This document shows, one piece after another, positions 1-64,000 of a stretch of 64,000 nt of DNA. A model generated the notes under the pieces. That model did not search any database, was not told the origin of the DNA, and saw only the letters and a list, made by a program, of their open reading frames with translations. Origin of the DNA: Candidatus Sulfotelmatobacter sp. (GTDB lineage Bacteria; Acidobacteriota; Terriglobia; Terriglobales; Acidobacteriaceae); contig DASYBM010000011.1 in assembly GCA_036500765.1 (NCBI GenBank), positions 186,001-250,000 on the forward strand, given 5' to 3'. Position 1 is the stretch's first letter, and the number at the start of each line of letters is the position of its first letter. The position numbers were made by a program, and so were the translations under genes.

Positions 1-2648
<2,648 letters not shown>

Positions 2649-3050
2649 GTCTGGTTTCTCCGTCGTAAGGTGAGCGATAGATCATCATAAAGCAATTGCG
2701 AGGATTATGGCTGGCCCGGAGGAATGGGACTATCCTAAATCTTGCGTTGAAAGCAGTTCTCGGAGAACCAGATCCCCCCTTGACATTGATGTTAGTAAAT
2801 GGGAAAATTGCAAGCGAGGACTGAGACTGCCTCGACCGCAGGCACCGTAAAAATCTCACTCCGCATCGGGACAAAACGCAGCTTTTTGATTGGGACGACT
2901 AGAAACACCGTGAGTGCTGCGTGCGGTATAAACCGGACCACGCTAACTAGAATGCTGGCACAGGTCAGTCGTTGTCAGCCAATGTGAACTGTTGAATTAC
3001 TAACCGTTCAATTCTACAGCGTGATGCTTCGCGACTGAAAAATAGATTCT
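2649..3050. other. intergenic region between divergent aceE and OST-HTH gene
   Basis: About 400 bases hold no convincing coding sequence: the short open frames lack ribosome-binding sites and family resemblance. The stretch must contain the aceE promoter (minus strand) and probably the promoter for the plus-strand cassette at 3130, but I could not pick out clear -35/-10 boxes. Confidence 0.5.
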
Positions 3051-3107
3051 AGTGAGGCCCTTTGATGCAGGGGCATCCCTTCTAGGTGCCCCTGCCCGGC
3101 CCTCACT
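3051..3107 (+). promoter_or_regulatory. two-tier stem-loop in the leader of the OST-HTH gene
   Basis: An outer stem pairs AGTGAGG (3051-3057) with CCTCACT (3101-3107). An inner perfect 9-bp stem pairs GCAGGGGCA (3067-3075) with TGCCCCTGC (3087-3095). The structure ends 22 bases before the ATG at 3130, whose GAGG ribosome-binding site lies just downstream of it. There is only TTTAATT after the outer stem, so it is a poor intrinsic terminator. A cis-regulatory RNA element or a short dispersed palindrome are both possible; function is inferred from position only. Confidence 0.5.
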
Positions 3108-3129
3108 TTAATTCATCGCGAGGCTAACA

Positions 3130-3975
3130 ATGATTGAGACCATCTCCGCTGTAGTTTCGTTTCTCGTAAGCTCCCTCCAACAAGCCGACCCGCGTCCCCT
3201 AAAAGGTAGCCAGCTTGCCGTGCTTGCCAAGACCTCTTATCCAGATTTCAGACCTGAGAAATACGGTTTCCGCACCTTCCGTGAATTCATCCACAAGAAT
3301 GCGCCAGAAATCGCAGAGTCCTCCCGCGCTGGCATGGATGTCAGTTATCGGTTGAGGGCAACCGAGGACCGACTCAAGGAAGTAAAGCCAGGCGATCAGT
3401 CGAGCTTCGCCTTTTATGCTCTCGATCAACTCACGAGGAACCCGCGGGTCTGGAAAACCTTTGCGAGTCCAGACTCCGCTTTTCGGCTATACCGGGACCC
3501 TGAGAACGGTGCGCTTCGGACGATGCACTCCAACTCGAAGCCGCTACCCCATTGGCAAGAAGTTCCAAGAGTCTCGGCTGAAGCACTCCTGAAAATCGGC
3601 AGGGACTTCACCGCCGATCTCGACGATTCGAAAAAATTAGTTCTAACACCTCTTCTTGAGGATCCCAAGTGGTGGATCCCATTTTACGAACGCATTCAGG
3701 GACTTGGCTTGAAATCCAAGTGGGTTGAATTTCGCCGCCAACGAATCCGCGAAGAATTCCAACGGCTGGTTGGCGCAGCCGAAAAACCCGCACAGCCCCC
3801 CTCTGAGCCTGCGCTGTCAATAGGTGTCCCCACCGCAGAAGTTCCTGCCAGGACCATCTCTGAGCCATCAATTCGGCGGATCGCTGCTGATGTTGTCCAA
3901 CGAATGACAGAACCCGAGCTCCGTGCTCTTAACCTTCCGCTGGGGTATGTGATGGACTCTTTGACAATGCGATGA
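3130..3975 (+). CDS. OST-HTH/LOTUS domain-containing protein
   Basis: The N-terminal 70 or so residues match the OST-HTH (LOTUS) winged-helix pattern: a helical start, then PLKGSQLAVLAKTSYPDF, then KYGFRTFREFI. This fold is predicted to bind RNA in bacteria and is often fused to a NYN nuclease. No NYN domain is visible in this 281-residue protein. The middle (about 75-215) is unassigned and rich in aromatic and charged residues. A Pro/Ser-rich linker (about 220-245) is followed by a short helical tail. The start is ATG with GAGG six bases upstream. The next gene starts 15 bases after the stop, so the two are probably one transcript. The domain call is fairly good; the cellular role is unknown. 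Confidence 0.7.
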   Translation: MIETISAVVSFLVSSLQQADPRPLKGSQLAVLAKTSYPDFRPEKYGFRTFREFIHKNAPEIAESSRAGMDVSYRLRATEDRLKEVKPGDQSSFAFYALDQLTRNPRVWKTFASPDSAFRLYRDPENGALRTMHSNSKPLPHWQEVPRVSAEALLKIGRDFTADLDDSKKLVLTPLLEDPKWWIPFYERIQGLGLKSKWVEFRRQRIREEFQRLVGAAEKPAQPPSEPALSIGVPTAEVPARTISEPSIRRIAADVVQRMTEPELRALNLPLGYVMDSLTMR

Positions 3976-3990
3976 CAACCGGAGCTTACC

Positions 3991-4689
3991 GTGAAAATCG
4001 CATTCGTCATTGGGTTTTACGACCCAGTAAAAACGGCTCTAAACGAGCGCTACCCAGAGAATGTCTATCGTGATCGCCTCGTCTGGATTCCGTCCGGCAA
4101 GGGTTCAATAGCAGCATTCAAGGGTCGCTTCTACGATGTCGCTAAAACGGCAGAGGGGGTGCTTGTCTGTTTGGGGCGATCAGATTCGGAGCGATTTATT
4201 GAGGGAGCAATGCGCAACATTATTGCTGTCGCGGAGCAGCAATATGCCAATACGCCGATCCAATTTCGAGTCTTTGGCAACGTTTACGATTCTGGTCCGG
4301 TGATTCAAGTAATCGAATCGTATGAGCTTGAAACTCAACCTCAGATATCCTCCGCAACGATTCGGGCGAGGATTCCTACGGGGAAAATTTTATGCATGTC
4401 ATTAAATGGAAAAACAGCGATCCTGACGGCGCTCCAGCGCGCCGGATTCTCTCCCGCCGCCATTGGAGAATGCTTTGAGGAAGAGGTTCGCATAGGGGCT
4501 CGTAACTCAAATCTCATGCAGGATTTGGAGGCGCGAGCACAGGCTTATAGCTACCTGCTATATGCATGGGAAGGACTCAGAACGATGACGCCCACAGTGA
4601 AGAAGGGATTCACGTATGGCTGCCGAGAAGCGCGGAGTGCGGCTCAGGTCGTCGAGCTTTTTAAGAAATGGATCACAGATGGCGTCTAG
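3991..4689 (+). CDS. uncharacterised protein, partner of the OST-HTH gene
   Basis: I do not recognise this 232-residue protein. It starts with GTG, with GGAG seven bases upstream. The N-terminus MKIAFVIGFYDPVK resembles the first strand and loop of a Rossmann-like fold. A second hydrophobic strand is seen at GVLVCLGRS, and a third at IQFRVFGNVYD. The last 100 residues look mostly helical (ALQRAGFSPAAIGECFEEE, then RSAAQVVELFKKW). There is no signal peptide or membrane segment, so it is likely cytoplasmic. The tight spacing to the OST-HTH gene suggests they act together, possibly with this protein supplying an enzymatic or sensing activity. Local base use seems somewhat more AT-rich than the flanking housekeeping genes, hinting at transfer; I have not measured it. 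Confidence 0.55.
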   Translation: MKIAFVIGFYDPVKTALNERYPENVYRDRLVWIPSGKGSIAAFKGRFYDVAKTAEGVLVCLGRSDSERFIEGAMRNIIAVAEQQYANTPIQFRVFGNVYDSGPVIQVIESYELETQPQISSATIRARIPTGKILCMSLNGKTAILTALQRAGFSPAAIGECFEEEVRIGARNSNLMQDLEARAQAYSYLLYAWEGLRTMTPTVKKGFTYGCREARSAAQVVELFKKWITDGV

Positions 4690-4804
4690 TTGGTTATCCG
4701 TTCGGACCGCATGCGGATTGGCAGCGCATGAAATTACTTGCGTTCACTCCCCATGCGGCGAATTGTCAGCCCACGCGCCGGTACTGTAAAATGACCAGAC
4801 GAGC

Positions 4805-4879
4805 GCGGGAGTAGCTCAGTGGTAGAGCGCGACCTTGCCAAGGTCGATGTCGCGGGTTCGACCCCCGTCTCCCGCTCCA
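4805..4879 (+). tRNA. tRNA-Gly (anticodon GCC)
   Basis: A full cloverleaf: acceptor GCGGGAG (4805-4811) pairs with CTCCCGC (4869-4875), the anticodon loop reads TTGCCAA with GCC as anticodon, the T-arm is standard, and CCA is encoded at 4877-4879. It sits just downstream of the OST-HTH cassette. Confidence 0.97.
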
Positions 4880-4965
4880 GATTTCTTTCTCCGTTCGTTC
4901 CAAGCTTTCAACCTTCTCGCCGCCGATGGACTTTTTCCGGCCGGAACGCTAACGTATGGAGCAGG

Positions 4966-5040
4966 GGCGCGGTACCCAAGTGGTAAGGGAGAGGTCTGCA
5001 AAACCTTTATGCGTCGGTTCGATTCCGACCCGCGCCTCCA
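4966..5040 (+). tRNA. tRNA-Cys (anticodon GCA)
   Basis: Acceptor GGCGCGG (4966-4972) pairs with CCGCGCC (5030-5036); the anticodon loop carries GCA, the T-loop is GTTCGATTC and CCA is encoded at 5038-5040. It lies 86 bases after tRNA-Gly, probably on the same transcript, and only 41 bases before the exporter gene. Confidence 0.97.
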
Positions 5041-5081
5041 GTCTTCGTCCTATCGCAGACAATTCTTTGATTCGAAAAATA

Positions 5082-8000
5082 ATGAATTCGGTCAAAACGG
5101 CTGGCTTGGCCGATATCCCCATCGGTGGGCGAAACGCGGTGCTGTGTGCTTGGCTTTTTCTGGGCATCACTTGCGTGAGTCTATCTGGGCAGGCGCGGGA
5201 GCGATCTTCGGCGGCGCCTCCTGATTTGGCGCGTCAGAACCTGGCGCGCGTTGCGGGCTCGCCGACCCAGTTGATTGGTATCCTTCACAAAGATCCGGGT
5301 TTGATGGTGGAACTGAAGCGCTGGATCGCGCGCGACGCGGGCAATCACGGGCAACTGATTGCAGACTCCGACCTGACCGACGAGGCGATTTTCGATCGCC
5401 TTGCAACCGACGTAGAGTTTCGCTCCGTCGTAACGATTCTGGTGCAAAAATACGGCTATCTGATGCCGGCAATGGATCCCGAGTCGGCTCTCGGCAAAGA
5501 GCAGGAGCTTCTGCTGCAAGAGCGTGTGAAATGGATGGCCCAGCATGAGGAAGAGGACCGCGCCCTGGCTCATCAGGAAGCAGTGAAACAGGCGGGGCGG
5601 GGGTTCGCATGCGATCCTCGCATTAACAATTGCGCGACCCAGAACACGAATTCCGCCGCGCCGCCGCAGCCGGCCGGGCAGCAACCGGAAGGCTCTCAGG
5701 GGCCGGTTCCAGGTCTGCAGACTCTGCCCGTCAATCCGAATGCTCCATATCTTCCACCTCAGCAAACGGCGCCGGCCAGTAACGGAACGGAACTTCTTCG
5801 CACCAGCGGGCAGGATCAGAACTCGCCGGAGTCGCTGGCAACCGGCAACCTTGGGGGAAGTTCTTCCGGGTATACGCCATCGGACGACGGCGGACAGTAC
5901 GGCAGTCTGGCACAGCGTAACGGGCAAAGTGCATCGCAGTCTGGGAGGTTTGGAACCGATGGGAACCCAAGCGTTGACGGATCGCTAGGTGCCGGATCGC
6001 TCAATGGCGGAGCCCAGAATGAAGGTTCATTCAATTCGGATTTTGCCGATCAGCTGAATTCATCACAGTCGAACCCGTTCATGAATGACGGACTCTATCC
6101 CGCCTACGGGAGCACCGCCGCGCCTCGATCCGACGTTCCCGGATACAGTGCGCCAGGAAGCGCGCTGCGAGCGAGGCAGTGGAGCGGTCCGGGCCAACGG
6201 TTGGTGCGCAGTCCAAATCCGTATAGCGACATTCCGTCGCTCTACGACATGTACTTGCAGGCCGCGGCCCATCCGCCGGTGGTGGAACGCTTTGGCATGC
6301 AGGTTTTCGAGAATGGCACTCGCGATTTGCAGATGATCCCCATGGACCTGCCGGCGGGGCCCGATTATGTGGTGGGATCGGGCGATGGAGTTTCGGTGGA
6401 TCTGTGGGGAGCCGTTTCGCGCCGGTTCTATCGCGTGGTCGATCGCGAAGGTAGAATCAGCCTGCCTGAAGTGGGACCCATCATGGTCGCGGGGAAGTCG
6501 CTCGCCGACGTGCAGGAGTCGGTGCAGCGAGTTCTGCGTACGCAGTTCCGCGATGTCTCGGCCGATGTCTCTCTGGCGCGTTTGAGAACGATTCGAGTGT
6601 ATGTAGTGGGAGACGTGCTTCGGGCGGGAGCGTACGATGTGGGCTCGCTGTCGACGCCGCTGAACGCGCTGTTCGCGGCGGGGGGGCCGACCAATCGCGG
6701 TTCGTTGCGGATTGTCAAACACTACCGCGGCAATCAACTGGTGCAGGACGTTGACGTCTACGACCTGCTGCTGCACGGAGTGAAGGGAGATATCCAACGC
6801 CTGGAAAATGGCGACACCGTGATGGTACCGCCGTTGGGGCCGGAAATCACGGTGGAAGGAATGGTGCGGCGCCCCGCCATTTACGAGCAGAAGGACGAGA
6901 AATCGCTGGCGGATGCGATTGCGCTGGCCGGTGGTTTGCTGCCAACCGCGGCGCTGCGGCACATCGAAGTGCAACGACTGGTGGCTCACGAGAAGCAGAC
7001 AATGTTGAGTCTCGACGTTTCGCAGGACGACTCGACCGATGAGGCTACCAAGCGACTCGAGTCATTTCAGATTCAGGACGGGGACAAGATCAGGATCTTC
7101 CCTATCGCTCCGTATACGCAGAATGCAATCTACCTGGAGGGCCACGTCCTCCGCCCTGGGAAATATTCGTTCCACGACGGCATGCGGGTAACCGATCTCA
7201 TCAGTTCCTACAAAGATCTTCTGCCCGAGCCGGCAGTGCAGTATGGCGAGATTATCCGCCTGAGTTCGCCGGATTTCCGTCCGACGGTGCAGAGTTTCAA
7301 TGTGGGTGAGGCGCTGGCCGATCCCGCCAAAGCGCCATTGTTGCAGGCTCTCGACACAGTTCAGATTTTCGGGCGCTATGATTTCGAGAATCCGCCATCC
7401 GTCTCGGTGTTGGGCGATGTGCGCGTTCCAGGAACTTACAGAACTTCGGGAGATATTCATCTTAGCGACGCGATTCATCTGGCCGGCGGGCTGACCCCCG
7501 ATGCGGCGACCATCGATGCCCAGGTGTTTCGCTATTTGCCGGACAGCACGCTGAAAATTCTCAACGTCAAGTTGGACAGCGCGCTGGACGGCAGCCCGGC
7601 CGACAACATTGTCCTGAGCCCGCGGGATCGCGTACTCGTCCACAAGAATGCGGCGGCTAGCGATCCGCCCACGGTATCCGTGAAGGGAGAAGTGGCGCGG
7701 CCGGGACGCTACCCGTTGACCGGGGAGATGCGGATATCGGATGTGATTCGCGCCGCCGGCGGTCTGAAGCAGAGTGCCGATATTCAAACCGCGGATCTTA
7801 CTCACTATGTTTGGAACGACGCCAAACAGGTGACGGCGAATCAGGAAGTGATCACGCTCGCGGATGCGCTCCACGGCGAACCGGAGAAGGATCCTGCGCT
7901 CAACAACGGCGATGTGCTTTCTATTCGGCAACGGCCAGGCTGGGAGGACCTGGGCGCTTCGGTCACGATTCGTGGAGAAGTTGTGCACGCCGGCAGCTAT

Positions 8001-8717
8001 GGAATTCGCCCTGGTGAACGGCTGAGTTCGGTGCTGCGGCGAGCGGGTGGCTTCGCCCCCGGAGCATATCCGTATGGAACCGTATTGCTGCGACCGGATG
8101 TTCAGAAGCTGGAGCAAAGATCGTATGGGGAGCTGATCCAGCGCATTCGCGCGCAACAGTCGACTTTGAAATTAACGGCAACGAGTGTGAGCGACCCGGA
8201 CCAGAAACTGTCGGCGGAATCGGGGTTGGTGCAATGGCAGACCGCGCTGGACAACCTGGCGAGTAGTCCCCCCACCGGGCGCGTGACGATTCAGGTTTCC
8301 ACCAACCTGAAGAATTGGGAGAACACTCCGCGCGATGTGACAATGAGAGGGGGTGACATTCTGATCGTTCCGAAGCGTCCCAGCTTTGTGTTGGTGCAGG
8401 GACAGGTATATGGCCCGACGGCGGTGGCGTATCGTCCCGGCAGAAGTGCCAAATGGTATCTGTTGCAGGCGGGCGGGCCCACGAATATGGCGAACAAGCG
8501 GGCAATTTTTGTGATTCGCGCCGACGGCACCGTGATTGGGAAAGGCAGTTCCAATTGGATTACGGGCGACGGCTTGAGTGTCGCGTTGCAACCGGGCGAC
8601 CTGATTGTGGTTCCCGAAAAGGCTTTGGGTGGTCCACCCATCTGGAAGACCTTATTCCAGAATGCGCAGGTCCTGAGTTCAATTGCCACCAGCATAGTTC
8701 TCGCTGCGGCCTATTGA
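5082..8717 (+). CDS. large polysaccharide export protein with seven SLBB repeats (Wza-like)
   Basis: Outer-membrane or periplasmic polysaccharide export protein of the Wza/OPX group, 1211 residues against about 380 in E. coli Wza. The ATG at 5082 is chosen because longer frames run through tRNA-Cys; it gives an N-terminus with a hydrophobic stretch (VLCAWLFLGITCVSLSG) that fits a signal sequence. Residues about 130-400 are a low-complexity region rich in Gln, Asn, Ser, Gly and Pro. The Poly_export domain starts near 424 (PDYVVGSGDGVSVDLWG). SLBB repeats then begin near 503, 587, 682, 773, 863, 959 and 1101, each with a V-x-G-x-V-x-x-P-G-x-Y pattern and a following AGG. It heads the polysaccharide locus, eight bases before the PAP2-Wzi gene. 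Confidence 0.9.
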   Translation: MNSVKTAGLADIPIGGRNAVLCAWLFLGITCVSLSGQARERSSAAPPDLARQNLARVAGSPTQLIGILHKDPGLMVELKRWIARDAGNHGQLIADSDLTDEAIFDRLATDVEFRSVVTILVQKYGYLMPAMDPESALGKEQELLLQERVKWMAQHEEEDRALAHQEAVKQAGRGFACDPRINNCATQNTNSAAPPQPAGQQPEGSQGPVPGLQTLPVNPNAPYLPPQQTAPASNGTELLRTSGQDQNSPESLATGNLGGSSSGYTPSDDGGQYGSLAQRNGQSASQSGRFGTDGNPSVDGSLGAGSLNGGAQNEGSFNSDFADQLNSSQSNPFMNDGLYPAYGSTAAPRSDVPGYSAPGSALRARQWSGPGQRLVRSPNPYSDIPSLYDMYLQAAAHPPVVERFGMQVFENGTRDLQMIPMDLPAGPDYVVGSGDGVSVDLWGAVSRRFYRVVDREGRISLPEVGPIMVAGKSLADVQESVQRVLRTQFRDVSADVSLARLRTIRVYVVGDVLRAGAYDVGSLSTPLNALFAAGGPTNRGSLRIVKHYRGNQLVQDVDVYDLLLHGVKGDIQRLENGDTVMVPPLGPEITVEGMVRRPAIYEQKDEKSLADAIALAGGLLPTAALRHIEVQRLVAHEKQTMLSLDVSQDDSTDEATKRLESFQIQDGDKIRIFPIAPYTQNAIYLEGHVLRPGKYSFHDGMRVTDLISSYKDLLPEPAVQYGEIIRLSSPDFRPTVQSFNVGEALADPAKAPLLQALDTVQIFGRYDFENPPSVSVLGDVRVPGTYRTSGDIHLSDAIHLAGGLTPDAATIDAQVFRYLPDSTLKILNVKLDSALDGSPADNIVLSPRDRVLVHKNAAASDPPTVSVKGEVARPGRYPLTGEMRISDVIRAAGGLKQSADIQTADLTHYVWNDAKQVTANQEVITLADALHGEPEKDPALNNGDVLSIRQRPGWEDLGASVTIRGEVVHAGSYGIRPGERLSSVLRRAGGFAPGAYPYGTVLLRPDVQKLEQRSYGELIQRIRAQQSTLKLTATSVSDPDQKLSAESGLVQWQTALDNLASSPPTGRVTIQVSTNLKNWENTPRDVTMRGGDILIVPKRPSFVLVQGQVYGPTAVAYRPGRSAKWYLLQAGGPTNMANKRAIFVIRADGTVIGKGSSNWITGDGLSVALQPGDLIVVPEKALGGPPIWKTLFQNAQVLSSIATSIVLAAAY

Positions 8718-8725
8718 GGCAGTTC

Positions 8726-11275
8726 GTGAATCGATTTCTGCGATCTGGGTGGATCAAGGCGATGTTTTTTCTGGCAACAGCGGCGGTCGCGTTGGGGCAG
8801 TCTATCCCTCCCCCGGAGCCTGTTGCGGTCAATCCGAAACCCGTGAGTCAGAAGCCGGCAACGACCGCGCAGCCGGACGACCCCGCTGGTGCACCCGATT
8901 CTCCAGAGGCGCCCCAACCTAACGATACGCGAAATACACCGTTGAACCTGCCACGGGCGTTCTTGCACGACCAGATTGGCATGTGGACCAGCCCTTTCCG
9001 GGCGCGATTCACGGACGCCACGTGGCTGGTGCCGCTCGGAGGATTTGCGGCGGGACTGTTGGTTACTGACAGTGTTACCAGCAAGCACCTTTCAAATGAT
9101 CCCAATACGCTCCTGCGCTATCGCCACATTTCCGACTACGGTTTGTACTCAATGGCCGGGGGCGCAGGTGGCCTATACGTTTTGGGGCTGATGACCCACA
9201 ACGATCATCAGCGCGAAACCGGCTTTCTGAGCGGCGAAGCAGCGATTGACGCATGGGCCGCAGTGGAAGCAATCAAGTATGCTACCGGACGCGAGCGCCC
9301 CTACAACGGCAACGGCACGGGTCCATTCTGGAGCGGAGGTTCGTCGTTTCCGTCTGAGCATGCCGCAGCAGCCTTTTCGATCGCGGGAATTGTGGCGCAC
9401 GAATATCCCAGCCCCTTCATGAAATTTTTCTCCTATGGACTGGCCACGCTGGTGGCGGCGTCGCGGGTTAATGCCAAACAACATTTTCCATCGGATGTTC
9501 TGGTGGGCTCGGCCATCGGTTATCTGACCAGCGAGTACGTCTACCGCCATCACCACGATCCTGAATTGCCGGGAGGGAATTGGGAGATGGCGGCATTGCG
9601 GCCCGATCGCCCATCGCACTGGCAAGCTAGGGATATGGGTTCGCCCTATGTTCCTCTGGATAGCTGGATCTATCCTGCATTAGAGCGGCTGTCTGCTATG
9701 GGCTACATCGGCAGTGGGATTGCGGCAATGCGTCCATGGACGCGCATGGAGTGCGCGCGACAACTTAGCGAAGCTGGCGACCGCATTACCGGCGACGAAG
9801 AGAATGAGAGCGAAGCGGCGCACTTATACGAGGAGCTGCGGCGGGAACTTCGCCACGAACTCGGCTTGCTGGGCGGCGGCGACAACGCCGAAGTGCGATT
9901 GGAATCAGCCTACACGCGAAGTACAGAAATCGCGGGCCAGCCGTTGACCGACGGTTATCACTTTGGCCAAACTGTTATCAATGATTTCGGGCGCCCTGAG
10001 GAGCGGGGATTCAACAACGTTTCAGGACTGTCTGCCTGGGCCACGGACGGGCCCTTTGCCGGCTACATTCGCAGCGAATTTCAGTATTCGCCGTCCGCGC
10101 CCGCGCTGCCGCTGGCTGCGCGCGAGGCCATATCGACCGCGGACTTCTCTCATGACATCATCCCGCCGCCGTTTCCTGTGCCGCCCGATACACCAACATC
10201 TGCCATTGACCGTGGCCGGCTGCTAGACGCGTATGTCGCAATGAACGTCTCCAATTGGCAGTTCTCTTACGGCAAACAAAGCCTCTGGTGGGGCCCGGAC
10301 GAAGGCGGAGGCATGATGATCAGCGACAACGCCGATCCCATGACCATGTTCCGCATCAACCGGGTCACACCCTTCAAGCTTCCGGGCTTTCTGGGAATTT
10401 TTGGACCAATGCGCGTGGAATTCTTCATCGGACAGCATACCGGCTACGAGTTCATGTTTACACCCATGGGCCTGGTTGGACAGTATGGGGAATCCCTGCA
10501 CCCACAGCCGATTACGCATGGCGAGCGATTCAGTTTCAAGCCTACTCCCAACTTCGAATTCGGCATGTCGCGGACCACGGACTATGGGGGACCGGGGTAT
10601 CCGTTGACCTGGCACACGTTTCTTCGCAGCGTTTTTTCAACCGATCAAACGATACCTGGTGCGGCTAACAAACCGGGATCCCGCCGGTCGGGCCTGGACT
10701 TCAGCTACCGCTTACACGGACTGACTTTCTACGCGGACGGTTTTACCGAGCACGATACGATCAGTCCCATCGTCGGTCCGGATGTGGCGGCCTGGCTGGG
10801 AGGGATTTACATTCCCCGGCTGCCCGGGCTGCGCAAGATGGATTTTCGCGCGGAGGGCGTTTATACGGATCCGCCGATTGGCGGAAACGTTGGATCCGGC
10901 TTCTTTAACTACAACCCGACGTGGATCTCGGGGTTTACGAATTCGGGCAATTTAATGAGCCATTGGGTCGGACGGGAAGGCCAGGGTGTGCAGGCATGGA
11001 CCTCGTATTGGTTTACTCCGCGGAACAAACTACAATTTGAGTTCAGGCATCTGAAGGTCAGCCATGAGTTCATCCCGAACGGCGGAACTTTGGCGGACGG
11101 CAGTGTCCGCGCGGATTTTTGGGTTCGATCGAGTTTCAGCTTGTCCGCCGTGGTGCAATATGAAGCGTGGACTTTTCCAGTGATTGCAGCGACGAAACAG
11201 TCGAATGTAACTTCATCGCTGCAATTGTCGTTCTGGCCAAAAGGATATTCGCGTAAAAGCAGTGCAGACCAATGA
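8726..11275 (+). CDS. PAP2 phosphatase fused to Wzi-like capsule assembly domain
   Basis: The 849-residue product combines two roles. The N-terminal part carries the PAP2 acid phosphatase signature: KYATGRERP near 183, PSEH near 208 and SRVNAKQHFPSD near 245. Such domains dephosphorylate lipid pyrophosphates, for instance undecaprenyl pyrophosphate. From about residue 310 to the end the sequence resembles Wzi, an outer-membrane beta-barrel that binds capsule, beginning PLDSWIYPALERLSAMGYI. The GTG at 8726 is chosen because GAGG lies six bases upstream and it gives a positively charged signal peptide ending near VALGQS; an ATG at 8762 is the alternative. Substrate and topology are inferred. 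Confidence 0.88.
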   Translation: MNRFLRSGWIKAMFFLATAAVALGQSIPPPEPVAVNPKPVSQKPATTAQPDDPAGAPDSPEAPQPNDTRNTPLNLPRAFLHDQIGMWTSPFRARFTDATWLVPLGGFAAGLLVTDSVTSKHLSNDPNTLLRYRHISDYGLYSMAGGAGGLYVLGLMTHNDHQRETGFLSGEAAIDAWAAVEAIKYATGRERPYNGNGTGPFWSGGSSFPSEHAAAAFSIAGIVAHEYPSPFMKFFSYGLATLVAASRVNAKQHFPSDVLVGSAIGYLTSEYVYRHHHDPELPGGNWEMAALRPDRPSHWQARDMGSPYVPLDSWIYPALERLSAMGYIGSGIAAMRPWTRMECARQLSEAGDRITGDEENESEAAHLYEELRRELRHELGLLGGGDNAEVRLESAYTRSTEIAGQPLTDGYHFGQTVINDFGRPEERGFNNVSGLSAWATDGPFAGYIRSEFQYSPSAPALPLAAREAISTADFSHDIIPPPFPVPPDTPTSAIDRGRLLDAYVAMNVSNWQFSYGKQSLWWGPDEGGGMMISDNADPMTMFRINRVTPFKLPGFLGIFGPMRVEFFIGQHTGYEFMFTPMGLVGQYGESLHPQPITHGERFSFKPTPNFEFGMSRTTDYGGPGYPLTWHTFLRSVFSTDQTIPGAANKPGSRRSGLDFSYRLHGLTFYADGFTEHDTISPIVGPDVAAWLGGIYIPRLPGLRKMDFRAEGVYTDPPIGGNVGSGFFNYNPTWISGFTNSGNLMSHWVGREGQGVQAWTSYWFTPRNKLQFEFRHLKVSHEFIPNGGTLADGSVRADFWVRSSFSLSAVVQYEAWTFPVIAATKQSNVTSSLQLSFWPKGYSRKSSADQ

Positions 11276-11311
11276 GCTCAACCGTTGATCGGTGCCGCTG
11301 CCGTTAACCTT

Positions 11312-12706
11312 ATGGCGACCAGGGAAATCACGAAGCAACAGCCGAAATTCAACGAGCCCGACCTCGCTCAAGAACTGGCGATCGAGGTTGAAGACGCGGG
11401 ACAATACCAGGCGCGAAGAATCGCCAGACTGGCGTCGATCTGGCGCGAGCGTCGGTTTGTGTCCCGGTGCGCGGCGGTGGGGCTGGTTACATCTCTCATT
11501 ATTGCCTTTCTGATTCCTGTGCGCTATACCTCGACGACCCGCCTCATGCCGCCCGATCAGGCAGGTGCGAGCATGGCGTCGATGCTGGCTGCCTTAGGCA
11601 AGGGTGGCAGTGAATTGGGGGTCATGGGCAGCGAATTGTTGGGTCTAAAGACTTCGGGCGATCTTTTTGTGGGAGTCTTGCATAGCCGGACGATTCAAGA
11701 TCGTCTGGTCAACAAGTTCGACTTGCGTAAGGTGTATGGTGAGCGCCGGTGGGAAGACGCGCGAAAAGTCCTGGAAAAACGGACCGATATTTCTTCCGAC
11801 CGCAAGAGCAACATTATCACCATCACGGTGAGCGACCACAGTGCGCAGCGTGCCGCGGAAATGGCGCGAGAATATGTCGCCGGGTTGGATGGAATCGTGC
11901 TCACGCTGAATACGTCCTCGGCGCATAAAGAAAGGGTGTTTCTGGAAGAGCGGCTGGGGCAGGTGCAGCAGGACCTGGAGGTGGCGGAAAAGGAGTTCGG
12001 CAATTTCGCCAGCAAGAACGAAGCTATCGACGTGAAAGAACAGGGCAAGGCGATGATTGGCGCAGCCGCTGAAGTGGAGGGCGAGCTCATCGCAGCCCAG
12101 ACACAACTGGAAGGCCTGCGACAGATCTATACCCCAAACAATGTGCGCGTGCGCACGTTGCAGGCCAGGATTGACGAGTACCAACGGCAGTTGCAGAAGT
12201 TGGGGGGGCAGGATTCCTCGGCTGCATCGTCCTCAGCTTCGAACGCCTCGCCTTCATCCCCATCGACCGAGGATCTCTATCCATCGATCCGGCAGCTACC
12301 CATTCTCGGAGTCGCATACGCCGACCTCTACCGTCGCACTAAAGTGGAAGAGGCCGTCTTCGAGACGTTGACCAAGCAATACGAAATGGCGAAGGTGGAA
12401 GAGGCGCGGGAGACGCCGAGCGTCAAAGTCCTGGACGAGGGCAACATCCCCGAGAGCAAGTCATTCCCGCCTCGAATTCTAATCGGGTGCATCGGCATCT
12501 TTGTATTTGCTATGGCGGGAATCTTCTGGGTTCTGGCGCACGACCGATGGCAACGAATCGATCCGGATGATCCCGGTAAGGCGTTGGCGACGGAAGTGAT
12601 GAATACGATCTGGAGCAACCTGCCGTGGAGGCCTCGAACTGGAGTTAACGTCCAATCGATAAAAGAAAGTGTTTTTCGCCGGTTTCACAAGGGCGACGAA
12701 GATTAG
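11312..12706 (+). CDS. Wzz/GumC-type chain-length determinant protein
   Basis: Inner-membrane co-polymerase that sets polysaccharide chain length. The ATG at 11312 gives 464 residues; a TTG at 11285 could extend it by nine. A first membrane segment (VGLVTSLIIAFLIPVRY) lies near residues 52-70, followed by a Wzz domain with RLMPPDQAG. A long coiled-coil stretch covers about 200-300. The second membrane segment (IGCIGIFVFAMAGIFWVLA) lies near 395-415. The cytoplasmic tail is short and has no Walker motifs, so there is no fused BY-kinase. The last codons form the first unit of a 15-bp tandem repeat that continues past the stop. Confidence 0.88.
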   Translation: MATREITKQQPKFNEPDLAQELAIEVEDAGQYQARRIARLASIWRERRFVSRCAAVGLVTSLIIAFLIPVRYTSTTRLMPPDQAGASMASMLAALGKGGSELGVMGSELLGLKTSGDLFVGVLHSRTIQDRLVNKFDLRKVYGERRWEDARKVLEKRTDISSDRKSNIITITVSDHSAQRAAEMAREYVAGLDGIVLTLNTSSAHKERVFLEERLGQVQQDLEVAEKEFGNFASKNEAIDVKEQGKAMIGAAAEVEGELIAAQTQLEGLRQIYTPNNVRVRTLQARIDEYQRQLQKLGGQDSSAASSSASNASPSSPSTEDLYPSIRQLPILGVAYADLYRRTKVEEAVFETLTKQYEMAKVEEARETPSVKVLDEGNIPESKSFPPRILIGCIGIFVFAMAGIFWVLAHDRWQRIDPDDPGKALATEVMNTIWSNLPWRPRTGVNVQSIKESVFRRFHKGDED

Positions 12707-12769
12707 ATGGACGAAGATTAGATGGACGAAGATTAGATGGACAAGGATTAGATGGACAAGGATTAGATC
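12695..12769 (+). repeat. five-copy 15-bp tandem repeat spanning the wzz stop codon
   Basis: Unit GACGAAGATTAGATG occurs at 12695, 12710 and 12725; the variant GACAAGGATTAG plus ATG/ATC occurs at 12740 and 12755. The first unit encodes the last residues and stop of the Wzz protein. Each ATG in the array opens a five-codon frame ending in TAG (MDED or MDKD). Replication slippage is the simplest origin. Two sub-types grouped 3+2 indicate stepwise duplication. Confidence 0.95.
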
Positions 12770-12879
12770 GTCCCGCCGTATTGCGTCAATTGGGTGTCAA
12801 CCGCGCCACAAGATCAGGGCAATTGCAAGAATTCTGAAAACAGGAGGAACGACCCGCGCGGCTCTGACCGCAACTACAA

Positions 12880-13539
12880 ATGGCAAACCTGGCTGAAAGA
12901 TGTGTTACCTGGACGAAGTGCCTCTTTGCTATTCGCGGGCTGAAACCGCAATCGACTCCTGAGGAACTGGTGAACTTCTGTCTCGCCCAGCCGTTGGCTC
13001 CGCTACAAATACGCAGCGAACTGCTTGCGCTGGCAACGGAGGTCGCGAGCCTGGAGCCCCGAACCGGGATGGAGATTGGCACTCATCTCGGCGGAACTCT
13101 CTTCTTATTTTGCCGCCTGGCTCATCCCAGCGCCCGCATGCTGAGTCTCGATCTGTATCGCGGCCGGCTGGGCGGCATTCGCAAAATGATTTACTACTCG
13201 TTTCTGCGAGGGAGCCAGCATCTCGACATCGTCACCGGCGATTCCCATTCTTCTCCCACGTTATCGACGGTCGCGAAAAAACTCGGCCCGGCCAAGCTGG
13301 ACTTTCTGTTTATCGACGGGGATCACAGCTATGATGGCGTCAAGCGCGATTTCGAGATGTACTCGCCCCTGGTACGAGCCGGCGGCCTGGTCGCCTTTCA
13401 TGACATCGTTCCGCATCCGCCGGAGGCGCAATGTCACGTCAACGAATTCTGGGTCGAAGTCAAGCAACGCTACCGGCACAAGGAGTTCATCGAAAGCCCC
13501 AACCAACAGTGGGCCGGGATCGGAGTGCTGTATGTCTAA
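12880..13539 (+). CDS. class I SAM-dependent methyltransferase (Methyltransf_24-like)
   Basis: A 219-residue cytoplasmic protein. Motif I is EIGTHLGGT near residues 64-72, the acidic strand-2 end is LSLDLYRGR, and the strand-4 motif is FLFIDGDHSYDGVKRDFE, typical of the Methyltransf_24 group related to cephalosporin hydroxylase and TylF. GGLVAFHDIVPH follows. In this locus it probably methylates a sugar or precursor of the polysaccharide; the substrate cannot be read from the sequence. No clear ribosome-binding site precedes the ATG. Its last eight bases overlap the start of the next frame. Confidence 0.85.
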   Translation: MANLAERCVTWTKCLFAIRGLKPQSTPEELVNFCLAQPLAPLQIRSELLALATEVASLEPRTGMEIGTHLGGTLFLFCRLAHPSARMLSLDLYRGRLGGIRKMIYYSFLRGSQHLDIVTGDSHSSPTLSTVAKKLGPAKLDFLFIDGDHSYDGVKRDFEMYSPLVRAGGLVAFHDIVPHPPEAQCHVNEFWVEVKQRYRHKEFIESPNQQWAGIGVLYV

Positions 13540-14134
13540 ATTTAGAGGGGGACAGGCCTGCCTCCAGTGTTCTTACGTCAATATCGTGACCGACAATTCC
13601 GCCACCACCAATTATCAATCGGTCGGTGTATATCTGACGGGCGATACGATTAACGTTCGTGTGGATTCAGCCTCCATTTGCAGCTATTCGAGCTGCGGCC
13701 CCGCACAGATCAGTGACTTCGGGTCGAACAACACGATCACAGGCTACAATAAGTCCGTTGAAACGGCGTCGACCAATTTCGGAACGGCAATTGCGAGCAC
13801 CCAGCTATATACGGTTTGGCCGAATGCGAATGCCGGTATTGTGTTGGAATTAGCTTTGTTCCAGATGACAGCAGGGGTGGGATGCGGTGCCGGGAGCAAC
13901 ACTGCGACTCTGACTTACTCCTTCAGCGACCCCACTGGCACTGTGCACAGTGCCATCGCGGGCCCAACTCTGACTATTTCGGCGAATGGCAGCCTCGGCA
14001 GCTTTGCCAGTTCCACTGTGTCTCTTCCCGTGCATGGAGCAAGCGTAGTTTCATGGTCTGCCTCATCGACTTTAGCTTCAGCCGGATGTTCAGCCGACCC
14101 ACAGTATCAGGCGATCATAAAAGTTCTGAACTAA
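13532..14134 (+). CDS. uncharacterised Ser/Thr/Asn-rich protein between methyltransferases
   Basis: I do not recognise this 200-residue product. It overlaps the preceding gene by eight bases (ATG at 13532), the usual mark of translational coupling. The composition (many Ser, Thr, Asn, Gly; Cys pairs at CLQCS, CSYSSC and CGAG) and alternating strands look like a secreted beta-sandwich protein. Yet no signal peptide precedes it, and no in-frame start further upstream gives one. Either the N-terminus was lost, or the export signal lies elsewhere. The codon after its stop is followed two bases later by the next start. Confidence 0.6.
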   Translation: MSKFRGGQACLQCSYVNIVTDNSATTNYQSVGVYLTGDTINVRVDSASICSYSSCGPAQISDFGSNNTITGYNKSVETASTNFGTAIASTQLYTVWPNANAGIVLELALFQMTAGVGCGAGSNTATLTYSFSDPTGTVHSAIAGPTLTISANGSLGSFASSTVSLPVHGASVVSWSASSTLASAGCSADPQYQAIIKVLN

Positions 14135-14136
14135 AG

Positions 14137-14991
14137 ATGCTCGAAGAAATCAAAGCCGAAGGTGCAGATCAACTGTATTTGGACCTGATGAAACAGTGTC
14201 TAACGCGGTCCATTTTTCCGGAATCATATCGACAGATCCGGGGACGTCCTTCCAGACGGGAACACCCCGTGGCTTGGGCTGTTTACCCGATGCTGACGCC
14301 CGCCTTAGACAAGTTGAACCTGAAACTATTTCGTTACGCGCCGTTCGATCAGGCGAAACGGGCAGAGGGAAGTGATTGGCCGGCTGAGGCAGATACGATG
14401 GTTGGCCTCAAACGGCTGGAGAATCTACAGTTCTGTGTTACCGAAGTGATTCGCAGGAATGTGCCCGGCGACCTCATTGAAACCGGCGTATGGCGCGGCG
14501 GAGCGAGCATTTTCATGCGAGCCGTTTTGAAGGTGTACGGTGACCGCAACAGAGTGGTTTGGCTCGCGGACTCGTTTCAGGGTTTACCGAAGCCGGATGA
14601 ACGATATCCCCAGGACGAGGGCGATCGGCATTGGGAATCCAGTCACATATTGGGCATCTCACTGAAAGAAGTGAAGACAAATTTTGCACGTTACGGATTG
14701 CTGGACGAGCAGGTGCGCTTTCTGGCTGGCTGGTTTAAAGATACGCTCCCGACAGCGCCGATCAAACAACTTGCAGTCTTGCGCCTGGACGGCGACATGT
14801 ATTCCTCGACCATGGACGCCTTGCAAAGTCTGTACCATAGAGTCTCACCCGGAGGGTATGTCATTATCGATGACTATGGATGCATTCCAGCCTGTAAAAA
14901 GGCTGTGGACGACTTTCGCACCGAGCAAAAAATTACGGAACCGATGCGAGAGATTGACTGGAGTGGAGTTTTTTGGGAGAAAAGTCGGTAA
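14137..14991 (+). CDS. TylF/MycF-family O-methyltransferase
   Basis: The 284-residue protein matches macrocin-O-methyltransferase (TylF) family enzymes, which methylate sugar hydroxyls with SAM. Family marks are DLIETGVWRGGASIFMRAVL near 110-130, VWLADSFQGLPKPD, and the metal/substrate region LRLDGDMYSSTMDALQSLY followed by GGYVIIDDYG. The ATG at 14137 is two bases after the previous stop and gives the usual family length; a longer in-frame extension would overlap the previous gene. A role in O-methylating a sugar of the exopolysaccharide fits its neighbours but is inference. Confidence 0.9.
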   Translation: MLEEIKAEGADQLYLDLMKQCLTRSIFPESYRQIRGRPSRREHPVAWAVYPMLTPALDKLNLKLFRYAPFDQAKRAEGSDWPAEADTMVGLKRLENLQFCVTEVIRRNVPGDLIETGVWRGGASIFMRAVLKVYGDRNRVVWLADSFQGLPKPDERYPQDEGDRHWESSHILGISLKEVKTNFARYGLLDEQVRFLAGWFKDTLPTAPIKQLAVLRLDGDMYSSTMDALQSLYHRVSPGGYVIIDDYGCIPACKKAVDDFRTEQKITEPMREIDWSGVFWEKSR

Positions 14992-15094
14992 TTGCTGGCT
15001 CCTCCACGAGTCCGTTGAATGCTCAACGTTCCAAAGCCAACCCCGCGAACACTCCGGTCGCAACTGCCCCGTCCTTGCTTAAACGAACGAAGCG

Positions 15095-16615
15095 ATGACT
15101 TTGTCCAATGAAACCGAGATCTTAAGTGCCGCGGGAATCCAAGCCCGAATTCGGCAATCCATCGGTGGATTACTTACCGGGAAGAGCCTGAAGGCGAAGG
15201 CGCTTCGCGGCGGCGCCTGGCTGGGATCAAGTAGTCTGGCCGAGCAGGCTGCTCGTTTCGTACGCAACTTGATTCTTGTTCGACTTCTGGCTCCGTCTGC
15301 ATTTGGGACTGTAGCCATCGTGCTGTCGACCGGTCTTGTACTCCAGGCGTTCACGGAAGTTGGAGTGCGGGAAGCCTTGGTTCAAAATCGCAGAGGGGCG
15401 GAGAACGAGTTTGTAAATGCGGCATGGTGGATGGCGTTCATCCGATCCCTCCTGGTGTGGACCACGCTTTCTCTGGCGGCTCCATTGGTTGCCAGGTTCT
15501 ATGGGAATCCCGAGCTCACCCCCCTTCTCAGAATAGCTGTTCTAGGACTGGTGCTTGAAGGAGCCATGAGCGCCAGAGCCTATGTTGCGATAAAAGACAT
15601 GAAGTTTTCGCGCTGGGCCCTGATATCGAACGGGGGCGGCATTCTGGGGGTTGTGCTCACGGTCGTTCTGAGTTTTGTCATTCGAGATGTCTGGGCCCTG
15701 GTCATTGGAACGGTAAGTGAGAGCGCGGCACGATGTGTCCTCTCTTATGCCGTCTGCCCATGGCTTCCTTCGCTCCATGTGGACAGAAAATCTCTGAAGG
15801 ATCTTTTTGAATACTCCAAGGGAGTATTTGGCGTCCCGCTCTTGAGTTTGATCTTCCTGCGTACGGATGTATTTGTGCTGGGCAAGCTGTTGTCTGCCGC
15901 CCGCCTCGGCCTCTACACCATGGGAATTGCCGCGGGGCAGGTCCCGGTCGTCTTTGTCTCGAACTTGCTCTATCAAATTTCTCTTTCCACTCTGTCCCAG
16001 ATTCAGGAAGACAAGGCTCGGACCAACCGGGTCATTATCAGGATCACATCGCTGGTGGCGGCAGTGGGCGCGCCCGCCCTGGCCTTTGCGTATTTTTGTG
16101 CAGGTCCCGTGCTCACGATCATCTATGGGCGCCCTTACGCGGTAACTGCCGGTCCTTTGTTCGTCGCGCTATGCGCCGCCCTGATCAGCCTGGCTAATAC
16201 CCAAATTACCGGAGTGTTCTACGCCTGGGGGATGCCTGGATTGCATCGCCGATGCGTGGCTGCGATGGCTATCACGATGATTGTTCTTGTCTATCCTTTT
16301 TCAATGTGGCTGGGGCCGCTGGGAGCGCAACTTGCGAGCCTGATCTCGATCACAGTTGGTTTCGGACTGCAGTTGGAACGGATTCATCACGTTACAGGTT
16401 TGGGACTCTCCGAATATGCGATATCGATCGCCCGAAGCGCCGTGCCTTCAGCCGCCGTTGTTGTGGTATGCCTGGCGGCCCGCTTACTTTCCTGGCCGAC
16501 GAACCCGCTTCGCAGCATCGCGATCGGTGCAGTCGGTTGCCTGGTGGCCTACGCATTGGTTTGTATAATGTTATTGCGACAGCAAGCACCTGCCGAGGTT
16601 CCCTCCTGTGGGTGA
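15095..16615 (+). CDS. polysaccharide flippase, Wzx-like (MOP superfamily)
   Basis: A 506-residue integral membrane protein of the polysaccharide transporter (PST) branch, which moves lipid-linked repeat units across the inner membrane. The N-terminal cytoplasmic stretch SLKAKALRGGAWLGSSSLAEQ and the following RLLAPSAFGTVAIVLSTGLVLQAFTEVG-type helix pair are characteristic. About a dozen hydrophobic helices follow. It sits among glycosyltransferase and polymerase genes, as expected for a Wzx/Wzy-dependent pathway. The sugar specificity is unknown. Confidence 0.9.
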   Translation: MTLSNETEILSAAGIQARIRQSIGGLLTGKSLKAKALRGGAWLGSSSLAEQAARFVRNLILVRLLAPSAFGTVAIVLSTGLVLQAFTEVGVREALVQNRRGAENEFVNAAWWMAFIRSLLVWTTLSLAAPLVARFYGNPELTPLLRIAVLGLVLEGAMSARAYVAIKDMKFSRWALISNGGGILGVVLTVVLSFVIRDVWALVIGTVSESAARCVLSYAVCPWLPSLHVDRKSLKDLFEYSKGVFGVPLLSLIFLRTDVFVLGKLLSAARLGLYTMGIAAGQVPVVFVSNLLYQISLSTLSQIQEDKARTNRVIIRITSLVAAVGAPALAFAYFCAGPVLTIIYGRPYAVTAGPLFVALCAALISLANTQITGVFYAWGMPGLHRRCVAAMAITMIVLVYPFSMWLGPLGAQLASLISITVGFGLQLERIHHVTGLGLSEYAISIARSAVPSAAVVVVCLAARLLSWPTNPLRSIAIGAVGCLVAYALVCIMLLRQQAPAEVPSCG

Positions 16616-16683
16616 GGTTCTGCGGCAACGGGCCATCCCTCATACGGGGGTGGCTCGCTAGAGGCATTCCCCCGCAGCCATTT

Positions 16684-17739
16684 ATGAAACAGACTTTAAG
16701 ATTGGATCAGATCGCCGAGGAAAATCGCCAGTCTTTAGGAAGTATTCAGGGCTCGGATTCTCAGGGCTCCATGCCCAAAGACCGACCTCGGGTATCGGTG
16801 ATCATTGTTACCTACCGTTCCAGCAACGAATTGCCCGACTGCCTGAAGGGGCTGTTTGAACAATCCGTGCCGATGGAGGTATTTCTGGTCGATAACGCAT
16901 CTCCGGATAGCACGCCTCGAGTGGTCGCCGACTATGCGGCGCGTTACGAAAATGTCCATGCGATTCTGAATCCGGAGAATGTCGGCTTGGCGGCGGGAAA
17001 CAATACGCCCATGGGAATGTGTCGGGGCGAATACCTTCTCATGCTGAATCCCGACACCATGTTTCGTGACGACAGCCTGAAGCGAATGATCCAATTCCTC
17101 GACCGCAACCCGGAGGTTGGTGTCGTCGGTCCCAGAAATGTGTACGACGATGGCAAACCGCTCGTGAGTTTCAGAAAGCGCTGGGGCATTCGTCATGTCA
17201 TGACTTGGCGCGTGCTTCCGTATCGCTTGCCCCGGCTGCTGCATGACCGGTTTTCATCCTACGAAACGCAGGACGTGTTGTATGTGTCCGGCTCCTGCCT
17301 GTTGATTCGGCGCAACATCTTCGAGCGCATTGGCGGCTATGACCCGGAATATTTCCTAACGATCGAAGACGTTTGCGATCTCTGTATTCGAGTGAAGGAA
17401 ACAGGCAGCCGCGTGGTTTTTCTCGGGGATGAGGAAGTCGTGCATCTTTGCGGGCGAAGCGGGGATCAGGCGCCCTACATCGTCGTTTGGCACGGAAATC
17501 GGGGCACGATCTATCACTTCCTCAAGCACGGAGGAATTGTTCAAGGCGTCGCGGTTTCGCTTTTGTTGCTCATGGCAGCGGGCGCCCGGGTGGCAATCGC
17601 GGGAGTTCTCAGTATCTTCAAGAAACGATATCGAAATGTTGCCCGCATCTATGCTCAAGTTTTCTGGGGCATCATTGCTAGGAATCCGATCTGGGAACGG
17701 AGATCGAGGCTGTCCACCTCTTCCAGAAATACCCCGTAG
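16684..17739 (+). CDS. family 2 glycosyltransferase (rhamnosyltransferase-like)
   Basis: A 351-residue GT-A enzyme. Residues from about 38 onward read VSVIIVTYRSSNELPDCL, then EVFLVDNASPD, NPENVGLAAGNN, and the metal-binding region LLMLNPDTMF, all as in the WbbL type that adds rhamnose or related sugars. A single hydrophobic helix near 285-305 (VAVSLLLLMAAGARVAIAGVL) may anchor it. The start at 16684 is the first ATG after the flippase stop; a longer frame upstream overlaps the flippase and has no family likeness. The stop is 20 bases before the next gene. Confidence 0.88.
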   Translation: MKQTLRLDQIAEENRQSLGSIQGSDSQGSMPKDRPRVSVIIVTYRSSNELPDCLKGLFEQSVPMEVFLVDNASPDSTPRVVADYAARYENVHAILNPENVGLAAGNNTPMGMCRGEYLLMLNPDTMFRDDSLKRMIQFLDRNPEVGVVGPRNVYDDGKPLVSFRKRWGIRHVMTWRVLPYRLPRLLHDRFSSYETQDVLYVSGSCLLIRRNIFERIGGYDPEYFLTIEDVCDLCIRVKETGSRVVFLGDEEVVHLCGRSGDQAPYIVVWHGNRGTIYHFLKHGGIVQGVAVSLLLLMAAGARVAIAGVLSIFKKRYRNVARIYAQVFWGIIARNPIWERRSRLSTSSRNTP

Positions 17740-17759
17740 CAGCCTCCAGGAAATGATGA

Positions 17760-18689
17760 ATGCCAGACGCGTGTCCATTGTGTTGCTCGTCGAATACGGC
17801 TGTAATGGAAAGGCTGCCCTTTGCCTTGCTCCGGCGGCTTTACCAAAAACAAGTGAAGGTCGACCTGGAAGACCTTGCGCTGGCGGCGATTGAGCTCAAG
17901 AAATGTGACGCTTGCGATCTGAGATTCTACGTGCCGGCGATCAGCGGGGATGAACGATTCTACGAGTCGCTTCAAAAATTCGATTGGTACTACGCTGTCG
18001 AGAAGCCGGAATACGAGTTTGCCGCGCAGTACATTTCTTCCGAAGATCGGGTGCTCGAAGTGGGCGCCGGCCGGGGGGCATTTTCAGCAAAGATCAAGCC
18101 AAAGTCCTATGAGGGCCTGGAGTTGAGCGAAGCCGCGGCGCAGCAGGCGCGGCAGCGCGGAATCCAGGTTCACAAACGCAGCCTCGAAGAGCATTCGGTG
18201 GACCATGAAAATGGCTACGACGTGGTGTGTTCGTTTCAGGTGCTTGAGCATATTCCTGAGACCAGGAGTTTTATTGAATTGTCCCTGCGCTGTCTGAAGA
18301 GGGGTGGGAGACTGATTTGCTCCGTTCCCTGGGAAGACGGCTTCACGGGAAGACAGAGCAACAATGTACTCAACATGCCGCCTCACCATGCGACCCGCTG
18401 GACTGACAAAGCGCTGGGGCATGTGGCCGAATTGTTTGACTTGCAGGTGATTGCGATTGGATATGATGTGCTTTCCGACCTGCATATTCGCGGTTATTCC
18501 ACGACGCTCATCGAAAACTCTTTCAACGGGGTCTTGGGACGCCGCCATCGTACTCTCGATGGCGTCTTAAGCTCGATCCTGATTAAGGCCCCCGTCCGAT
18601 TCTTGTCGCTTTTTCTCGAGACCGGTCTTCAGGACAGGGCTCTGCGGCCCGCTGGGCACTCGGTGACGATGGTGTATCAAAAGCCTTGA
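17760..18689 (+). CDS. zinc-ribbon SAM-dependent methyltransferase
   Basis: The 309-residue product begins with a probable zinc ribbon (CPLC near residue 5, CDAC near 49), then a Methyltransf_23 type fold: VLEVGAGRGAFSAKIKP is the SAM-binding motif I, followed by YEGLELSEAAAQQA and VVCSFQVLEHIPE. A GGRLICSVPWED strand closes the core. This architecture is common in polysaccharide loci, where the targets are sugars or lipid intermediates. An AGGA lies shortly before the ATG. Substrate unknown. Confidence 0.86.
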   Translation: MPDACPLCCSSNTAVMERLPFALLRRLYQKQVKVDLEDLALAAIELKKCDACDLRFYVPAISGDERFYESLQKFDWYYAVEKPEYEFAAQYISSEDRVLEVGAGRGAFSAKIKPKSYEGLELSEAAAQQARQRGIQVHKRSLEEHSVDHENGYDVVCSFQVLEHIPETRSFIELSLRCLKRGGRLICSVPWEDGFTGRQSNNVLNMPPHHATRWTDKALGHVAELFDLQVIAIGYDVLSDLHIRGYSTTLIENSFNGVLGRRHRTLDGVLSSILIKAPVRFLSLFLETGLQDRALRPAGHSVTMVYQKP

Positions 18690-18718
18690 ACTGCTCACGC
18701 TAGCGGAGGAAACGTCGG

Positions 18719-19858
18719 ATGACGTCCGTTCTGTTCTATAGCGATGCCGCTCAATTTGGGGGGCATGAAGCAATGACCGTCAAGGCGGTCCGGCATCTTT
18801 GTCAACAAAACGGTCTCACGGTCACCTTCGTTTTCTATGCTGGTAACGAGCGTCTAAAAGAACAGTTGGAGGTCATCCAGGGATTCTCGAGCAACCTCTC
18901 TTTGATGCCATTAGGTTACAAAGCAAGAACCTTACAAGCTCTGCGGTCGCTAATCAGTTGGGGAAGGATTCGGCATATTAAGAACGTGATGAGGCAGGTT
19001 CATCCGGATGTGGTTGTAGTAGCGCAGGGGCGCATCGAAGGCGGCAGTATGGCCTTATTGGCCGCCAAGCGGGCGGGCTACCGAACGATCAGTTATCTCC
19101 CGGTCGCTCATCCAGTTTCCATTTCCGGCAAGCCTTTCGCGGTAAAGATTCGCGAGGCGATCAACGGTTATTTTTATCGTTTACCGGACAAGATTATTAC
19201 CATCAGTGAGAGCGCGCGCCGCGCGCTGGGGGAAAGGGGCGCCACGCCCAATGTCGTAATAGTTCCGAACGCCGTCGAAGGCCCGCCGATTGAGCAATCG
19301 GACCGGCAAGGATTTCGCGCTCTTCATGGCATCAAGACAGACGAATGCCTCGTCGCAACCATGGGTAGAATTCATTTCAGGCAAAAAGGCCAAGACTTTG
19401 CGCTTAAGGCGATAGCACGCTTTCGCCACGAACTCATCGACTTTAAGTTTCTCTTCGTGGGGGAGGGCCCGGATGAAGATAAGTTCAAGGCTATGATCGC
19501 GGATTTCGATTTATGCCCGCAAGTGAAGGTTGTGCCTTGGCCCCAATACCCGACAGAGGTCTATGCTGGCATCGACCTGCTTTTGATTCCCTCGAGATTT
19601 GAAGGGGTTCCATTGGTGATGCTGGAGGCTATGTCGTACAGACTCCCGATCGTCGCTTCCAATACGGACGGAATGGCCGATCTCCTGCCTCAGGAATGGC
19701 TATTCCCGTTCGGAAACTGCGCCGCTTTAATCGAGACTCTGCGACGCGTCCGAAAGAGCGCGAATGCCGACTTGTTGGAGACGCACCGGAGTCTGATTCT
19801 CAGCGAATTTACGATGGAAAAGTTTTGCAGCAACATGAGAGCGGCAATTTTCGATTAA
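18719..19858 (+). CDS. family 4 glycosyltransferase
   Basis: A 379-residue GT-B fold enzyme. The N-terminal half opens with MTSVLFYSDAAQFGGHE, the acceptor-side Gly-rich loop. The C-terminal half carries ATMGRIHFRQKGQDFALKA, KFLFVGEGPDEDKF and the nucleotide-sugar motif PSRFEGVPLVMLEAM with the conserved E-x7-E pair. GGAGG stands about nine bases before the ATG at 18719. Donor and acceptor sugars cannot be told from the sequence. Confidence 0.9.
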   Translation: MTSVLFYSDAAQFGGHEAMTVKAVRHLCQQNGLTVTFVFYAGNERLKEQLEVIQGFSSNLSLMPLGYKARTLQALRSLISWGRIRHIKNVMRQVHPDVVVVAQGRIEGGSMALLAAKRAGYRTISYLPVAHPVSISGKPFAVKIREAINGYFYRLPDKIITISESARRALGERGATPNVVIVPNAVEGPPIEQSDRQGFRALHGIKTDECLVATMGRIHFRQKGQDFALKAIARFRHELIDFKFLFVGEGPDEDKFKAMIADFDLCPQVKVVPWPQYPTEVYAGIDLLLIPSRFEGVPLVMLEAMSYRLPIVASNTDGMADLLPQEWLFPFGNCAALIETLRRVRKSANADLLETHRSLILSEFTMEKFCSNMRAAIFD

Positions 19859-19898
19859 GCTCCCACCGGAGCCAGGTTCAGCGCGAGGGCTTGCGAAC

Positions 19899-21191
19899 AT
19901 GATCTCACTTGGGCTCGCGAACACGATACTAATCGCGTCGCTGATCATATCGGTGAGCGCCTACCTGTTCGTCAGCCGCCGCGAAGGAAGCTATCTCAAC
20001 ATCCTTACGCCTTCATTTCTCACAATTATTCCGGCCTATTATTTGTTGCCGCTGTTCTTCGCTCAAGTGTTCGGGAATGATGCTCGGCCCTACGCTTACA
20101 TTTACGTCTATACGACTCTGGCAGTTGAGAATGTCGCCTTTGCGTATGCCTATACGCGACCGGTTACGAGAGTCGTTCGTCTTCCATTCGGATATTCATA
20201 CCGGAATTTCGGCTGGCTCGCCTTGGGCGCTCTCGCCCTCGCTGTGATGATGTATGCGCCTATCCTAATGGAGTTCCCGGAATACATTCTGGATCCGAGG
20301 CAGATTTATACGCATACGCGAACCGGGTTTGGCCTCAACTTCTACACGTCCAGTGTTCTCGCTTATCTCGCGGTCATCCTCATCTTGTTCAGCGGGCGTT
20401 CTCGATTGGTTAAGGGAATGGTGATCCTGGCTTCCGGCGCGGTTCTTGCCCTGCACGGCAGCAAGGGTCAGGTGCTGTCATTGGTTCTCCTGATCGCCGT
20501 GTTCGAAGTGTATGTCAAAATGCGCAAAGTGAAGTTCCTGCCGGCCTTGTTCGCAGGAGCCGCCATGGGATTTTTCGCTTTGCTCCTTCTGGCCGCGACC
20601 ATGACCCTGGGGGAGAGCCCCGCCGAGGTCTTGGAGTCGGTTAGTTCCTATTCGGACTACACCCGAAACGCGATGATGGTGATTGATGCAAACTTCCCCG
20701 TGCAATACGGAAGGCTCACGTTGGAATCTCAGATACTGGGCCGCATCCCGCGCGCGCTCATGCCCGATAAGCCCAAGAACTTTGGAGGACTGTATCTGGA
20801 TGATTGGTTCTATCCGCAATCTCTCGATGAAGATGTGGGGTCGCCAGACTTCGGAATCGGAGTGCAGTATGCGGACTTCGGAGTCCTTGCGATTGTTTAT
20901 CTGGCGTTATTTTCCATCTTCCGGGGATGGCTGGCTCGGGTCTTTGTCGATCGCTTACGCGTTTCCGGTCATCCCTCGGATTTCGTCCTTGTGGCATTCC
21001 TGGCGGACATTGCGCTTATTCCGGTGGGTGGAATTGGGTGGCTGCTTCCGGAAATAGTGTTGATCGCGCTGTTTCTGCGTTTCGCTTCGAGTCTCGGGGC
21101 GGACAAGATCTACAGCGAACGAATCAGATTCAAATCTCGGGATCGAGGGCAGCAACGGGTAACGCCCACCGACAGCCTGGAAGGGATCTGA
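19899..21191 (+). CDS. oligosaccharide repeat unit polymerase, Wzy-like
   Basis: A 430-residue protein with ten or more hydrophobic segments, from ILIASLIISVSAYLFV at the N-terminus to a C-terminal pair around 370-400. A large polar loop around 235-315 (SYSDYTRNAMMVID, then LGRIPRALMPDKPKNF) matches the periplasmic loop seen in O-antigen polymerases. Wzy proteins share little sequence, so the call rests on topology, this loop and the location between two glycosyltransferases. Its stop codon abuts the GTG start of the next gene. Confidence 0.8.
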   Translation: MISLGLANTILIASLIISVSAYLFVSRREGSYLNILTPSFLTIIPAYYLLPLFFAQVFGNDARPYAYIYVYTTLAVENVAFAYAYTRPVTRVVRLPFGYSYRNFGWLALGALALAVMMYAPILMEFPEYILDPRQIYTHTRTGFGLNFYTSSVLAYLAVILILFSGRSRLVKGMVILASGAVLALHGSKGQVLSLVLLIAVFEVYVKMRKVKFLPALFAGAAMGFFALLLLAATMTLGESPAEVLESVSSYSDYTRNAMMVIDANFPVQYGRLTLESQILGRIPRALMPDKPKNFGGLYLDDWFYPQSLDEDVGSPDFGIGVQYADFGVLAIVYLALFSIFRGWLARVFVDRLRVSGHPSDFVLVAFLADIALIPVGGIGWLLPEIVLIALFLRFASSLGADKIYSERIRFKSRDRGQQRVTPTDSLEGI

Positions 21192-22208
21192 GTGATTCTC
21201 TACGACGCGCGCTGGATCGGCAATCACGGTATCGGCCGATTTGCGGCCGAGTTACAAAATCGCCTTCCGAATCTGGCGGCGTTTCAAACTGGCCGTAGGC
21301 CGTGGCACCCGTTGGATCCGATTTTTCTGGGATATGCGCTGCTGCGAAGAAAGCCGCCGCTATTTTTCAGTCCGGGCTATAACTCACCATTGGGCTGGCC
21401 GGGGAAATTTGTTTTCAGCCTGCATGACCTGAATCATCTGCGCGTGCCCGACAATTCGAATGCGGCGAAACGGGCTTACTATCGCGTGATCATCAAACCA
21501 GCCTGTCACCGGGCCGCCTTCGTGCTGACCGTTTCGGAGTATTCGAAACAAGAAATTTGCGCCTGGGCAAGGATCGGCGAAGAGAGAATCGTCAATGTGG
21601 GAAACGGCGTGGGCCCACCGTTTGTGGCTTCTGGGAAGAGATACGAACCGGGCTACCCCTACTTGCTGTACGTAGGCAGCCACAAGGCGCATAAGAATCT
21701 GCCGCGTTTATTCAAAGCGTACGCGACTTCGGGAGTTCGCAACAGGGTTCGGCTGATTCTAACCGGCGAACCCGACGCAGAAACCTCGCGCGATCTGGGG
21801 AATCTGGGCCTCATGGACCATGTGACTTTTATTGGATTTCCGAACAATGAAGAGTTATCCGCTTATTATCGCGGAGGGTTGGCGGTGGTTTTCCCTTCGC
21901 TGTATGAAGGGTTTGGATTGCCTGCGTTGGAATCCATGGCATGTGGGACGCCGGTCTTGACTTCGAATGTCTGCTCTTTGCCAGAGATCGTGGGAGACGC
22001 CGGAATTTTGGTGGATCCGCGGGATCTGGAGTCGATCGCAGATGGGATCCGCCGCCTGGTGGAAGACACCACTCTGGTCGCAGACTTGCGTGAGAGAGGA
22101 CAGCAAAGGGCGCAGCAGTTTACCTGGGAGAAAACCGCGGCGAAGACCTTCGGGATTCTTCAGCTTGCGCTGGCGGAGGCCGCGCCGCCAGCGCTCGCGG
22201 AGGATTGA
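21192..22208 (+). CDS. family 4 glycosyltransferase (mannosyltransferase-like)
   Basis: A 338-residue GT-B enzyme starting with GTG directly after the polymerase stop, so translation is probably coupled. The N-terminus ILYDARWIGNHGIGRFAAEL is the typical R-W/G-I-GR loop of this group. Later come LLYVGSHKAHKNLPRLFKAY, LILTGEPD and PSLYEGFGLPALESMACGTPVLTSN with the catalytic E-x7-E. The donor is probably a GDP- or UDP-sugar; not determinable here. Confidence 0.9.
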   Translation: MILYDARWIGNHGIGRFAAELQNRLPNLAAFQTGRRPWHPLDPIFLGYALLRRKPPLFFSPGYNSPLGWPGKFVFSLHDLNHLRVPDNSNAAKRAYYRVIIKPACHRAAFVLTVSEYSKQEICAWARIGEERIVNVGNGVGPPFVASGKRYEPGYPYLLYVGSHKAHKNLPRLFKAYATSGVRNRVRLILTGEPDAETSRDLGNLGLMDHVTFIGFPNNEELSAYYRGGLAVVFPSLYEGFGLPALESMACGTPVLTSNVCSLPEIVGDAGILVDPRDLESIADGIRRLVEDTTLVADLRERGQQRAQQFTWEKTAAKTFGILQLALAEAAPPALAED

Positions 22209-22344
22209 CAAAAGTTGTTCCAGCGCTGCTGACGAGGTTGCCAGTCCGATCGAACTTCTTTATACTTATGCGTCTTAAGAATGGAACTCCGGGTCCCTTG
22301 CGTCGTCCTAGTTCCGGGTCCCCTCTGCGAGGAACAAAAACCGA

Positions 22345-24228
22345 GTGCTTGCCAGGCGTTTGGGCGGTAGTAGTGTGTGTGTCATTTTAGCGTGGAGTCT
22401 GTTCGGCTGTGGCGGATCCAGTACGCCTACGCCGCCGTCGGTCATTCAACAGCCCAGCAGTCAAACTGTGACGATTGGGCAAGTGGCGGCGTTCAATGTT
22501 ACCGCTGCCGGCGGACCGCCGCTCGCTTACCAGTGGCAGCAAAACGGGCAACCCATTCCGGGAGCGACCCAGTCCTCTTATACGACGGCGCCCACCACGA
22601 CCGCGGACGACGCATCGCAGTTTCTAGTGGTGGTTAGCAATTCCACAGGTCAGGTGATAAGCGCAGCAGCTGTGCTCTCGGTACATCCACCACCCGATGT
22701 GACTACTTTTCATAACGATAACCTGCGGACAGGCCAGAATGGGAGCGAGACTTATTTGACCCCGCAGAATGTCAGCGCTGCGACATTTGGCAAAGTGGGA
22801 TTTCTGCCCACGGATGGTAAGGTCGATGCGCAGCCCTTGTACTTGTCCAATGTATCCGTGCCGGGATCGGGAACTCACAATGTGGTTTACGTGGTCACCG
22901 AACACGACAGCACCTACGCTTTTGACGCCGATACGTTCGCAATGCTCTGGCAGGCCTCCGCTCTGGAGGCAGGAGAAACCTCCAGCGACGACCGCCAATG
23001 CTCCGACGCTGTGACTCCGGAGGTGGGAATTACCTCTACCCCTGTGATTGATCGCAGTCAAGGCCCTAATGGGGCGATTTATCTGGTTGCGGCAACGGAG
23101 GACAGCGGCGGCAATTATCACTTTCGACTGCACGCTTTGGATGTGGCCGCCGGAAAGGAGTTATTTGGTGGACCGAAAGAGATTCAGGCGCAATATCCAG
23201 GGACGGGGGACGGGACAAACGGGGTAAGTGTGGTATTCGATCCCGCACAGTACCTTCAGAGGCCGGCGCTGTTGTTAGCCAACGGGACAATCTATACCAC
23301 GTGGGCTTCGCACTGCGATGTTGAGCCGTATACCGGGTGGGTAATCGGCTATAGCGAGTCCACCTTGGCACAAGCGAGCGTCTTGAACCTCACGCCGAAC
23401 GGGAACCACGGAGGCATTTGGATGGCAGGAGACGGACCTGCCGCCGACAGTGCGGGCTACGTGTATTTGATGGACGGAAATGGCTCGTTCGACACGGCTC
23501 TGAATAGCAACGGGTTTCCAAGTCAGGCAGACTTTGGCAATGCTTTCGTTAAGATTGCACCGACCGCTCCCCCAACAGTAACGGACTTTTTTGCCCCTAG
23601 TAATACGGCCGTTCTGTCAGTCGGCGATTTTGATATCGGGTCGGGAGGCATCTTGTTGTTGCCTGACCAGGTTGATGATGCGGGCAAAACGTGGCATCTC
23701 GCTATGGGATCGGGGAAGACGGGGATGGTATACGTGGTGGACCGGGACGACATGGGAAAGTTCGATTCCACGGTTGACAATATCCGGCAAGAGATTCCGC
23801 CATGCTGTCCGATATTCGGCGGGCTTTACGGACCCATGTTCTCGACGCCGGCGTATTTTAATTCAACCGTATATTTTGGGGCGGTGGGCCAGCCGATTGA
23901 GTCGTTCTCGGTCTCCAATGCCCAGCTTTCTTTGCCGTACAAAATGCTCTCGAGCAATTCATTCCCGTATCCCGGCGCCACACCCAGCATTTCGGCTAAC
24001 GGAGTCTCCAATGGTTTGCTTTGGGCTGTGGAGAATGGAACGAGCGGAATACTTCACGCCTACGATGCCACCAATTTGGCCAACGAGGTCTACAATAGCG
24101 GTGTCAATGCCGCGCGCGACCAATTTGGATCCAATAAGTTTATCGTGCCCACGATCACCAACGGCAGAGTTTACGTCGGGACCCCAACGGGGGTCGTTGT
24201 TTTCGGACTGTTGCCTACTACGCGATAA
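22345..24228 (+). CDS. lipoprotein with Ig-like domain and PQQ-type beta-propeller
   Basis: The GTG at 22345 gives 627 residues with a lipoprotein signal peptide: hydrophobic VCVILAWSLFGCGGSS, with the lipobox LFGC putting the modified Cys near 22. Residues about 33-115 form an Ig-like domain of the type VTIGQVAAFNVTAAGGPPLAYQWQ. The remainder has repeated blades (VVYVVTEHDSTYAFDADT, GAIYLVAATEDS, GMVYVVDRDD, GLLWAVENG, GRVYVGTPTGVVVFG) as in quinoprotein-like propellers; no catalytic assignment is possible. It is exported to an outer or periplasmic membrane face, and may bind the polysaccharide or a partner protein. Its place between glycosyltransferases and a beta-helix protein suggests a role at the cell surface. 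Confidence 0.82.
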   Translation: MLARRLGGSSVCVILAWSLFGCGGSSTPTPPSVIQQPSSQTVTIGQVAAFNVTAAGGPPLAYQWQQNGQPIPGATQSSYTTAPTTTADDASQFLVVVSNSTGQVISAAAVLSVHPPPDVTTFHNDNLRTGQNGSETYLTPQNVSAATFGKVGFLPTDGKVDAQPLYLSNVSVPGSGTHNVVYVVTEHDSTYAFDADTFAMLWQASALEAGETSSDDRQCSDAVTPEVGITSTPVIDRSQGPNGAIYLVAATEDSGGNYHFRLHALDVAAGKELFGGPKEIQAQYPGTGDGTNGVSVVFDPAQYLQRPALLLANGTIYTTWASHCDVEPYTGWVIGYSESTLAQASVLNLTPNGNHGGIWMAGDGPAADSAGYVYLMDGNGSFDTALNSNGFPSQADFGNAFVKIAPTAPPTVTDFFAPSNTAVLSVGDFDIGSGGILLLPDQVDDAGKTWHLAMGSGKTGMVYVVDRDDMGKFDSTVDNIRQEIPPCCPIFGGLYGPMFSTPAYFNSTVYFGAVGQPIESFSVSNAQLSLPYKMLSSNSFPYPGATPSISANGVSNGLLWAVENGTSGILHAYDATNLANEVYNSGVNAARDQFGSNKFIVPTITNGRVYVGTPTGVVVFGLLPTTR

Positions 24229-24409
24229 TCCCTAGTCTCGACTTCGCCACACCTGGCATATCATCGAGTGCAGGAACTTGTCTGGGCTCACGGCATGGCG
24301 ACTGTGTCCGCGGCGCAAAATCCCTCTAGAGTCGGGTGGGCGATCTTTCGGGTCTACGGTCTCGACTCGTTTTGTTGGTTCTAACTCCAGTGGCAAGGAG
24401 CCAAAAAAT

Positions 24410-26191
24410 ATGCAACCCAAATACAGAGTGTTGGATAACTGGCCAGTAGTAGGAATATTTTCCCTGAATATGTATCGGACGATCGCCGTTGTCCTCCTCG
24501 CGAGTTCTAATTTGATTGGTCAGGTAGGAGGTACCCATACCTGCGTGGTGGATGGCCTTAAATACATGACCGTTCAGGCTGCGGTCGCCGAGTGTGCGGG
24601 AGGCGGCTTGGTCGTAATCCCGCCGACCTATGCGGGAGAAGAGCCCAGTGCGAGTCCGAATGTAATGGATTTCCGCCACGCCGAACGCGTTAAGGGACTT
24701 ACCCCGGTTACGGAATTTGGCGTGAAGGGCGATGCCGTAGCGGGAAGCAACGGGGCCAGCGAAATCGGTTCTGCTTCGTTCACGGCAGCGTCGGCTGCGT
24801 TTTCGTCAGGCCGTGACGTCGGAAAGGCGATCGTCATCACAGGCGCTGGACCTGAGAATGCCTCCCTCACAACGACGATTAAAACTGTCGTCAGTCCTAC
24901 GCGGGTGACATTGGCGGCGCCGGCGGAATTCACAGCCGGGAACCTGACCTACTGGTATGGAAGTGACAACACGTCTGCACTCCAGGCGGCTTATAAGTCA
25001 GGGAAACCGCTGTTCTTGCCGCCGGGGAGATACTTGTTGACGGGGACTGTGAAAGGTGCAACCCCCCTGTTCTTGACGGGTGCGGGGGCGGAATCGGTCC
25101 TTATCGACGACACCGCCCTGTTTGACGTGCACGGGACTGGCGGGCACTACCTCGACAACTTGCGGCTACAGGCGGCCACAAAACTTACTGCAGTTGCACC
25201 GAATGGATTTCCGACCCCGCACGCCGGTACGCCGGTGGCAGTCGACCGACAGGGCGCTGGCGTTGGATACCAGCCGGAGCCGGGAGATAAAGATATCTGG
25301 GCCAAAGCGTCGAAGCAGCAGCAAGCGCAACGAATAGGTCCGACCCTAACCATGTCGTCGGATGGAATCCATATCTACCGAATCACCGGCGATCTGGTCT
25401 CGATTTTGCTTTTCGATGTGCAGTTTTCTGAAGTCGCGCTCTGTGATTTTCGGGGCGGCAGGAATTTTGTGGGCGGTATCGCTCTTTGGCACACACCGAA
25501 AAATGGCCAAATGAACCGGCAAGACAGCATTCACAATAATACTGTGCGATATGCCAGCTTCAGTGGAATCGTGTGGGCGGCTGCGGAAAAGGTTTCTATC
25601 CGGCATAACGTGGTCGAATTTAGTGGCGAGAGTGGCTTCAAGAATTATTCCAGCCAGGGAGATGGAACCTACAACACGGAAATCCTGGTGGACAACAATC
25701 ATAGTGAGCATAATCATTACGACGGATTGGACTTGTCCGAGACCTATCCCCATACGGGGACACAGAGAACATCGTCGGTGGTTTCGGGAAACTTGAGCGC
25801 ATTCAATGACAGAACCGGGGCGTTCGGGGACGGAGTCGGATGGAAGTTGATCTACAATGCTTTCGAAAACAACGGACTGGCGGGGATGTCGCTGGACATG
25901 TCAGACAGCACTATTTCGGGGAATACTCTAACCCACAACAACCGGCTCCACGATCGCAGTGCACATCAGATCATCCTGGGGCCCGGCGTTGCCAGCCGAA
26001 ACAACGTGATTGAACAAAACCGAATCACGGCGGAGGCGGCGGAAGGGTCTGCTATCTTTTGGTCGGCGGCGTCCTCCGGAAATCAGATCAGCAATAATGT
26101 TGCGACTGGAGGTGCGGTCTTCAAGTTTGAAGCGCCTCCGGCTTCATCGCATGGCAACTCGGATAGTCGTGGCCGCTATCCGGATCGATGA
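24410..26191 (+). CDS. secreted right-handed beta-helix protein (pectate-lyase-like fold)
   Basis: The ATG at 24410 has AAGGAG nine bases upstream and gives 593 residues; an internal ATG at 24470 would give a more classical signal peptide (MYRTIAVVLLASSNLIGQ). Near 80-110 it shows VTEFGVKGDAVAGSNG, the common start of the Pectate_lyase_3/epimerase group. Parallel beta-helix coils follow: HNNTVRYASFSGIVWA, IRHNVVEFSGESGF, LVDNNHSEHNHYDGLDLS and SGNTLTHNN. Such proteins in polysaccharide loci are lyases, hydrolases or epimerases acting on the polymer. No catalytic residues can be fixed with confidence. Confidence 0.8.
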   Translation: MQPKYRVLDNWPVVGIFSLNMYRTIAVVLLASSNLIGQVGGTHTCVVDGLKYMTVQAAVAECAGGGLVVIPPTYAGEEPSASPNVMDFRHAERVKGLTPVTEFGVKGDAVAGSNGASEIGSASFTAASAAFSSGRDVGKAIVITGAGPENASLTTTIKTVVSPTRVTLAAPAEFTAGNLTYWYGSDNTSALQAAYKSGKPLFLPPGRYLLTGTVKGATPLFLTGAGAESVLIDDTALFDVHGTGGHYLDNLRLQAATKLTAVAPNGFPTPHAGTPVAVDRQGAGVGYQPEPGDKDIWAKASKQQQAQRIGPTLTMSSDGIHIYRITGDLVSILLFDVQFSEVALCDFRGGRNFVGGIALWHTPKNGQMNRQDSIHNNTVRYASFSGIVWAAAEKVSIRHNVVEFSGESGFKNYSSQGDGTYNTEILVDNNHSEHNHYDGLDLSETYPHTGTQRTSSVVSGNLSAFNDRTGAFGDGVGWKLIYNAFENNGLAGMSLDMSDSTISGNTLTHNNRLHDRSAHQIILGPGVASRNNVIEQNRITAEAAEGSAIFWSAASSGNQISNNVATGGAVFKFEAPPASSHGNSDSRGRYPDR

Positions 26192-26899
26192 AGATATTTT
26201 GGATTAAGCGCCGATATGGCTGATCGACCTATCGTGAACTGAGAGGCCGCGCTCCGGGACTTTTTCTAAAGGGGAATGTTTTTCTTAATTTACGCGCAAC
26301 TTTTTTCTCGCAAATGGGTTCGTCTTCCCAATGCGCTTATTTGCTACCGTTATCGGGCGCGGTGTCCTCATTGCGAGTTTTTAGCAGCGAAATATTACTT
26401 GAACAGCATGTCTTTGGGCTGGATGGCGAGCCGCGCTCGCGTGCAACGAAACGGATTTTCCTTGTGGAGGGCGCTTCCATCCGCTTAGGGAAATCCCGCG
26501 CAGAGACCGCTCCCGCGGCATTGATGTCACTGGAGGAATAGGCAGTCGTGAGGATAATCACGAAAGGGTGTGATGCGAGATGCCAGCAACTGGTTTGCGG
26601 TTGACACCCGATGCGTTGGCCTCTACGCTATAGGTGAGTTCAGCTTCAGATTCGGCCAGGCGACGACAGATTACAAAGTTGAGCCAAGCGAATTGTGGGC
26701 TGCTTCCCTTCCATGTGTTGGCGCCATCACTCCGCTGGCGAGTCGCGCAGTGCGGACAAGTCCTGCACCCAGACGTGCGCAGCAAAAGTTCTCAAAGTAT
26801 TGGGCCAGCAAACCCGGGCGAAGTTGCATCCAAAAATTCGAGAACAGAGCTAACGTTTCGGTCCATGCAGATCTGCCCGATCGATTTGGAAGGGTAGTA
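26192..26899. other. 700-bp stretch without a convincing gene
   Basis: Short open frames occur on both strands, for example 26314-26541 on the plus strand (75 codons) and 26558-26785 on the minus strand (75 codons, with a CxxC near the start), but none has a good ribosome-binding site together with family likeness. An open frame runs in phase into the following glycosyltransferase from 26570, but this would be an atypical N-terminal extension. It may be a remnant of a lost gene. Confidence 0.5.
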
Positions 26900-27874
26900 A
26901 TGGTACAGCTTTCGATTTTGCTTTTGACGAAGAACGGCGCGCCCGACCTGGAGCGCTTGCTGCCCGCAGTTTATGGTCAGGAAGGTGCGGAGCCCTTTGA
27001 AGTGATTGCGGTCGATTCCGGTTCGACCGACGACACGATGACCGTCCTGCGCCGCTTCCCGGTGCGAGTGGAGCACATTCCCCCTGAGGAATTTCGTCAC
27101 GCCCACACCCGGAATTTTGTTGCTGGCCTCGCAAGAGGAAAGATTCTGATCTTTCTATCGCAGGACGCTGTACCCACTTCCGATGACTGGCTGAGAACGA
27201 TGATCTCCAATTTCGAGGATCCGAAAGTGGGAGCGGTGTATGGACGGCAGTTTCCCAAGCCGGGCTCTTCGCTGGAACGCCAGGACGCACTTGATGCGGT
27301 CTATGGCGAACAAAGGGTTGTGAAAGACCCGGCCCATCGCAACGGTGTGGGATATCGCTTCTACCACTTTTCCGACGTGAATGCTGCGATTCGCCGCAGC
27401 GTATGGGAGGCGGTGCGCTTCCCGGAAGATCTGAAGGTGTTCGAGGATCTGGGTATCGCCAAACTCATACTCGATGCGGGTTGGAAGATTGTTTACGAGC
27501 CCAAGGCTGCCGTATTCCACTCACACAGCCATACCACGGTCGGCCTATTCAAGCGCTACTTCGATATTGGTTACACGCTGAAGCTGTTGAAAATCTGGGA
27601 TGCTCCGGGAACGAGAAAATCGCTGCTTCGTGACGGGCTGAGATTGGTGAAGAGCAAAATCAGGCGCATCGGAGACCGTTCGCCGGAGCGGGCGCCGGAA
27701 AGAAAACTGGCGGGGCAAGGCATCCGGCAAGATATCGCAAAGTCGGCTGGACTATTTCTAGGATTGAATCAGAGTTACATCCCGCTTGTGCTGAAGCGGC
27801 GGCTCAGCGCATTTCGGGTATATGAGGGAAACAAAAAAGAGGACAAAATCAGGCGCTTCGTCATTCTGCTATAG
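26900..27874 (+). CDS. family 2 glycosyltransferase
   Basis: A 324-residue GT-A enzyme starting at the ATG at 26900 with AGGG about seven bases upstream. The N-terminus reads VQLSILLLTKNGAPDLERLL, then FEVIAVDSGSTDDT, and ILIFLSQDAVPTSDDWL carries the metal-binding acidic residues. GVGYRFYHFSDVNAAIRRSVWE and LKVFEDLGIAKLILDAGWK form the acceptor side, as in rhamnosyltransferase-like members. It ends 15 bases before the initiating transferase, with which it is probably co-transcribed. Confidence 0.88.
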   Translation: MVQLSILLLTKNGAPDLERLLPAVYGQEGAEPFEVIAVDSGSTDDTMTVLRRFPVRVEHIPPEEFRHAHTRNFVAGLARGKILIFLSQDAVPTSDDWLRTMISNFEDPKVGAVYGRQFPKPGSSLERQDALDAVYGEQRVVKDPAHRNGVGYRFYHFSDVNAAIRRSVWEAVRFPEDLKVFEDLGIAKLILDAGWKIVYEPKAAVFHSHSHTTVGLFKRYFDIGYTLKLLKIWDAPGTRKSLLRDGLRLVKSKIRRIGDRSPERAPERKLAGQGIRQDIAKSAGLFLGLNQSYIPLVLKRRLSAFRVYEGNKKEDKIRRFVILL

Positions 27875-27889
27875 GAAGAGTCGATTTTT

Positions 27890-29284
27890 ATGATTCGCAG
27901 TCGCCTTAGTTATGTCAGCTTTTACCTGAAAATCCTAACGTTGTTGCTGCCTGCCTGCGCATACGCCATCGCGGTGAAAGTGCGCTTCGGTTTCAATCTT
28001 TTCTTTCCTCATAGCGCCCCCGGGGGGTTGCCGTCGTACTGGGGCATAATGCTGCTGACCACGATCGTGTGGGCGATCGTCGCGGAAGAGTCGGGGCTGT
28101 GGCAAGTGGAGCACTTGTACGCGCCGGGCAAGAAAAGCCGCCGATTGCTGGAGGCGCTCGCCTTCACCTACGCGATTGTAATGGCGCTGGGTTTCTTGTA
28201 CCGGCAGGCAAGCTACTCGCGGCTGGTCATTGGCATCAGCGCGGTGGCGCTTTTTGTGCTGGCGACTGCGGCCCGCATCGCCTTCCGCGTATTCCTGGAA
28301 TTTCTGCGCAAGAGCGGCAGGAACGAAGTCAGGATTCTGATGGTCGGAACCGACCGGTTCGCGCGCCGCATAGCGACATCACTGCAAAACGGCGAAGTTT
28401 TTCCGTGCAAGGTGGTCGGCTTTGTGCGGTTGCCGGACCAGGAGATCGCCGTCGAAGGACCGGTGTACGAGGCCGATCAGATTCCAACATTCTCTAATGG
28501 GCACTCCATCAACGATGTGATCATTGCGCTGCCCGCCGGCCGTTTAGGCGACGTGCAACAAATCACTCCCGCGCTGGAGAAGTTGTGTGTGCCGACAAGA
28601 GTCGTCGTCGATCTTGGGGAAGGTGTGGGAGTGCGTGATCGTCTGATCGACTTGGGTGGAATTCAGATGCTGGATCTGCGGCCTACGCTGGCGGAGACGG
28701 GTTCCTATCTTTTTCAGAAGCGGGCGTTTGACATTGCGTTGTCGATCATTGTGCTGCTGGCGACCTTGCCTCTGAGCATTTTGGTTGCAATCGCCATTAA
28801 ACTGACGAGCCGGGGTCCGGTTTTCTTCAGACAAGAACGTGTGGGACTTAACGGAAATGTGTTTCGAATGCTAAAGTTTCGCACCATGCGGATGGGGACG
28901 CGGGAGGAAGAAGCTACACGTTGGACGTGCGAGGATGATCCTCGGCGAACCGCCGTGGGAATTTTCTTGCGCAGAACGAATCTGGATGAACTGCCCCAAT
29001 TCATCAACGTGTTAAAGGGGGACATGAGCATCGTCGGCCCGCGGCCGGAGCGTCCCCATTTCGTGGAGAAATTTCTTGACGAATTCGACCGCTATAACTT
29101 CCGGCATACCTTCAAAGTCGGTATCACGGGCTGGGCGCAAGTCAACGGCTGGCGCGGCGATACTTCCATCGGGAAGCGGGTCGAATTCGATCTCTACTAT
29201 CTTCGTAACTGGAGTATCACCTTCGATTTGCAGATCGTTACCATGACCTTGTTGCGTATTTTCAGCAGCAAGAATGCGTACTGA
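27890..29284 (+). CDS. polyprenyl glycosylphosphotransferase (initiating sugar-phosphate transferase)
   Basis: This 464-residue protein transfers the first sugar-1-phosphate onto undecaprenyl phosphate, starting each repeat unit. It has the WcaJ/WbaP architecture: four or five N-terminal membrane segments (to about 130), a Rossmann-like cytoplasmic domain (VRILMVGTDRFARRIA near 145), and a C-terminal Bac_transf domain from about 275 (KRAFDIALSIIVLLATLPLS). That domain contains SRGPVFFRQERVGLNG, MLKFRTMR, RRTNLDELPQFINVLKGD and SIVGPRPERP. The sugar (glucose, galactose or other) is not resolved. It closes the locus and is the only enzyme of this type in the window. Confidence 0.93.
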   Translation: MIRSRLSYVSFYLKILTLLLPACAYAIAVKVRFGFNLFFPHSAPGGLPSYWGIMLLTTIVWAIVAEESGLWQVEHLYAPGKKSRRLLEALAFTYAIVMALGFLYRQASYSRLVIGISAVALFVLATAARIAFRVFLEFLRKSGRNEVRILMVGTDRFARRIATSLQNGEVFPCKVVGFVRLPDQEIAVEGPVYEADQIPTFSNGHSINDVIIALPAGRLGDVQQITPALEKLCVPTRVVVDLGEGVGVRDRLIDLGGIQMLDLRPTLAETGSYLFQKRAFDIALSIIVLLATLPLSILVAIAIKLTSRGPVFFRQERVGLNGNVFRMLKFRTMRMGTREEEATRWTCEDDPRRTAVGIFLRRTNLDELPQFINVLKGDMSIVGPRPERPHFVEKFLDEFDRYNFRHTFKVGITGWAQVNGWRGDTSIGKRVEFDLYYLRNWSITFDLQIVTMTLLRIFSSKNAY

Positions 29285-29295
29285 TCTGCCGCTTG

Positions 29296-29319
29296 CGACG
29301 CCGGCGTCGTTCTTGTTTC
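29296..29319 (+). terminator. probable terminator after the polysaccharide locus
   Basis: The palindrome CGACG-CCGG-CGTCG (29296-29309) is followed by TTCTTGTTT. It lies 12 bases after the sugar transferase stop, between convergent genes. The stem is short (5 bp), so efficiency is uncertain. Confidence 0.45.
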
Positions 29320-29345
29320 CGCTGCTTCTGTCTCCGGTCTCCGTT

Positions 29346-31094
29346 TCAGGGCAACAGAGTTGCTGCGAGCACAAGAACATCCGCATTATTCGGCAACGTG
29401 ATGCTCTCCAAGGTCTTCGTCGCATTCAACGGAAACTGGTACTCATACAGGTTGAACGTGCGATTGTCTTTGGTGCCATTGTCGAAATTGCGATAAGCCA
29501 TGGCGACGGCTTCCGATTCGCCCTTGTATTTTTGCGGGGTATACCAGTCGCTGAAGCTTTGAACAAATTTTGAGCTGGTTCCGTCGGTGTAGTTCACGGT
29601 GAAAGTTTGGGATGCCTGGTTGCCCTCAATAGCAGTCCCAAAGATCCTTAGTGCGGAATACCGGCCTTGCGTCAGCGAAATCGATTGGCCGCCGCAACGG
29701 ACTGCGTCTGGGACATTCGCGGCTCCGAAGTTGAAGAGTATCCCGTTAAACACTCGGGACGCGGTGAGCAGGTTCGCGGAATAGGAATAGCCTTGGCCAT
29801 CGAGACCGCCGGTGGTATAGCTCGAACCGTCCGCGTAGATTCCATTTACCGCAAAATCTGCGGACAGATTTACAGGCGTGCCCATTCCAGTCTTACCCAA
29901 TGCTGCACTTACCGCCAGAGTGAGAGTCAAGGTTTCAGTGATGGTGCCAGACGTGCCGGTTACGGTGACAGACGTGAAACCGGTGGCGCCAGAGGCGCTG
30001 GCCTTAAACACTATTCTTCGGTTGTTCCCTGTTCCCTGGATTGAAGCCTGGACTCCTTTCGGAAGAGTCGAGAGAGTGAGAGTTACCGCGCCGTTAAAGC
30101 CGCCGATGTCCTTGATGGTGATCGCGGCGTTGGCCGATGAATTCTGGTTCAGGAAAACGCTGCTCGGTCCCGAGAGTGTAAAGCCAGTGCTGCTCACGGC
30201 GGTATTGATCGCGCTGGCGTATTGCGCGGCCTTGCCGGTGCCGACGAAGTCGTCGTAGAGCCACATGAATCCGCCGGTGATGCCACATTGATTGTGCCAG
30301 CCAGTCATAATGCTCTGGACCTGGCTGGGCGTGTCGTCCGCATCCCAGAGACCCGGAAAGACGGGAACCGCACCGAAATTCCATCCCACGCAGGGATTGT
30401 TTCCGCTGCCACCGGCATAGGCTTGCAAGTGCACGCCGTCGGCGGTGCCTGGTAGCTGGCTGTTGATCTGCGAAACCACATTCGTCCAGTAACTGCTGTC
30501 GTCGAAGGCGTCGGGCAGGACGTGATAGCCCAGTTGGCCGAGCATCACGCCAAATGAAATCGTGGTAGAAGAATTAAAGCTGTTCTCGTCGTCGAAATCA
30601 ATGGCATCCAGTGCGGGAATGGCGGCTTTCAGGGCCGCGAAGTCTTTATAAAGGATGCTGGTCGGGCCCGTGCCTTGAGAATTGACCAGGGCGGTGATGT
30701 CTTCCCAATCGCCGTAGTTGGAAGAACCAATGCTGAACGTGACCCGCTTTACAGTGCCCTGTTTCAACTGCGCCATGTCCGAGGCAAAGTTGGGATAGTA
30801 CTGATTGCCGACATATACTCCGCCGGAGGTTAAGGGAAACTCTCCGTTGAAATTCAAGTCGCCGGTGCTGCTGACCTCGACACTCCAGACGATGGCTTCG
30901 GTGAAGCCGGAATTCTCGATTTCGGTGATGTTGTTGGCCGCATTCTTATAGAACGGGCCACCGCCGAAGATGCCGGTGTATCCGGTCTGAGCCGACGTTG
31001 GAATGCAGAATGTCGTCACCAGGAAGATGAAGAGAAAGATTGCAGCGCCGAGCGGGGCGGCCGGACGGGAAGAGTATAGAAACCGGATTCTCAT
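29346..31094 (-). CDS. secreted GH18-like glycosidase with C-terminal adhesive-type domains
   Basis: A 582-residue exported protein. The signal peptide (IFLFIFLVTTFCIPTSAQ) is cleaved near 36. Residues 40-300 resemble a family 18 barrel: LDAIDFDDE at 162-170 fits the catalytic pattern DxxDxDxE with E170 as the expected acid, and GGFMWLYDD resembles the terminal strand. Residues about 310-395 form an Ig/cadherin-like beta-domain with FTLSGPSSVFLNQNSS. The last 180 residues are another beta-rich module. GH18 enzymes cut beta-1,4 GlcNAc bonds; here a role in trimming the locus's polymer or chitin-like substrates is inference. The gene is convergent with the polysaccharide locus. Confidence 0.72.
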   Translation of the reverse strand: MRIRFLYSSRPAAPLGAAIFLFIFLVTTFCIPTSAQTGYTGIFGGGPFYKNAANNITEIENSGFTEAIVWSVEVSSTGDLNFNGEFPLTSGGVYVGNQYYPNFASDMAQLKQGTVKRVTFSIGSSNYGDWEDITALVNSQGTGPTSILYKDFAALKAAIPALDAIDFDDENSFNSSTTISFGVMLGQLGYHVLPDAFDDSSYWTNVVSQINSQLPGTADGVHLQAYAGGSGNNPCVGWNFGAVPVFPGLWDADDTPSQVQSIMTGWHNQCGITGGFMWLYDDFVGTGKAAQYASAINTAVSSTGFTLSGPSSVFLNQNSSANAAITIKDIGGFNGAVTLTLSTLPKGVQASIQGTGNNRRIVFKASASGATGFTSVTVTGTSGTITETLTLTLAVSAALGKTGMGTPVNLSADFAVNGIYADGSSYTTGGLDGQGYSYSANLLTASRVFNGILFNFGAANVPDAVRCGGQSISLTQGRYSALRIFGTAIEGNQASQTFTVNYTDGTSSKFVQSFSDWYTPQKYKGESEAVAMAYRNFDNGTKDNRTFNLYEYQFPLNATKTLESITLPNNADVLVLAATLLP

Positions 31095-31273
31095 AGGAGC
31101 CTCACCTAATCTGCTGAGTCAACGCTGGATAAGGCTCCCGCCGCAATGGGCGCGACCCTTCGCCTTTTGACAGCGTTAAAACCCTACCTGTCTCCTCACT
31201 ATTTTGTCTATCCCTCGAAAGTTTTTTCGTCTTGGGGCCGTACCGCTTCGCGACGTTGTAGGAGAATGAAGGC

Positions 31274-31654
31274 ATGACTGGGGTGAGGATGGATGTCTGG
31301 CTGTGGGCAGCGAGATTTTTTAAGACGCGGCCCTTGGCGAAGCGGGCCTGCGAACTGGGCAGAATACTTTCCAATGGGCAACCGGCTAAAGCGGCGCGCG
31401 AAGTGCGGGTGGGAGACCGATTGCGCGTGAGTAATGAGGGCGGAGATTTTCAAATTGAAGTCCTAGCGCTCAGTGAAGCTCGGGGGTCGGCGGCGGTGGC
31501 GCGGACACTCTATCGCGAAAGCGAGGAGGGCCGGGAACTGCGGCAGAAGGTTGCGGCAGAGCGGAAGGCGATGCGGGAGTTCGAATTGCTGCCGTCGGGG
31601 CGGCCATCGAAGCGGGACCGCGCGCATATCATTCGGTTCCGCGGGCGGTCATAG
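31274..31654 (+). CDS. hslR: S4 domain RNA-binding protein, HslR-like (Hsp15)
   Basis: A 126-residue protein matching heat shock protein 15, which binds stalled 50S subunits carrying peptidyl-tRNA. The S4 domain begins at once: MDVWLWAARFFKTRPLAKRACELGRILSNG, followed by RVGDRLRVS. The C-terminus has the family's basic tail with GRPSKRDRAHIIRF. Either the ATG at 31274 or that at 31289 could serve as start. It stands alone between minus-strand genes. Confidence 0.88.
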   Translation: MTGVRMDVWLWAARFFKTRPLAKRACELGRILSNGQPAKAAREVRVGDRLRVSNEGGDFQIEVLALSEARGSAAVARTLYRESEEGRELRQKVAAERKAMREFELLPSGRPSKRDRAHIIRFRGRS

Positions 31655-31736
31655 GGCAAAACCACCGAGGGCCCCGAAGGCACAGGGAGATCACGCAACC
31701 GATCCCAGATGCTTCCGGCAGAGAAATATTTCAGAC

Positions 31737-33137
31737 TCAGGCAGCCGCGAGTGTCTCACGCGCTTCTATCAGCATTCGCATGCCATATTTTGGCCGCAGC
31801 GTGATGAGCGGCTCGGGTTCTACCCGGTGTCCGGGAACCAGCGTCAATTTCCATTTCTGTGCCAGGGTCGCGAGCAGGAGTACCCCTTCCATCCAGGCAA
31901 ACGATTCACCGATGCATTGGCGAACTCCGGCGCCGAAGGGAAAATAGGTCAGCTTGGTTCGGCGCGATCGGGCGTCAGGCGTGAAGCGTTCGGGATCGAA
32001 GCGAAGAGGATCGGGAAAGAAGCGGCCGTCGCGGTGACTGATGAACTGGCTCATCAGCACGGTCGTCTTGGCGGGCAGGAAAAAATCTCCTAACTGAAAA
32101 TCGTTGCGCGCGTAGCGGCCCATGGCCCACGCGGGCGGATAGAGGCGCATCGATTCGGCCAGAACCATTTCCACATACCGCAGACGAGGGACATCATCGA
32201 AAGTGGGCAGCCGGCCTTGGAGTTCGCGATCGATTTCCTGGTGGAAGCGGTGCTCGCACTCTGGATTCTGCGAGAGCAGATACCAGGTCCAGGAAAGTGC
32301 GTTAGCAACTGTTTCGTAACCCGCGAGAAAGATTGTGATGACCTGATCGCGCAGCGACTTCTCCGCGCTGGGACTTTGATCGGGCGAAGAGGCGAGCATG
32401 AGATCGAGCAGGCTGCCGTCATGAAAGCCGCTCCGGCGGCGCGCGGCGATCATCCGGTAGACGACAGCGTCGATCCGCTTACGTGCACGCACAAATGCAG
32501 CCAGGCCCGGCGGCCGCAGGTGCACCAGCCATTCCGCAGCCGGCAGCATGACCAGAAAATTGTAGAGACCCATGATGCGGTTGATGGCGCTGGCCAGTTC
32601 GTCGGCCTCGTCGCCGGCTTCCCGATGAAGATCGGTGGCGAAGAGGGTTTGTGCGATCACGTTGAGCGTGAGATGCATCATGTCGGTGGCGATGTCGCGT
32701 TGTTCGCCGGGACGCCAGCGATCGCGCAGATTGGCGGCTTCGCGGACCATCACGTCGGCGTATGCCGGAATGCGCTGGCGATGAAACGCGGACTGCGCGA
32801 CCTGCCGCTGCGCGCGATGTTGCGCGCCTTCGCTGGTAATCATGCCTGCGCCGAGCAACATTTTGGTGCGCCGTACGGTGCGTTCTTTGATGAAGTTGTC
32901 GTTCTGCACCACGAGCACTTCGCGAATGTAGTCCGGATGATTCAGGAAGACAATGTGATGCCAGCCGATTTTGTAATGCGCGATGTCACCGTAGTCTTGC
33001 GCCAGTTTTTGGAAAAGGAAGATCGGATTCGCCGGACGCAATCGGCGGAGGGCGAACCAGAGCAGGTTGCGCTGGAAGCCGGGCGGAAAGCGGTAGCCGA
33101 TGGGAACCCGCACATCGTTGCTGGCCGCAGTCGCCAT
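31737..33137 (-). CDS. cytochrome P450
   Basis: A 466-residue haem-thiolate monooxygenase. All signature elements are present: the I-helix oxygen-binding AGYETVA, the K-helix ESMR, the FDPERF region, and the haem loop FPFGAGVRQCIGESFA with the axial Cys near 408. No membrane anchor is seen, so it is a soluble enzyme needing separate redox partners, none of which is adjacent. The overall pattern (GAGMITSEGAQHRAQRQ, LFATDL) resembles CYP102/CYP4-like bacterial enzymes that act on fatty acids or terpenoids. Substrate unknown. Confidence 0.95.
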   Translation of the reverse strand: MATAASNDVRVPIGYRFPPGFQRNLLWFALRRLRPANPIFLFQKLAQDYGDIAHYKIGWHHIVFLNHPDYIREVLVVQNDNFIKERTVRRTKMLLGAGMITSEGAQHRAQRQVAQSAFHRQRIPAYADVMVREAANLRDRWRPGEQRDIATDMMHLTLNVIAQTLFATDLHREAGDEADELASAINRIMGLYNFLVMLPAAEWLVHLRPPGLAAFVRARKRIDAVVYRMIAARRRSGFHDGSLLDLMLASSPDQSPSAEKSLRDQVITIFLAGYETVANALSWTWYLLSQNPECEHRFHQEIDRELQGRLPTFDDVPRLRYVEMVLAESMRLYPPAWAMGRYARNDFQLGDFFLPAKTTVLMSQFISHRDGRFFPDPLRFDPERFTPDARSRRTKLTYFPFGAGVRQCIGESFAWMEGVLLLATLAQKWKLTLVPGHRVEPEPLITLRPKYGMRMLIEARETLAAA

Positions 33138-33307
33138 TTGGTTAGTTTACTTTGTTTTGCGGAGGGCGGGGGCTGTGGAGTACCGGATGCTCTCGTCCAG
33201 GTTGTACGGGGAGAACGTCGGAGTGGATAACGGCTTTCCACTCGAACGATGTGGCCGCACGCGTCGCTTCGCTCCGCGGGGCGGATGAGGCGTCCGCCCC
33301 CTCGAGC

Positions 33308-33859
33308 CTATCGTACCGACGGAGGCGATTTCTGCAACTGGTCCAGTTCGGTCAGAACTTCGGCGCTGTGGTGGATGGGATCGACACTGGTATAGGACTT
33401 CGCGATTTTGCCGTTCGGATCAATCAAGAACGTGTGACGAGCGGCGAACTTCACTACGCCGAAATTGGTGAGCGATCCGTAGGCGTCGGTCACTTTGTGG
33501 TCAGTGTCTGAGAGCAATTTGAAGTTCAGGCCTTCTTTGGCGCAAAACTTTTTGTGCGAATCGACGCTGTCGAGGCTCACGCCCAGCACGGCCGCATTAC
33601 GCTCGGCAAACTTGGGTTGATCGACCTGAAAATTATGTGCTTCGCGGGAGCAGCCGGGAGTTTGATCTTTAGGATAGAAGTAAAGGACGACCCACTTCCC
33701 ACGATAGCTTTTGAGGCTGACAGGAGCAGACTCCTGAGAAAGCAGGGTGAAATCGGGAGCGCTGCTTCCTTCTGAGGGGGGCGCCGAACGCGACAGGAGG
33801 CGGGGGACGAGTACGACCAGCACCACCACTACTATGAGCAGCAGCACGATCCGTAACAT
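33308..33859 (-). CDS. membrane-anchored peroxiredoxin of the Bcp/PrxQ type
   Basis: Reduces peroxides through a reactive Cys. The 183-residue chain starts with a hydrophobic helix (IVLLLIVVVVLVVLVP), so it is probably tethered with the catalytic domain outside the cytoplasm. The catalytic loop is YFYPKDQTPGCSREAH with C70. The resolving Cys of standard Bcp, five residues later, is replaced by His; a second Cys is present at 106 (KKFCAKEG). GGAGG lies six bases before the ATG. It starts 34 bases after the rpsA stop and may be co-transcribed with it. Confidence 0.9.
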   Translation of the reverse strand: MLRIVLLLIVVVVLVVLVPRLLSRSAPPSEGSSAPDFTLLSQESAPVSLKSYRGKWVVLYFYPKDQTPGCSREAHNFQVDQPKFAERNAAVLGVSLDSVDSHKKFCAKEGLNFKLLSDTDHKVTDAYGSLTNFGVVKFAARHTFLIDPNGKIAKSYTSVDPIHHSAEVLTELDQLQKSPPSVR

Positions 33860-33892
33860 GGAATCCTCCGCTCGCTAGAGTCCAGACACTTG

Positions 33893-35584
33893 CTATGCGA
33901 ACTCCAACTCAATCTTCTTCGTGGCGCGATCGAGCTTCACGATTCGAAAACTGCGAACCTGTCCGGTGCGCACGGGTTCGGCCTTGGCGGCAGCGCCAGA
34001 GCCGCTTTTCCAGCGTGCTTGCAGCATGGAAGTCAGCGAAGAAAGATCGGCTTTGGATTCTTTCGGCGCTGCTTCCTTGGCCTGGGTTGCGGCTGTGTTG
34101 CAGTTGGCGTGGATTCCTTCGCCGAGTTCCACGCGTGCTTGATCGGCGGAATCATCGGTTTGCATGAGCCGGCCCGTGACCACATCGCCTTCGTTGTGCT
34201 CGGCGAGGTATTCGTCGAGGCCAGTCGGGACTAGTTGCTTCATGCCCAACCGCATCTGCCGTTTTTCCAGGTCGATGGCGATCACTTGGGCCTTGACGAT
34301 TTGCCCCACGCGAAGCACGTCCGCCGGCTGGTTGATTCGTTTTTCGGCGGTGATGTCGCTGACGTGAACCATACCTTCAATTCCCTCCGAAAGTTGCACG
34401 AAAGCGCCGAACTTGGTGAGGCTGGTCACCGGTCCCTCGACTGCCGAACCGATTTGGAAACGTTGCGCAATATCGGTCCACGGGTCGCCCAGCGCCTGCT
34501 TAAGTCCCAGAGAAATACGGTGCTCGACGGCATTGACTTGCAGAATGATCGCCTCGACGATCTCGCCGGGCTTTACGACGTCGCTGGCTTTCCGAATCTT
34601 GCCCTTGGACCACGACATCTCGGAAATATGAATCAGGCCCTCGATGCCGGGCTCGAGTTCGACGAATGCTCCGAATTCCATGAGGCGCGTCACAGTGCCG
34701 CGCACGCGGTCGCCGGGCTTGAATTTCGTGGAGACTGCCTCCCAGGGATGCGGTTGCAGTTGCTTCAGACCAACTGAAATGCGGCGCTTATCGCCTTCGG
34801 ATGCGACTTTGAGCACTTTCGCTTCGAGTGGTTGCCCCACTGTGAGCACGTCAGCCGGTTTGTTGACACGCCCCCAGGCGATGTCGCTCACGTGCAGCAG
34901 CGCGTCCACGCCGCCGAGATCGACGAATGCGCCGTAGTCGGTAAGGCTGCGCACGGTGCCGCTGACCACTTCCCCTTCTTTGATCTGCGAGTAGAACTTG
35001 TCCTTTGCTGAACGTTCTTCTTCCTCGGCAACGGCGCGGCGATCCACGACGACGTCTTCATCGGTCACGTCGAGCTTGATGATGCGGCAGCGGATTTCCT
35101 GGCCGACCAACTTTTCCATCTCGGCGGCATCGCGAACTCCGCTACGCGAAGCGGGCATGAAGGCGCGCACGCCTACGTCTACGCTGAAGCCGCCTTTGAT
35201 GAGGCCCGTGACGGTGCCGAAAATCGTGGCTTTCTCGGCGAAAGATTTTTCGAGGCCGGTCCAATCCATGGGGCGCTCGACTTTGAAGCGCGAAAGTTCG
35301 TAGTAGCCATCCAGATCGCGGCCCTTCACCGTGACCAGGGCCTTGTCGCCGGGCTTCAGCGTTTCTCCTTGCAGCGCGGTCAGCGGCAGAATGCCTTCCG
35401 ATTTGTATCCAATGTCAAAGAAGACCGACTCGGCGTTGACGGCGATCACTGTGGCCTGAAGTTGCCGGCTACCGTCGGTTTTGCGCGAACTGCTCTTCTG
35501 ATACTGCGAGAGGATGTCGCCGAAATTTTCTGTGTTTTCGGGGACGGGTTGGGTTTCTGGATTGGGCGTCACTGGATCAGACAT
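33893..35584 (-). CDS. rpsA: 30S ribosomal protein S1
   Basis: A 563-residue protein with six S1 RNA-binding repeats. It brings mRNA to the 30S subunit. Clear repeats start at VSGTVRSLTDYGAFVDLGGVD, VRGTVTRLMEFGAFVEL and VEGPVTSLTKFGAFVQL, each followed by a GLIHISEMSW-type strand. The first two repeats are degenerate as usual in S1 proteins. Length matches the family (about 550). The Gln/Asn-rich N-terminus and short C-terminal extension are lineage-specific. No clear ribosome-binding site precedes the ATG, which is also usual for S1 genes. Confidence 0.97.
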   Translation of the reverse strand: MSDPVTPNPETQPVPENTENFGDILSQYQKSSSRKTDGSRQLQATVIAVNAESVFFDIGYKSEGILPLTALQGETLKPGDKALVTVKGRDLDGYYELSRFKVERPMDWTGLEKSFAEKATIFGTVTGLIKGGFSVDVGVRAFMPASRSGVRDAAEMEKLVGQEIRCRIIKLDVTDEDVVVDRRAVAEEEERSAKDKFYSQIKEGEVVSGTVRSLTDYGAFVDLGGVDALLHVSDIAWGRVNKPADVLTVGQPLEAKVLKVASEGDKRRISVGLKQLQPHPWEAVSTKFKPGDRVRGTVTRLMEFGAFVELEPGIEGLIHISEMSWSKGKIRKASDVVKPGEIVEAIILQVNAVEHRISLGLKQALGDPWTDIAQRFQIGSAVEGPVTSLTKFGAFVQLSEGIEGMVHVSDITAEKRINQPADVLRVGQIVKAQVIAIDLEKRQMRLGMKQLVPTGLDEYLAEHNEGDVVTGRLMQTDDSADQARVELGEGIHANCNTAATQAKEAAPKESKADLSSLTSMLQARWKSGSGAAAKAEPVRTGQVRSFRIVKLDRATKKIELEFA

Positions 35585-35772
35585 GAAAGGTTGCAGCCCT
35601 CGTCGCGGGATAGGAATTACTTAGGATAACACTGCGGAAGTGCAGTGCGCCTTGGTACTCCGGATGTTCTTTGCAAGCTTGCGATTTCTTGGCGAATTTT
35701 GCGGTTAAAGCTTTTGATCGCAAGTTCGCGAAAAAACGCCGCTAAGAACGCGAAGGAGAGCTCTCCCTAGAT

Positions 35773-36477
35773 TTAATGCGAACCCCATTGTGGATCGTCT
35801 TCTGGCCTGACGATTTGGCCGTCGCGCATGTGGATGATGCGGTTTCCGTACTTCGCGGCTTCTGGGTTATGCGTAATCATCAGCACGGTCTGACCTAGTT
35901 CCTGGTTCGACAGGCGCAACATCCCCAGCACGATGTCGGAATTCTTGGAATCAAGATTGCCCGTGGGTTCGTCAGCCAGTACGATGGCGGGCCGGTTGAT
36001 GAGGGCGCGCGCCAGGGCCACGCGCTGCTGCTCGCCGCCGGAGAGTTCTGACGGGCGGTGCCCCAGGCGCTTGGTCAGACCCAGCAGGTCGGTGATGCGG
36101 TTGAAGTGCCCGGGGTCTGCGTTACCGTTGCCGGAGATTTCCTGCGCAACCTCAATGTTGGAACGGGCGTCGAGGGTGGGCAGCAGATTGAATTTCTGAA
36201 AGACGAAGCCGATCTTGCGCTTCCGCATACGGGTTCGTTCGGCGTCGGAAAGTTTGGCGAGATCGTCGCCATCGAGCACGACGCTGCCGCCGTCAGCGCG
36301 GGTGAGTCCGCCTAATAAATAAAAAAGCGTTGATTTTCCGCTGCCCGAGGGACCGACTACGCTGACGAACTCGCCCTTCTGGATGCTGAAGGAAATGCCG
36401 CGCAGGGCTTCGACCTCAATTTTGCCCACGTGATAGGTCTTGCGCAGGTCTTTCGCTTCAATGAATGCGGGGCTCAT
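35773..36477 (-). CDS. orphan ABC transporter ATP-binding protein (LolD/MacB type)
   Basis: A 234-residue ATPase: Walker A GPSGSGKST, Q-loop FVFQKFNLLP, signature LSGGEQQRVALARAL, Walker B IVLADEPTGNLD and a switch His in MITHN. These match the MacB/LolD/FtsE group that works with FtsX-like permeases. The ATG at 36477 is preferred to the upstream frame because residues before it have no family likeness. No permease is adjacent, so its partner must lie elsewhere. Confidence 0.9.
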   Translation of the reverse strand: MSPAFIEAKDLRKTYHVGKIEVEALRGISFSIQKGEFVSVVGPSGSGKSTLFYLLGGLTRADGGSVVLDGDDLAKLSDAERTRMRKRKIGFVFQKFNLLPTLDARSNIEVAQEISGNGNADPGHFNRITDLLGLTKRLGHRPSELSGGEQQRVALARALINRPAIVLADEPTGNLDSKNSDIVLGMLRLSNQELGQTVLMITHNPEAAKYGNRIIHMRDGQIVRPEDDPQWGSH

Positions 36478-36665
36478 GCCTGATAAGAATCTTACACGAT
36501 GGGCATTCTTGGTAGCGCTGGCGTCCCGCCGGCTCGCGAGAGCGTACTCAAACCCTGTCAGGGGATCCGGTGCTCGGCTGGTGTGGGGGCGCGGCATCCC
36601 CACGACAGCCGCCGAGACGGCGGCGCTACGATTTGCCTAGCTGAATAAATAAAGGAGTTCGAAGT

Positions 36666-37088
36666 TCAGGCTGCGCCGATTTGGTTGGGAATTGGGTTGG
36701 GCCGTTGCTGCATGCGTTTGGGGCCGCGCTTGCGCACCAGCAATAGCCGAATGCGTTCCAGCAGGTCGACGGGCGCGTACATGCCCTTAGTGAGAAAAAC
36801 GTCGGCCTGCGAGTCGTGATCGTAGATGCGGACTTTGCTGGAGATAAGAATCGCAGGCGTGTTCGGCGAGAGATCTTTGATCTGGGCGATCAGTTGAGGG
36901 CCATCGAGACCAGGCATCGCCATATCGGCAATCACCAGGTCGACACCGCCTTGTTGGAAACGCGTTAGAGCATCTTCTCCGCGCGAGAAACTTGCCACGC
37001 GGTAGCCGCGGGTTTCCAGCATGATTTTGCGGTGGGAAAGCGACTGTTCGTTGTCATCGACACACAAGATCGTGCGCTTGGGTTTCAT
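36666..37088 (-). CDS. single-domain response regulator
   Basis: About 140 residues forming one receiver domain: TILCVDDNEQS supplies the acidic pair, VDLVIADMAMPGLDG contains the phosphorylatable Asp, and ILISSKV and the lysine in FLTKGM complete the active site. There is no output domain, so it may act through protein contacts. The ATG at 37088 is preferred to the one at 37106 since AAGG sits five bases upstream. No kinase gene is adjacent. Confidence 0.88.
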   Translation of the reverse strand: MKPKRTILCVDDNEQSLSHRKIMLETRGYRVASFSRGEDALTRFQQGGVDLVIADMAMPGLDGPQLIAQIKDLSPNTPAILISSKVRIYDHDSQADVFLTKGMYAPVDLLERIRLLLVRKRGPKRMQQRPNPIPNQIGAA

Positions 37089-37299
37089 CAGCCTTTCGCA
37101 GTCCATTGGCGCGATGGAAACGGCGAGTCGCGAAAACCAACAGAAGCTTTTCTCAATATGAAGAATGTCAGAGCGAGATGAATGCTAACGGGAAGCCGGC
37201 GCGCTGTAAAGTGCCGCCGATGCTAATGGGACGTTCTAGCTATTGATTATTGTGGAGTGGGTTTCGTGTCTGTGTTTGCGGCAGCTTGCGCAACTTGGA

Positions 37300-38205
37300 T
37301 TAGAGGAAAAATTCGGCGCGCATGACCTCAACGGCGTTGCCGCCGACGCGAACGTTAACTACCCGGTTATCGTGTCGCTTTTCGTGAATGGACGAGCGCA
37401 CAAAAATACGGCTCGGACGCAGCATCTCAATGCCCTGCTCGATCAGGACGCGCTCATCCGGTTGGGCGACTTCGTGCCTTACCATCCACGCGGCGGCGCA
37501 ACCTGCAGCCGACCCGGTGGCCGCATCTTCGCCGTTGTAGAACAGCATGCGAGCATGCAAACGGGCTGCCGGATCGACGATTTCGCGAGACACGAAGTAA
37601 AAGAATTTTCCGCCGGTTCTTTTCAGATACTCGCTGCCGCGATTCAGGTCGACCCGCAAGTTCTGTAGGACAGCCAGGGATTTCAGAGGAACAATCGTAT
37701 AGGCGATTCCCGTCGAGACAGTTTCGATGGGGAGCGCGGGATCGAAATCTTTCACGTCTAGTCCCGTCGCATGGGCAACTACCTCATGATCGTGCTGCAT
37801 GCCGAACACAGGATCGATCTGCGTCATTTCTCCGAAGATTGGCTCACCCGGCGAATCTTCGAAGCGGACGGGAACCTTGCCTACGTTCAACTCGAGCACG
37901 ATCTCTTTCCCGCCGGATTCTGCGCGCAGCGCAAACGCCGTTCCCAGCGTGGGATGGCCAGCGAAGGGTAACTCTTCCTGTACAGTAAAAATTCTTACGC
38001 GCAAGCCCCGCTCACGCTCGGTTGCAGCGTCGCGTGGAAAAATAAATGTCGTTTCCGAAAGATTCATCTCCTTGGCGATCGACTGCATCTCCGAGTCGCT
38101 CAGTCCTCGGGCGTCAGAAAAGACGGCGAGGGAATTGCCTTCGAGCGCTCGCGAAGTAAAAACATCCCATTGCGCCATGGCCAGACGCCGCCACGATTTA
38201 GGCAT
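37300..38205 (-). CDS. PhzF family epimerase/isomerase-like protein
   Basis: A 301-residue protein of the PhzF/DapF-like fold. It shows VFTSRALEGNSLAVF at the N-terminus, the catalytic Glu in NLSETTF (residue 51), LPFAGHPTLGTA, and the second-half motif GEDAATGSAAGCAAAW. PhzF itself isomerises a phenazine precursor, but no other phenazine genes are here, and most relatives have unknown substrates. The ATG at 38205 has GGAGAG upstream; the next in-frame ATG at 38178 is possible. Confidence 0.9.
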   Translation of the reverse strand: MPKSWRRLAMAQWDVFTSRALEGNSLAVFSDARGLSDSEMQSIAKEMNLSETTFIFPRDAATERERGLRVRIFTVQEELPFAGHPTLGTAFALRAESGGKEIVLELNVGKVPVRFEDSPGEPIFGEMTQIDPVFGMQHDHEVVAHATGLDVKDFDPALPIETVSTGIAYTIVPLKSLAVLQNLRVDLNRGSEYLKRTGGKFFYFVSREIVDPAARLHARMLFYNGEDAATGSAAGCAAAWMVRHEVAQPDERVLIEQGIEMLRPSRIFVRSSIHEKRHDNRVVNVRVGGNAVEVMRAEFFL

Positions 38206-38610
38206 GAACTCTCCAGGAATTTCGATGTCTTCGCTGTCAAAGAAACGATGCGAGGCCTGTGGCTGGCGATGCAGAAAAGTTCAAAGAGGAGGAACTTCGC
38301 ACCTATGGGGCGTTTGACACCCATTCTCAGCGCTTCTATCCTAGCTAACATGATTCTGCGTACTCTCCATTCCGTCGAATGCGCGATGTATTGTTGTCGT
38401 CTGTCGCCGGCGTGTGGATAGGGAATCAGCGAGATTCTTCCCAGCCCACCCGGTCAAAAACGGGTGGGTTTATTCTTATCCGCTTTGCCAAGTCTCAAAA
38501 TCCGGGAAGGCCGATTCGAATCCTGTGCGAGTCGAAAATCATCATTTGAAATAACCTTTGAAAATCGTCTTCACGAACTAACTTCACGAGTTAAAAGAAG
38601 GAGATCATCA
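38206..38610. other. intergenic region upstream of the 1-Cys peroxiredoxin
   Basis: No convincing gene. The stretch holds a terminator-like hairpin (38445-38475) and should include the promoters of the divergent PhzF-family and peroxiredoxin genes; I could not assign boxes with confidence. Confidence 0.5.
38445..38475 (+). terminator. rho-independent terminator-like hairpin in front of the peroxiredoxin
   Basis: CCCACCCG (38445-38452) pairs perfectly with CGGGTGGG (38461-38468) across an A-rich 8-base loop and is followed by TTTATTCTT. No plus-strand gene ends upstream of it, so it either terminates an unannotated small transcript or acts as a leader attenuator 136 bases before the peroxiredoxin ATG. 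Confidence 0.6.
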
Positions 38611-39291
38611 ATGACTACCGCGACTGAAACGAATACAATTCCCCGCATTAACGACACGGCTCCCGACTTCACCGCCGAAACCACGCAGGGCACGATTCAC
38701 TTTCACGACTGGATGGGCGACGGCTGGGCGATTTTATTTTCTCATCCCAAAGACTTTACCCCGGTCTGCACCACCGAACTTGGATACATGGCAAAGTTGC
38801 AGCCGGAATTTGCCAAGCGCAACGTGAAGATCATTGGCCTGAGCGTCGATCCTGTCACCAACCACAGCAAGTGGGCTGCCGATATTGAAGAGACACAGGG
38901 TGCGAAGGTGAATTATCCAATGATCGGCGATCCGCAGTTGAAGATCGCAAAGCTTTACGGCATGCTGCCCGCCGAGGCCGGCGAAACCTGCGAAGGCCGC
39001 ACTCCCGCCGATAATGCAACGGTGCGCACAGTTTTTGTGGTCGGGCCGGACAAGAAAATCAAGCTGCAACTCAGCTATCCCATGACGACGGGGCGGAATT
39101 TCGACGAAATCCTGCGGGTGATCGACTCCATGCAGCTCACGGCGAAACACAAAGTGGCGACGCCAGTGAACTGGAAGCCGGGCGACGACGTGATCATTAC
39201 CGGCGCAGTTTCCAACGAAGAGGCGCAGCAGAAATTTCCGGGCTTCAAGACGGTGAAGCCGTATTTGCGAACGACGGCGCAGCCGAAGTAG
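38611..39291 (+). CDS. 1-Cys peroxiredoxin (Prx6 type)
   Basis: A 226-residue cytoplasmic peroxidase. The catalytic region HPKDFTPVCTTELGYMAKL places the peroxidatic Cys at 53, and the downstream VDPVTNHSKWAADIEE and the long C-terminal extension (VATPVNWKPGDDVIITGAVS) are typical of the Prx6 group. The ATG at 38611 has AAGGAG nine bases upstream. It is followed 106 bases later by selC; the protein itself uses Cys, with no in-frame TGA. Confidence 0.95.
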   Translation: MTTATETNTIPRINDTAPDFTAETTQGTIHFHDWMGDGWAILFSHPKDFTPVCTTELGYMAKLQPEFAKRNVKIIGLSVDPVTNHSKWAADIEETQGAKVNYPMIGDPQLKIAKLYGMLPAEAGETCEGRTPADNATVRTVFVVGPDKKIKLQLSYPMTTGRNFDEILRVIDSMQLTAKHKVATPVNWKPGDDVIITGAVSNEEAQQKFPGFKTVKPYLRTTAQPK

Positions 39292-39396
39292 TTGTGAAAC
39301 GTGGTGAGTGATTAGTGGTCGGTGGTCAGCAGGTTCCGATTCGAGAGCGGGGCACCGATTACTGCTCACTGCTCACTGCTCGCTGTCCACTGGCAC

Positions 39397-39494
39397 GGAA
39401 GCGCATGCGGTCCGGTGATCGTCCCGGTCTTCAAAACCGGCGGGCGGCGGGTTCCCCCGTCACCGGTGGGTTCGACCCCCACTCGCTTCCGCCA
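39397..39494 (+). tRNA. selC: selenocysteine tRNA (anticodon TCA)
   Basis: The acceptor GGAAGCG (39397-39403) pairs with CGCTTCC (39484-39490), followed by G-CCA. The anticodon stem CCGGT/ACCGG encloses the loop CTTCAAA with TCA. A long variable arm follows (about 39443-39465), and the T-arm is GTGGG-TTCGACC-CCCAC. The total of 98 bases and the long extra arm fit tRNA-Sec. The eighth acceptor base pair is mismatched (C-T). Its presence implies the organism decodes UGA as selenocysteine. The 3' end is duplicated at 41562-41593. Confidence 0.95.
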
Positions 39495-39499
39495 ATTTT
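39468..39499 (+). repeat. attL-like direct repeat: 3' end of selC
   Basis: These 32 bases run from the T-arm through CCA and five bases beyond (ATTTT). They are identical to 41562-41593. Identity ends on both sides immediately (T versus C before; A versus T after). This is the pattern left by tyrosine-recombinase integration at a tRNA 3' end. Confidence 0.9.
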
Positions 39500-39780
39500 A
39501 GTTTCACCCTTTCGGGTCGTTCGTCGTTCTCGGGTGCGCCACCCGCCCTGAATAGTCTCCGGCTTGCGGACTATCACTTATTGAATGTGTTCCTGCCGGA
39601 ACACATCGTCATGACGGGGAAGGGTGTACGCTTGTGTCATGACAGCTAAGACTAAGAAAGCAAAGCGGCGGGAGGGCAGCCCGGTCCGGGAAAGGTCCCC
39701 TGGCTGGGGACAGAGGGACGTTCACCAAACTGTGTTGGGCGAAAACGGGTGAACGTCCCGTCAGATGTCCCTTTTTTTCA

Positions 39781-40122
39781 AATCCCATGATACAAGCAGC
39801 ATCAGACCCGCCCTTGCGAAAGCGCAAGGACGGGGCACCCACAGTTCTGGAACTATACGCAAGGTCAAGAACTGAAGGGATGGGCCACCCGCCTCGCGGT
39901 GCTTTGTTGTGGCGATTACACCGCCGATTCATGGGCCTGATTGTGATGGGATTGGCGGGCGTTTTGCGGTGCCGATTGCCGGCACGGAAGCGCGGCGATG
40001 CGGGCGTGGGGCGGGTGGCCCGGCCTTGTCCTTTTGATTTAGCGTCCGGCTCCAGAACTGTGGGTGCCCCGCTCTTGCGTTTTTTGCAAGGGCGGGTAGG
40101 ATGCTGCTTGTACCATGAGATT
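39781..40122. repeat. 342-bp element with 113-bp imperfect inverted ends
   Basis: The left arm 39781-39893 and the right arm 40010-40122 are imperfect reverse complements. The best-matched core, GGGGCACCCACAGTTCTGGA (from 39832) is mirrored exactly near 40050. Each arm also contains its own hairpin (CCTTGCG-AAA-CGCAAGG type). The central 116 bases carry no gene. It resembles a MITE or a head-to-head pair of a dispersed repeat. Confidence 0.8.
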
Positions 40123-40192
40123 CCCAGCCGAGTCAAATTCGGCGCTGTCGGCAGCACCGCCACCCACCCTCGCACAGGACGCGAGGATGGGG

Positions 40193-40284
40193 CACCCGCT
40201 GTGTTGGTATCGGCGACATCAAAGGCTGGGCCACCCGTCACCCGCTGTGTTGGTATCGGCGACATCAAAGGCTGGGCCACCCGT
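40193..40284 (+). repeat. two perfect tandem copies of a 46-bp unit
   Basis: 40193-40238 and 40239-40284 are identical. The unit, with the preceding GGGG, follows the same outline (GGGGCACCC, then GGGCCACCCG about 40 bases later) as the arms of the inverted element at 39781-40122, so it is probably a diverged, duplicated member of the same family. Confidence 0.9.
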
Positions 40285-40286
40285 CC

Positions 40287-40580
40287 CAGACTGGAAGCCC
40301 AAGTGCGGGTGTCGATAATGCATCCGGCGGCCCGACTGGGAATGTGATCGGTATCAACTACAACAGTTTCATAACGACGTATCCAAATTTTGGAGGACCC
40401 AACGGCCAAGTGAGCATGATGTTTCATGAACTGGATCATAATTATGAGGGAACAAGTGGACCGGACAGCGGTAGGGTAGACAATATGGCGCATGCGGCTC
40501 AGATAGAGAATGATTGTACGTATCCGCAGGTCGCGACTCAGACCTCGACGGGGCCAGACCAGATTCCTAGCTCTCAATGA
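40287..40580 (+). pseudogene. C-terminal fragment of a HExxH metalloprotease-like protein
   Basis: The frame runs in from the tandem repeat and ends at 40580 with no plausible start of its own (a GTG at 40344 is in frame). It encodes VIGINYNSFITTYPNFGG, then MMFHELDHNYEG, where HELDH fits the zinc-protease pattern HExxH. Such tails occur at the C-terminus of polymorphic-toxin and RHS-like proteins, among others; which family it came from is not decidable. The N-terminal part is lost and replaced by repeats. Confidence 0.5.
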
Positions 40581-40612
40581 GAATGATAGAAGAGATTCCA
40601 CCGGAAGGGAGG

Positions 40613-41170
40613 ATGCGAAACGTGAACCTACCAATCGTACTCTTACCAGTGCTTCTACTCTTTTCTGCCGAAACAAACATCCAGCCAGCGATCGCGAACT
40701 TGGAACTGCAGTCGCTGAAAGCTGAGTATCGAGCGGGAGAGAAGATTCAGGTCGAATATAAAATTCAAAACGTTGGCGGCGCCCCTTTCTATATGAATCC
40801 GAATGTCGCTCAAGTTGGCGGCATGGATGCGGGCGTTCGGTTGGCGCTCTTCGATGAAGCTGGGAATCCCGTTTCGGGACAGATTGTTGGAGATGTACCC
40901 GTTCCTGATTATTCGAAAGTTCCGGATCTCTGCGCCTACATCCGAGAGCGATGGCTCTTGCTGAGGCCAGGAATGTTCTACGGACTAAACACGTATTATC
41001 CTACAATTGTGACCCTAAGACCTGGACGATATCGGCTCTTGGCCACCTACTTCAACAACCTGCCGAGTCTGGTAACACCTGCGCAAAGAGAATCCATGGA
41101 TTCCCTGCCCTATCCGGTACTCGTGAAGGAACTTCAATCGAGGGATGTCTGGTTTACGGTCGTAAAATGA
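40613..41170 (+). CDS. small secreted protein of unknown function
   Basis: A 185-residue product starting at the ATG at 40613, with GGAAGG upstream (a GTG at 40622 is also possible). The signal peptide reads NLPIVLLPVLLLFSAETN. The mature part starts LELQSLKAEYRAGEKIQVEYKIQNVGG, an Ig-like beta-sandwich pattern typical of exported acidobacterial proteins, and ends in RPGRYRLLATY and DVWFTVVK strands. No catalytic motif is apparent. It is the only apparently intact gene inside the selC island and follows the protease fragment by 32 bases. Confidence 0.65.
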   Translation: MRNVNLPIVLLPVLLLFSAETNIQPAIANLELQSLKAEYRAGEKIQVEYKIQNVGGAPFYMNPNVAQVGGMDAGVRLALFDEAGNPVSGQIVGDVPVPDYSKVPDLCAYIRERWLLLRPGMFYGLNTYYPTIVTLRPGRYRLLATYFNNLPSLVTPAQRESMDSLPYPVLVKELQSRDVWFTVVK

Positions 41171-41561
41171 TGGTTGACAACAGTGGGGACAATCAGAATC
41201 CGCCGCGTGTGCTGGTTGGCGCTGGGATTGACAATAATATGGACAACCCTAAGCGAGCGGTTCGGCCCAGGCTCGGCGTCGTCCGAATGTGATCCGGCAC
41301 CTCGGGTCCGATTTAATCAAACTAAGCGGCTCAACAGGCCAGTTCAGGACCCTCCATGCCTTGCAGGAAAGTTCGCGCGGAAAAAAATCACCGGCTATGC
41401 CCGACCAATCATGTTTGCGAGGAATCCGACCCAACACTTGGGACCTTGAGCGGGAATCTGGTCTGCGATCCTTCGCAATCCGTTAGCTGGTTTGGTGACG
41501 CCTTTAATGTCCTACGTTGCCATCCGTGGCCTTGCATGTTGTTGAATTTACGTTTCTGAGC

Positions 41562-41593
41562 GGGTTCGACCCCCACTCGCTTCCGCCAATTTT
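41562..41593 (+). repeat. attR-like direct repeat: displaced 3' end of selC
   Basis: Exact copy of 39468-39499, without the 5' part of a tRNA upstream. It marks the far end of the inserted element. Confidence 0.9.
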
Positions 41594-41796
41594 TCGCAGG
41601 CCTCCTTCAGCAATTCTTCCGACACTTCCCAACAACACATAGTCCGGCTGTGGCGTGCTGTCCGGTAGTGGACATTGGGTTCCAGCAACGGACACTGGAC
41701 CTGGCACCCGTAAACATGACTTCAGGCGTATCTCCCAATGCTTCAGGCACTTAGATCTTTCCGCCATCTGGAAGACTGGGTGCCACTGCGTTACTG
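41594..41796. other. upstream region of the efflux operon
   Basis: No gene. It holds the two dyads at 41659-41694. A candidate sigma-54 type pair (GG at 41770, GC at 41782, ten bases between) lies very near the adaptor start and is weak; no firm promoter is called. Confidence 0.4.
41659..41694. promoter_or_regulatory. paired dyads, candidate operator of the efflux operon
   Basis: TGTCC-GGTAGT-GGACA (41659-41674) is a perfect inverted repeat. GTTCC-AGCAAC-GGACA (41679-41694) repeats it with two changes, offset by 20 bases, about two helical turns. They lie 103 bases before the adaptor ATG. The locus ends with its own NtrC-type regulator, a plausible binder; this link is inference. Confidence 0.5.
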
Positions 41797-43056
41797 ATGG
41801 ATATCGCACGCCCAGAGTTCAAGCGCCAGAAACTGCGCCGCCAGATTATCGGCGGAGTGGTCGCCGCCGCGGCGGTTGCGGTATTGATCCTGGTTATTCT
41901 GCGACTCAAGCCGGCTGCGCCTTCGGTGGAGCGCGGGACCGTCTGGACCGACACGGTGAAGCATGGGTCGATGCTGCGGCAGGTGCATGGGCCGGGGTCG
42001 CTGGTCCCGACGCAGGAAGCGGTTCGGCAGATTCCGGCCGAGACCGAAGCGACCGTTGTGCGCATTCGCATGTTGCCGGGGTCGCAGGTGAAGGCGGACG
42101 CGATCCTTCTGGAAATGAGCAATCCTCAGGTGGAGCAGGCGGCGGTGGACGCGCGCCTGCAATTCCAAGCGACGCAGGCGGAGTATCAAAGCTTGAAGGT
42201 GAAGCTCGAAAGCGATCTGATGACGCAGCGAGCCGGCGCCGCGACCGTGAGCGCCGACTATGGGCAGGCGTCGCGTCAGGCGGAAACGGATAAGGCGCTG
42301 TATGACCTGGGAGTGATTTCAGGGCTGGCTTACAAGGCGTCGAAGGGGAAAGCGGACGAACTGACGCTCAGGAACGATCTGGAAAATCAGCGGCTGGCGA
42401 TCAACAAGAAGGCCATCGAAACGCAACTGGCGCAGGAACAGGCGAAGGTGGATGAGGCTCGGACGCTGGCTGAGCTGAAGCAGAAGCAACTCGATGCGTT
42501 GAAAGTCCGCGCCGGCATCGACGGTGTGCTGGTGGATCTCCCGTTGCAGGTTGGGCAGCATGTTCAGCCCGGAGTCATGCTCGCGAAAGTGGTGCAGCCC
42601 GATCACCTGATGGCGGCATTGAAGATTGCCGAGACGCAGGCGCGCGACGTGCAGTTGGGTGAGCCGGCGGCGATCGACACCCACAACGGCATTATCGGCG
42701 GGACGGTCATGCGGGTGGATCCGGCGGTACAAAACGGAACCGTAACCGTGGACGTCAAACTTACCAGCGAAATGCCCAAGGGCGCGCGGCCCGATTTGAG
42801 CGTGGACGGCACGATCGACCTGGAGCGCCTGGACAATGTTCTCTATGTGGGGCGACCGGCATTCGGACAGGAGAACAGCACGATCAGTTTGTTCAAGCTG
42901 GATTCCGATGGCAAAGAGGCGACACGAGTGCCGGTAAAAGTTGGACGCGAGTCGGTGAATTCGATTCAGGTTTACGAAGGGCTGCATGAAGGCGACACCG
43001 TCATTCTTTCCGACATGTCACGCTGGGACAAGACCGACCGCATACGGCTCGAATAA
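41797..43056 (+). CDS. efflux periplasmic adaptor (HlyD/MacA family)
   Basis: A 419-residue membrane-fusion protein bridging an inner-membrane transporter and a TolC-type channel. It has one N-terminal membrane anchor (IIGGVVAAAAVAVLILVIL, residues 17-35), a first lipoyl half (IPAETEATVVRIRMLPGSQVKADAILLEM), a long coiled-coil hairpin (about 110-235), the second lipoyl half (VRAGIDGVLVDLPLQVGQHVQPG) and beta-barrel and membrane-proximal domains to the end. It leads an operon with ATPase, permease and TolC-like genes, so it most likely serves an ABC-type tripartite pump. Confidence 0.9.
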   Translation: MDIARPEFKRQKLRRQIIGGVVAAAAVAVLILVILRLKPAAPSVERGTVWTDTVKHGSMLRQVHGPGSLVPTQEAVRQIPAETEATVVRIRMLPGSQVKADAILLEMSNPQVEQAAVDARLQFQATQAEYQSLKVKLESDLMTQRAGAATVSADYGQASRQAETDKALYDLGVISGLAYKASKGKADELTLRNDLENQRLAINKKAIETQLAQEQAKVDEARTLAELKQKQLDALKVRAGIDGVLVDLPLQVGQHVQPGVMLAKVVQPDHLMAALKIAETQARDVQLGEPAAIDTHNGIIGGTVMRVDPAVQNGTVTVDVKLTSEMPKGARPDLSVDGTIDLERLDNVLYVGRPAFGQENSTISLFKLDSDGKEATRVPVKVGRESVNSIQVYEGLHEGDTVILSDMSRWDKTDRIRLE

Positions 43057-43119
43057 CAGGCAGACATCTAACGGGCACATATCCGGAATTAGAAATTACA
43101 ACCGCGAGGGACATCGCCT

Positions 43120-43845
43120 ATGACTGACGCCGGGCAGACGCTAATCCAGATACAGGAGATGACGAAGGTCTTCTACACCGATGAGATCGAGACTCATGCG
43201 CTGTCGGGTGTTCACCTATCCATCGCGAAGGGGGAATATGTGGCCATGTCGGGGCCGTCGGGCTGCGGCAAGTCGACATTGCTGTCGATTATCGGCCTGC
43301 TCGACACGCCCACGACGGGCAGTTATTCGCTGAATGGGAAGTCGGTGGAGAATCTGGATTTCGCCGAGCGCTCGCGGATTCGCAATCAGGAGATCGGATT
43401 CATTTTCCAGAGTTTCAATTTGATTGGCGACCTGACGGTGTATGAAAACGTCGAGCTGCCACTGACTTATCGTCAGCGGATGACTACGCCGGAAAGAAAG
43501 AAGCGCGTGATGGAAGCGCTCGAACGCGTAGGCATGGCGCACCGGGTGCGGCATTATCCGTCGCAACTCTCCGGCGGTCAGCAACAGCGGGTCGCTGTGG
43601 CGCGTGCTTTGGGCGGCAAGCCTTCTATCTTGCTGGCGGACGAGCCGACCGGAAACTTGGATTCGCGCAATGGCGATGCTGTGATGGAGCTGCTGCAAAA
43701 CCTGCACCGCGAGGGTGCGACGATCTGCATGGTGACGCACGATCCGCGCTTCGCCAAGCACGCTCAGCGCGAGGTGCATCTGTTCGACGGCAAAGTTGTG
43801 GCGGAAGAAGAGCTGCAGAAACTGATGGCCGATACGCACGCATGA
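43120..43845 (+). CDS. ABC transporter ATP-binding protein (MacB type)
   Basis: A 241-residue ATPase: Walker A GPSGCGKST, FIFQSFNLIG around the Q-loop, signature LSGGQQQRVAVARAL, Walker [13 protein letters not shown], and the switch His in MVTHD. It lies 63 bases after the adaptor and 16 bases before the ADOP permease, which it probably energises. Confidence 0.93.
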   Translation: MTDAGQTLIQIQEMTKVFYTDEIETHALSGVHLSIAKGEYVAMSGPSGCGKSTLLSIIGLLDTPTTGSYSLNGKSVENLDFAERSRIRNQEIGFIFQSFNLIGDLTVYENVELPLTYRQRMTTPERKKRVMEALERVGMAHRVRHYPSQLSGGQQQRVAVARALGGKPSILLADEPTGNLDSRNGDAVMELLQNLHREGATICMVTHDPRFAKHAQREVHLFDGKVVAEEELQKLMADTHA

Positions 43846-43861
43846 GCGGGAGGAAGCGGCG

Positions 43862-46288
43862 ATGAACGGGCTGTTTCAGGATATTCGCTACGCATTTCGC
43901 CAGCTGCGCAAGAGCCCGGCGTTTGCGTTCACGGCGGTGCTGATACTGGCGCTGGGGATTGGCGCCAGCGTGTCAATCTTTGGTTTTGTCGACGCTGCGC
44001 TGATTAAACCGCTGCCTTATCCGAACCCTGACCGGCTAGTCTACGTGACGGAAAGTGTCGCGATGATCCCGCGCGCGAATCTCTCTTATCTCGACTACCT
44101 CGATTGGAAGAGACTCAACCAGGTTTTCAGTTCACTGGATGTTTTCCAAGACAGCGGTTACCTGCTGCGCACTCCCAGCGGCACTGAACCAGTTTCGGCG
44201 ATGCGCGTGAGCGATGGTTTTTTTCACACCCTGGCAATCGCCCCAGTTCTGGGCCGCGACTTTTATGCGGGCGAAGATTTGCCAGCGGCGCCGAATACTG
44301 TGATGCTGAGCTACGCCACCTGGCAAAAACGGTTCGGAGGAAGAAAAGATGTAATTGGCGAAACCGTTGCGCTCAGCGGCGTTCCGTACACGATCATTGG
44401 TGTGCTGCCGGCGGACTTCCAATTTGCTCTGCGGGGAAGCGCGGAGTTCTGGACGACCCTTCACCTCAAAGCCGACGATCCTAGGTGCGGTCGAGGATGC
44501 CATCAACTGACTGGGATCGCTCGTCTGAAGGACGGGGTTACCGTCGAAATGGCGCGGGCAAATATGAAGACCATTGCCCGGCAACTGGAATTGCAATATC
44601 CCACTACCAATCGAGGCCAGGGCGCTTTTGTGGGGACTCTTGCCGAGGTCGTAGTTACGGATATCCGTCCCATTCTGCTTGTGCTGCTGGGTGGCGCCGG
44701 ATTGCTGCTTGCGATTGCCTGCGTGAATGGCTCGAGCCTGCTGTTGGTCCGCTCAGAGAGCCGCAGGCGCGAAATCGCGGTGCGCGGTGCGCTAGGTGCC
44801 TCGCGTGGGCGCCTGATTCGGCAGTTCACCACGGAAGGAGTGTTGTTGGTAACGGCAGGCAGCGTACTGGGCCTGATGATGGCCCAAGTTGCGATGCGGA
44901 TCCTCCTGCGGCTGATCTCGAAAGAGATGATTGACGGTATGCCGTATTTAGCGGGGCTGGGCTTGAACCTTCACGTGCTCACCTTCGCGGGTGCCGTCTC
45001 GTTAAGCGCTGTATTTCTGTTTTCGGTCACGCCTGCGCTGCGCTTGCCGCTGACAGAAATACGGGAGGGCTTGGCCGAAGGTGGTCGCGGGTCGGCCGGA
45101 ACCTTATGGCGCCGTTTTGGCGCTAATCTGGTGGTCGTTGAACTGGCGATTGCGGTCGTCCTTCTCGTTGGCGCTGGCCTGTTGGGGAAGAGCTTCTACC
45201 GCTTGCTGCATGTGGACCTCGGATTCCAAGTCGACCATCTGGCCACGATGCAAGTTCAGTTGTCCGATGCCAGGTATGCAAAGGACGAGCAACAGGTGGC
45301 AGTCGGACGGCAGATCATCAGCCGGGTTGCCAGCTTACCGGGCGTGCAGTCGGTCGGCATCACGGAAATCTTACCCGTGAGTTACAACGGCGGCACAACC
45401 TGGATCCGCTTTGTGGGCCGGCCCTACAACGGCGAGCACAATGAAGTGCTCGAGCGCGATGTGAGCTCCGCTCTTTTCGCTACGCTCGGGGCGAAGCTGT
45501 TGCGGGGACGGTACTTTACCGATGATGAGGACGCGTCCAAACCTCATGTGGCTCTCATCAATCGGACTCTAGCCAAACAATACTTTTCCGGGGAAGACCC
45601 CATCGGCCAAAAAATCGGCGACACCAACCTGTCGCCGAGATCGACCTTCGAGATCGTTGGCGTCGTGGACGATGTGAAGGATGGGCCGTTGGACTCGGAG
45701 ATCTGGCCGGCTGTCTATTATCCGTTTAACCAGAGTCCCGACCCTTACTTTTCTCTGGTCGTGCGTGCTTCGCAGGCCGAGGAAACTCTCCTGCCAACGA
45801 TGGCGGCCGCGGTGCGGGAGATCGATCCTGATATCGGCACGGAAGGCGAAAACACGATGATCCGCAGAATCGGCAATTCGCCGTCCGCCTATTTGCACCG
45901 CTCCTCTTCCTGGCTGGTGGGCGGGTTCGCGCTTCTGGCGCTGTTGCTGGGCGTGGTTGGCCTTTACGGCGTGATTGCGTATTCGGTGAGCCAGAGGACG
46001 CGCGAAATTGGAGTTCGCATGGCGCTGGGGGCACAGCGCAGTTCGGTCTATCAACTCATTCTGACGGAGGCGGGCTGGCTGACGGGATTGGGCATCGGCG
46101 CCGGATTGGTGTGCTCGGTCGGGGTCGCGATGCTGATTCGCGGATTGCTTTTTGGAGTGGAAGCCTGGGACGCAGGCACGCTGCTCTCGGTTTCTGCTGT
46201 GCTGACGCTGGCCGCGATGCTGGCCAGCTACATCCCGGCAAGACGGGCGGCGAGAGTCGATCCTATGGTGGCGCTGCGATACGAGTAA
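43862..46288 (+). CDS. ADOP-type duplicated MacB/FtsX permease
   Basis: An 808-residue permease of the acidobacterial duplicated orphan permease family. It begins with the family signature DIRYAFRQLRKSPAFAFTAVLILALGIGAS, a first membrane helix and a MacB periplasmic domain. The first FtsX block (about 270-410) follows, then a second periplasmic domain and a second FtsX block ending in the signature [10 protein letters not shown]. It probably handles export of small molecules or peptides. It is intact, unlike its two downstream relatives. Confidence 0.93.
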   Translation: MNGLFQDIRYAFRQLRKSPAFAFTAVLILALGIGASVSIFGFVDAALIKPLPYPNPDRLVYVTESVAMIPRANLSYLDYLDWKRLNQVFSSLDVFQDSGYLLRTPSGTEPVSAMRVSDGFFHTLAIAPVLGRDFYAGEDLPAAPNTVMLSYATWQKRFGGRKDVIGETVALSGVPYTIIGVLPADFQFALRGSAEFWTTLHLKADDPRCGRGCHQLTGIARLKDGVTVEMARANMKTIARQLELQYPTTNRGQGAFVGTLAEVVVTDIRPILLVLLGGAGLLLAIACVNGSSLLLVRSESRRREIAVRGALGASRGRLIRQFTTEGVLLVTAGSVLGLMMAQVAMRILLRLISKEMIDGMPYLAGLGLNLHVLTFAGAVSLSAVFLFSVTPALRLPLTEIREGLAEGGRGSAGTLWRRFGANLVVVELAIAVVLLVGAGLLGKSFYRLLHVDLGFQVDHLATMQVQLSDARYAKDEQQVAVGRQIISRVASLPGVQSVGITEILPVSYNGGTTWIRFVGRPYNGEHNEVLERDVSSALFATLGAKLLRGRYFTDDEDASKPHVALINRTLAKQYFSGEDPIGQKIGDTNLSPRSTFEIVGVVDDVKDGPLDSEIWPAVYYPFNQSPDPYFSLVVRASQAEETLLPTMAAAVREIDPDIGTEGENTMIRRIGNSPSAYLHRSSSWLVGGFALLALLLGVVGLYGVIAYSVSQRTREIGVRMALGAQRSSVYQLILTEAGWLTGLGIGAGLVCSVGVAMLIRGLLFGVEAWDAGTLLSVSAVLTLAAMLASYIPARRAARVDPMVALRYE

Positions 46289-46304
46289 GGCTTGGGAAAC
46301 GCAA

Positions 46305-47526
46305 ATGATGACTGGATTCAGTCAGGATTTTCGCTACGCGATGCGGCAACTCGGGATGGCGCCGGGGTTCGCCGCGGTCGTGGGAGCGGGACTCATGATT
46401 CGCAGTTTTCAAAACCTGCGCGCCGTGAACCCTGGATTCGATTCTCACAACGTTCTGACCATGAACGCGATGATCTCCCGAACAAAGTTCCCCACGCCTT
46501 CGCAGCAGATCGGGTTCTTCGAGCGGGTGCTGCAGCGGGTGCGGGCATTGGCCGGCGTGGAATCAGCGGCGGTCATTGACGATATTCCTTTGGACAACGA
46601 AGGTTCCCACCAACCCATTGCCATTGAAGGCCGTCCGGTCGTGCCCATGTCGGAACAACCGGAGGTGGACGTCCGCCTCATCAGCACCGGTTACATGGGC
46701 GCAATGCACATTCCAGTTCTGCGCGGTCGCGATTTGAATGAGACCGATCTTGCGGACAGACCGGCGGTGGTTGTGATCAGCGAGTCCATGGCGCGGCAGT
46801 TTTGGCCCGGCGAAGATGCCATCGGTAAGCGCCTGACGCTTACCTTTTTCCCCGGTACTGTCCGCGAAGTGGTGGGAGTGGTGGGCGATGTAAAGCTTGA
46901 CGGCCTCGACCAGACGCGTCCCAGCGCAACTCTCTATTTTCCGCTGGACCAGGTTTCCGTGCCGGCTTAATGGCGGGTGGAGTTCATTCCCGATGACGCT
47001 GGTGGTGCGCTCAGCCGCCAGTTCCGGCGGACTGGTTGCTGTCGTGTCCAACGCGGTGCATGAGGTTGATCGGGACATTCCATTGCGCGACATTCTCCCC
47101 ATGGACGAACTGGTGAAGAACTCTCTAACTCAACAACGGTTCAACATGCTGCTACTTGGGGCCTTCGCGGCTCTCGCGCTGCTGTTGGCTGCGGTGGGTA
47201 TTTACAGCGTGCTGTCGTACAGCGTGAAACGGAGCGTGCGAGAAATCGGAATCCGTCTGGCTCTGGGCGCTCGCCTGGGCGACGTGTTGCGTATGGTCGT
47301 GATCGAGGGCATGAAGCCGACCTTGATCGGAGTGGCCGCGGGAATGGCAGGTGCACTGGTTCTCGGGCGCGCGTTATCGAGTCTGGTCTACGGGGTGCGG
47401 CCGACCGATCCCATCACTTTTCTGGCAGTGGCATTGCTGCTGGCCGTCGTCGCGCTAATCGCCGGCATTATGCCAGCGTATCGCGCGACCAGGGTCGATC
47501 CCATGGTGGCGCTGCGGTACGAGTAG
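46305..47526 (+). pseudogene. ADOP permease remnant with internal deletion and frameshift
   Basis: The start QDFRYAMRQLGMAPGFAAV is the normal ADOP N-terminus, but it joins directly to VGAGLMIRSFQNLRAVNPGF, which in intact relatives lies some 400 residues later. The junction is near 46378. The frame then ends with TAA at 46968-46970 (after YFPLDQVSVPA), and the rest continues in another frame from about 46985 (MTLVVRSAASSGG) through FtsX helices to [10 protein letters not shown] at 47526. It therefore carries both an internal loss of over 1 kb and a frameshift. It is unlikely to make a working permease. Confidence 0.85.
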
Positions 47527-47542
47527 GAGCCAGGAGATTGTT

Positions 47543-47945
47543 ATGAACGGATTCTTTCAAGATTTGCGTTACGCAGTGCGACAGTTGCGCAAGAGTCCCG
47601 GATTCACCGCCGTAGTCGTTCTTTCTCTCGCATTAGGCATTGGCGCGAACAGCACCATCTTTAGCGTGCTCGACGCGGTTTTATATCGGCCTATGCCCTA
47701 TGTGCATCCCGATCAACTGGTGGTGATCTGGCAGACCGAGCAGCAGCGTCCCGATTCCTTCCAGCCCCCTCCGAATCGGGCTGACGCGACTGATCGCCGG
47801 GTTTCTGGTGGATGTGAAGCCGACCGACCCCGTGACCTACGCAGTGGTTGCGATGGTGCTGATCAGTGTCGGACTGCTCGCCTGTTACGTCCCAGCGCGC
47901 CGGGCGACGAAGGTCGATCCGATGGTGGCGTTGCGCTATGAGTAA
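47543..47945 (+). pseudogene. second ADOP permease remnant, about 130 codons left of about 800
   Basis: The first 75 residues are a textbook ADOP start ([20 protein letters not shown], then [20 protein letters not shown]). After about 47770 the sequence jumps, out of phase, to the ADOP C-terminus: [20 protein letters not shown] to [10 protein letters not shown], with the stop at 47943-47945. Roughly 2 kb has been deleted. Ribosomes entering at 47543 would leave the family frame and stop at 47941. Confidence 0.88.
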
Positions 47946-47954
47946 TTCCGACTG

Positions 47955-48680
47955 ATGAACGAGGGTGAAATGATTCAACTGAAACAACTCGACCGTAGCT
48001 ACAAGACGGGTGCGGGACGGACCTGGGTGCTGCGGCGCGTGAATCTCGAGATTCGCAAAGGCGAGTTCATCACGGTGATGGGGCCCTCGGGAGCGGGGAA
48101 GTCATCTCTGCTCAACGTGCTGGCACTGTTAGACGATCAGTGGGAGGGCGAATACTGGTTCCGCGAGGCTGCGGTTCACGACATGAAACGCAAGCAGCGC
48201 AGTGAACTGGCCAAGAAAAGTATCGGAGTGGTCTTCCAGAGTTATCACCTGCTGGATGATCTTACGGTGCAGGAAAACATCGACCTGCCGCTTTCTTATA
48301 AAGATATTCCGCGCGGGCAGCGCCAGAGTCTGGTGGCCGATACGCTCGACCGCTTCCAGATCGTTGCCAAGAAAGATCTGTATCCCAGCCAACTTTCCGG
48401 TGGGCAACAGCAGTTGGTGGGCGTGGCGCGGGCCGTCATTCACAAGCCCACGCTTTTGCTGGCCGACGAACCCACGGGCAATCTGCACTCCGGTCAAGCC
48501 AAGGAGATCATGGAACTCTTCCGCGAACTGAATCAGCAGGGAACAACGATTGTGCAGGTGACTCACTCGGAGGCCAATGCGGCCTATGGCAGCCGCACCA
48601 TTCAAATGCGGGACGGTTGGCTGGTGGGCGACACGAGCGATCCGAAGCTTACGCAGCCGACGGAGGTCAACGCAAGGTGA
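47955..48680 (+). CDS. second ABC transporter ATP-binding protein of the efflux locus
   Basis: A 241-residue ATPase with Walker A GPSGAGKSS, FQSYHLLDDL, signature LSGGQQQLVGVARAV, Walker [14 protein letters not shown] and the switch His in QVTHS. The usual Asp after GNL is replaced by His in the D-loop (GNLHS), and the Arg normally following the signature Gln residues is Leu; both are mild departures. It overlaps the TolC-like gene by four bases (GTGA). Its own permease may have been one of the two ruined ADOP genes just upstream. Confidence 0.9.
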   Translation: MNEGEMIQLKQLDRSYKTGAGRTWVLRRVNLEIRKGEFITVMGPSGAGKSSLLNVLALLDDQWEGEYWFREAAVHDMKRKQRSELAKKSIGVVFQSYHLLDDLTVQENIDLPLSYKDIPRGQRQSLVADTLDRFQIVAKKDLYPSQLSGGQQQLVGVARAVIHKPTLLLADEPTGNLHSGQAKEIMELFRELNQQGTTIVQVTHSEANAAYGSRTIQMRDGWLVGDTSDPKLTQPTEVNAR

Positions 48681-50671
48681 ATGTCTTGGGCACAAGTTTG
48701 TTGCGAAGGGGACTGGCGGCGCTTTGTGTATACGGAATGCTGGTTTCGACGATGCCCATGGCTGGCGCGCAGACGGGTGGCTCGCAAACCCCGGACGAGG
48801 GCGTCCCGGGCTCCGCAAATGTCCCGAACTCAACAACCTCCCACGGGTCCTCGACACTGGAGATGCCGAAATCGCACAATCCGTTCAATGCGTATGCGGC
48901 GGATTATGTCTCCCGGCCGTTGCTGGCGAACTCGCCGCGGCTTGATCGTTTGGTCCGCGAGGGCAAGCTATACCTCTCGCTGAAAGATGCCCTTGATCTC
49001 GCTCTGGAAAACAATCTGGACCTGGCCATTGCCCGTTACAATCTTCCGATTGCAAACACGGACATTTTGCGCACGCAGGCTGGCGGATCTTTTCGCGGCG
49101 TGAACACAGGCGTGGTGCAGGGAACTCCGGGCGGCGGCGTAGGTGGCTTTGGCACGGGCGCTCCCGGCGCGGGCGCCGGCGGCACCAGCAGCGGCGCGGG
49201 TGGCGCGGGCGCCGGCGCATCTGGACTCGTGCAATCTACTCTCGGGACGGGAACGGCAGTGTCGTCCTACGATCCTTCAATCAACGCGAGTGTCGGAGAC
49301 GAGCATCAGACTTCCCCGGTCGTTAACCAGGTGATCTATGGAGTCTCGTCGCTGCAACTGAATACAGGGCAGTTCAACCTGAGCTATTCGCAGGCATTCG
49401 CCACCGGAACCAGCATCGGCTTCTCCTTCAACAACCTGCGCCAGACGACCAACAGCCCATTCTTCACCCTGTCTCCTACGTTAAGCGCTGCGTACCGCCT
49501 CTCGATTCAGCAGGAATTGCTCGCTGGATTTGGCTTCGGGCCCAACCTGCGGTATTTGCGAATCGCCAGGAACAATAAAAAGATTTCTGACATCGCTTTC
49601 AGAGATCAGGTGATTGCGACCGTGACCCAGATTGAAAACATGTATTGGGATCTGGTGAGCGCGTACGAGCAGACGCAGGTGAACGAACAGTCTTCCGCAT
49701 TCGCGCAGCAAACGCTGGAGAATGCGCGCAAGCAACTAAAACTCGAGAGCATTCCTGAGATGGACGTCCTGCGGGCCGAGGCCGAAGGGTCCCGGCGCGA
49801 TCAGGAATTGACAGTGGCTCGCACCAGTCTCCAATTGCAGGAGACACTTATGAAGAATGCCATTACGAAGAGCTTGGACGATCCGGTGTTGGAGGCGATG
49901 CCGGTTATACCCACCGACCGAATGGAAGCCGTGCAGCCGCAGCCGATTGAGTCGACCGAAACTATTCAGCAGTTGATTGCTGAAGCATTGCATGACCGGG
50001 CGGAACTGGCGGAGTCCGACGTCGATCTCGTGAATCGGCAAATCAGCCGCCGCGCCGCGCGCAATGCTCTGCTGCCATCGCTGGCGCTGGTGGGATTTTA
50101 TTCTGGCGCCGGGTTGGCGGGCACGCTGAATCCGGTTTGTACCGAGGCTTGCACCACAAATGTTCCGGCCGATTTCGGGGGAGCGTTAAGGAATACGTTC
50201 AACAATTCGTCGCCCGATTATTATGTTGGACTGAATCTGAATATTCCGATCCGCAATCGAGTAGCAAAGGCCGACCAGTACCGCTCTGAACTTGAATACC
50301 GGCAGGCCGAGTTGCGCCTGGAGCAATTAAAAAAGCAGGTACGCATTGAAGTTCGCAATGCGCAGTATGCGCTCGAACAAACCGCTGCACGAGTGCTGGC
50401 CGCCCGCAAGGCCCGCGATCTCGCCCAGAGGACATTCGATATCACAAAGAAAGAGCAAGACCTGGGCTCCGGATCGAGCTATCAGACGCTATCTGCACAG
50501 CGAGATCTTTCACTGGCCGAACTGGATCTGGTCACGGCGATGACCATTTTCCAAAAAGCAAGAGTGGAACTTGACCGGGCAACCGGGACGACTTTGGAAC
50601 ATAATGGCATCCAGCTGCAAAATGCGGTGAGCGGCATTGTTAGTGATACGATCACCGCCGCGAGCCCCTAA
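48677..50671 (+). CDS. TolC-family outer-membrane efflux protein with Gly/Ala-rich insertion
   Basis: A 664-residue outer-membrane channel protein. The GTG at 48677 overlaps the ATPase stop and is preceded by GGAGG; it gives a signal peptide ending near MAGAQ. Two OEP repeats are recognisable by LKDALDLALENNLDLAIARYNL (about 95-115), IENMYWDLVSAYEQTQ, and the C-terminal ELRLEQLKKQVRIEVRNAQYALEQ. A segment of about 30 residues (152-183) made almost only of Gly, Ala, Ser and Thr interrupts the first repeat. Family members are usually 430-500 residues, so this is long. It probably docks with the adaptors of this locus. Confidence 0.9.
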   Translation: MNVLGTSLLRRGLAALCVYGMLVSTMPMAGAQTGGSQTPDEGVPGSANVPNSTTSHGSSTLEMPKSHNPFNAYAADYVSRPLLANSPRLDRLVREGKLYLSLKDALDLALENNLDLAIARYNLPIANTDILRTQAGGSFRGVNTGVVQGTPGGGVGGFGTGAPGAGAGGTSSGAGGAGAGASGLVQSTLGTGTAVSSYDPSINASVGDEHQTSPVVNQVIYGVSSLQLNTGQFNLSYSQAFATGTSIGFSFNNLRQTTNSPFFTLSPTLSAAYRLSIQQELLAGFGFGPNLRYLRIARNNKKISDIAFRDQVIATVTQIENMYWDLVSAYEQTQVNEQSSAFAQQTLENARKQLKLESIPEMDVLRAEAEGSRRDQELTVARTSLQLQETLMKNAITKSLDDPVLEAMPVIPTDRMEAVQPQPIESTETIQQLIAEALHDRAELAESDVDLVNRQISRRAARNALLPSLALVGFYSGAGLAGTLNPVCTEACTTNVPADFGGALRNTFNNSSPDYYVGLNLNIPIRNRVAKADQYRSELEYRQAELRLEQLKKQVRIEVRNAQYALEQTAARVLAARKARDLAQRTFDITKKEQDLGSGSSYQTLSAQRDLSLAELDLVTAMTIFQKARVELDRATGTTLEHNGIQLQNAVSGIVSDTITAASP

Positions 50672-50677
50672 CTGGTC

Positions 50678-52090
50678 ATGCAGATTTTCACTAAAGCCGT
50701 GGCATTTTCCGCCGTCGGTCCCGCCAGAGAAGCGCATGAGCGGCCCCGCATTCTGGCGGCCGACGATCAACCACATGTGCTTGAAGCGCTCGATCTCCTC
50801 TTGCGTCCCCAGGGATATGAGGTCGAGACCGCGAGATCGGTTGCCCTGGTGCGCAACGCGCTGGCCACCGGTTCTTATGATGCATTGCTCATCGACCTGA
50901 ACTATACGCGCGACACAACCTCGGGAAAAGAAGGGCTTGAGCTGCTTTCCGAGATCGTTGGCCTCGACAGCGCCACTCCCGTCATCGTGATGACCGCATG
51001 GGCCAACATTGAACTGGCGGTCGAGGCAATGCGCCGTGGAGCTCGGGATTTCATTCAGAAGCCCTGGGAGAATGACCGTTTGCTTTCGATTCTGCGCACG
51101 CAGGTCGAACTGCGCCGGGCGTTGCAGCGGGCGGAAAGACTGGCGGCGGAGAACCGGCTGCTACAGGCCGAGGGACGGCCCGAATTCATTGCGGCGGCGC
51201 CCGCCATGCAACCGGTGCTCGAAGCCCTTGCCCGCGTCGGACCGTCCGACGCGAATGTGTTGATCACGGGCGAGCATGGCACAGGAAAGGAAGTCGTAGC
51301 GCGCACGCTGCACGCAGTTTCGGGACGAGCAACGCGTCTCATGGTCTCGGTGAATACTGGGGCCGTGCCCGAGGCTCTCTTTGAAAGTGAACTCTTTGGC
51401 CATGTGAAAGGTGCATTTACTGATGCCCGCACCGATCGCATCGGGCGCTTCGAGCTGGCCGACGGAGGCACTATATTTCTCGACGAAATTGGCAACGTAC
51501 CGCTGCGGCAGCAAGCCAAGCTGCTGCGCGTGCTCGAAGCGGGCGAGATCGAGCGGGTCGGCTCGTCGCGCTCCGTGCGCGTCAATGTGCGTGTGGTCTC
51601 GGCCACCAATGTCGATCTGCGAGGGGCGTGTGCTTCCGGCCAGTTTCGCGAGGACTTGCTCTTCCGGCTGAATACGGTCGAGATCCACGTGCCGGCTCTG
51701 CGCGAACGGCGCGAGGACATTCCCGCACTGGCCCTCCATTTTCTGATGCGCTACGCCTCGCGCTACCGGCGTCCGATTGAGAGCTTCGATGCGGCCGCAT
51801 TGCAACTGCTTTTGCAATACGCCTGGCCGGGGAATGTTCGAGAATTGGAACATACGCTGGAGCGCGCGGTGCTGATGTGCCGGGGCAACGAAATTCAACG
51901 CGGCGATCTGGGATTGGACATGGTGCGGCCGCAAGGCCAGAACCTGGAAGAACTCAGCCTGGAATCGGTGGAAGCGATTCTGATCCGCAAGGCGTTGCAG
52001 CGTTCGCAGGGAAATGTGAGCCAGGCCGCCGAGACTCTCGGGCTTAGCCGAGGCGCTCTCTATCGGCGGATGGAGAAGTATGGGCTCTAG
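50678..52090 (+). CDS. NtrC-type sigma-54-dependent response regulator
   Basis: A 470-residue three-domain regulator. The receiver has D29/D30, the phosphorylation site D73 and K128. The AAA+ domain carries Walker A GEHGTGKE (198-205), the sigma-54 contact loop as GAFTDA (245-250) instead of GAFTGA, Walker B GGTIFLDEIG, and the arginine-finger region. The C-terminal Fis-type helix-turn-helix reads GNVSQAAETLGLSRGALYRRMEKYGL, cut here for length only. It follows the TolC-like gene by six bases and overlaps its kinase by 11, so it very likely controls this efflux locus from sigma-54 promoters. Confidence 0.93.
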   Translation: MQIFTKAVAFSAVGPAREAHERPRILAADDQPHVLEALDLLLRPQGYEVETARSVALVRNALATGSYDALLIDLNYTRDTTSGKEGLELLSEIVGLDSATPVIVMTAWANIELAVEAMRRGARDFIQKPWENDRLLSILRTQVELRRALQRAERLAAENRLLQAEGRPEFIAAAPAMQPVLEALARVGPSDANVLITGEHGTGKEVVARTLHAVSGRATRLMVSVNTGAVPEALFESELFGHVKGAFTDARTDRIGRFELADGGTIFLDEIGNVPLRQQAKLLRVLEAGEIERVGSSRSVRVNVRVVSATNVDLRGACASGQFREDLLFRLNTVEIHVPALRERREDIPALALHFLMRYASRYRRPIESFDAAALQLLLQYAWPGNVRELEHTLERAVLMCRGNEIQRGDLGLDMVRPQGQNLEELSLESVEAILIRKALQRSQGNVSQAAETLGLSRGALYRRMEKYGL

Positions 52091-53501
52091 CCCGCAAGGG
52101 ATGACCAATCCCGGTGCGCGCAAGCCTTCCAAAAAGCGGGTCCGACTGCTGTATGAACGGCGAGTGAGTCTGTATGCTCTGCTGGTAGCGCTTCCCGGAT
52201 TGCTGGTTGCAGGCCTTTTCATTGGGCTGCAACCGTGGACATTGGGTTCGAAATTTTCGCTGCTCTTCGCCCTCCTCTTTGTGTGGTGGTTGCTGGCGAT
52301 GGCGCTTCAGGAACAGGCCACACGGCCTTTGCAAACTCTGGCCAATGTGATCTCGGCATTGCGGGAGGAGGATTATTCCTTTCGGGCTCGAGGCGCGGCC
52401 ACCGACGATGCGCTGGGCGAACTCTCCATTGAAGTGAACGCCCTGGCCGACCTTCTGGCCGATCAGCGGATTCGTGCTATTGAAGCCACAGCTCTGTTGC
52501 GCCGTATTGTTGAAGAGATTCAGATTCCGCTTTTCACCTTTGATCCCAATCAGATTTTGCGTCTGGTGAACTCCGCGGGGGAGCGCCTGCTGCAACAGCC
52601 AGCGGTACGACTAAGGGGCCTGACGGCGAAAGAAATCGGGCTGGCTGCCTGCATGGACGCGAAAAATGAGACTGTGGTTCCGCTGCCCTTTCAGGGTCCG
52701 AATGCGCGTTGGCTGGTGCGGAGAAGTTCTTTCCGCGAAAAAGGCGTGCCGCACACGCTTATTGTTTTGTCGGATGTTAGCCGGGCTTTGCGGGAAGAAG
52801 AACGAGGCGCATGGCAGCGCCTGATTCGCGTGCTCGGACACGAACTTAATAATTCTCTTGCGCCGATCAAATCAATTGCAGGTTCGCTGCGGGCACAGAT
52901 TTTCAACGCTGCGCCACCGGCCGATCAGCGCGAGGACTTTGAACGCGGGCTATCGATCATCGAGACCCGTGCCGATTCGCTCAATCGCTTTTTGCAAGCC
53001 TACCGGCGCCTCGCCCAGACGCCCCCACCGGTCGTGCGAAAGACACAGATTGCTCCAATCGTTCAGCGGGTGGCTGCGCTCGAGGCGAGCTTGCCGGTGC
53101 GGGTCATTCCCGGTCCGGATGTGGAATTGATGGTCGATCCCGATCTGATCGAGCAGATGCTGATCAACCTGGTACGGAATGCAGTGGAGGCAGCTCTGGA
53201 GATTCAACTTCCGGCGGGCGGCCAGAATGCGGGTAAATCTTCGCTCACTCGCGAACCCGCGGTCGTCGTTCGATGGGAGCTTGCCGAAAAAGATCTCGTG
53301 CTTATCGTCGAAGATAACGGGCTCGGGTTGGGCAATTCTGCCAATGTTTTTGTTCCGTTCTATACGACTAAGCCGGCCGGAAGCGGAATTGGTCTCGTGC
53401 TTTCGCGGCAGATCGCCGAAGCGCACGGCGGGTCGATCGAACTGCTCAACCGCACGGACCGGCCGGGGTGCGAGGCGCGGGTCGCGCTCCCGCGCGTCTG
53501 A
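52080..53501 (+). CDS. sensor histidine kinase of the NtrY type
   Basis: A 473-residue kinase. Two membrane helices (about 30-50 and 59-76) flank a very short loop, so sensing is probably within the membrane or cytoplasm. A HAMP segment (about 77-130), a PAS domain (about 135-235), and the HisKA box VLGHELNNSLAPIKS with H254 follow. The ATPase part has the N-box LVRNAVEAAL, VEDNGLGLG and GSGIGLVLSRQIAEAHGG. It overlaps the regulator gene by 11 bases and is its probable phosphodonor. Confidence 0.92.
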   Translation: MGSSPQGMTNPGARKPSKKRVRLLYERRVSLYALLVALPGLLVAGLFIGLQPWTLGSKFSLLFALLFVWWLLAMALQEQATRPLQTLANVISALREEDYSFRARGAATDDALGELSIEVNALADLLADQRIRAIEATALLRRIVEEIQIPLFTFDPNQILRLVNSAGERLLQQPAVRLRGLTAKEIGLAACMDAKNETVVPLPFQGPNARWLVRRSSFREKGVPHTLIVLSDVSRALREEERGAWQRLIRVLGHELNNSLAPIKSIAGSLRAQIFNAAPPADQREDFERGLSIIETRADSLNRFLQAYRRLAQTPPPVVRKTQIAPIVQRVAALEASLPVRVIPGPDVELMVDPDLIEQMLINLVRNAVEAALEIQLPAGGQNAGKSSLTREPAVVVRWELAEKDLVLIVEDNGLGLGNSANVFVPFYTTKPAGSGIGLVLSRQIAEAHGGSIELLNRTDRPGCEARVALPRV

Positions 53502-53900
53502 AGGTCCGTAACCATTACCAGACCCACGCTGGTCTTCTAAACGGATACCACTCCGGCACCTATCATCCGCGCCTCAAAACAAAAAGGGTACGTGGGTTTT
53601 TACACGTACCCTACCCCTCCGAAAAATGTTCCCCGCCCGTATGAAATTACGGGGGAAGGCCCACCGGGCGGGACCGGAGTTAGAGCGCCCGAATCATACA
53701 GGAGGCCGCGAAATTCGCTGCCACCTGAATGGTGCAGTGGCATGGCACGTCCGTGCCATTCCCGGTTGGACCGACTGCGTCTAGGATTGTTCTTGAGCAG
53801 CACTTGGGGGAGGGCTGATCAACATACGTCCCAAGACTTTAGCGAGTCTGGGGCGTTTTGTTTTGCCTTAATATCGTGGGCTTCCCCTCGCCTTCGATCT
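53502..53900. other. hairpin-rich intergenic region
   Basis: No gene is supported. Four inverted repeats are visible: AGACC/GGTCT near 53520-53537, GGGTACGTG/CACGTACCC at 53586-53611, CCCGCCCG/CGGGCGGG at 53632-53672, and ATGGCACG/CGTGCCAT at 53740-53757. The second, read on the minus strand, is followed by TTTTTGTTTT and would work as a terminator in that direction. An open frame continues in phase into the next gene from 53592, but its sequence has no family likeness. Confidence 0.6.
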
Positions 53901-54944
53901 ATGGCCAACATCCTTTATGGAGTGAATGGCGAAGGCGCGGGTCACTCTACGCGCGCCAAAGAGGTGCTCATGCATCTCGTTGGTCAGGGCCATGACGTTC
54001 ATGTCGCTTCGTTCGATCGCGGCCTGGAAAATCTCGCGCCACACTTCGATGTCACCGAAATTTATGGCTTCCGCTTCGCCTACGTCAATAATCGCGTGCG
54101 CTATAAACGCACCATCGCGAAAAATCTGATTACCGTCCCGCAGGCGGCTAAGAGCTTGCATCATCTTTATGATCTCGTCGAGGAATGGAATACTGATCTG
54201 GTCATTACTGACTTCGAGCCGCTGACCTGCCATGTGGGACACAAACAACGCATTCCGGTAATTTCCATCGATAATCAGCACTGCCTTACGAACGCAGTTG
54301 TTTCGTATCCCAGGCAGTATCGCCGCGATGCGGCGGCCGCGAAACTCGTGACTCAACTGATGACGCCGCGCGCTAACGCTTATCTCGTCATTTCATTCTT
54401 CAAAGCGCCGATTCGCAAGCGCAAGACATTTCTGTTTCCCCCGCTGCTGCGGCATGAAATCCTCAACGCCACTGCTACGCAAGGCGATCATGTGCTCGTC
54501 TATGTGACTTCGCCCGCACCCGCGCTAGCCAAGCTGCTAGGCTCAGTTCACTGCCGTTTCATCGCTTACGGCTTTGGCCGCGAGGGGCAGGACGGCAATA
54601 TCGTTTATAAGAAGCCGTCAGCTGACGGTTTCTTCCGCGACCTGACCAGCGCCGGCGCGATCGTTGCCAACTCCGGTTTTTCGCTTGTCACCGAGGCCCT
54701 GCACCTAGGCAAGCCGTACCTGGCTGTACCCGTGAGCCACCAGTTCGAGCAGATCTTCAATGCGTATTGGCTCGACAAATCAGGCTTCGGCGCCTATTGG
54801 GAGGAATTGAATAAAGAGCGAGTCGAGGCTTTTCTCTACAACCTTCCGCACTATCGCGAGGCTCTGGCGCAATACCCGCGGCAGGGAAACGGGGCTTTGC
54901 TCGCTAAGCTGGACAGCCTGATCGCCGGCTATACGTCGGCTTAA
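53901..54944 (+). CDS. MJ1255-like glycosyltransferase
   Basis: A 347-residue GT-B protein of the group related to MJ1255 and UDP-glucuronosyltransferases. The N-terminus NILYGVNGEGAGHSTRAKEV is diagnostic, and FEPLTCHVGHKQRIPVISIDNQH follows near 100. The C-terminal half has FIAYGFGREGQDGNIVY and IVANSGFSLVTEALHLGKPYL, the donor-binding loop. Start at the ATG at 53901. The natural substrates of this family are mostly unknown; membrane glycolipids are a guess. It has no transferase neighbours. Confidence 0.82.
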   Translation: MANILYGVNGEGAGHSTRAKEVLMHLVGQGHDVHVASFDRGLENLAPHFDVTEIYGFRFAYVNNRVRYKRTIAKNLITVPQAAKSLHHLYDLVEEWNTDLVITDFEPLTCHVGHKQRIPVISIDNQHCLTNAVVSYPRQYRRDAAAAKLVTQLMTPRANAYLVISFFKAPIRKRKTFLFPPLLRHEILNATATQGDHVLVYVTSPAPALAKLLGSVHCRFIAYGFGREGQDGNIVYKKPSADGFFRDLTSAGAIVANSGFSLVTEALHLGKPYLAVPVSHQFEQIFNAYWLDKSGFGAYWEELNKERVEAFLYNLPHYREALAQYPRQGNGALLAKLDSLIAGYTSA

Positions 54945-55062
54945 TGTCAGACAGATGACTTGAACGAAGGTAACCTCGAATCCTCCAGCACGAGCGATAT
55001 CATGATTCGAACATCTCGTTAGTACGGATTGCGAGCGCAGTTTGCGGCTGGAGGGATTACCG

Positions 55063-55641
55063 ATGCTGAGATGGCGACTGTTCGTCTTGCTGGGAGCCGG
55101 TGCTTGGTTGTGCGCCTTCTCGGCGCTGGGGCAGGACACGCAATCGATCGCAGACCTCGCTCGCCAAGCCCGTCTGCAAAAGCAGCATAAAGAGGGGCAG
55201 ACGCAAAACTCGGCGAATGCAACTGGCGCTGCGCCGGCCAAGACGGCCCACGTCATTACCAACGATGAGATTCCTGAGCGCGTCGGATCGACGCTGACTC
55301 CGGCATACGCTGAATCTGAGGAGCCCGGCTACACTACGGGAAACTCGGGAGCCCGAAAGGGTCAGGCAGATCCTTCTCAGCCAGATCCATGGAAGACGCA
55401 GATTTTGGCGCAGAAGAGCGCCATCGCATCGTTAGAGGAGCAAATAAAAAGCGCCAGCGACTCCATCCATTTTCCCGCAGCCTGCCTCCGTAACTGCGCG
55501 CAACGGAATGAGCGAGAGATCCAGAAGCAGGATCAGGTGGAGAACATGAAACAGCAACTCGAGGAACAGAAGCAGCGCCTGGCAGAGATGCAGGAGTCCG
55601 CCCGCAAACTAGGCTACGGCAGCGCAATCTACGATCCGTAA
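55063..55641 (+). CDS. small secreted coiled-coil protein
   Basis: I cannot assign a family. The 192-residue product starts at ATG 55063 with GGAGGG seven bases upstream. It has a signal peptide (LFVLLGAGAWLCAFSALGQ), then a polar region with SIADLARQARLQKQ that resembles the N-terminus of many acidobacterial exported proteins. The C-terminal third (about 110-185) has heptad-type Gln/Glu-rich coiled coil (MKQQLEEQKQRLAEMQE). Two Cys in AACLRNC could form a disulphide. It is probably periplasmic. Confidence 0.7.
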   Translation: MLRWRLFVLLGAGAWLCAFSALGQDTQSIADLARQARLQKQHKEGQTQNSANATGAAPAKTAHVITNDEIPERVGSTLTPAYAESEEPGYTTGNSGARKGQADPSQPDPWKTQILAQKSAIASLEEQIKSASDSIHFPAACLRNCAQRNEREIQKQDQVENMKQQLEEQKQRLAEMQESARKLGYGSAIYDP

Positions 55642-55722
55642 GGAAAACGATCCTCGGCCAATTATTGCAAGAGGCACGATTTCCACATTCCTCAAATCTG
55701 GCCATTTGTGCGAAATTAGTCC

Positions 55723-56226
55723 ATGCCCTTAGTGGTTCGCCCGTCACCCATTCATTCCGTCGGCGTATACGCCGCCGCTCCAATCCGTAAAGGAACCCGC
55801 ATCGTTGAATACACTGGGGAGCGCATCACTGCTGACGAAGCCGATCGCCGTTACAATGGCTTCTCCCGCACCTACCTCTATGGGCTGGATGACGGCAAGA
55901 CCGTGATCGATGGCGAGGGTCTGGGCGCCTATCTGAATCATTCCTGCGATCCCAACTGCGAGGTGGACGAGATCAAGGGACGAGTCTGGATTTTCGCTAT
56001 CCGCGACATCGCCGCCGGTGAAGAACTGCTCTGGGACTATAACCTGTACGACGATGACGATCCCGCGCCCTGCCACTGCGGCTCGAAAAAATGTCGCGGC
56101 ACGATGTATTCCCGGGAATGGATGGCGAAGATGAGGCGCCAGGCGGCCCGCAAGAAAGAGCAGGCAGCAGCCCGAAAACGCAAGACCACCAACAAAACCA
56201 GGCGCAGTCGAAAATCGGCGGCATAG
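55723..56226 (+). CDS. SET-domain protein methyltransferase with basic tail
   Basis: A 167-residue protein with a complete, compact SET domain, a lysine methyltransferase fold best known from chromatin enzymes. It shows GVYAAAPIRKGTRIVEYTGE (14-33), the SAM/active-site pseudoknot LNHSCDPNC (71-79), ELLWDYN (101-107), and a post-SET Cys cluster (C117, C119, C124) in CHCGSKKCRG. Residues 132-167 are almost all Lys, Arg, Ala and Thr, like a histone H1 tail, and could bind nucleic acid. Bacterial SET proteins are thought to come by transfer from eukaryotes; targets here are unknown. Confidence 0.9.
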   Translation: MPLVVRPSPIHSVGVYAAAPIRKGTRIVEYTGERITADEADRRYNGFSRTYLYGLDDGKTVIDGEGLGAYLNHSCDPNCEVDEIKGRVWIFAIRDIAAGEELLWDYNLYDDDDPAPCHCGSKKCRGTMYSREWMAKMRRQAARKKEQAAARKRKTTNKTRRSRKSAA

Positions 56227-56552
56227 AATCCTTAAAAGTTCAGTTCTGACGAGTTTCCGGAAGATGCCTAATTCGTGCGTAACTTTAGCGCCGCGGTGGC
56301 GGATGTATTTGGTGTGCGCGGCTTGGTGTGACATTTGTCATGCCCTTCCGATGACGATCTCCACTTGTGGCGCAGAACGAGTCGCGACAACATGGAGCGT
56401 GAAAAGGGCGGTTCTATGAGATCGAGCGTTCTGATCGATCCAAAAAACGAATCCAGCCGGGTTGCCGATTGCGACTTGCTTCGTCTATTCTTGGTGCGCT
56501 GGGACGTGCCTGCCTTCTTCGCCCGGCTCCCGGTTCCCTCTGGAGTTCGCCC
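56227..56552. other. upstream region of the three-permease export operon
   Basis: No gene. A perfect dyad TGACA-TT-TGTCA lies at 56329-56340 and a related half-site (ATGAC) follows about ten bases downstream. This looks like an operator for the export operon at 56553. A GGAG stands eight bases before the first permease ATG. Confidence 0.45.
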
Positions 56553-57701
56553 ATGACGTTGACCCGGTTTGTGACGAAGAACGCGTTCCGCAACAAGCGC
56601 CGCAGCATTCTTACGGTGTTGAGCGTCGGCGTCTCTTTGCTGCTGCTGACGTTCATGATGACCGTGTGGAACGGTTTCTACATCGATAAGGGCAGTGCCG
56701 AATCCACCCGCCGACTGGTTACACGTCACCGGGTTTCGCTTACCAACCCTTTGCCGGCCTTCTACCGGGAAAAAATTCGTGCCGTCCCCGGAGTCGTCGC
56801 GATTATTCCGAACTCCTGGTTCGGGGGCTTGTACATTGACGACAAGCCGGAGCACTTTTTCGCTCAGTTCGCGACTGATCCCGACGAACTGCCCAAGATC
56901 TACCCGGAAATGCAAATACCTGCCGATCAGCTTGCGGCTTGGCAACGCGACCGGGCGGGAGTCATCGTGAACGATGCGCTGGCAGAAAAATATCATTGGA
57001 AACTCGGCGACCGAATCGTGCTGCTGGGCACAATCTATCCCATTAATCCGGAACTCACGATTCGGGGCATTTATCATTGGCCGACCACGAACACCACGGT
57101 TTACTTCAACGAAAAATATGTAGAGGAAGCCGTGCCGACATTTAAGGGAACGGCTGGCACGTTCAGCATCATGGCCGCCTCATCAAACGACGTGGCCAAT
57201 ATCGCGAAAACTGTCGATGACATGTTCCGCAATTCGCCGCAGCCCACCAAAACCGAGAGCGAAAAAGCCTTTGGTCTGAGCTTCGTCAACATGTTGGGTA
57301 ACGTGAAAGCTTTTATTCTTAGCATCTGTCTGGCGGTTGTTTTCACGACTCTGCTGGTTACCGCGAACACCATGGCCATGTCGATTCGCGAGCGTACCCG
57401 GGAAGTGGCCGTCCTGAAGACATTGGGATTCGAGCGGCAGACGATTCTGGGATTGTTCGTAGGTGAATCAATGGCGCTCTCGATTGCCGGTGGAATTTTC
57501 GGATGCGGCTTCGCCTGGCTCCTGCTGTTCGTGTTCAAGGCGTCTCCCATGGGCTTTTTCCTGGCAGCGATGAAAATTACACCGGGAACGTTGGGTGTGG
57601 CGCTGCTGGTTTCGGCCATGGTCGGCTTCTTCAGTTCGCTGGTTCCTTCCTACAACGCATCGCGGGTGCAGATTGTGGAAGGGCTTCGTCACATTGGATA
57701 G
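56553..57701 (+). CDS. ABC transporter permease (FtsX/MacB type), copy 1
   Basis: A 382-residue permease with four membrane helices: one after the N-terminal FVTKNAFRNKRRSILTVLSV (to about 36) and three in the C-terminal FtsX block (about 255-375). The latter contains NTMAMSIRERTREVAVLKTLGF, the ATPase-coupling segment. The large loop between is periplasmic. ATG at 56553, with GGAG upstream. It is a close relative of the next gene over its whole length. Confidence 0.9.
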   Translation: MTLTRFVTKNAFRNKRRSILTVLSVGVSLLLLTFMMTVWNGFYIDKGSAESTRRLVTRHRVSLTNPLPAFYREKIRAVPGVVAIIPNSWFGGLYIDDKPEHFFAQFATDPDELPKIYPEMQIPADQLAAWQRDRAGVIVNDALAEKYHWKLGDRIVLLGTIYPINPELTIRGIYHWPTTNTTVYFNEKYVEEAVPTFKGTAGTFSIMAASSNDVANIAKTVDDMFRNSPQPTKTESEKAFGLSFVNMLGNVKAFILSICLAVVFTTLLVTANTMAMSIRERTREVAVLKTLGFERQTILGLFVGESMALSIAGGIFGCGFAWLLLFVFKASPMGFFLAAMKITPGTLGVALLVSAMVGFFSSLVPSYNASRVQIVEGLRHIG

Positions 57702-57753
57702 GGAATATTGCGCAGAGGAATTTCAGGACAGGGAATCGGGTATCGGGATTTTT

Positions 57754-58905
57754 ATGACGCTGAGCAGTTTCATCGTGCGCAACGCTTTTCGCAACAAACG
57801 GCGCAGCCTGCTGACCATGGTCAGTATCAGTTTCTCGCTGCTGTTGCTTACGTTGATGATTTGCATCTGGCGCTCGTTTTACGTGGATCAGGTCGCGCCC
57901 GAAGCGTCGCGCCGCGCGATTATCCGGGATCGCGTTTCGCTCGCGTTTTTTCTGCCCGCGTACTATCGCGATAAGATCCGCAGCGTGCCCGGTGTAGTGG
58001 CGGTCGCGCCGATGACCTGGTTCGCGGGGCGTTATATCGACGATCGGCCGCAGCACTTTTTCGCGCAATTGGCCACTGATCCCGACGAATACTTGAAGGT
58101 GGCTTCCGACAAGATCGTCCCGCCGGATCAGTTATTGGCCTGGCAGCGCGATCGCGCGGGAGCGCTGGTCGACGTCACTCTGGCGAACAAGTACGGCTGG
58201 AAGATTGGCGACCGCATCACGTTGCAGGGTACGATTTTTCCAGCCGACCTAAATCTCACCATTCGCGCCATCTATCATCGCGATCCGCCACAGAACGCCC
58301 TTTACTTTAACGCGAAGTATCTGGAAGAGTCGGTCGGTTGGTTTAAGGGCCAGGCGGGTTGGTACTCCGCTCAAATCGATTCGGCAGACGATGTGGCGCG
58401 AGCCTCCAAGGAAATCGATGACATGTTCCGCAACTCCCCGCTGCAGACGAAAACTGAAAGCGAAAAGGCTTTCCAGCTTGGGTTTGTGGCTTCCCTGGGT
58501 AACGTGAAGGCGTTCATCCTGGGAATTTGCGGTGCGGTGGTATTCGCGATTTTGCTGGTATCGGGCAACACCATGGCGATGTCGGTTCGCAACCGCACTC
58601 GCGAAGTGGCGGTATTGAAAACGCTCGGCTTCACCAGTCGGAGTGTGCTTTCGATCTTTGTCGGCGAATCGATTGCGCTGTCCGTTGTAGGCGGGGCGCT
58701 GGGAGTTGTGGCGGCGGTCCCGCTGATATGGCTGCTCACGCGGCAATTCATTGCACTCGGAGTTCCGCTCGCCATGAAGGTGACCGGCCCAACCGCGGCG
58801 CTGTCGCTGGCCGTGGCCTTGACCCTGGGTTTAGTAAGCGGATATTTACCGGCGTACAACGCGTCGCGCATGAACATTGTGGAAGGCTTGCGCCACATCG
58901 GATGA
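57754..58905 (+). CDS. ABC transporter permease (FtsX/MacB type), copy 2
   Basis: 383 residues, aligned end to end with the preceding permease: FIVRNAFRNKRRSLLTMVSI, DMFRNSPLQTKTESEKAF, NTMAMSVRNRTREVAVLKTLGF and the C-terminal NASRMNIVEGLRHIG all have direct counterparts. The pair arose by tandem duplication and probably forms a heterodimer or works with the third permease. The ATG at 57754 lies 52 bases after the preceding stop; a longer open frame there has no likeness to the family. Confidence 0.9.
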   Translation: MTLSSFIVRNAFRNKRRSLLTMVSISFSLLLLTLMICIWRSFYVDQVAPEASRRAIIRDRVSLAFFLPAYYRDKIRSVPGVVAVAPMTWFAGRYIDDRPQHFFAQLATDPDEYLKVASDKIVPPDQLLAWQRDRAGALVDVTLANKYGWKIGDRITLQGTIFPADLNLTIRAIYHRDPPQNALYFNAKYLEESVGWFKGQAGWYSAQIDSADDVARASKEIDDMFRNSPLQTKTESEKAFQLGFVASLGNVKAFILGICGAVVFAILLVSGNTMAMSVRNRTREVAVLKTLGFTSRSVLSIFVGESIALSVVGGALGVVAAVPLIWLLTRQFIALGVPLAMKVTGPTAALSLAVALTLGLVSGYLPAYNASRMNIVEGLRHIG

Positions 58906-58919
58906 GTTGAGAAATTACT

Positions 58920-60083
58920 ATGGCGATACCGATTAGCTATAACGTTCGAAACTTGATTCTCCGCAAGGGCCTCACCATCATGACGGCCCTGGGCATTGCG
59001 CTCACCGTGACTACTGCGATCTTTCTGATGGCATTGCTCGCCGGACTGCAACGGGCGTTCGTGAGCAGTGGTGATCCGCGGAATGTCCTGGTTCTGCGTA
59101 AAGGCTCGGAGGCAGAACTTTCAGGCGGCTTCGACGCCGCGCTCTTTCCCACCCTTAAGACGCTGCCCGGCATCGCGAAAGACAGCCGCGGCGAGCCTAT
59201 GGCTTCCGGCGAACTCGTGGTCGTCATCGTGCTTCCGCGCAAAGATGGAACCGGCGAAGTCAATGTGACCGTACGCGGTATGATGCCCGACGGACTCGAA
59301 CTCCGCCCCAGCGCAAAGCTCGCCGAAGGCCGATGGTTTCAGACCGGGCAGCGCGAGGTCGTGGTGAGCCGTTCGATTCGCAGCCGATTCACTCACACCA
59401 ATATTGGCGACACGATGGAGTTCGGCAAAGGCTCGTGGAAAGTCGTCGGCGTGTTCGATGCGGGCGGATCGGCCTATGAATCTGAAATCTGGGGTGACGT
59501 GAACCAAATGTCCTCCGACTTCGACCGCCAGGGAGGCTATTCGTCCGCGTATTTGCGCGCGACCGATCCCATTGCTGCCGACGCGCTTACCAGGCGTGTT
59601 GCCGACGATCAGCGGCTCAAATTGGAGGGCGATCTGGAGACTGCGTATTACGAGAAGCAGACTCGATCTGGCGGTCCCATCAAATATATCGGCATTGTCG
59701 TGGCCTTCATCATGGCGATCGGCTCGATTTTTGCGGCCATGAATACGATGTATGCGGCCGTGGCGTATCGCGGGAGAGAGATTGCCACGCTCCGGGTCAT
59801 TGGATTTTCGCGACCCGCGATTTTAACTTCGTTTGTCTTGGAATCGTTAATGCTGGCGCTGCTCGGTGCACTGGCGGGCATTCTGCTCATGCTTCCATTC
59901 AACGGGATGCAGACGGGAACGTCGAACGCGGTGACCTTCAGCGAAGTTGTATTCGCCTTGACGATCACGTGGCAGGTTGCGGCTTATGCGCTGGCGTTTG
60001 CTTTGATTATGGGATTCGTGGGCGGGCTGGCGCCAGCGTGGCACGCGGCGCGGCAGAATATTTTGAATGCGCTGCGGAGCTAG
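58920..60083 (+). CDS. ABC transporter permease (FtsX type), third and more distant
   Basis: A 387-residue permease with the same outline: an N-terminal helix after NVRNLILRKGLTIMTALGIAL, a periplasmic core domain, and a C-terminal three-helix block with NTMYAAVAYRGREIATLRVIGF. It differs clearly from the two before, and resembles the DevC/LolC-like permease group. It starts 14 bases after the preceding stop, in the same operon. Confidence 0.9.
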   Translation: MAIPISYNVRNLILRKGLTIMTALGIALTVTTAIFLMALLAGLQRAFVSSGDPRNVLVLRKGSEAELSGGFDAALFPTLKTLPGIAKDSRGEPMASGELVVVIVLPRKDGTGEVNVTVRGMMPDGLELRPSAKLAEGRWFQTGQREVVVSRSIRSRFTHTNIGDTMEFGKGSWKVVGVFDAGGSAYESEIWGDVNQMSSDFDRQGGYSSAYLRATDPIAADALTRRVADDQRLKLEGDLETAYYEKQTRSGGPIKYIGIVVAFIMAIGSIFAAMNTMYAAVAYRGREIATLRVIGFSRPAILTSFVLESLMLALLGALAGILLMLPFNGMQTGTSNAVTFSEVVFALTITWQVAAYALAFALIMGFVGGLAPAWHAARQNILNALRS

Positions 60084-60130
60084 ACCGCTACGCCGGAAAC
60101 TATTTTAGGACTTAGAACGTACTTACCCCT

Positions 60131-61516
60131 ATGGCGATTGACACAAAACATGAAGACTTGCAGAGCTTGCGGATCGATCGCACGCAACGCGGTGATTCTG
60201 GCGGCGAACCGCCGGCCTGGACGCGGCGGTACATTCTTACTGGCATCGCGGTGGTGGTATTGCTGGGGCTGATCGCGATTGTCTACCGTGCACTCTCCTC
60301 CGATGTGCCGGAGGTCGAAGTGGTTCGTGCTGCCGCGGAGACCAGTGGCAATGATGCCGGCGGCACCGTGCTTTCGGCGACGGGCTACATTGTGGCTCAT
60401 CATACGATCAACGTAAATTCGAAGGTCACTGGACGGCTGTCTTGGATCGGCGTCGAGAAAGGCGACAAGGTCAAAGAAGGCCAGGTCCTGGTTCGCCTGG
60501 AGGATCAGGAATTCCGCGCGTCGTACGAGCAGGCCAAGGGCGCGGTGGCGAATGCACACGCTTACCTCGATGAACTGCAACATGGATCGCGGCCGGAGGA
60601 GGTCCAGCAGGCTCAGCATAATCTTGACGAAGCCCGGGCGACGCTCGTCAATGACAAGCTCACGCTCGACCGCACCAAAGAGTTGGCGGCCAGCGGGGTG
60701 GTTTCGCGCCAGCAACTGGACGATGCCACTGCAAAATTCGATTCCGATCAGCAGCGCGTGAACTCTCTCGAAAAGGCGTTTCAGCTTTCGAAGATCGGTC
60801 CGCGGGCTGAGGAAATTGAGCGGGCTCGGGGCGCGTTGTTGCAGGCGCAGGGTCAGCTCGACTACGCGCAGTCGCAATTGGATGCCACGGTCATTCGCGC
60901 GCCCGTAACCGGCACCATTCTCGACCGGACGGCGGAAAAGGGCGAGCTCATCACGGCGCAGTTTGCCAGCGCAGCGGCGGGCGGACCGCAGGGATCGGTC
61001 GTGTCGCTCGCCGATCTAAACGATTTGCAAGTCGAACTCGACATTGCGCAGGCGGACTTTGCGCGCCTAAGTCCTACGCAAAAGGCGAAGGTAACCACCG
61101 ACGCGTATCCCGACAAGGAATATGACGGAGTGATCGCACAGATTTCTCCCGAGGCCAACCGCCAGAAAGCCACCGTGCAGGTGAAAGTGCAGGTGCAGAA
61201 TCCGGACAAGTATCCCGACGTGCAGTTGCGTCCGGAAATGAATGCGACTGTGAAATTTCTGGCCAACGAAACGCCGAAAAATGCGAAACAGTCTACGGGT
61301 GTATATGTCCCATCGGCCGGCATTCACGACCGCGACGGAAAGAAAGTCGTGTTAATCGCCTATAACGGAAAGGCTGTCGCCCGCGAAGTTCGTGTGGTGG
61401 GCCAGCGTAGCGATGGGGCGCTAGTCGATGGGCTGGTTGGCGGAGAGAGCGTGATCACCACCGCGCCGGCTACTTTGAAAGACGGAGACAAAATCAAAAT
61501 CAAGGGGCAATCATAA
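60131..61516 (+). CDS. periplasmic adaptor of the second export operon (HlyD family)
   Basis: A 461-residue membrane-fusion protein. It has an N-terminal anchor ([18 protein letters not shown], about 34-51), the first lipoyl half ([25 protein letters not shown]), a coiled-coil hairpin (about 130-250) with [18 protein letters not shown], the second lipoyl half ([19 protein letters not shown]), and a C-terminal barrel and membrane-proximal domain. The ATPase gene starts two bases after its stop. No TolC gene is in this operon; the channel may be supplied by the other locus. Confidence 0.92.
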
Positions 61517-61518
61517 TT

Positions 61519-62232
61519 ATGAGCACAGTTGCGCAAGCCAACATTGCGACGGGTACCAAAGTCGTAGAAGTTCACGGCGTCAGCAAAATCTTCAGGCGCG
61601 ATGCGTTTGAAGTGACGGCGCTCGACGACGTGTCGATCGACATTGCCAAAGGCGAATTCCTCGCGCTGATGGGACCCTCCGGCTCAGGCAAGACCACGCT
61701 GCTGAATATGATCGCGGCCATCGATCGGCCGACCAAAGGCCAACTGCTGGTGCAGGGACAGGACATTTTCCGCTTCAGCGACTCGCAGATTGCGCACTGG
61801 CGAAACGAACACATCGGCTACGTGTTTCAGACTTTCAATCTGATTCCGGTGCTCACGGCGTTTGAAAATGTCGAGTTGCCGCTGCTCCTGACCAAGCTGA
61901 CTGCGCCGCAGCGCCGCGACCACGTGATGACCGCGCTTAAGCTGGTCGGCTTGGAGGAGCGAGTCGGTCACCTTCCCAAGCAACTCTCAGGCGGGCAGGA
62001 ACAGCGCGTCGCCATTGCACGCGCGATTGTGAGCGATCCGACCCTGCTGCTGGCGGACGAACCCACGGGAGATCTGGACAGTCATTCCGCCACAGAAGTG
62101 TTGGAGATCCTGAAGCGGCTGAACGAGGACTTTCAGAAGACGATTGTGATGGTGACGCACGATCCACACGCGGCATCTTATGCGCACGTGACCCGGCATC
62201 TGGAAAAAGGGATGCTGCTGCCGCCGGGGTAG
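61519..62232 (+). CDS. ABC transporter ATP-binding protein of the second export operon
   Basis: A 237-residue ATPase with Walker [11 protein letters not shown]-loop [10 protein letters not shown], signature [15 protein letters not shown], Walker [14 protein letters not shown] and the switch His in MVTHD. It sits two bases after the adaptor and closes the five-gene operon. It is the only ATPase there, so all three permeases probably depend on it. Confidence 0.93.
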
Positions 62233-62306
62233 GGAAGGCATGCATGTACCGAAATGCACTCGCTAAATCATAATCACGCCAGGCTATTTCGCTGCCTTAC
62301 TAAGTC

Positions 62307-62849
62307 TTAGCCCGCGTTGGCGACAAGTCCGGTTTCGCCGGTTCTAGCCTCAGGCTCCGCGGGCATTTCTGCGACCCAACGCCAGGCCCGTCTTCCGTTT
62401 AGCAACACTGCCTGGGCCTCGCCATACTCCACCAACCGGTTCAGGACGGTCGTGACCGACGCCATAGGATCCTTATGCCGAGCCAGCAGCGCGGGCATGT
62501 TCTGCTGAAAATAGTCGCAAATGTCGCGGGCATTCATGGCGTGCCCGGCCTGCATCAGGATCATGCGGCAGGCCTTGGTGAACCCGGGCTGGCGTCCGCT
62601 GCTTTTGCGGTCGACCATTTCCAGCAATTCCTCGCTGAGCACGTCGTCGCCAAACAAACTCGCCAATCCGGAGATGGTTTGTTTGACTGTGCCAATGCGC
62701 TTCATGACCTCGGAGCGTTGTTGCAGCAACTGACGGAGTTCGCCATGCGCTTGCCGAATCACTTCCTGCACGTGGCCGACGTCATATCTCTCGATCGGTC
62801 GAACCAAACCGGGTTGAACCGAGCCGTTTTCCTTCTGCCCGTTTTCCAT
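62307..62849 (-). CDS. coiled-coil protein with C-terminal winged-helix (HARE-HTH-like) domain
   Basis: About 180 residues. The start at 62849 is chosen because GGGGAGAG stands about six bases upstream; an ATG at 62885 would add 12 residues. The N-terminal half has a predicted coiled coil (VQEVIRQAHGELRQLLQQRSE, cut here for length). The C-terminal half (FTKACRMILMQAGHAMNARD, then VTTVLNRLVEYGEAQ and NGRRAWRW) has the helix-turn-helix and wing pattern of HARE-HTH-type domains. It may be a DNA-binding regulator or nucleoid-associated factor. It is convergent with the export operon. Confidence 0.65.
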   Translation of the reverse strand: MENGQKENGSVQPGLVRPIERYDVGHVQEVIRQAHGELRQLLQQRSEVMKRIGTVKQTISGLASLFGDDVLSEELLEMVDRKSSGRQPGFTKACRMILMQAGHAMNARDICDYFQQNMPALLARHKDPMASVTTVLNRLVEYGEAQAVLLNGRRAWRWVAEMPAEPEARTGETGLVANAG

Positions 62850-63381
62850 ACGATCTCTCCCCAATTCTTCGAACGAGTCACTCATACCGAACTAATCGCT
62901 GCGAACCAGTTCTGGCGGCGCCACCCAAACCGGCGTCTACACACGCAGAGGTGCGACTCCATTTCTTTACATACCGGACGTGGCATCCATCGTGCGAGGG
63001 CAGAACTCGCTTAGGGATGTATACGCAGAGCATCGTTCTGGCGTTCCCTCGATTTTCGAGTAGGAATATCTGAAAGATGCCGGGTCTCGTGACATTAGAC
63101 GCGGCTATGGCGGATCGGTTAACAAGGGTTTCCTCTTGCCCTCTGGAAAGCTCGAACCTGGTCTGTCGAAGGGAGCCTGAACCACTAACACCTGCCTCCG
63201 TGAGGTTCTTGGCGCCCCTGAAGAGAAGTTCGGATCATTCTTGCTTCTCTCTAATCCAAATCTCGTCACAACGCAGGCCCCCGGCCGCCGGTACGATCGG
63301 GCCGATAACGGACGGTTTCAGAGCGGCGCTAAACTCCTGCTCGCGAGATTCCGATGGTAACAAGTAGGGAAGCCATCCTCC
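62850..63381. other. intergenic region before the receiver-PAS gene
   Basis: About 530 bases between divergent genes. An open frame at 63077-63367 (96 codons) has no family likeness and is not called. No repeats or strong hairpins were seen. Promoters for both flanking genes should lie here. Confidence 0.45.
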
Positions 63382-64000
63382 GTGTCAACCGTTGCAAAAC
63401 CGGCCGTTGCCTCCACGCCCTTGCGGGTGCTGCTGGTGGGGACGAAAGAGGAAGACTTCTTTCTGATTCGCGAGATTCTGGAGCGCACTCGCAGCATGCT
63501 CGCCGCTGACCTGGACCATGCCCACTCACTGGATGAAGCCCAGGCGATGCTCCGCCAGCAGAGCTACGGCTTGGTCTTGTTCGAGCACGAAACCGGAGAC
63601 GTGGAGGCGGTTCACCTGGTGGCTGAGTTTCTGCACGTCGGCGTAACCGTTCCTTTTATCCTACTGACGGAAAATGCAGACGAGAAGACGATCGCCGAAC
63701 TCATCGGTGCGGGGACCTGGAATTGTGTGGCCAAGTCTCACCTGGACGGCGCGACATTGGTCCGCACCATTCGCAACACCTTGGCGATGCATTCTTTGCA
63801 ACAGGAACAGCAGACTGCCGAGGAATCTCTGCGCAAGCTCTCGCGCGCCGTCGAGCAGGCGGCCGACGCCGTAATGGTAACCGATTGTGACGGGATCATT
63901 GAATACGTGAATCCGGCATTCGAGGCACTGACTGGCTATACCCGCGAGGAAGCATACGGCAAGACCCCACGGATACTAAAGTCGGGTGAGCAACCGCCCG
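63382..64000 (+). CDS. receiver-PAS signalling protein (3' end cut by window)
   Basis: The frame starts at GTG 63382, the first start codon after an in-frame stop at 63358, and runs off the window. The first 125 residues form a receiver-like domain (LRVLLVGTKEEDFFLIREIL, LVLFEHETGD, PFILLTENADE). The usual acidic pair is replaced by Thr-Lys-Glu-Glu, and the phospho-acceptor position seems to hold Glu (LFEHE), so phosphorylation is doubtful. From about 150 a PAS domain begins (VEQAADAVMVTDCDGIIEYV, ALTGYTREE). A GGDEF, histidine kinase or similar output domain probably follows outside the window. Confidence 0.82.
   Translation, partial: MSTVAKPAVASTPLRVLLVGTKEEDFFLIREILERTRSMLAADLDHAHSLDEAQAMLRQQSYGLVLFEHETGDVEAVHLVAEFLHVGVTVPFILLTENADEKTIAELIGAGTWNCVAKSHLDGATLVRTIRNTLAMHSLQQEQQTAEESLRKLSRAVEQAADAVMVTDCDGIIEYVNPAFEALTGYTREEAYGKTPRILKSGEQPP

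What the first reader, a model, noticed from the sequence alone, without database searches (positions are those of the whole stretch)
39397..41593. selC-integrated remnant island with intact 32-bp att duplication
selC is identifiable by its TCA anticodon and long variable arm. Its last 27 bases plus five more are repeated exactly 2.1 kb downstream, with identity ending abruptly on both sides. selC is a known integration site for islands in enterobacteria; the same logic seems to hold here in a distant phylum. No integrase remains, and the cargo is down to one intact gene and debris.
Basis: partly seen in the sequence, partly recalled or inferred. Interest (0 to 1): 0.72.

Follow-up and report, generated by a model that had tools for sequence, protein, structure and literature searches.

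The report
Remnant genomic island in selC gene
A soil acidobacterium carries the worn-down right end of a mobile DNA island that once inserted into its selenocysteine tRNA gene; complete relatives with an integrase gene sit in that and other tRNA genes of related bacteria and share a conserved end sequence of about 100 bases.

Summary
The 107 bp just inside the right copy is a conserved element terminus. It recurs twice more in this genome, beside tRNA-Ser(GCT) and tRNA-Lys(CTT) fragments, and in 17 of 45 genus genomes; 25 of 30 inspected copies (18 of 22 not used to build the model) run into a tRNA-like tail. Complete int-bearing relatives exist: at selC, 9.1 kb (G190) and 12.5 kb (G038); at tRNA-Lys in this genome, 8.6 kb. 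One 3.6-kb selC form keeps an integrase stub. The integrases that share an element with the terminus fall in one clade, and short repeats in the two element ends tend to co-vary. The window copy lacks the left arm, the integrase and most cargo: a fossil that probably cannot excise. No simple empty site was found. Ordinary in kind, but an apparently undescribed element family with a useful end signature.

The parts
38611..39291 (+). 1-Cys peroxiredoxin gene, upstream chromosomal flank; a similar gene lies near selC in part of the family
   Evidence: Pfam AhpC-TSA 7.4e-32 and 1-cysPrx_C; blastn hits in 27 of the 82 selC locus records searched, two of them one place
39397..39494 (+). selC, tRNA-Sec(TCA), taken as restored by the integrated element
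   Evidence: ARAGORN, Rfam RF01852 64.8 bits
39468..39499 (+). left attachment-site copy (attL core): T arm to CCA of selC plus ATTTT; T-loop TTCGA at 39471-39475
   Evidence: 32/32 direct repeat
39500..40343 (.). repeat-rich debris where the left arm and integrase would be; inverted repeats 39781-40122 and a 46-bp tandem duplication 40193-40284, partly of kinds dispersed in the genus
   Evidence: no integrase found; no left-arm repeat
40344..40580 (+). 78-aa frame (open frame of 153 aa ending at 40580) with an HELDH (HExxH) motif; guessed to be the C-terminal stub of a larger cargo protein, possibly RHS-type
   Evidence: no Pfam or NCBIfam match; no match at E <= 0.001 in 199 other family genomes; the RHS link is inference from position only
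40577..41170 (+). 197-aa ORF with a signal-peptide-like start (judged by eye), the one intact cargo gene
   Evidence: weak homologues (24-31% identity) in 6 of 199 other family genomes; no Pfam or NCBIfam match
41461..41567 (+). conserved element terminus (right, P-type arm) with repeats at 41465-41471, 41475-41487 and 41519-41531 that look like integrase arm sites
   Evidence: 99.8 bits with model R1, the only match in the window (the window copy is one of the 8 that built R1); alignment A1, 83% mean column identity over 8 copies
41562..41593 (+). right attachment-site copy (attR core); T-loop TTCGA at 41565-41569
   Evidence: 32/32 direct repeat
41797..43056 (+). HlyD-type membrane fusion gene, first gene of the downstream flank (hlyD-ABC-permease)
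   Evidence: Pfam HlyD_D23 6.8e-12; on the selC contig in G166 too

Best explanation
The 2.1 kb is the decayed right end of an integrative element that entered selC by tyrosine-recombinase recombination in the T arm of the tRNA gene. The element's attachment site carried its own copy of the selC 3' end, so insertion restored selC and left the displaced native 3' end at 41562-41593. Shown here: the duplication; the family-specific terminus ending at the right copy; complete relatives at selC and at tRNA-Lys, -Ser and -Val with the integrase frame 12-47 bp from the tRNA and facing it. Inferred: crossover in or near the T-loop TTCGA; the short repeats in the two arms as the integrase's arm sites; loss of the left arm, the integrase and most cargo by later deletion, which fixed the remnant in place.
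For: Exact 32-bp duplication, unique in the genome. Terminus 41461-41567 matches model R1 at 99.8 bits and occurs twice more in the same genome beside tRNA-Ser and tRNA-Lys tails. In the genus, 25 of the 30 termini held as loci (33 matches in all) are followed by TTCRA with CCA at a tRNA offset, 18 of 22 when the 8 copies that built the model are left out; background 44 of 531 TTCRA sites in the same loci. Of ten two-ended elements found, 5 have a full-length integrase beside the tRNA (L168, L238, L243, L283, L284), 1 has a 67-aa stub (L080/L289) and 4 have none (window, L167, L169, L234). The six integrases that share an element with a terminus (five on one contig, G147 by genome only) fall in one clade, support 95/96 for 9 rows and 97/97 with a tRNA-Glu-linked row. 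Repeats in the two arms are more alike within than between 9 elements, permutation p 0.0013, and 0.013 without G147 and G054.
Against: No empty site with 39499 joined to 41594 was found; G166 has about 7.2 kb of other genes there. The left arm expected next to selC is absent in the window (score 7, null mean 8.0), so the left boundary rests on the repeat alone. In one search an element's own partner arm is the best match in only 4 of 9 rows, G190's own pair scores lowest of nearly its whole row, and G054 was given a longer right arm (230 against 130 nt). Integrases lying just outside a terminus (L167, L170, L228, L236) fall outside the clade, and the tree tool warns of long branches among them. 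L234 has a truncated tRNA tail. 5 of the 30 genus termini lack a recognisable tail.
Confidence: 0.92

Rival explanations
1. It is a non-autonomous mini-island, still mobile in trans: the two cores and one arm are kept and a related integrase, such as the one at tRNA-Lys in the same genome, moves it.
For: Four int-less two-ended forms of 0.6-2.1 kb were found, two of them in this genome; a clade integrase is present in the same genome; the 32-bp cores are identical.
Against: None of the 4 int-less forms has a left arm that matches its right arm beyond shuffled sequence at the 5% level (window 0.945, L167 0.735, L169 0.07, L234 0.825), while 4 of 5 int-bearing forms and the stub form do; the fifth, G190, does not (0.41). 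In the listed matches the window interval shares only dispersed repeats and the terminus with the places of L167 and L169; the other int-less forms were not compared with each other.
Confidence: 0.05
2. The second copy is a local partial duplication of selC with no element behind it, like the 121-155 bp tandem tail copies seen in other genera.
For: Extra selC 3'-end copies 121-155 bp downstream occur in L052, L061, L071, L088, L089 and L097.
Against: Spacing here is 2094 bp, identity stops abruptly on both sides, and the DNA inside the right copy is a terminus also found at Ser and Lys tRNA fragments.
Confidence: 0.02
3. The interval is a composite: the terminus is from one element and the left part from a second insertion or rearrangement at the same hotspot, so the 2.1 kb is not one decayed element. 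This overlaps with the best explanation, since the right end would still be an island remnant.
For: Relatives carry several elements, tails or termini at one tRNA (L170, L266, two termini in L080); the left part of the window interval matches dispersed repeats.
Against: No second attachment core or second terminus was found inside the interval.
Confidence: 0.15

Closest known systems
tDNA-integrated genomic islands as collected in Islander (PMC4383910; passages seen by term search)
   Same: tRNA gene plus displaced 3' fragment in the same orientation marks the ends; tyrosine integrase inside the complete relatives; targets are said to switch often during integrase evolution
   Different: the window copy has no integrase and would fail Islander's integrase filter; forms under 2 kb would fail its length filter; the ends here can be found by a conserved terminus instead
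selC islands of enterobacteria (recalled; PMC7545054 seen only as a search listing)
   Same: same target gene, 3' end duplicated
   Different: other phylum; integrases group with Lys-, Ser- and Val-targeting relatives from the same bacterial family; RHS or unknown cargo in place of virulence genes. No direct comparison with enterobacterial integrases was run
T-loop class of tRNA integration sites (Williams 2002, seen only as a reference, and crossover subsites in a table note, in PMC4383910; otherwise recalled)
   Same: the shared block starts in the T arm and runs to the 3' end
   Different: one conserved element terminus is found beside Sec, Ser, Lys, Asn and Val tails within one bacterial family

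Membership tests
tRNA-integrated genomic island | tRNA gene and a 3' fragment of it in the same orientation at the two ends | tested here: met
tRNA-integrated genomic island | tyrosine integrase inside | tested here: not met
   none found in the window interval; present in relatives with the same terminus, so this is called a remnant, not a complete island
tRNA-integrated genomic island | interval absent from the same locus in relatives | tested here: met
   no blastn hit of the interval in the selC loci; listed genus matches are repeats and the terminus only (capped list)
tRNA-integrated genomic island | precise empty site in a close relative | tested here: inconclusive
   29 of 45 genus genomes have one core match, but no direct join was found; G166 has about 7.2 kb of other DNA
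R1-terminus element family defined here | terminus of about 107 bp abutting a tRNA T-arm-to-CCA tail | tested here: met
   99.8 bits, tail is selC; the window copy helped build the model
R1-terminus element family defined here | left arm with matching short repeats and an integrase facing the tRNA | tested here: not met
   neither found in the window; the window is a remnant of the family on its right end only
RHS-bearing subset | RHS/YD-repeat gene upstream of the terminus | tested here: inconclusive
   RHS in L168 and L283 and in L170; the window frame ending at 40580 sits in that place but showed no RHS similarity

The most novel reading that the evidence does not exclude
One acidobacterial integrase clade keeps a conserved attachment-site arm while the tRNA tail next to it changes, because crossover lies in the T-loop TTCGA common to nearly all tRNAs; this lets the same element family colonise selC, Ser, Lys, Asn and Val genes, and its int-less short forms may still be moved in trans by resident relatives.
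Probability: 0.15. Interest if true: 0.6.

Novelty: new member of a known kind. Interest (0 to 1): 0.42.

Why it matters
It shows that selC serves as an integration site in Acidobacteriota as it does (recalled) in enterobacteria. It also yields a terminus signature that marks island ends, including small and int-less ones that integrase-based island finders reject, and offers a natural series of one integrase clade with changing tRNA targets for studying how target specificity shifts.

Tried and rejected
A strict catalytic-motif search for integrases in selC loci gave 1 spurious hit; it was too strict, and an HMM seeded from four integrases located by Pfam found many. Reading the matches at 41459-41560 as a transposon end was given up once the copies proved to run into tRNA tails. 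L246 and L241 first looked like complete elements at tRNA-Glu and tRNA-Ser, but the tail at the terminus does not match that tRNA, so they were dropped from the count of ten. Immunity-gene reading of the 197-aa ORF: no RHS gene was detected in the loci of about 3 kb or less that hold its homologues, so it is not claimed. The two Dyadobacter pattern hits have no tRNA tail and are taken as chance or coding sequence. The phylum-wide model search scored only 9 candidates per genome and found 4 of 396 genomes, the window's own among them, all in the window's family; it surely undercounts. Papers: only passages found by term search were seen in PMC4383910, PMC3414803 and PMC3174227; all others were seen as search listings with starts of abstracts. 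Searches that listed no paper on this element family: in a library that lacks most subscription journals. No structure was predicted.

Full report
OBSERVATION. selC lies at 39397-39494. Its last 27 bases plus ATTTT are repeated exactly at 41562-41593, and the identity ends there on both sides. In the whole 5.04-Mb assembly the 27-nt part, allowing 3 mismatches, occurs at these two places only. Nothing between the copies matched an integrase: of 6 ORFs of the interval given to Pfam, 5 had no match up to E = 1 and the sixth only a sub-threshold match to an unrelated family; tblastn with related integrases gave nothing better than E 0.67 in the part of the output printed.

HOST. Two genomes of the window's genus group, G172 and G185, have contigs whose lengths equal those of records titled Candidatus Sulfotelmatobacter, which NCBI places in Acidobacteriota, Terriglobia, Terriglobales, Candidatus Korobacteraceae. 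SelB is encoded in the window's genome.

THE selC NEIGHBOURHOOD IN RELATIVES. selC loci were taken from family genomes: 81 distinct loci at first, the window's included, 112 after the genus was added. A peroxiredoxin gene like the window's gave blastn hits in 27 of 82 locus records (two of them one place); the window's hlyD gene and the stretch 41594-41796 gave none there, and its ABC and permease genes only short partial ones. In the genus, G166 keeps both flanks (prx-selC ... hlyD-ABC-permease) but has about 7.2 kb of other genes between them and a single copy of the core. So the downstream side of selC varies, and no clean empty site was found. Of 108 selC loci with at least 300 bp of downstream DNA, 13 have an integrase-like ORF starting within 1 kb; 10 of the 13 face the tRNA, most of them within 50 bp of it, and three weaker hits (L054, L142, L182) point the other way.

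THE TERMINUS. The interval itself has few relatives. Its repeat-rich part matches dispersed repeats, but the last 100 bp before the right core match places elsewhere at up to 90% identity (capped list). The places examined showed the same arrangement: the conserved stretch running into a 3' tRNA fragment that starts in the T arm (in L170 the fragment is truncated). In the window's own genome these are a tRNA-Ser(GCT) fragment (L167) and a tRNA-Lys(CTT) fragment (L168). Eight copies align with 83% mean column identity. A sequence-only model of them (R1) finds 33 matches in 17 of 45 genus genomes. Of the 30 held as loci, 25 are followed by a tRNA-like tail (18 of the 22 that did not build the model), against a background of 44 of 531 TTCRA sites; the five without are L202, L218, L224, L214 and L222. 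By best tail match the tRNAs include Sec, Ser, Lys and Asn; Val is shown by L243. A degenerate pattern found 34 loci in the collection of 84,980 species genomes, 32 in Acidobacteriota and 2 in Dyadobacter without a tRNA tail, and one in the viral collection; 26 of these 35 sites have CCA at the offset of an ordinary tRNA and 2 more have a selC tail. In a phylum-wide but insensitive search, 4 of 396 genomes matched, the window's own included, all in the window's family.

COMPLETE RELATIVES AND A DECAY SERIES. Ten elements were found with both a tRNA gene and a matching tail at a terminus. Five carry a full-length tyrosine integrase frame 12-47 bp from the tRNA and facing it: tRNA-Lys in the window's genome (8.6 kb, L168), tRNA-Ser(CGA) (8.1 kb, L238), tRNA-Val (5.0 kb, L243), and selC twice (9.1 kb in L283 of G190, whose kinship the tool does not tell but whose record is titled Acidobacteriaceae; 12.5 kb in L284 of G038, same family). 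Pfam PF00589 confirms three of the five (L168, L238, L283); L243 and L284 rest on the local HMM. Their termini score from 103 bits (L168) down to 22 bits (L243) with R1. One selC form of 3.6 kb keeps only a 67-aa integrase stub 14 bp from selC (L080/L289). Four have no integrase: the window (2.1 kb), L167 (0.9 kb), L169 (1.3 kb) and L234 (0.6 kb, with a truncated tail). Three more selC cases are split over contigs (G147/G191, G009 and, with a weak terminus of 15.9 bits, G028). L168 and L283 carry an RHS-repeat gene, and so does L170, which is not among the ten.

MECHANISM. The integrases that share an element with the terminus (five on one contig, G147 by genome only) fall in one clade, 95/96 for nine rows and 97/97 with a tRNA-Glu-linked row; it holds Sec, Lys, Ser and Val targets, and three further selC integrases without a demonstrated terminus. 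Integrases that lie just outside a terminus (L167, L170, L228, L236) fall elsewhere; some forks are open and the tool warns of long branches. Short repeats near the tRNA and in the terminus tend to be alike within an element: summed match 112 against a permutation mean of 88, p 0.0013 for 9 elements, and p 0.013 after leaving out G147 and G054. Against this, an element's own partner is the best match in only 4 of 9 rows, and G190's own pair is weak. Integrase arm sites at both ends would show such a pattern. Within single elements, 4 of 5 int-bearing forms and the stub form have matching arms, G190 does not reach significance, and none of the 4 int-less forms does (L169 comes nearest, 0.07). 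The window copy has therefore probably lost the partner arm as well as the enzyme and should be unable to excise. Crossover in or near the T-loop is inferred from where the shared blocks begin.

CARGO. The 197-aa ORF has weak homologues in 6 of 199 other family genomes and no named family. The 78-aa frame with an HExxH motif has no match in 199 other family genomes. Placing it as the stub of an RHS-type protein rests only on its position before the terminus. GC content of the interval, 0.51-0.58 in 500-bp steps, is unremarkable.

JUDGEMENT. It is a remnant of an integrative element of an apparently undescribed acidobacterial family: the searches listed no paper on it, in a library that lacks most subscription journals. 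Target switching and T-loop integration are known in general (PMC4383910, passages), hence a new member of a known kind.

Noticed in passing
L052, L061, L071, L088, L089, L097 (selC loci of other genera): Extra selC 3'-end copies 121-155 bp downstream of selC; in L052 and L017/L097 the unit is a small repeat ending in CTCAAG directly before TTCGA, as if a tiny non-coding unit also sits at the T-loop.
   Followed up: partly
L180 (G167:C1086): Two selC genes about 12 kb apart with identical 3' parts, one followed by an integrase fragment.
   Followed up: no
L179 (G160:C279), 10537 and 11543: A second selC 3' copy 1.0 kb downstream whose inner flank does not match the R1 terminus: perhaps another island type at selC.
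   Followed up: no
L183, L184, L185: selC-like tails preceded by a different conserved flank (about 100 bp alike in three genomes, ending in CTTCGCCCG), perhaps the terminus of a second selC-targeting element family.
   Followed up: no
L167:5606-9765: Next to the int-less tRNA-Ser remnant in the window's genome lies another integrase, outside the R1-linked clade, followed by an ORF that looks by eye like a DNA methyltransferase and further ORFs; probably a second island at the same tRNA.
   Followed up: no
window 39781-40284: Inverted and tandem repeats of a type found at many places in the genus, also next to tRNA-Ser in L167.
   Followed up: partly
L282 (IMGVR_UViG_3300048046_000027), 6582-6617: One contig in the viral collection carries the terminus followed by a tRNA-Asn-like tail.
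   Followed up: no
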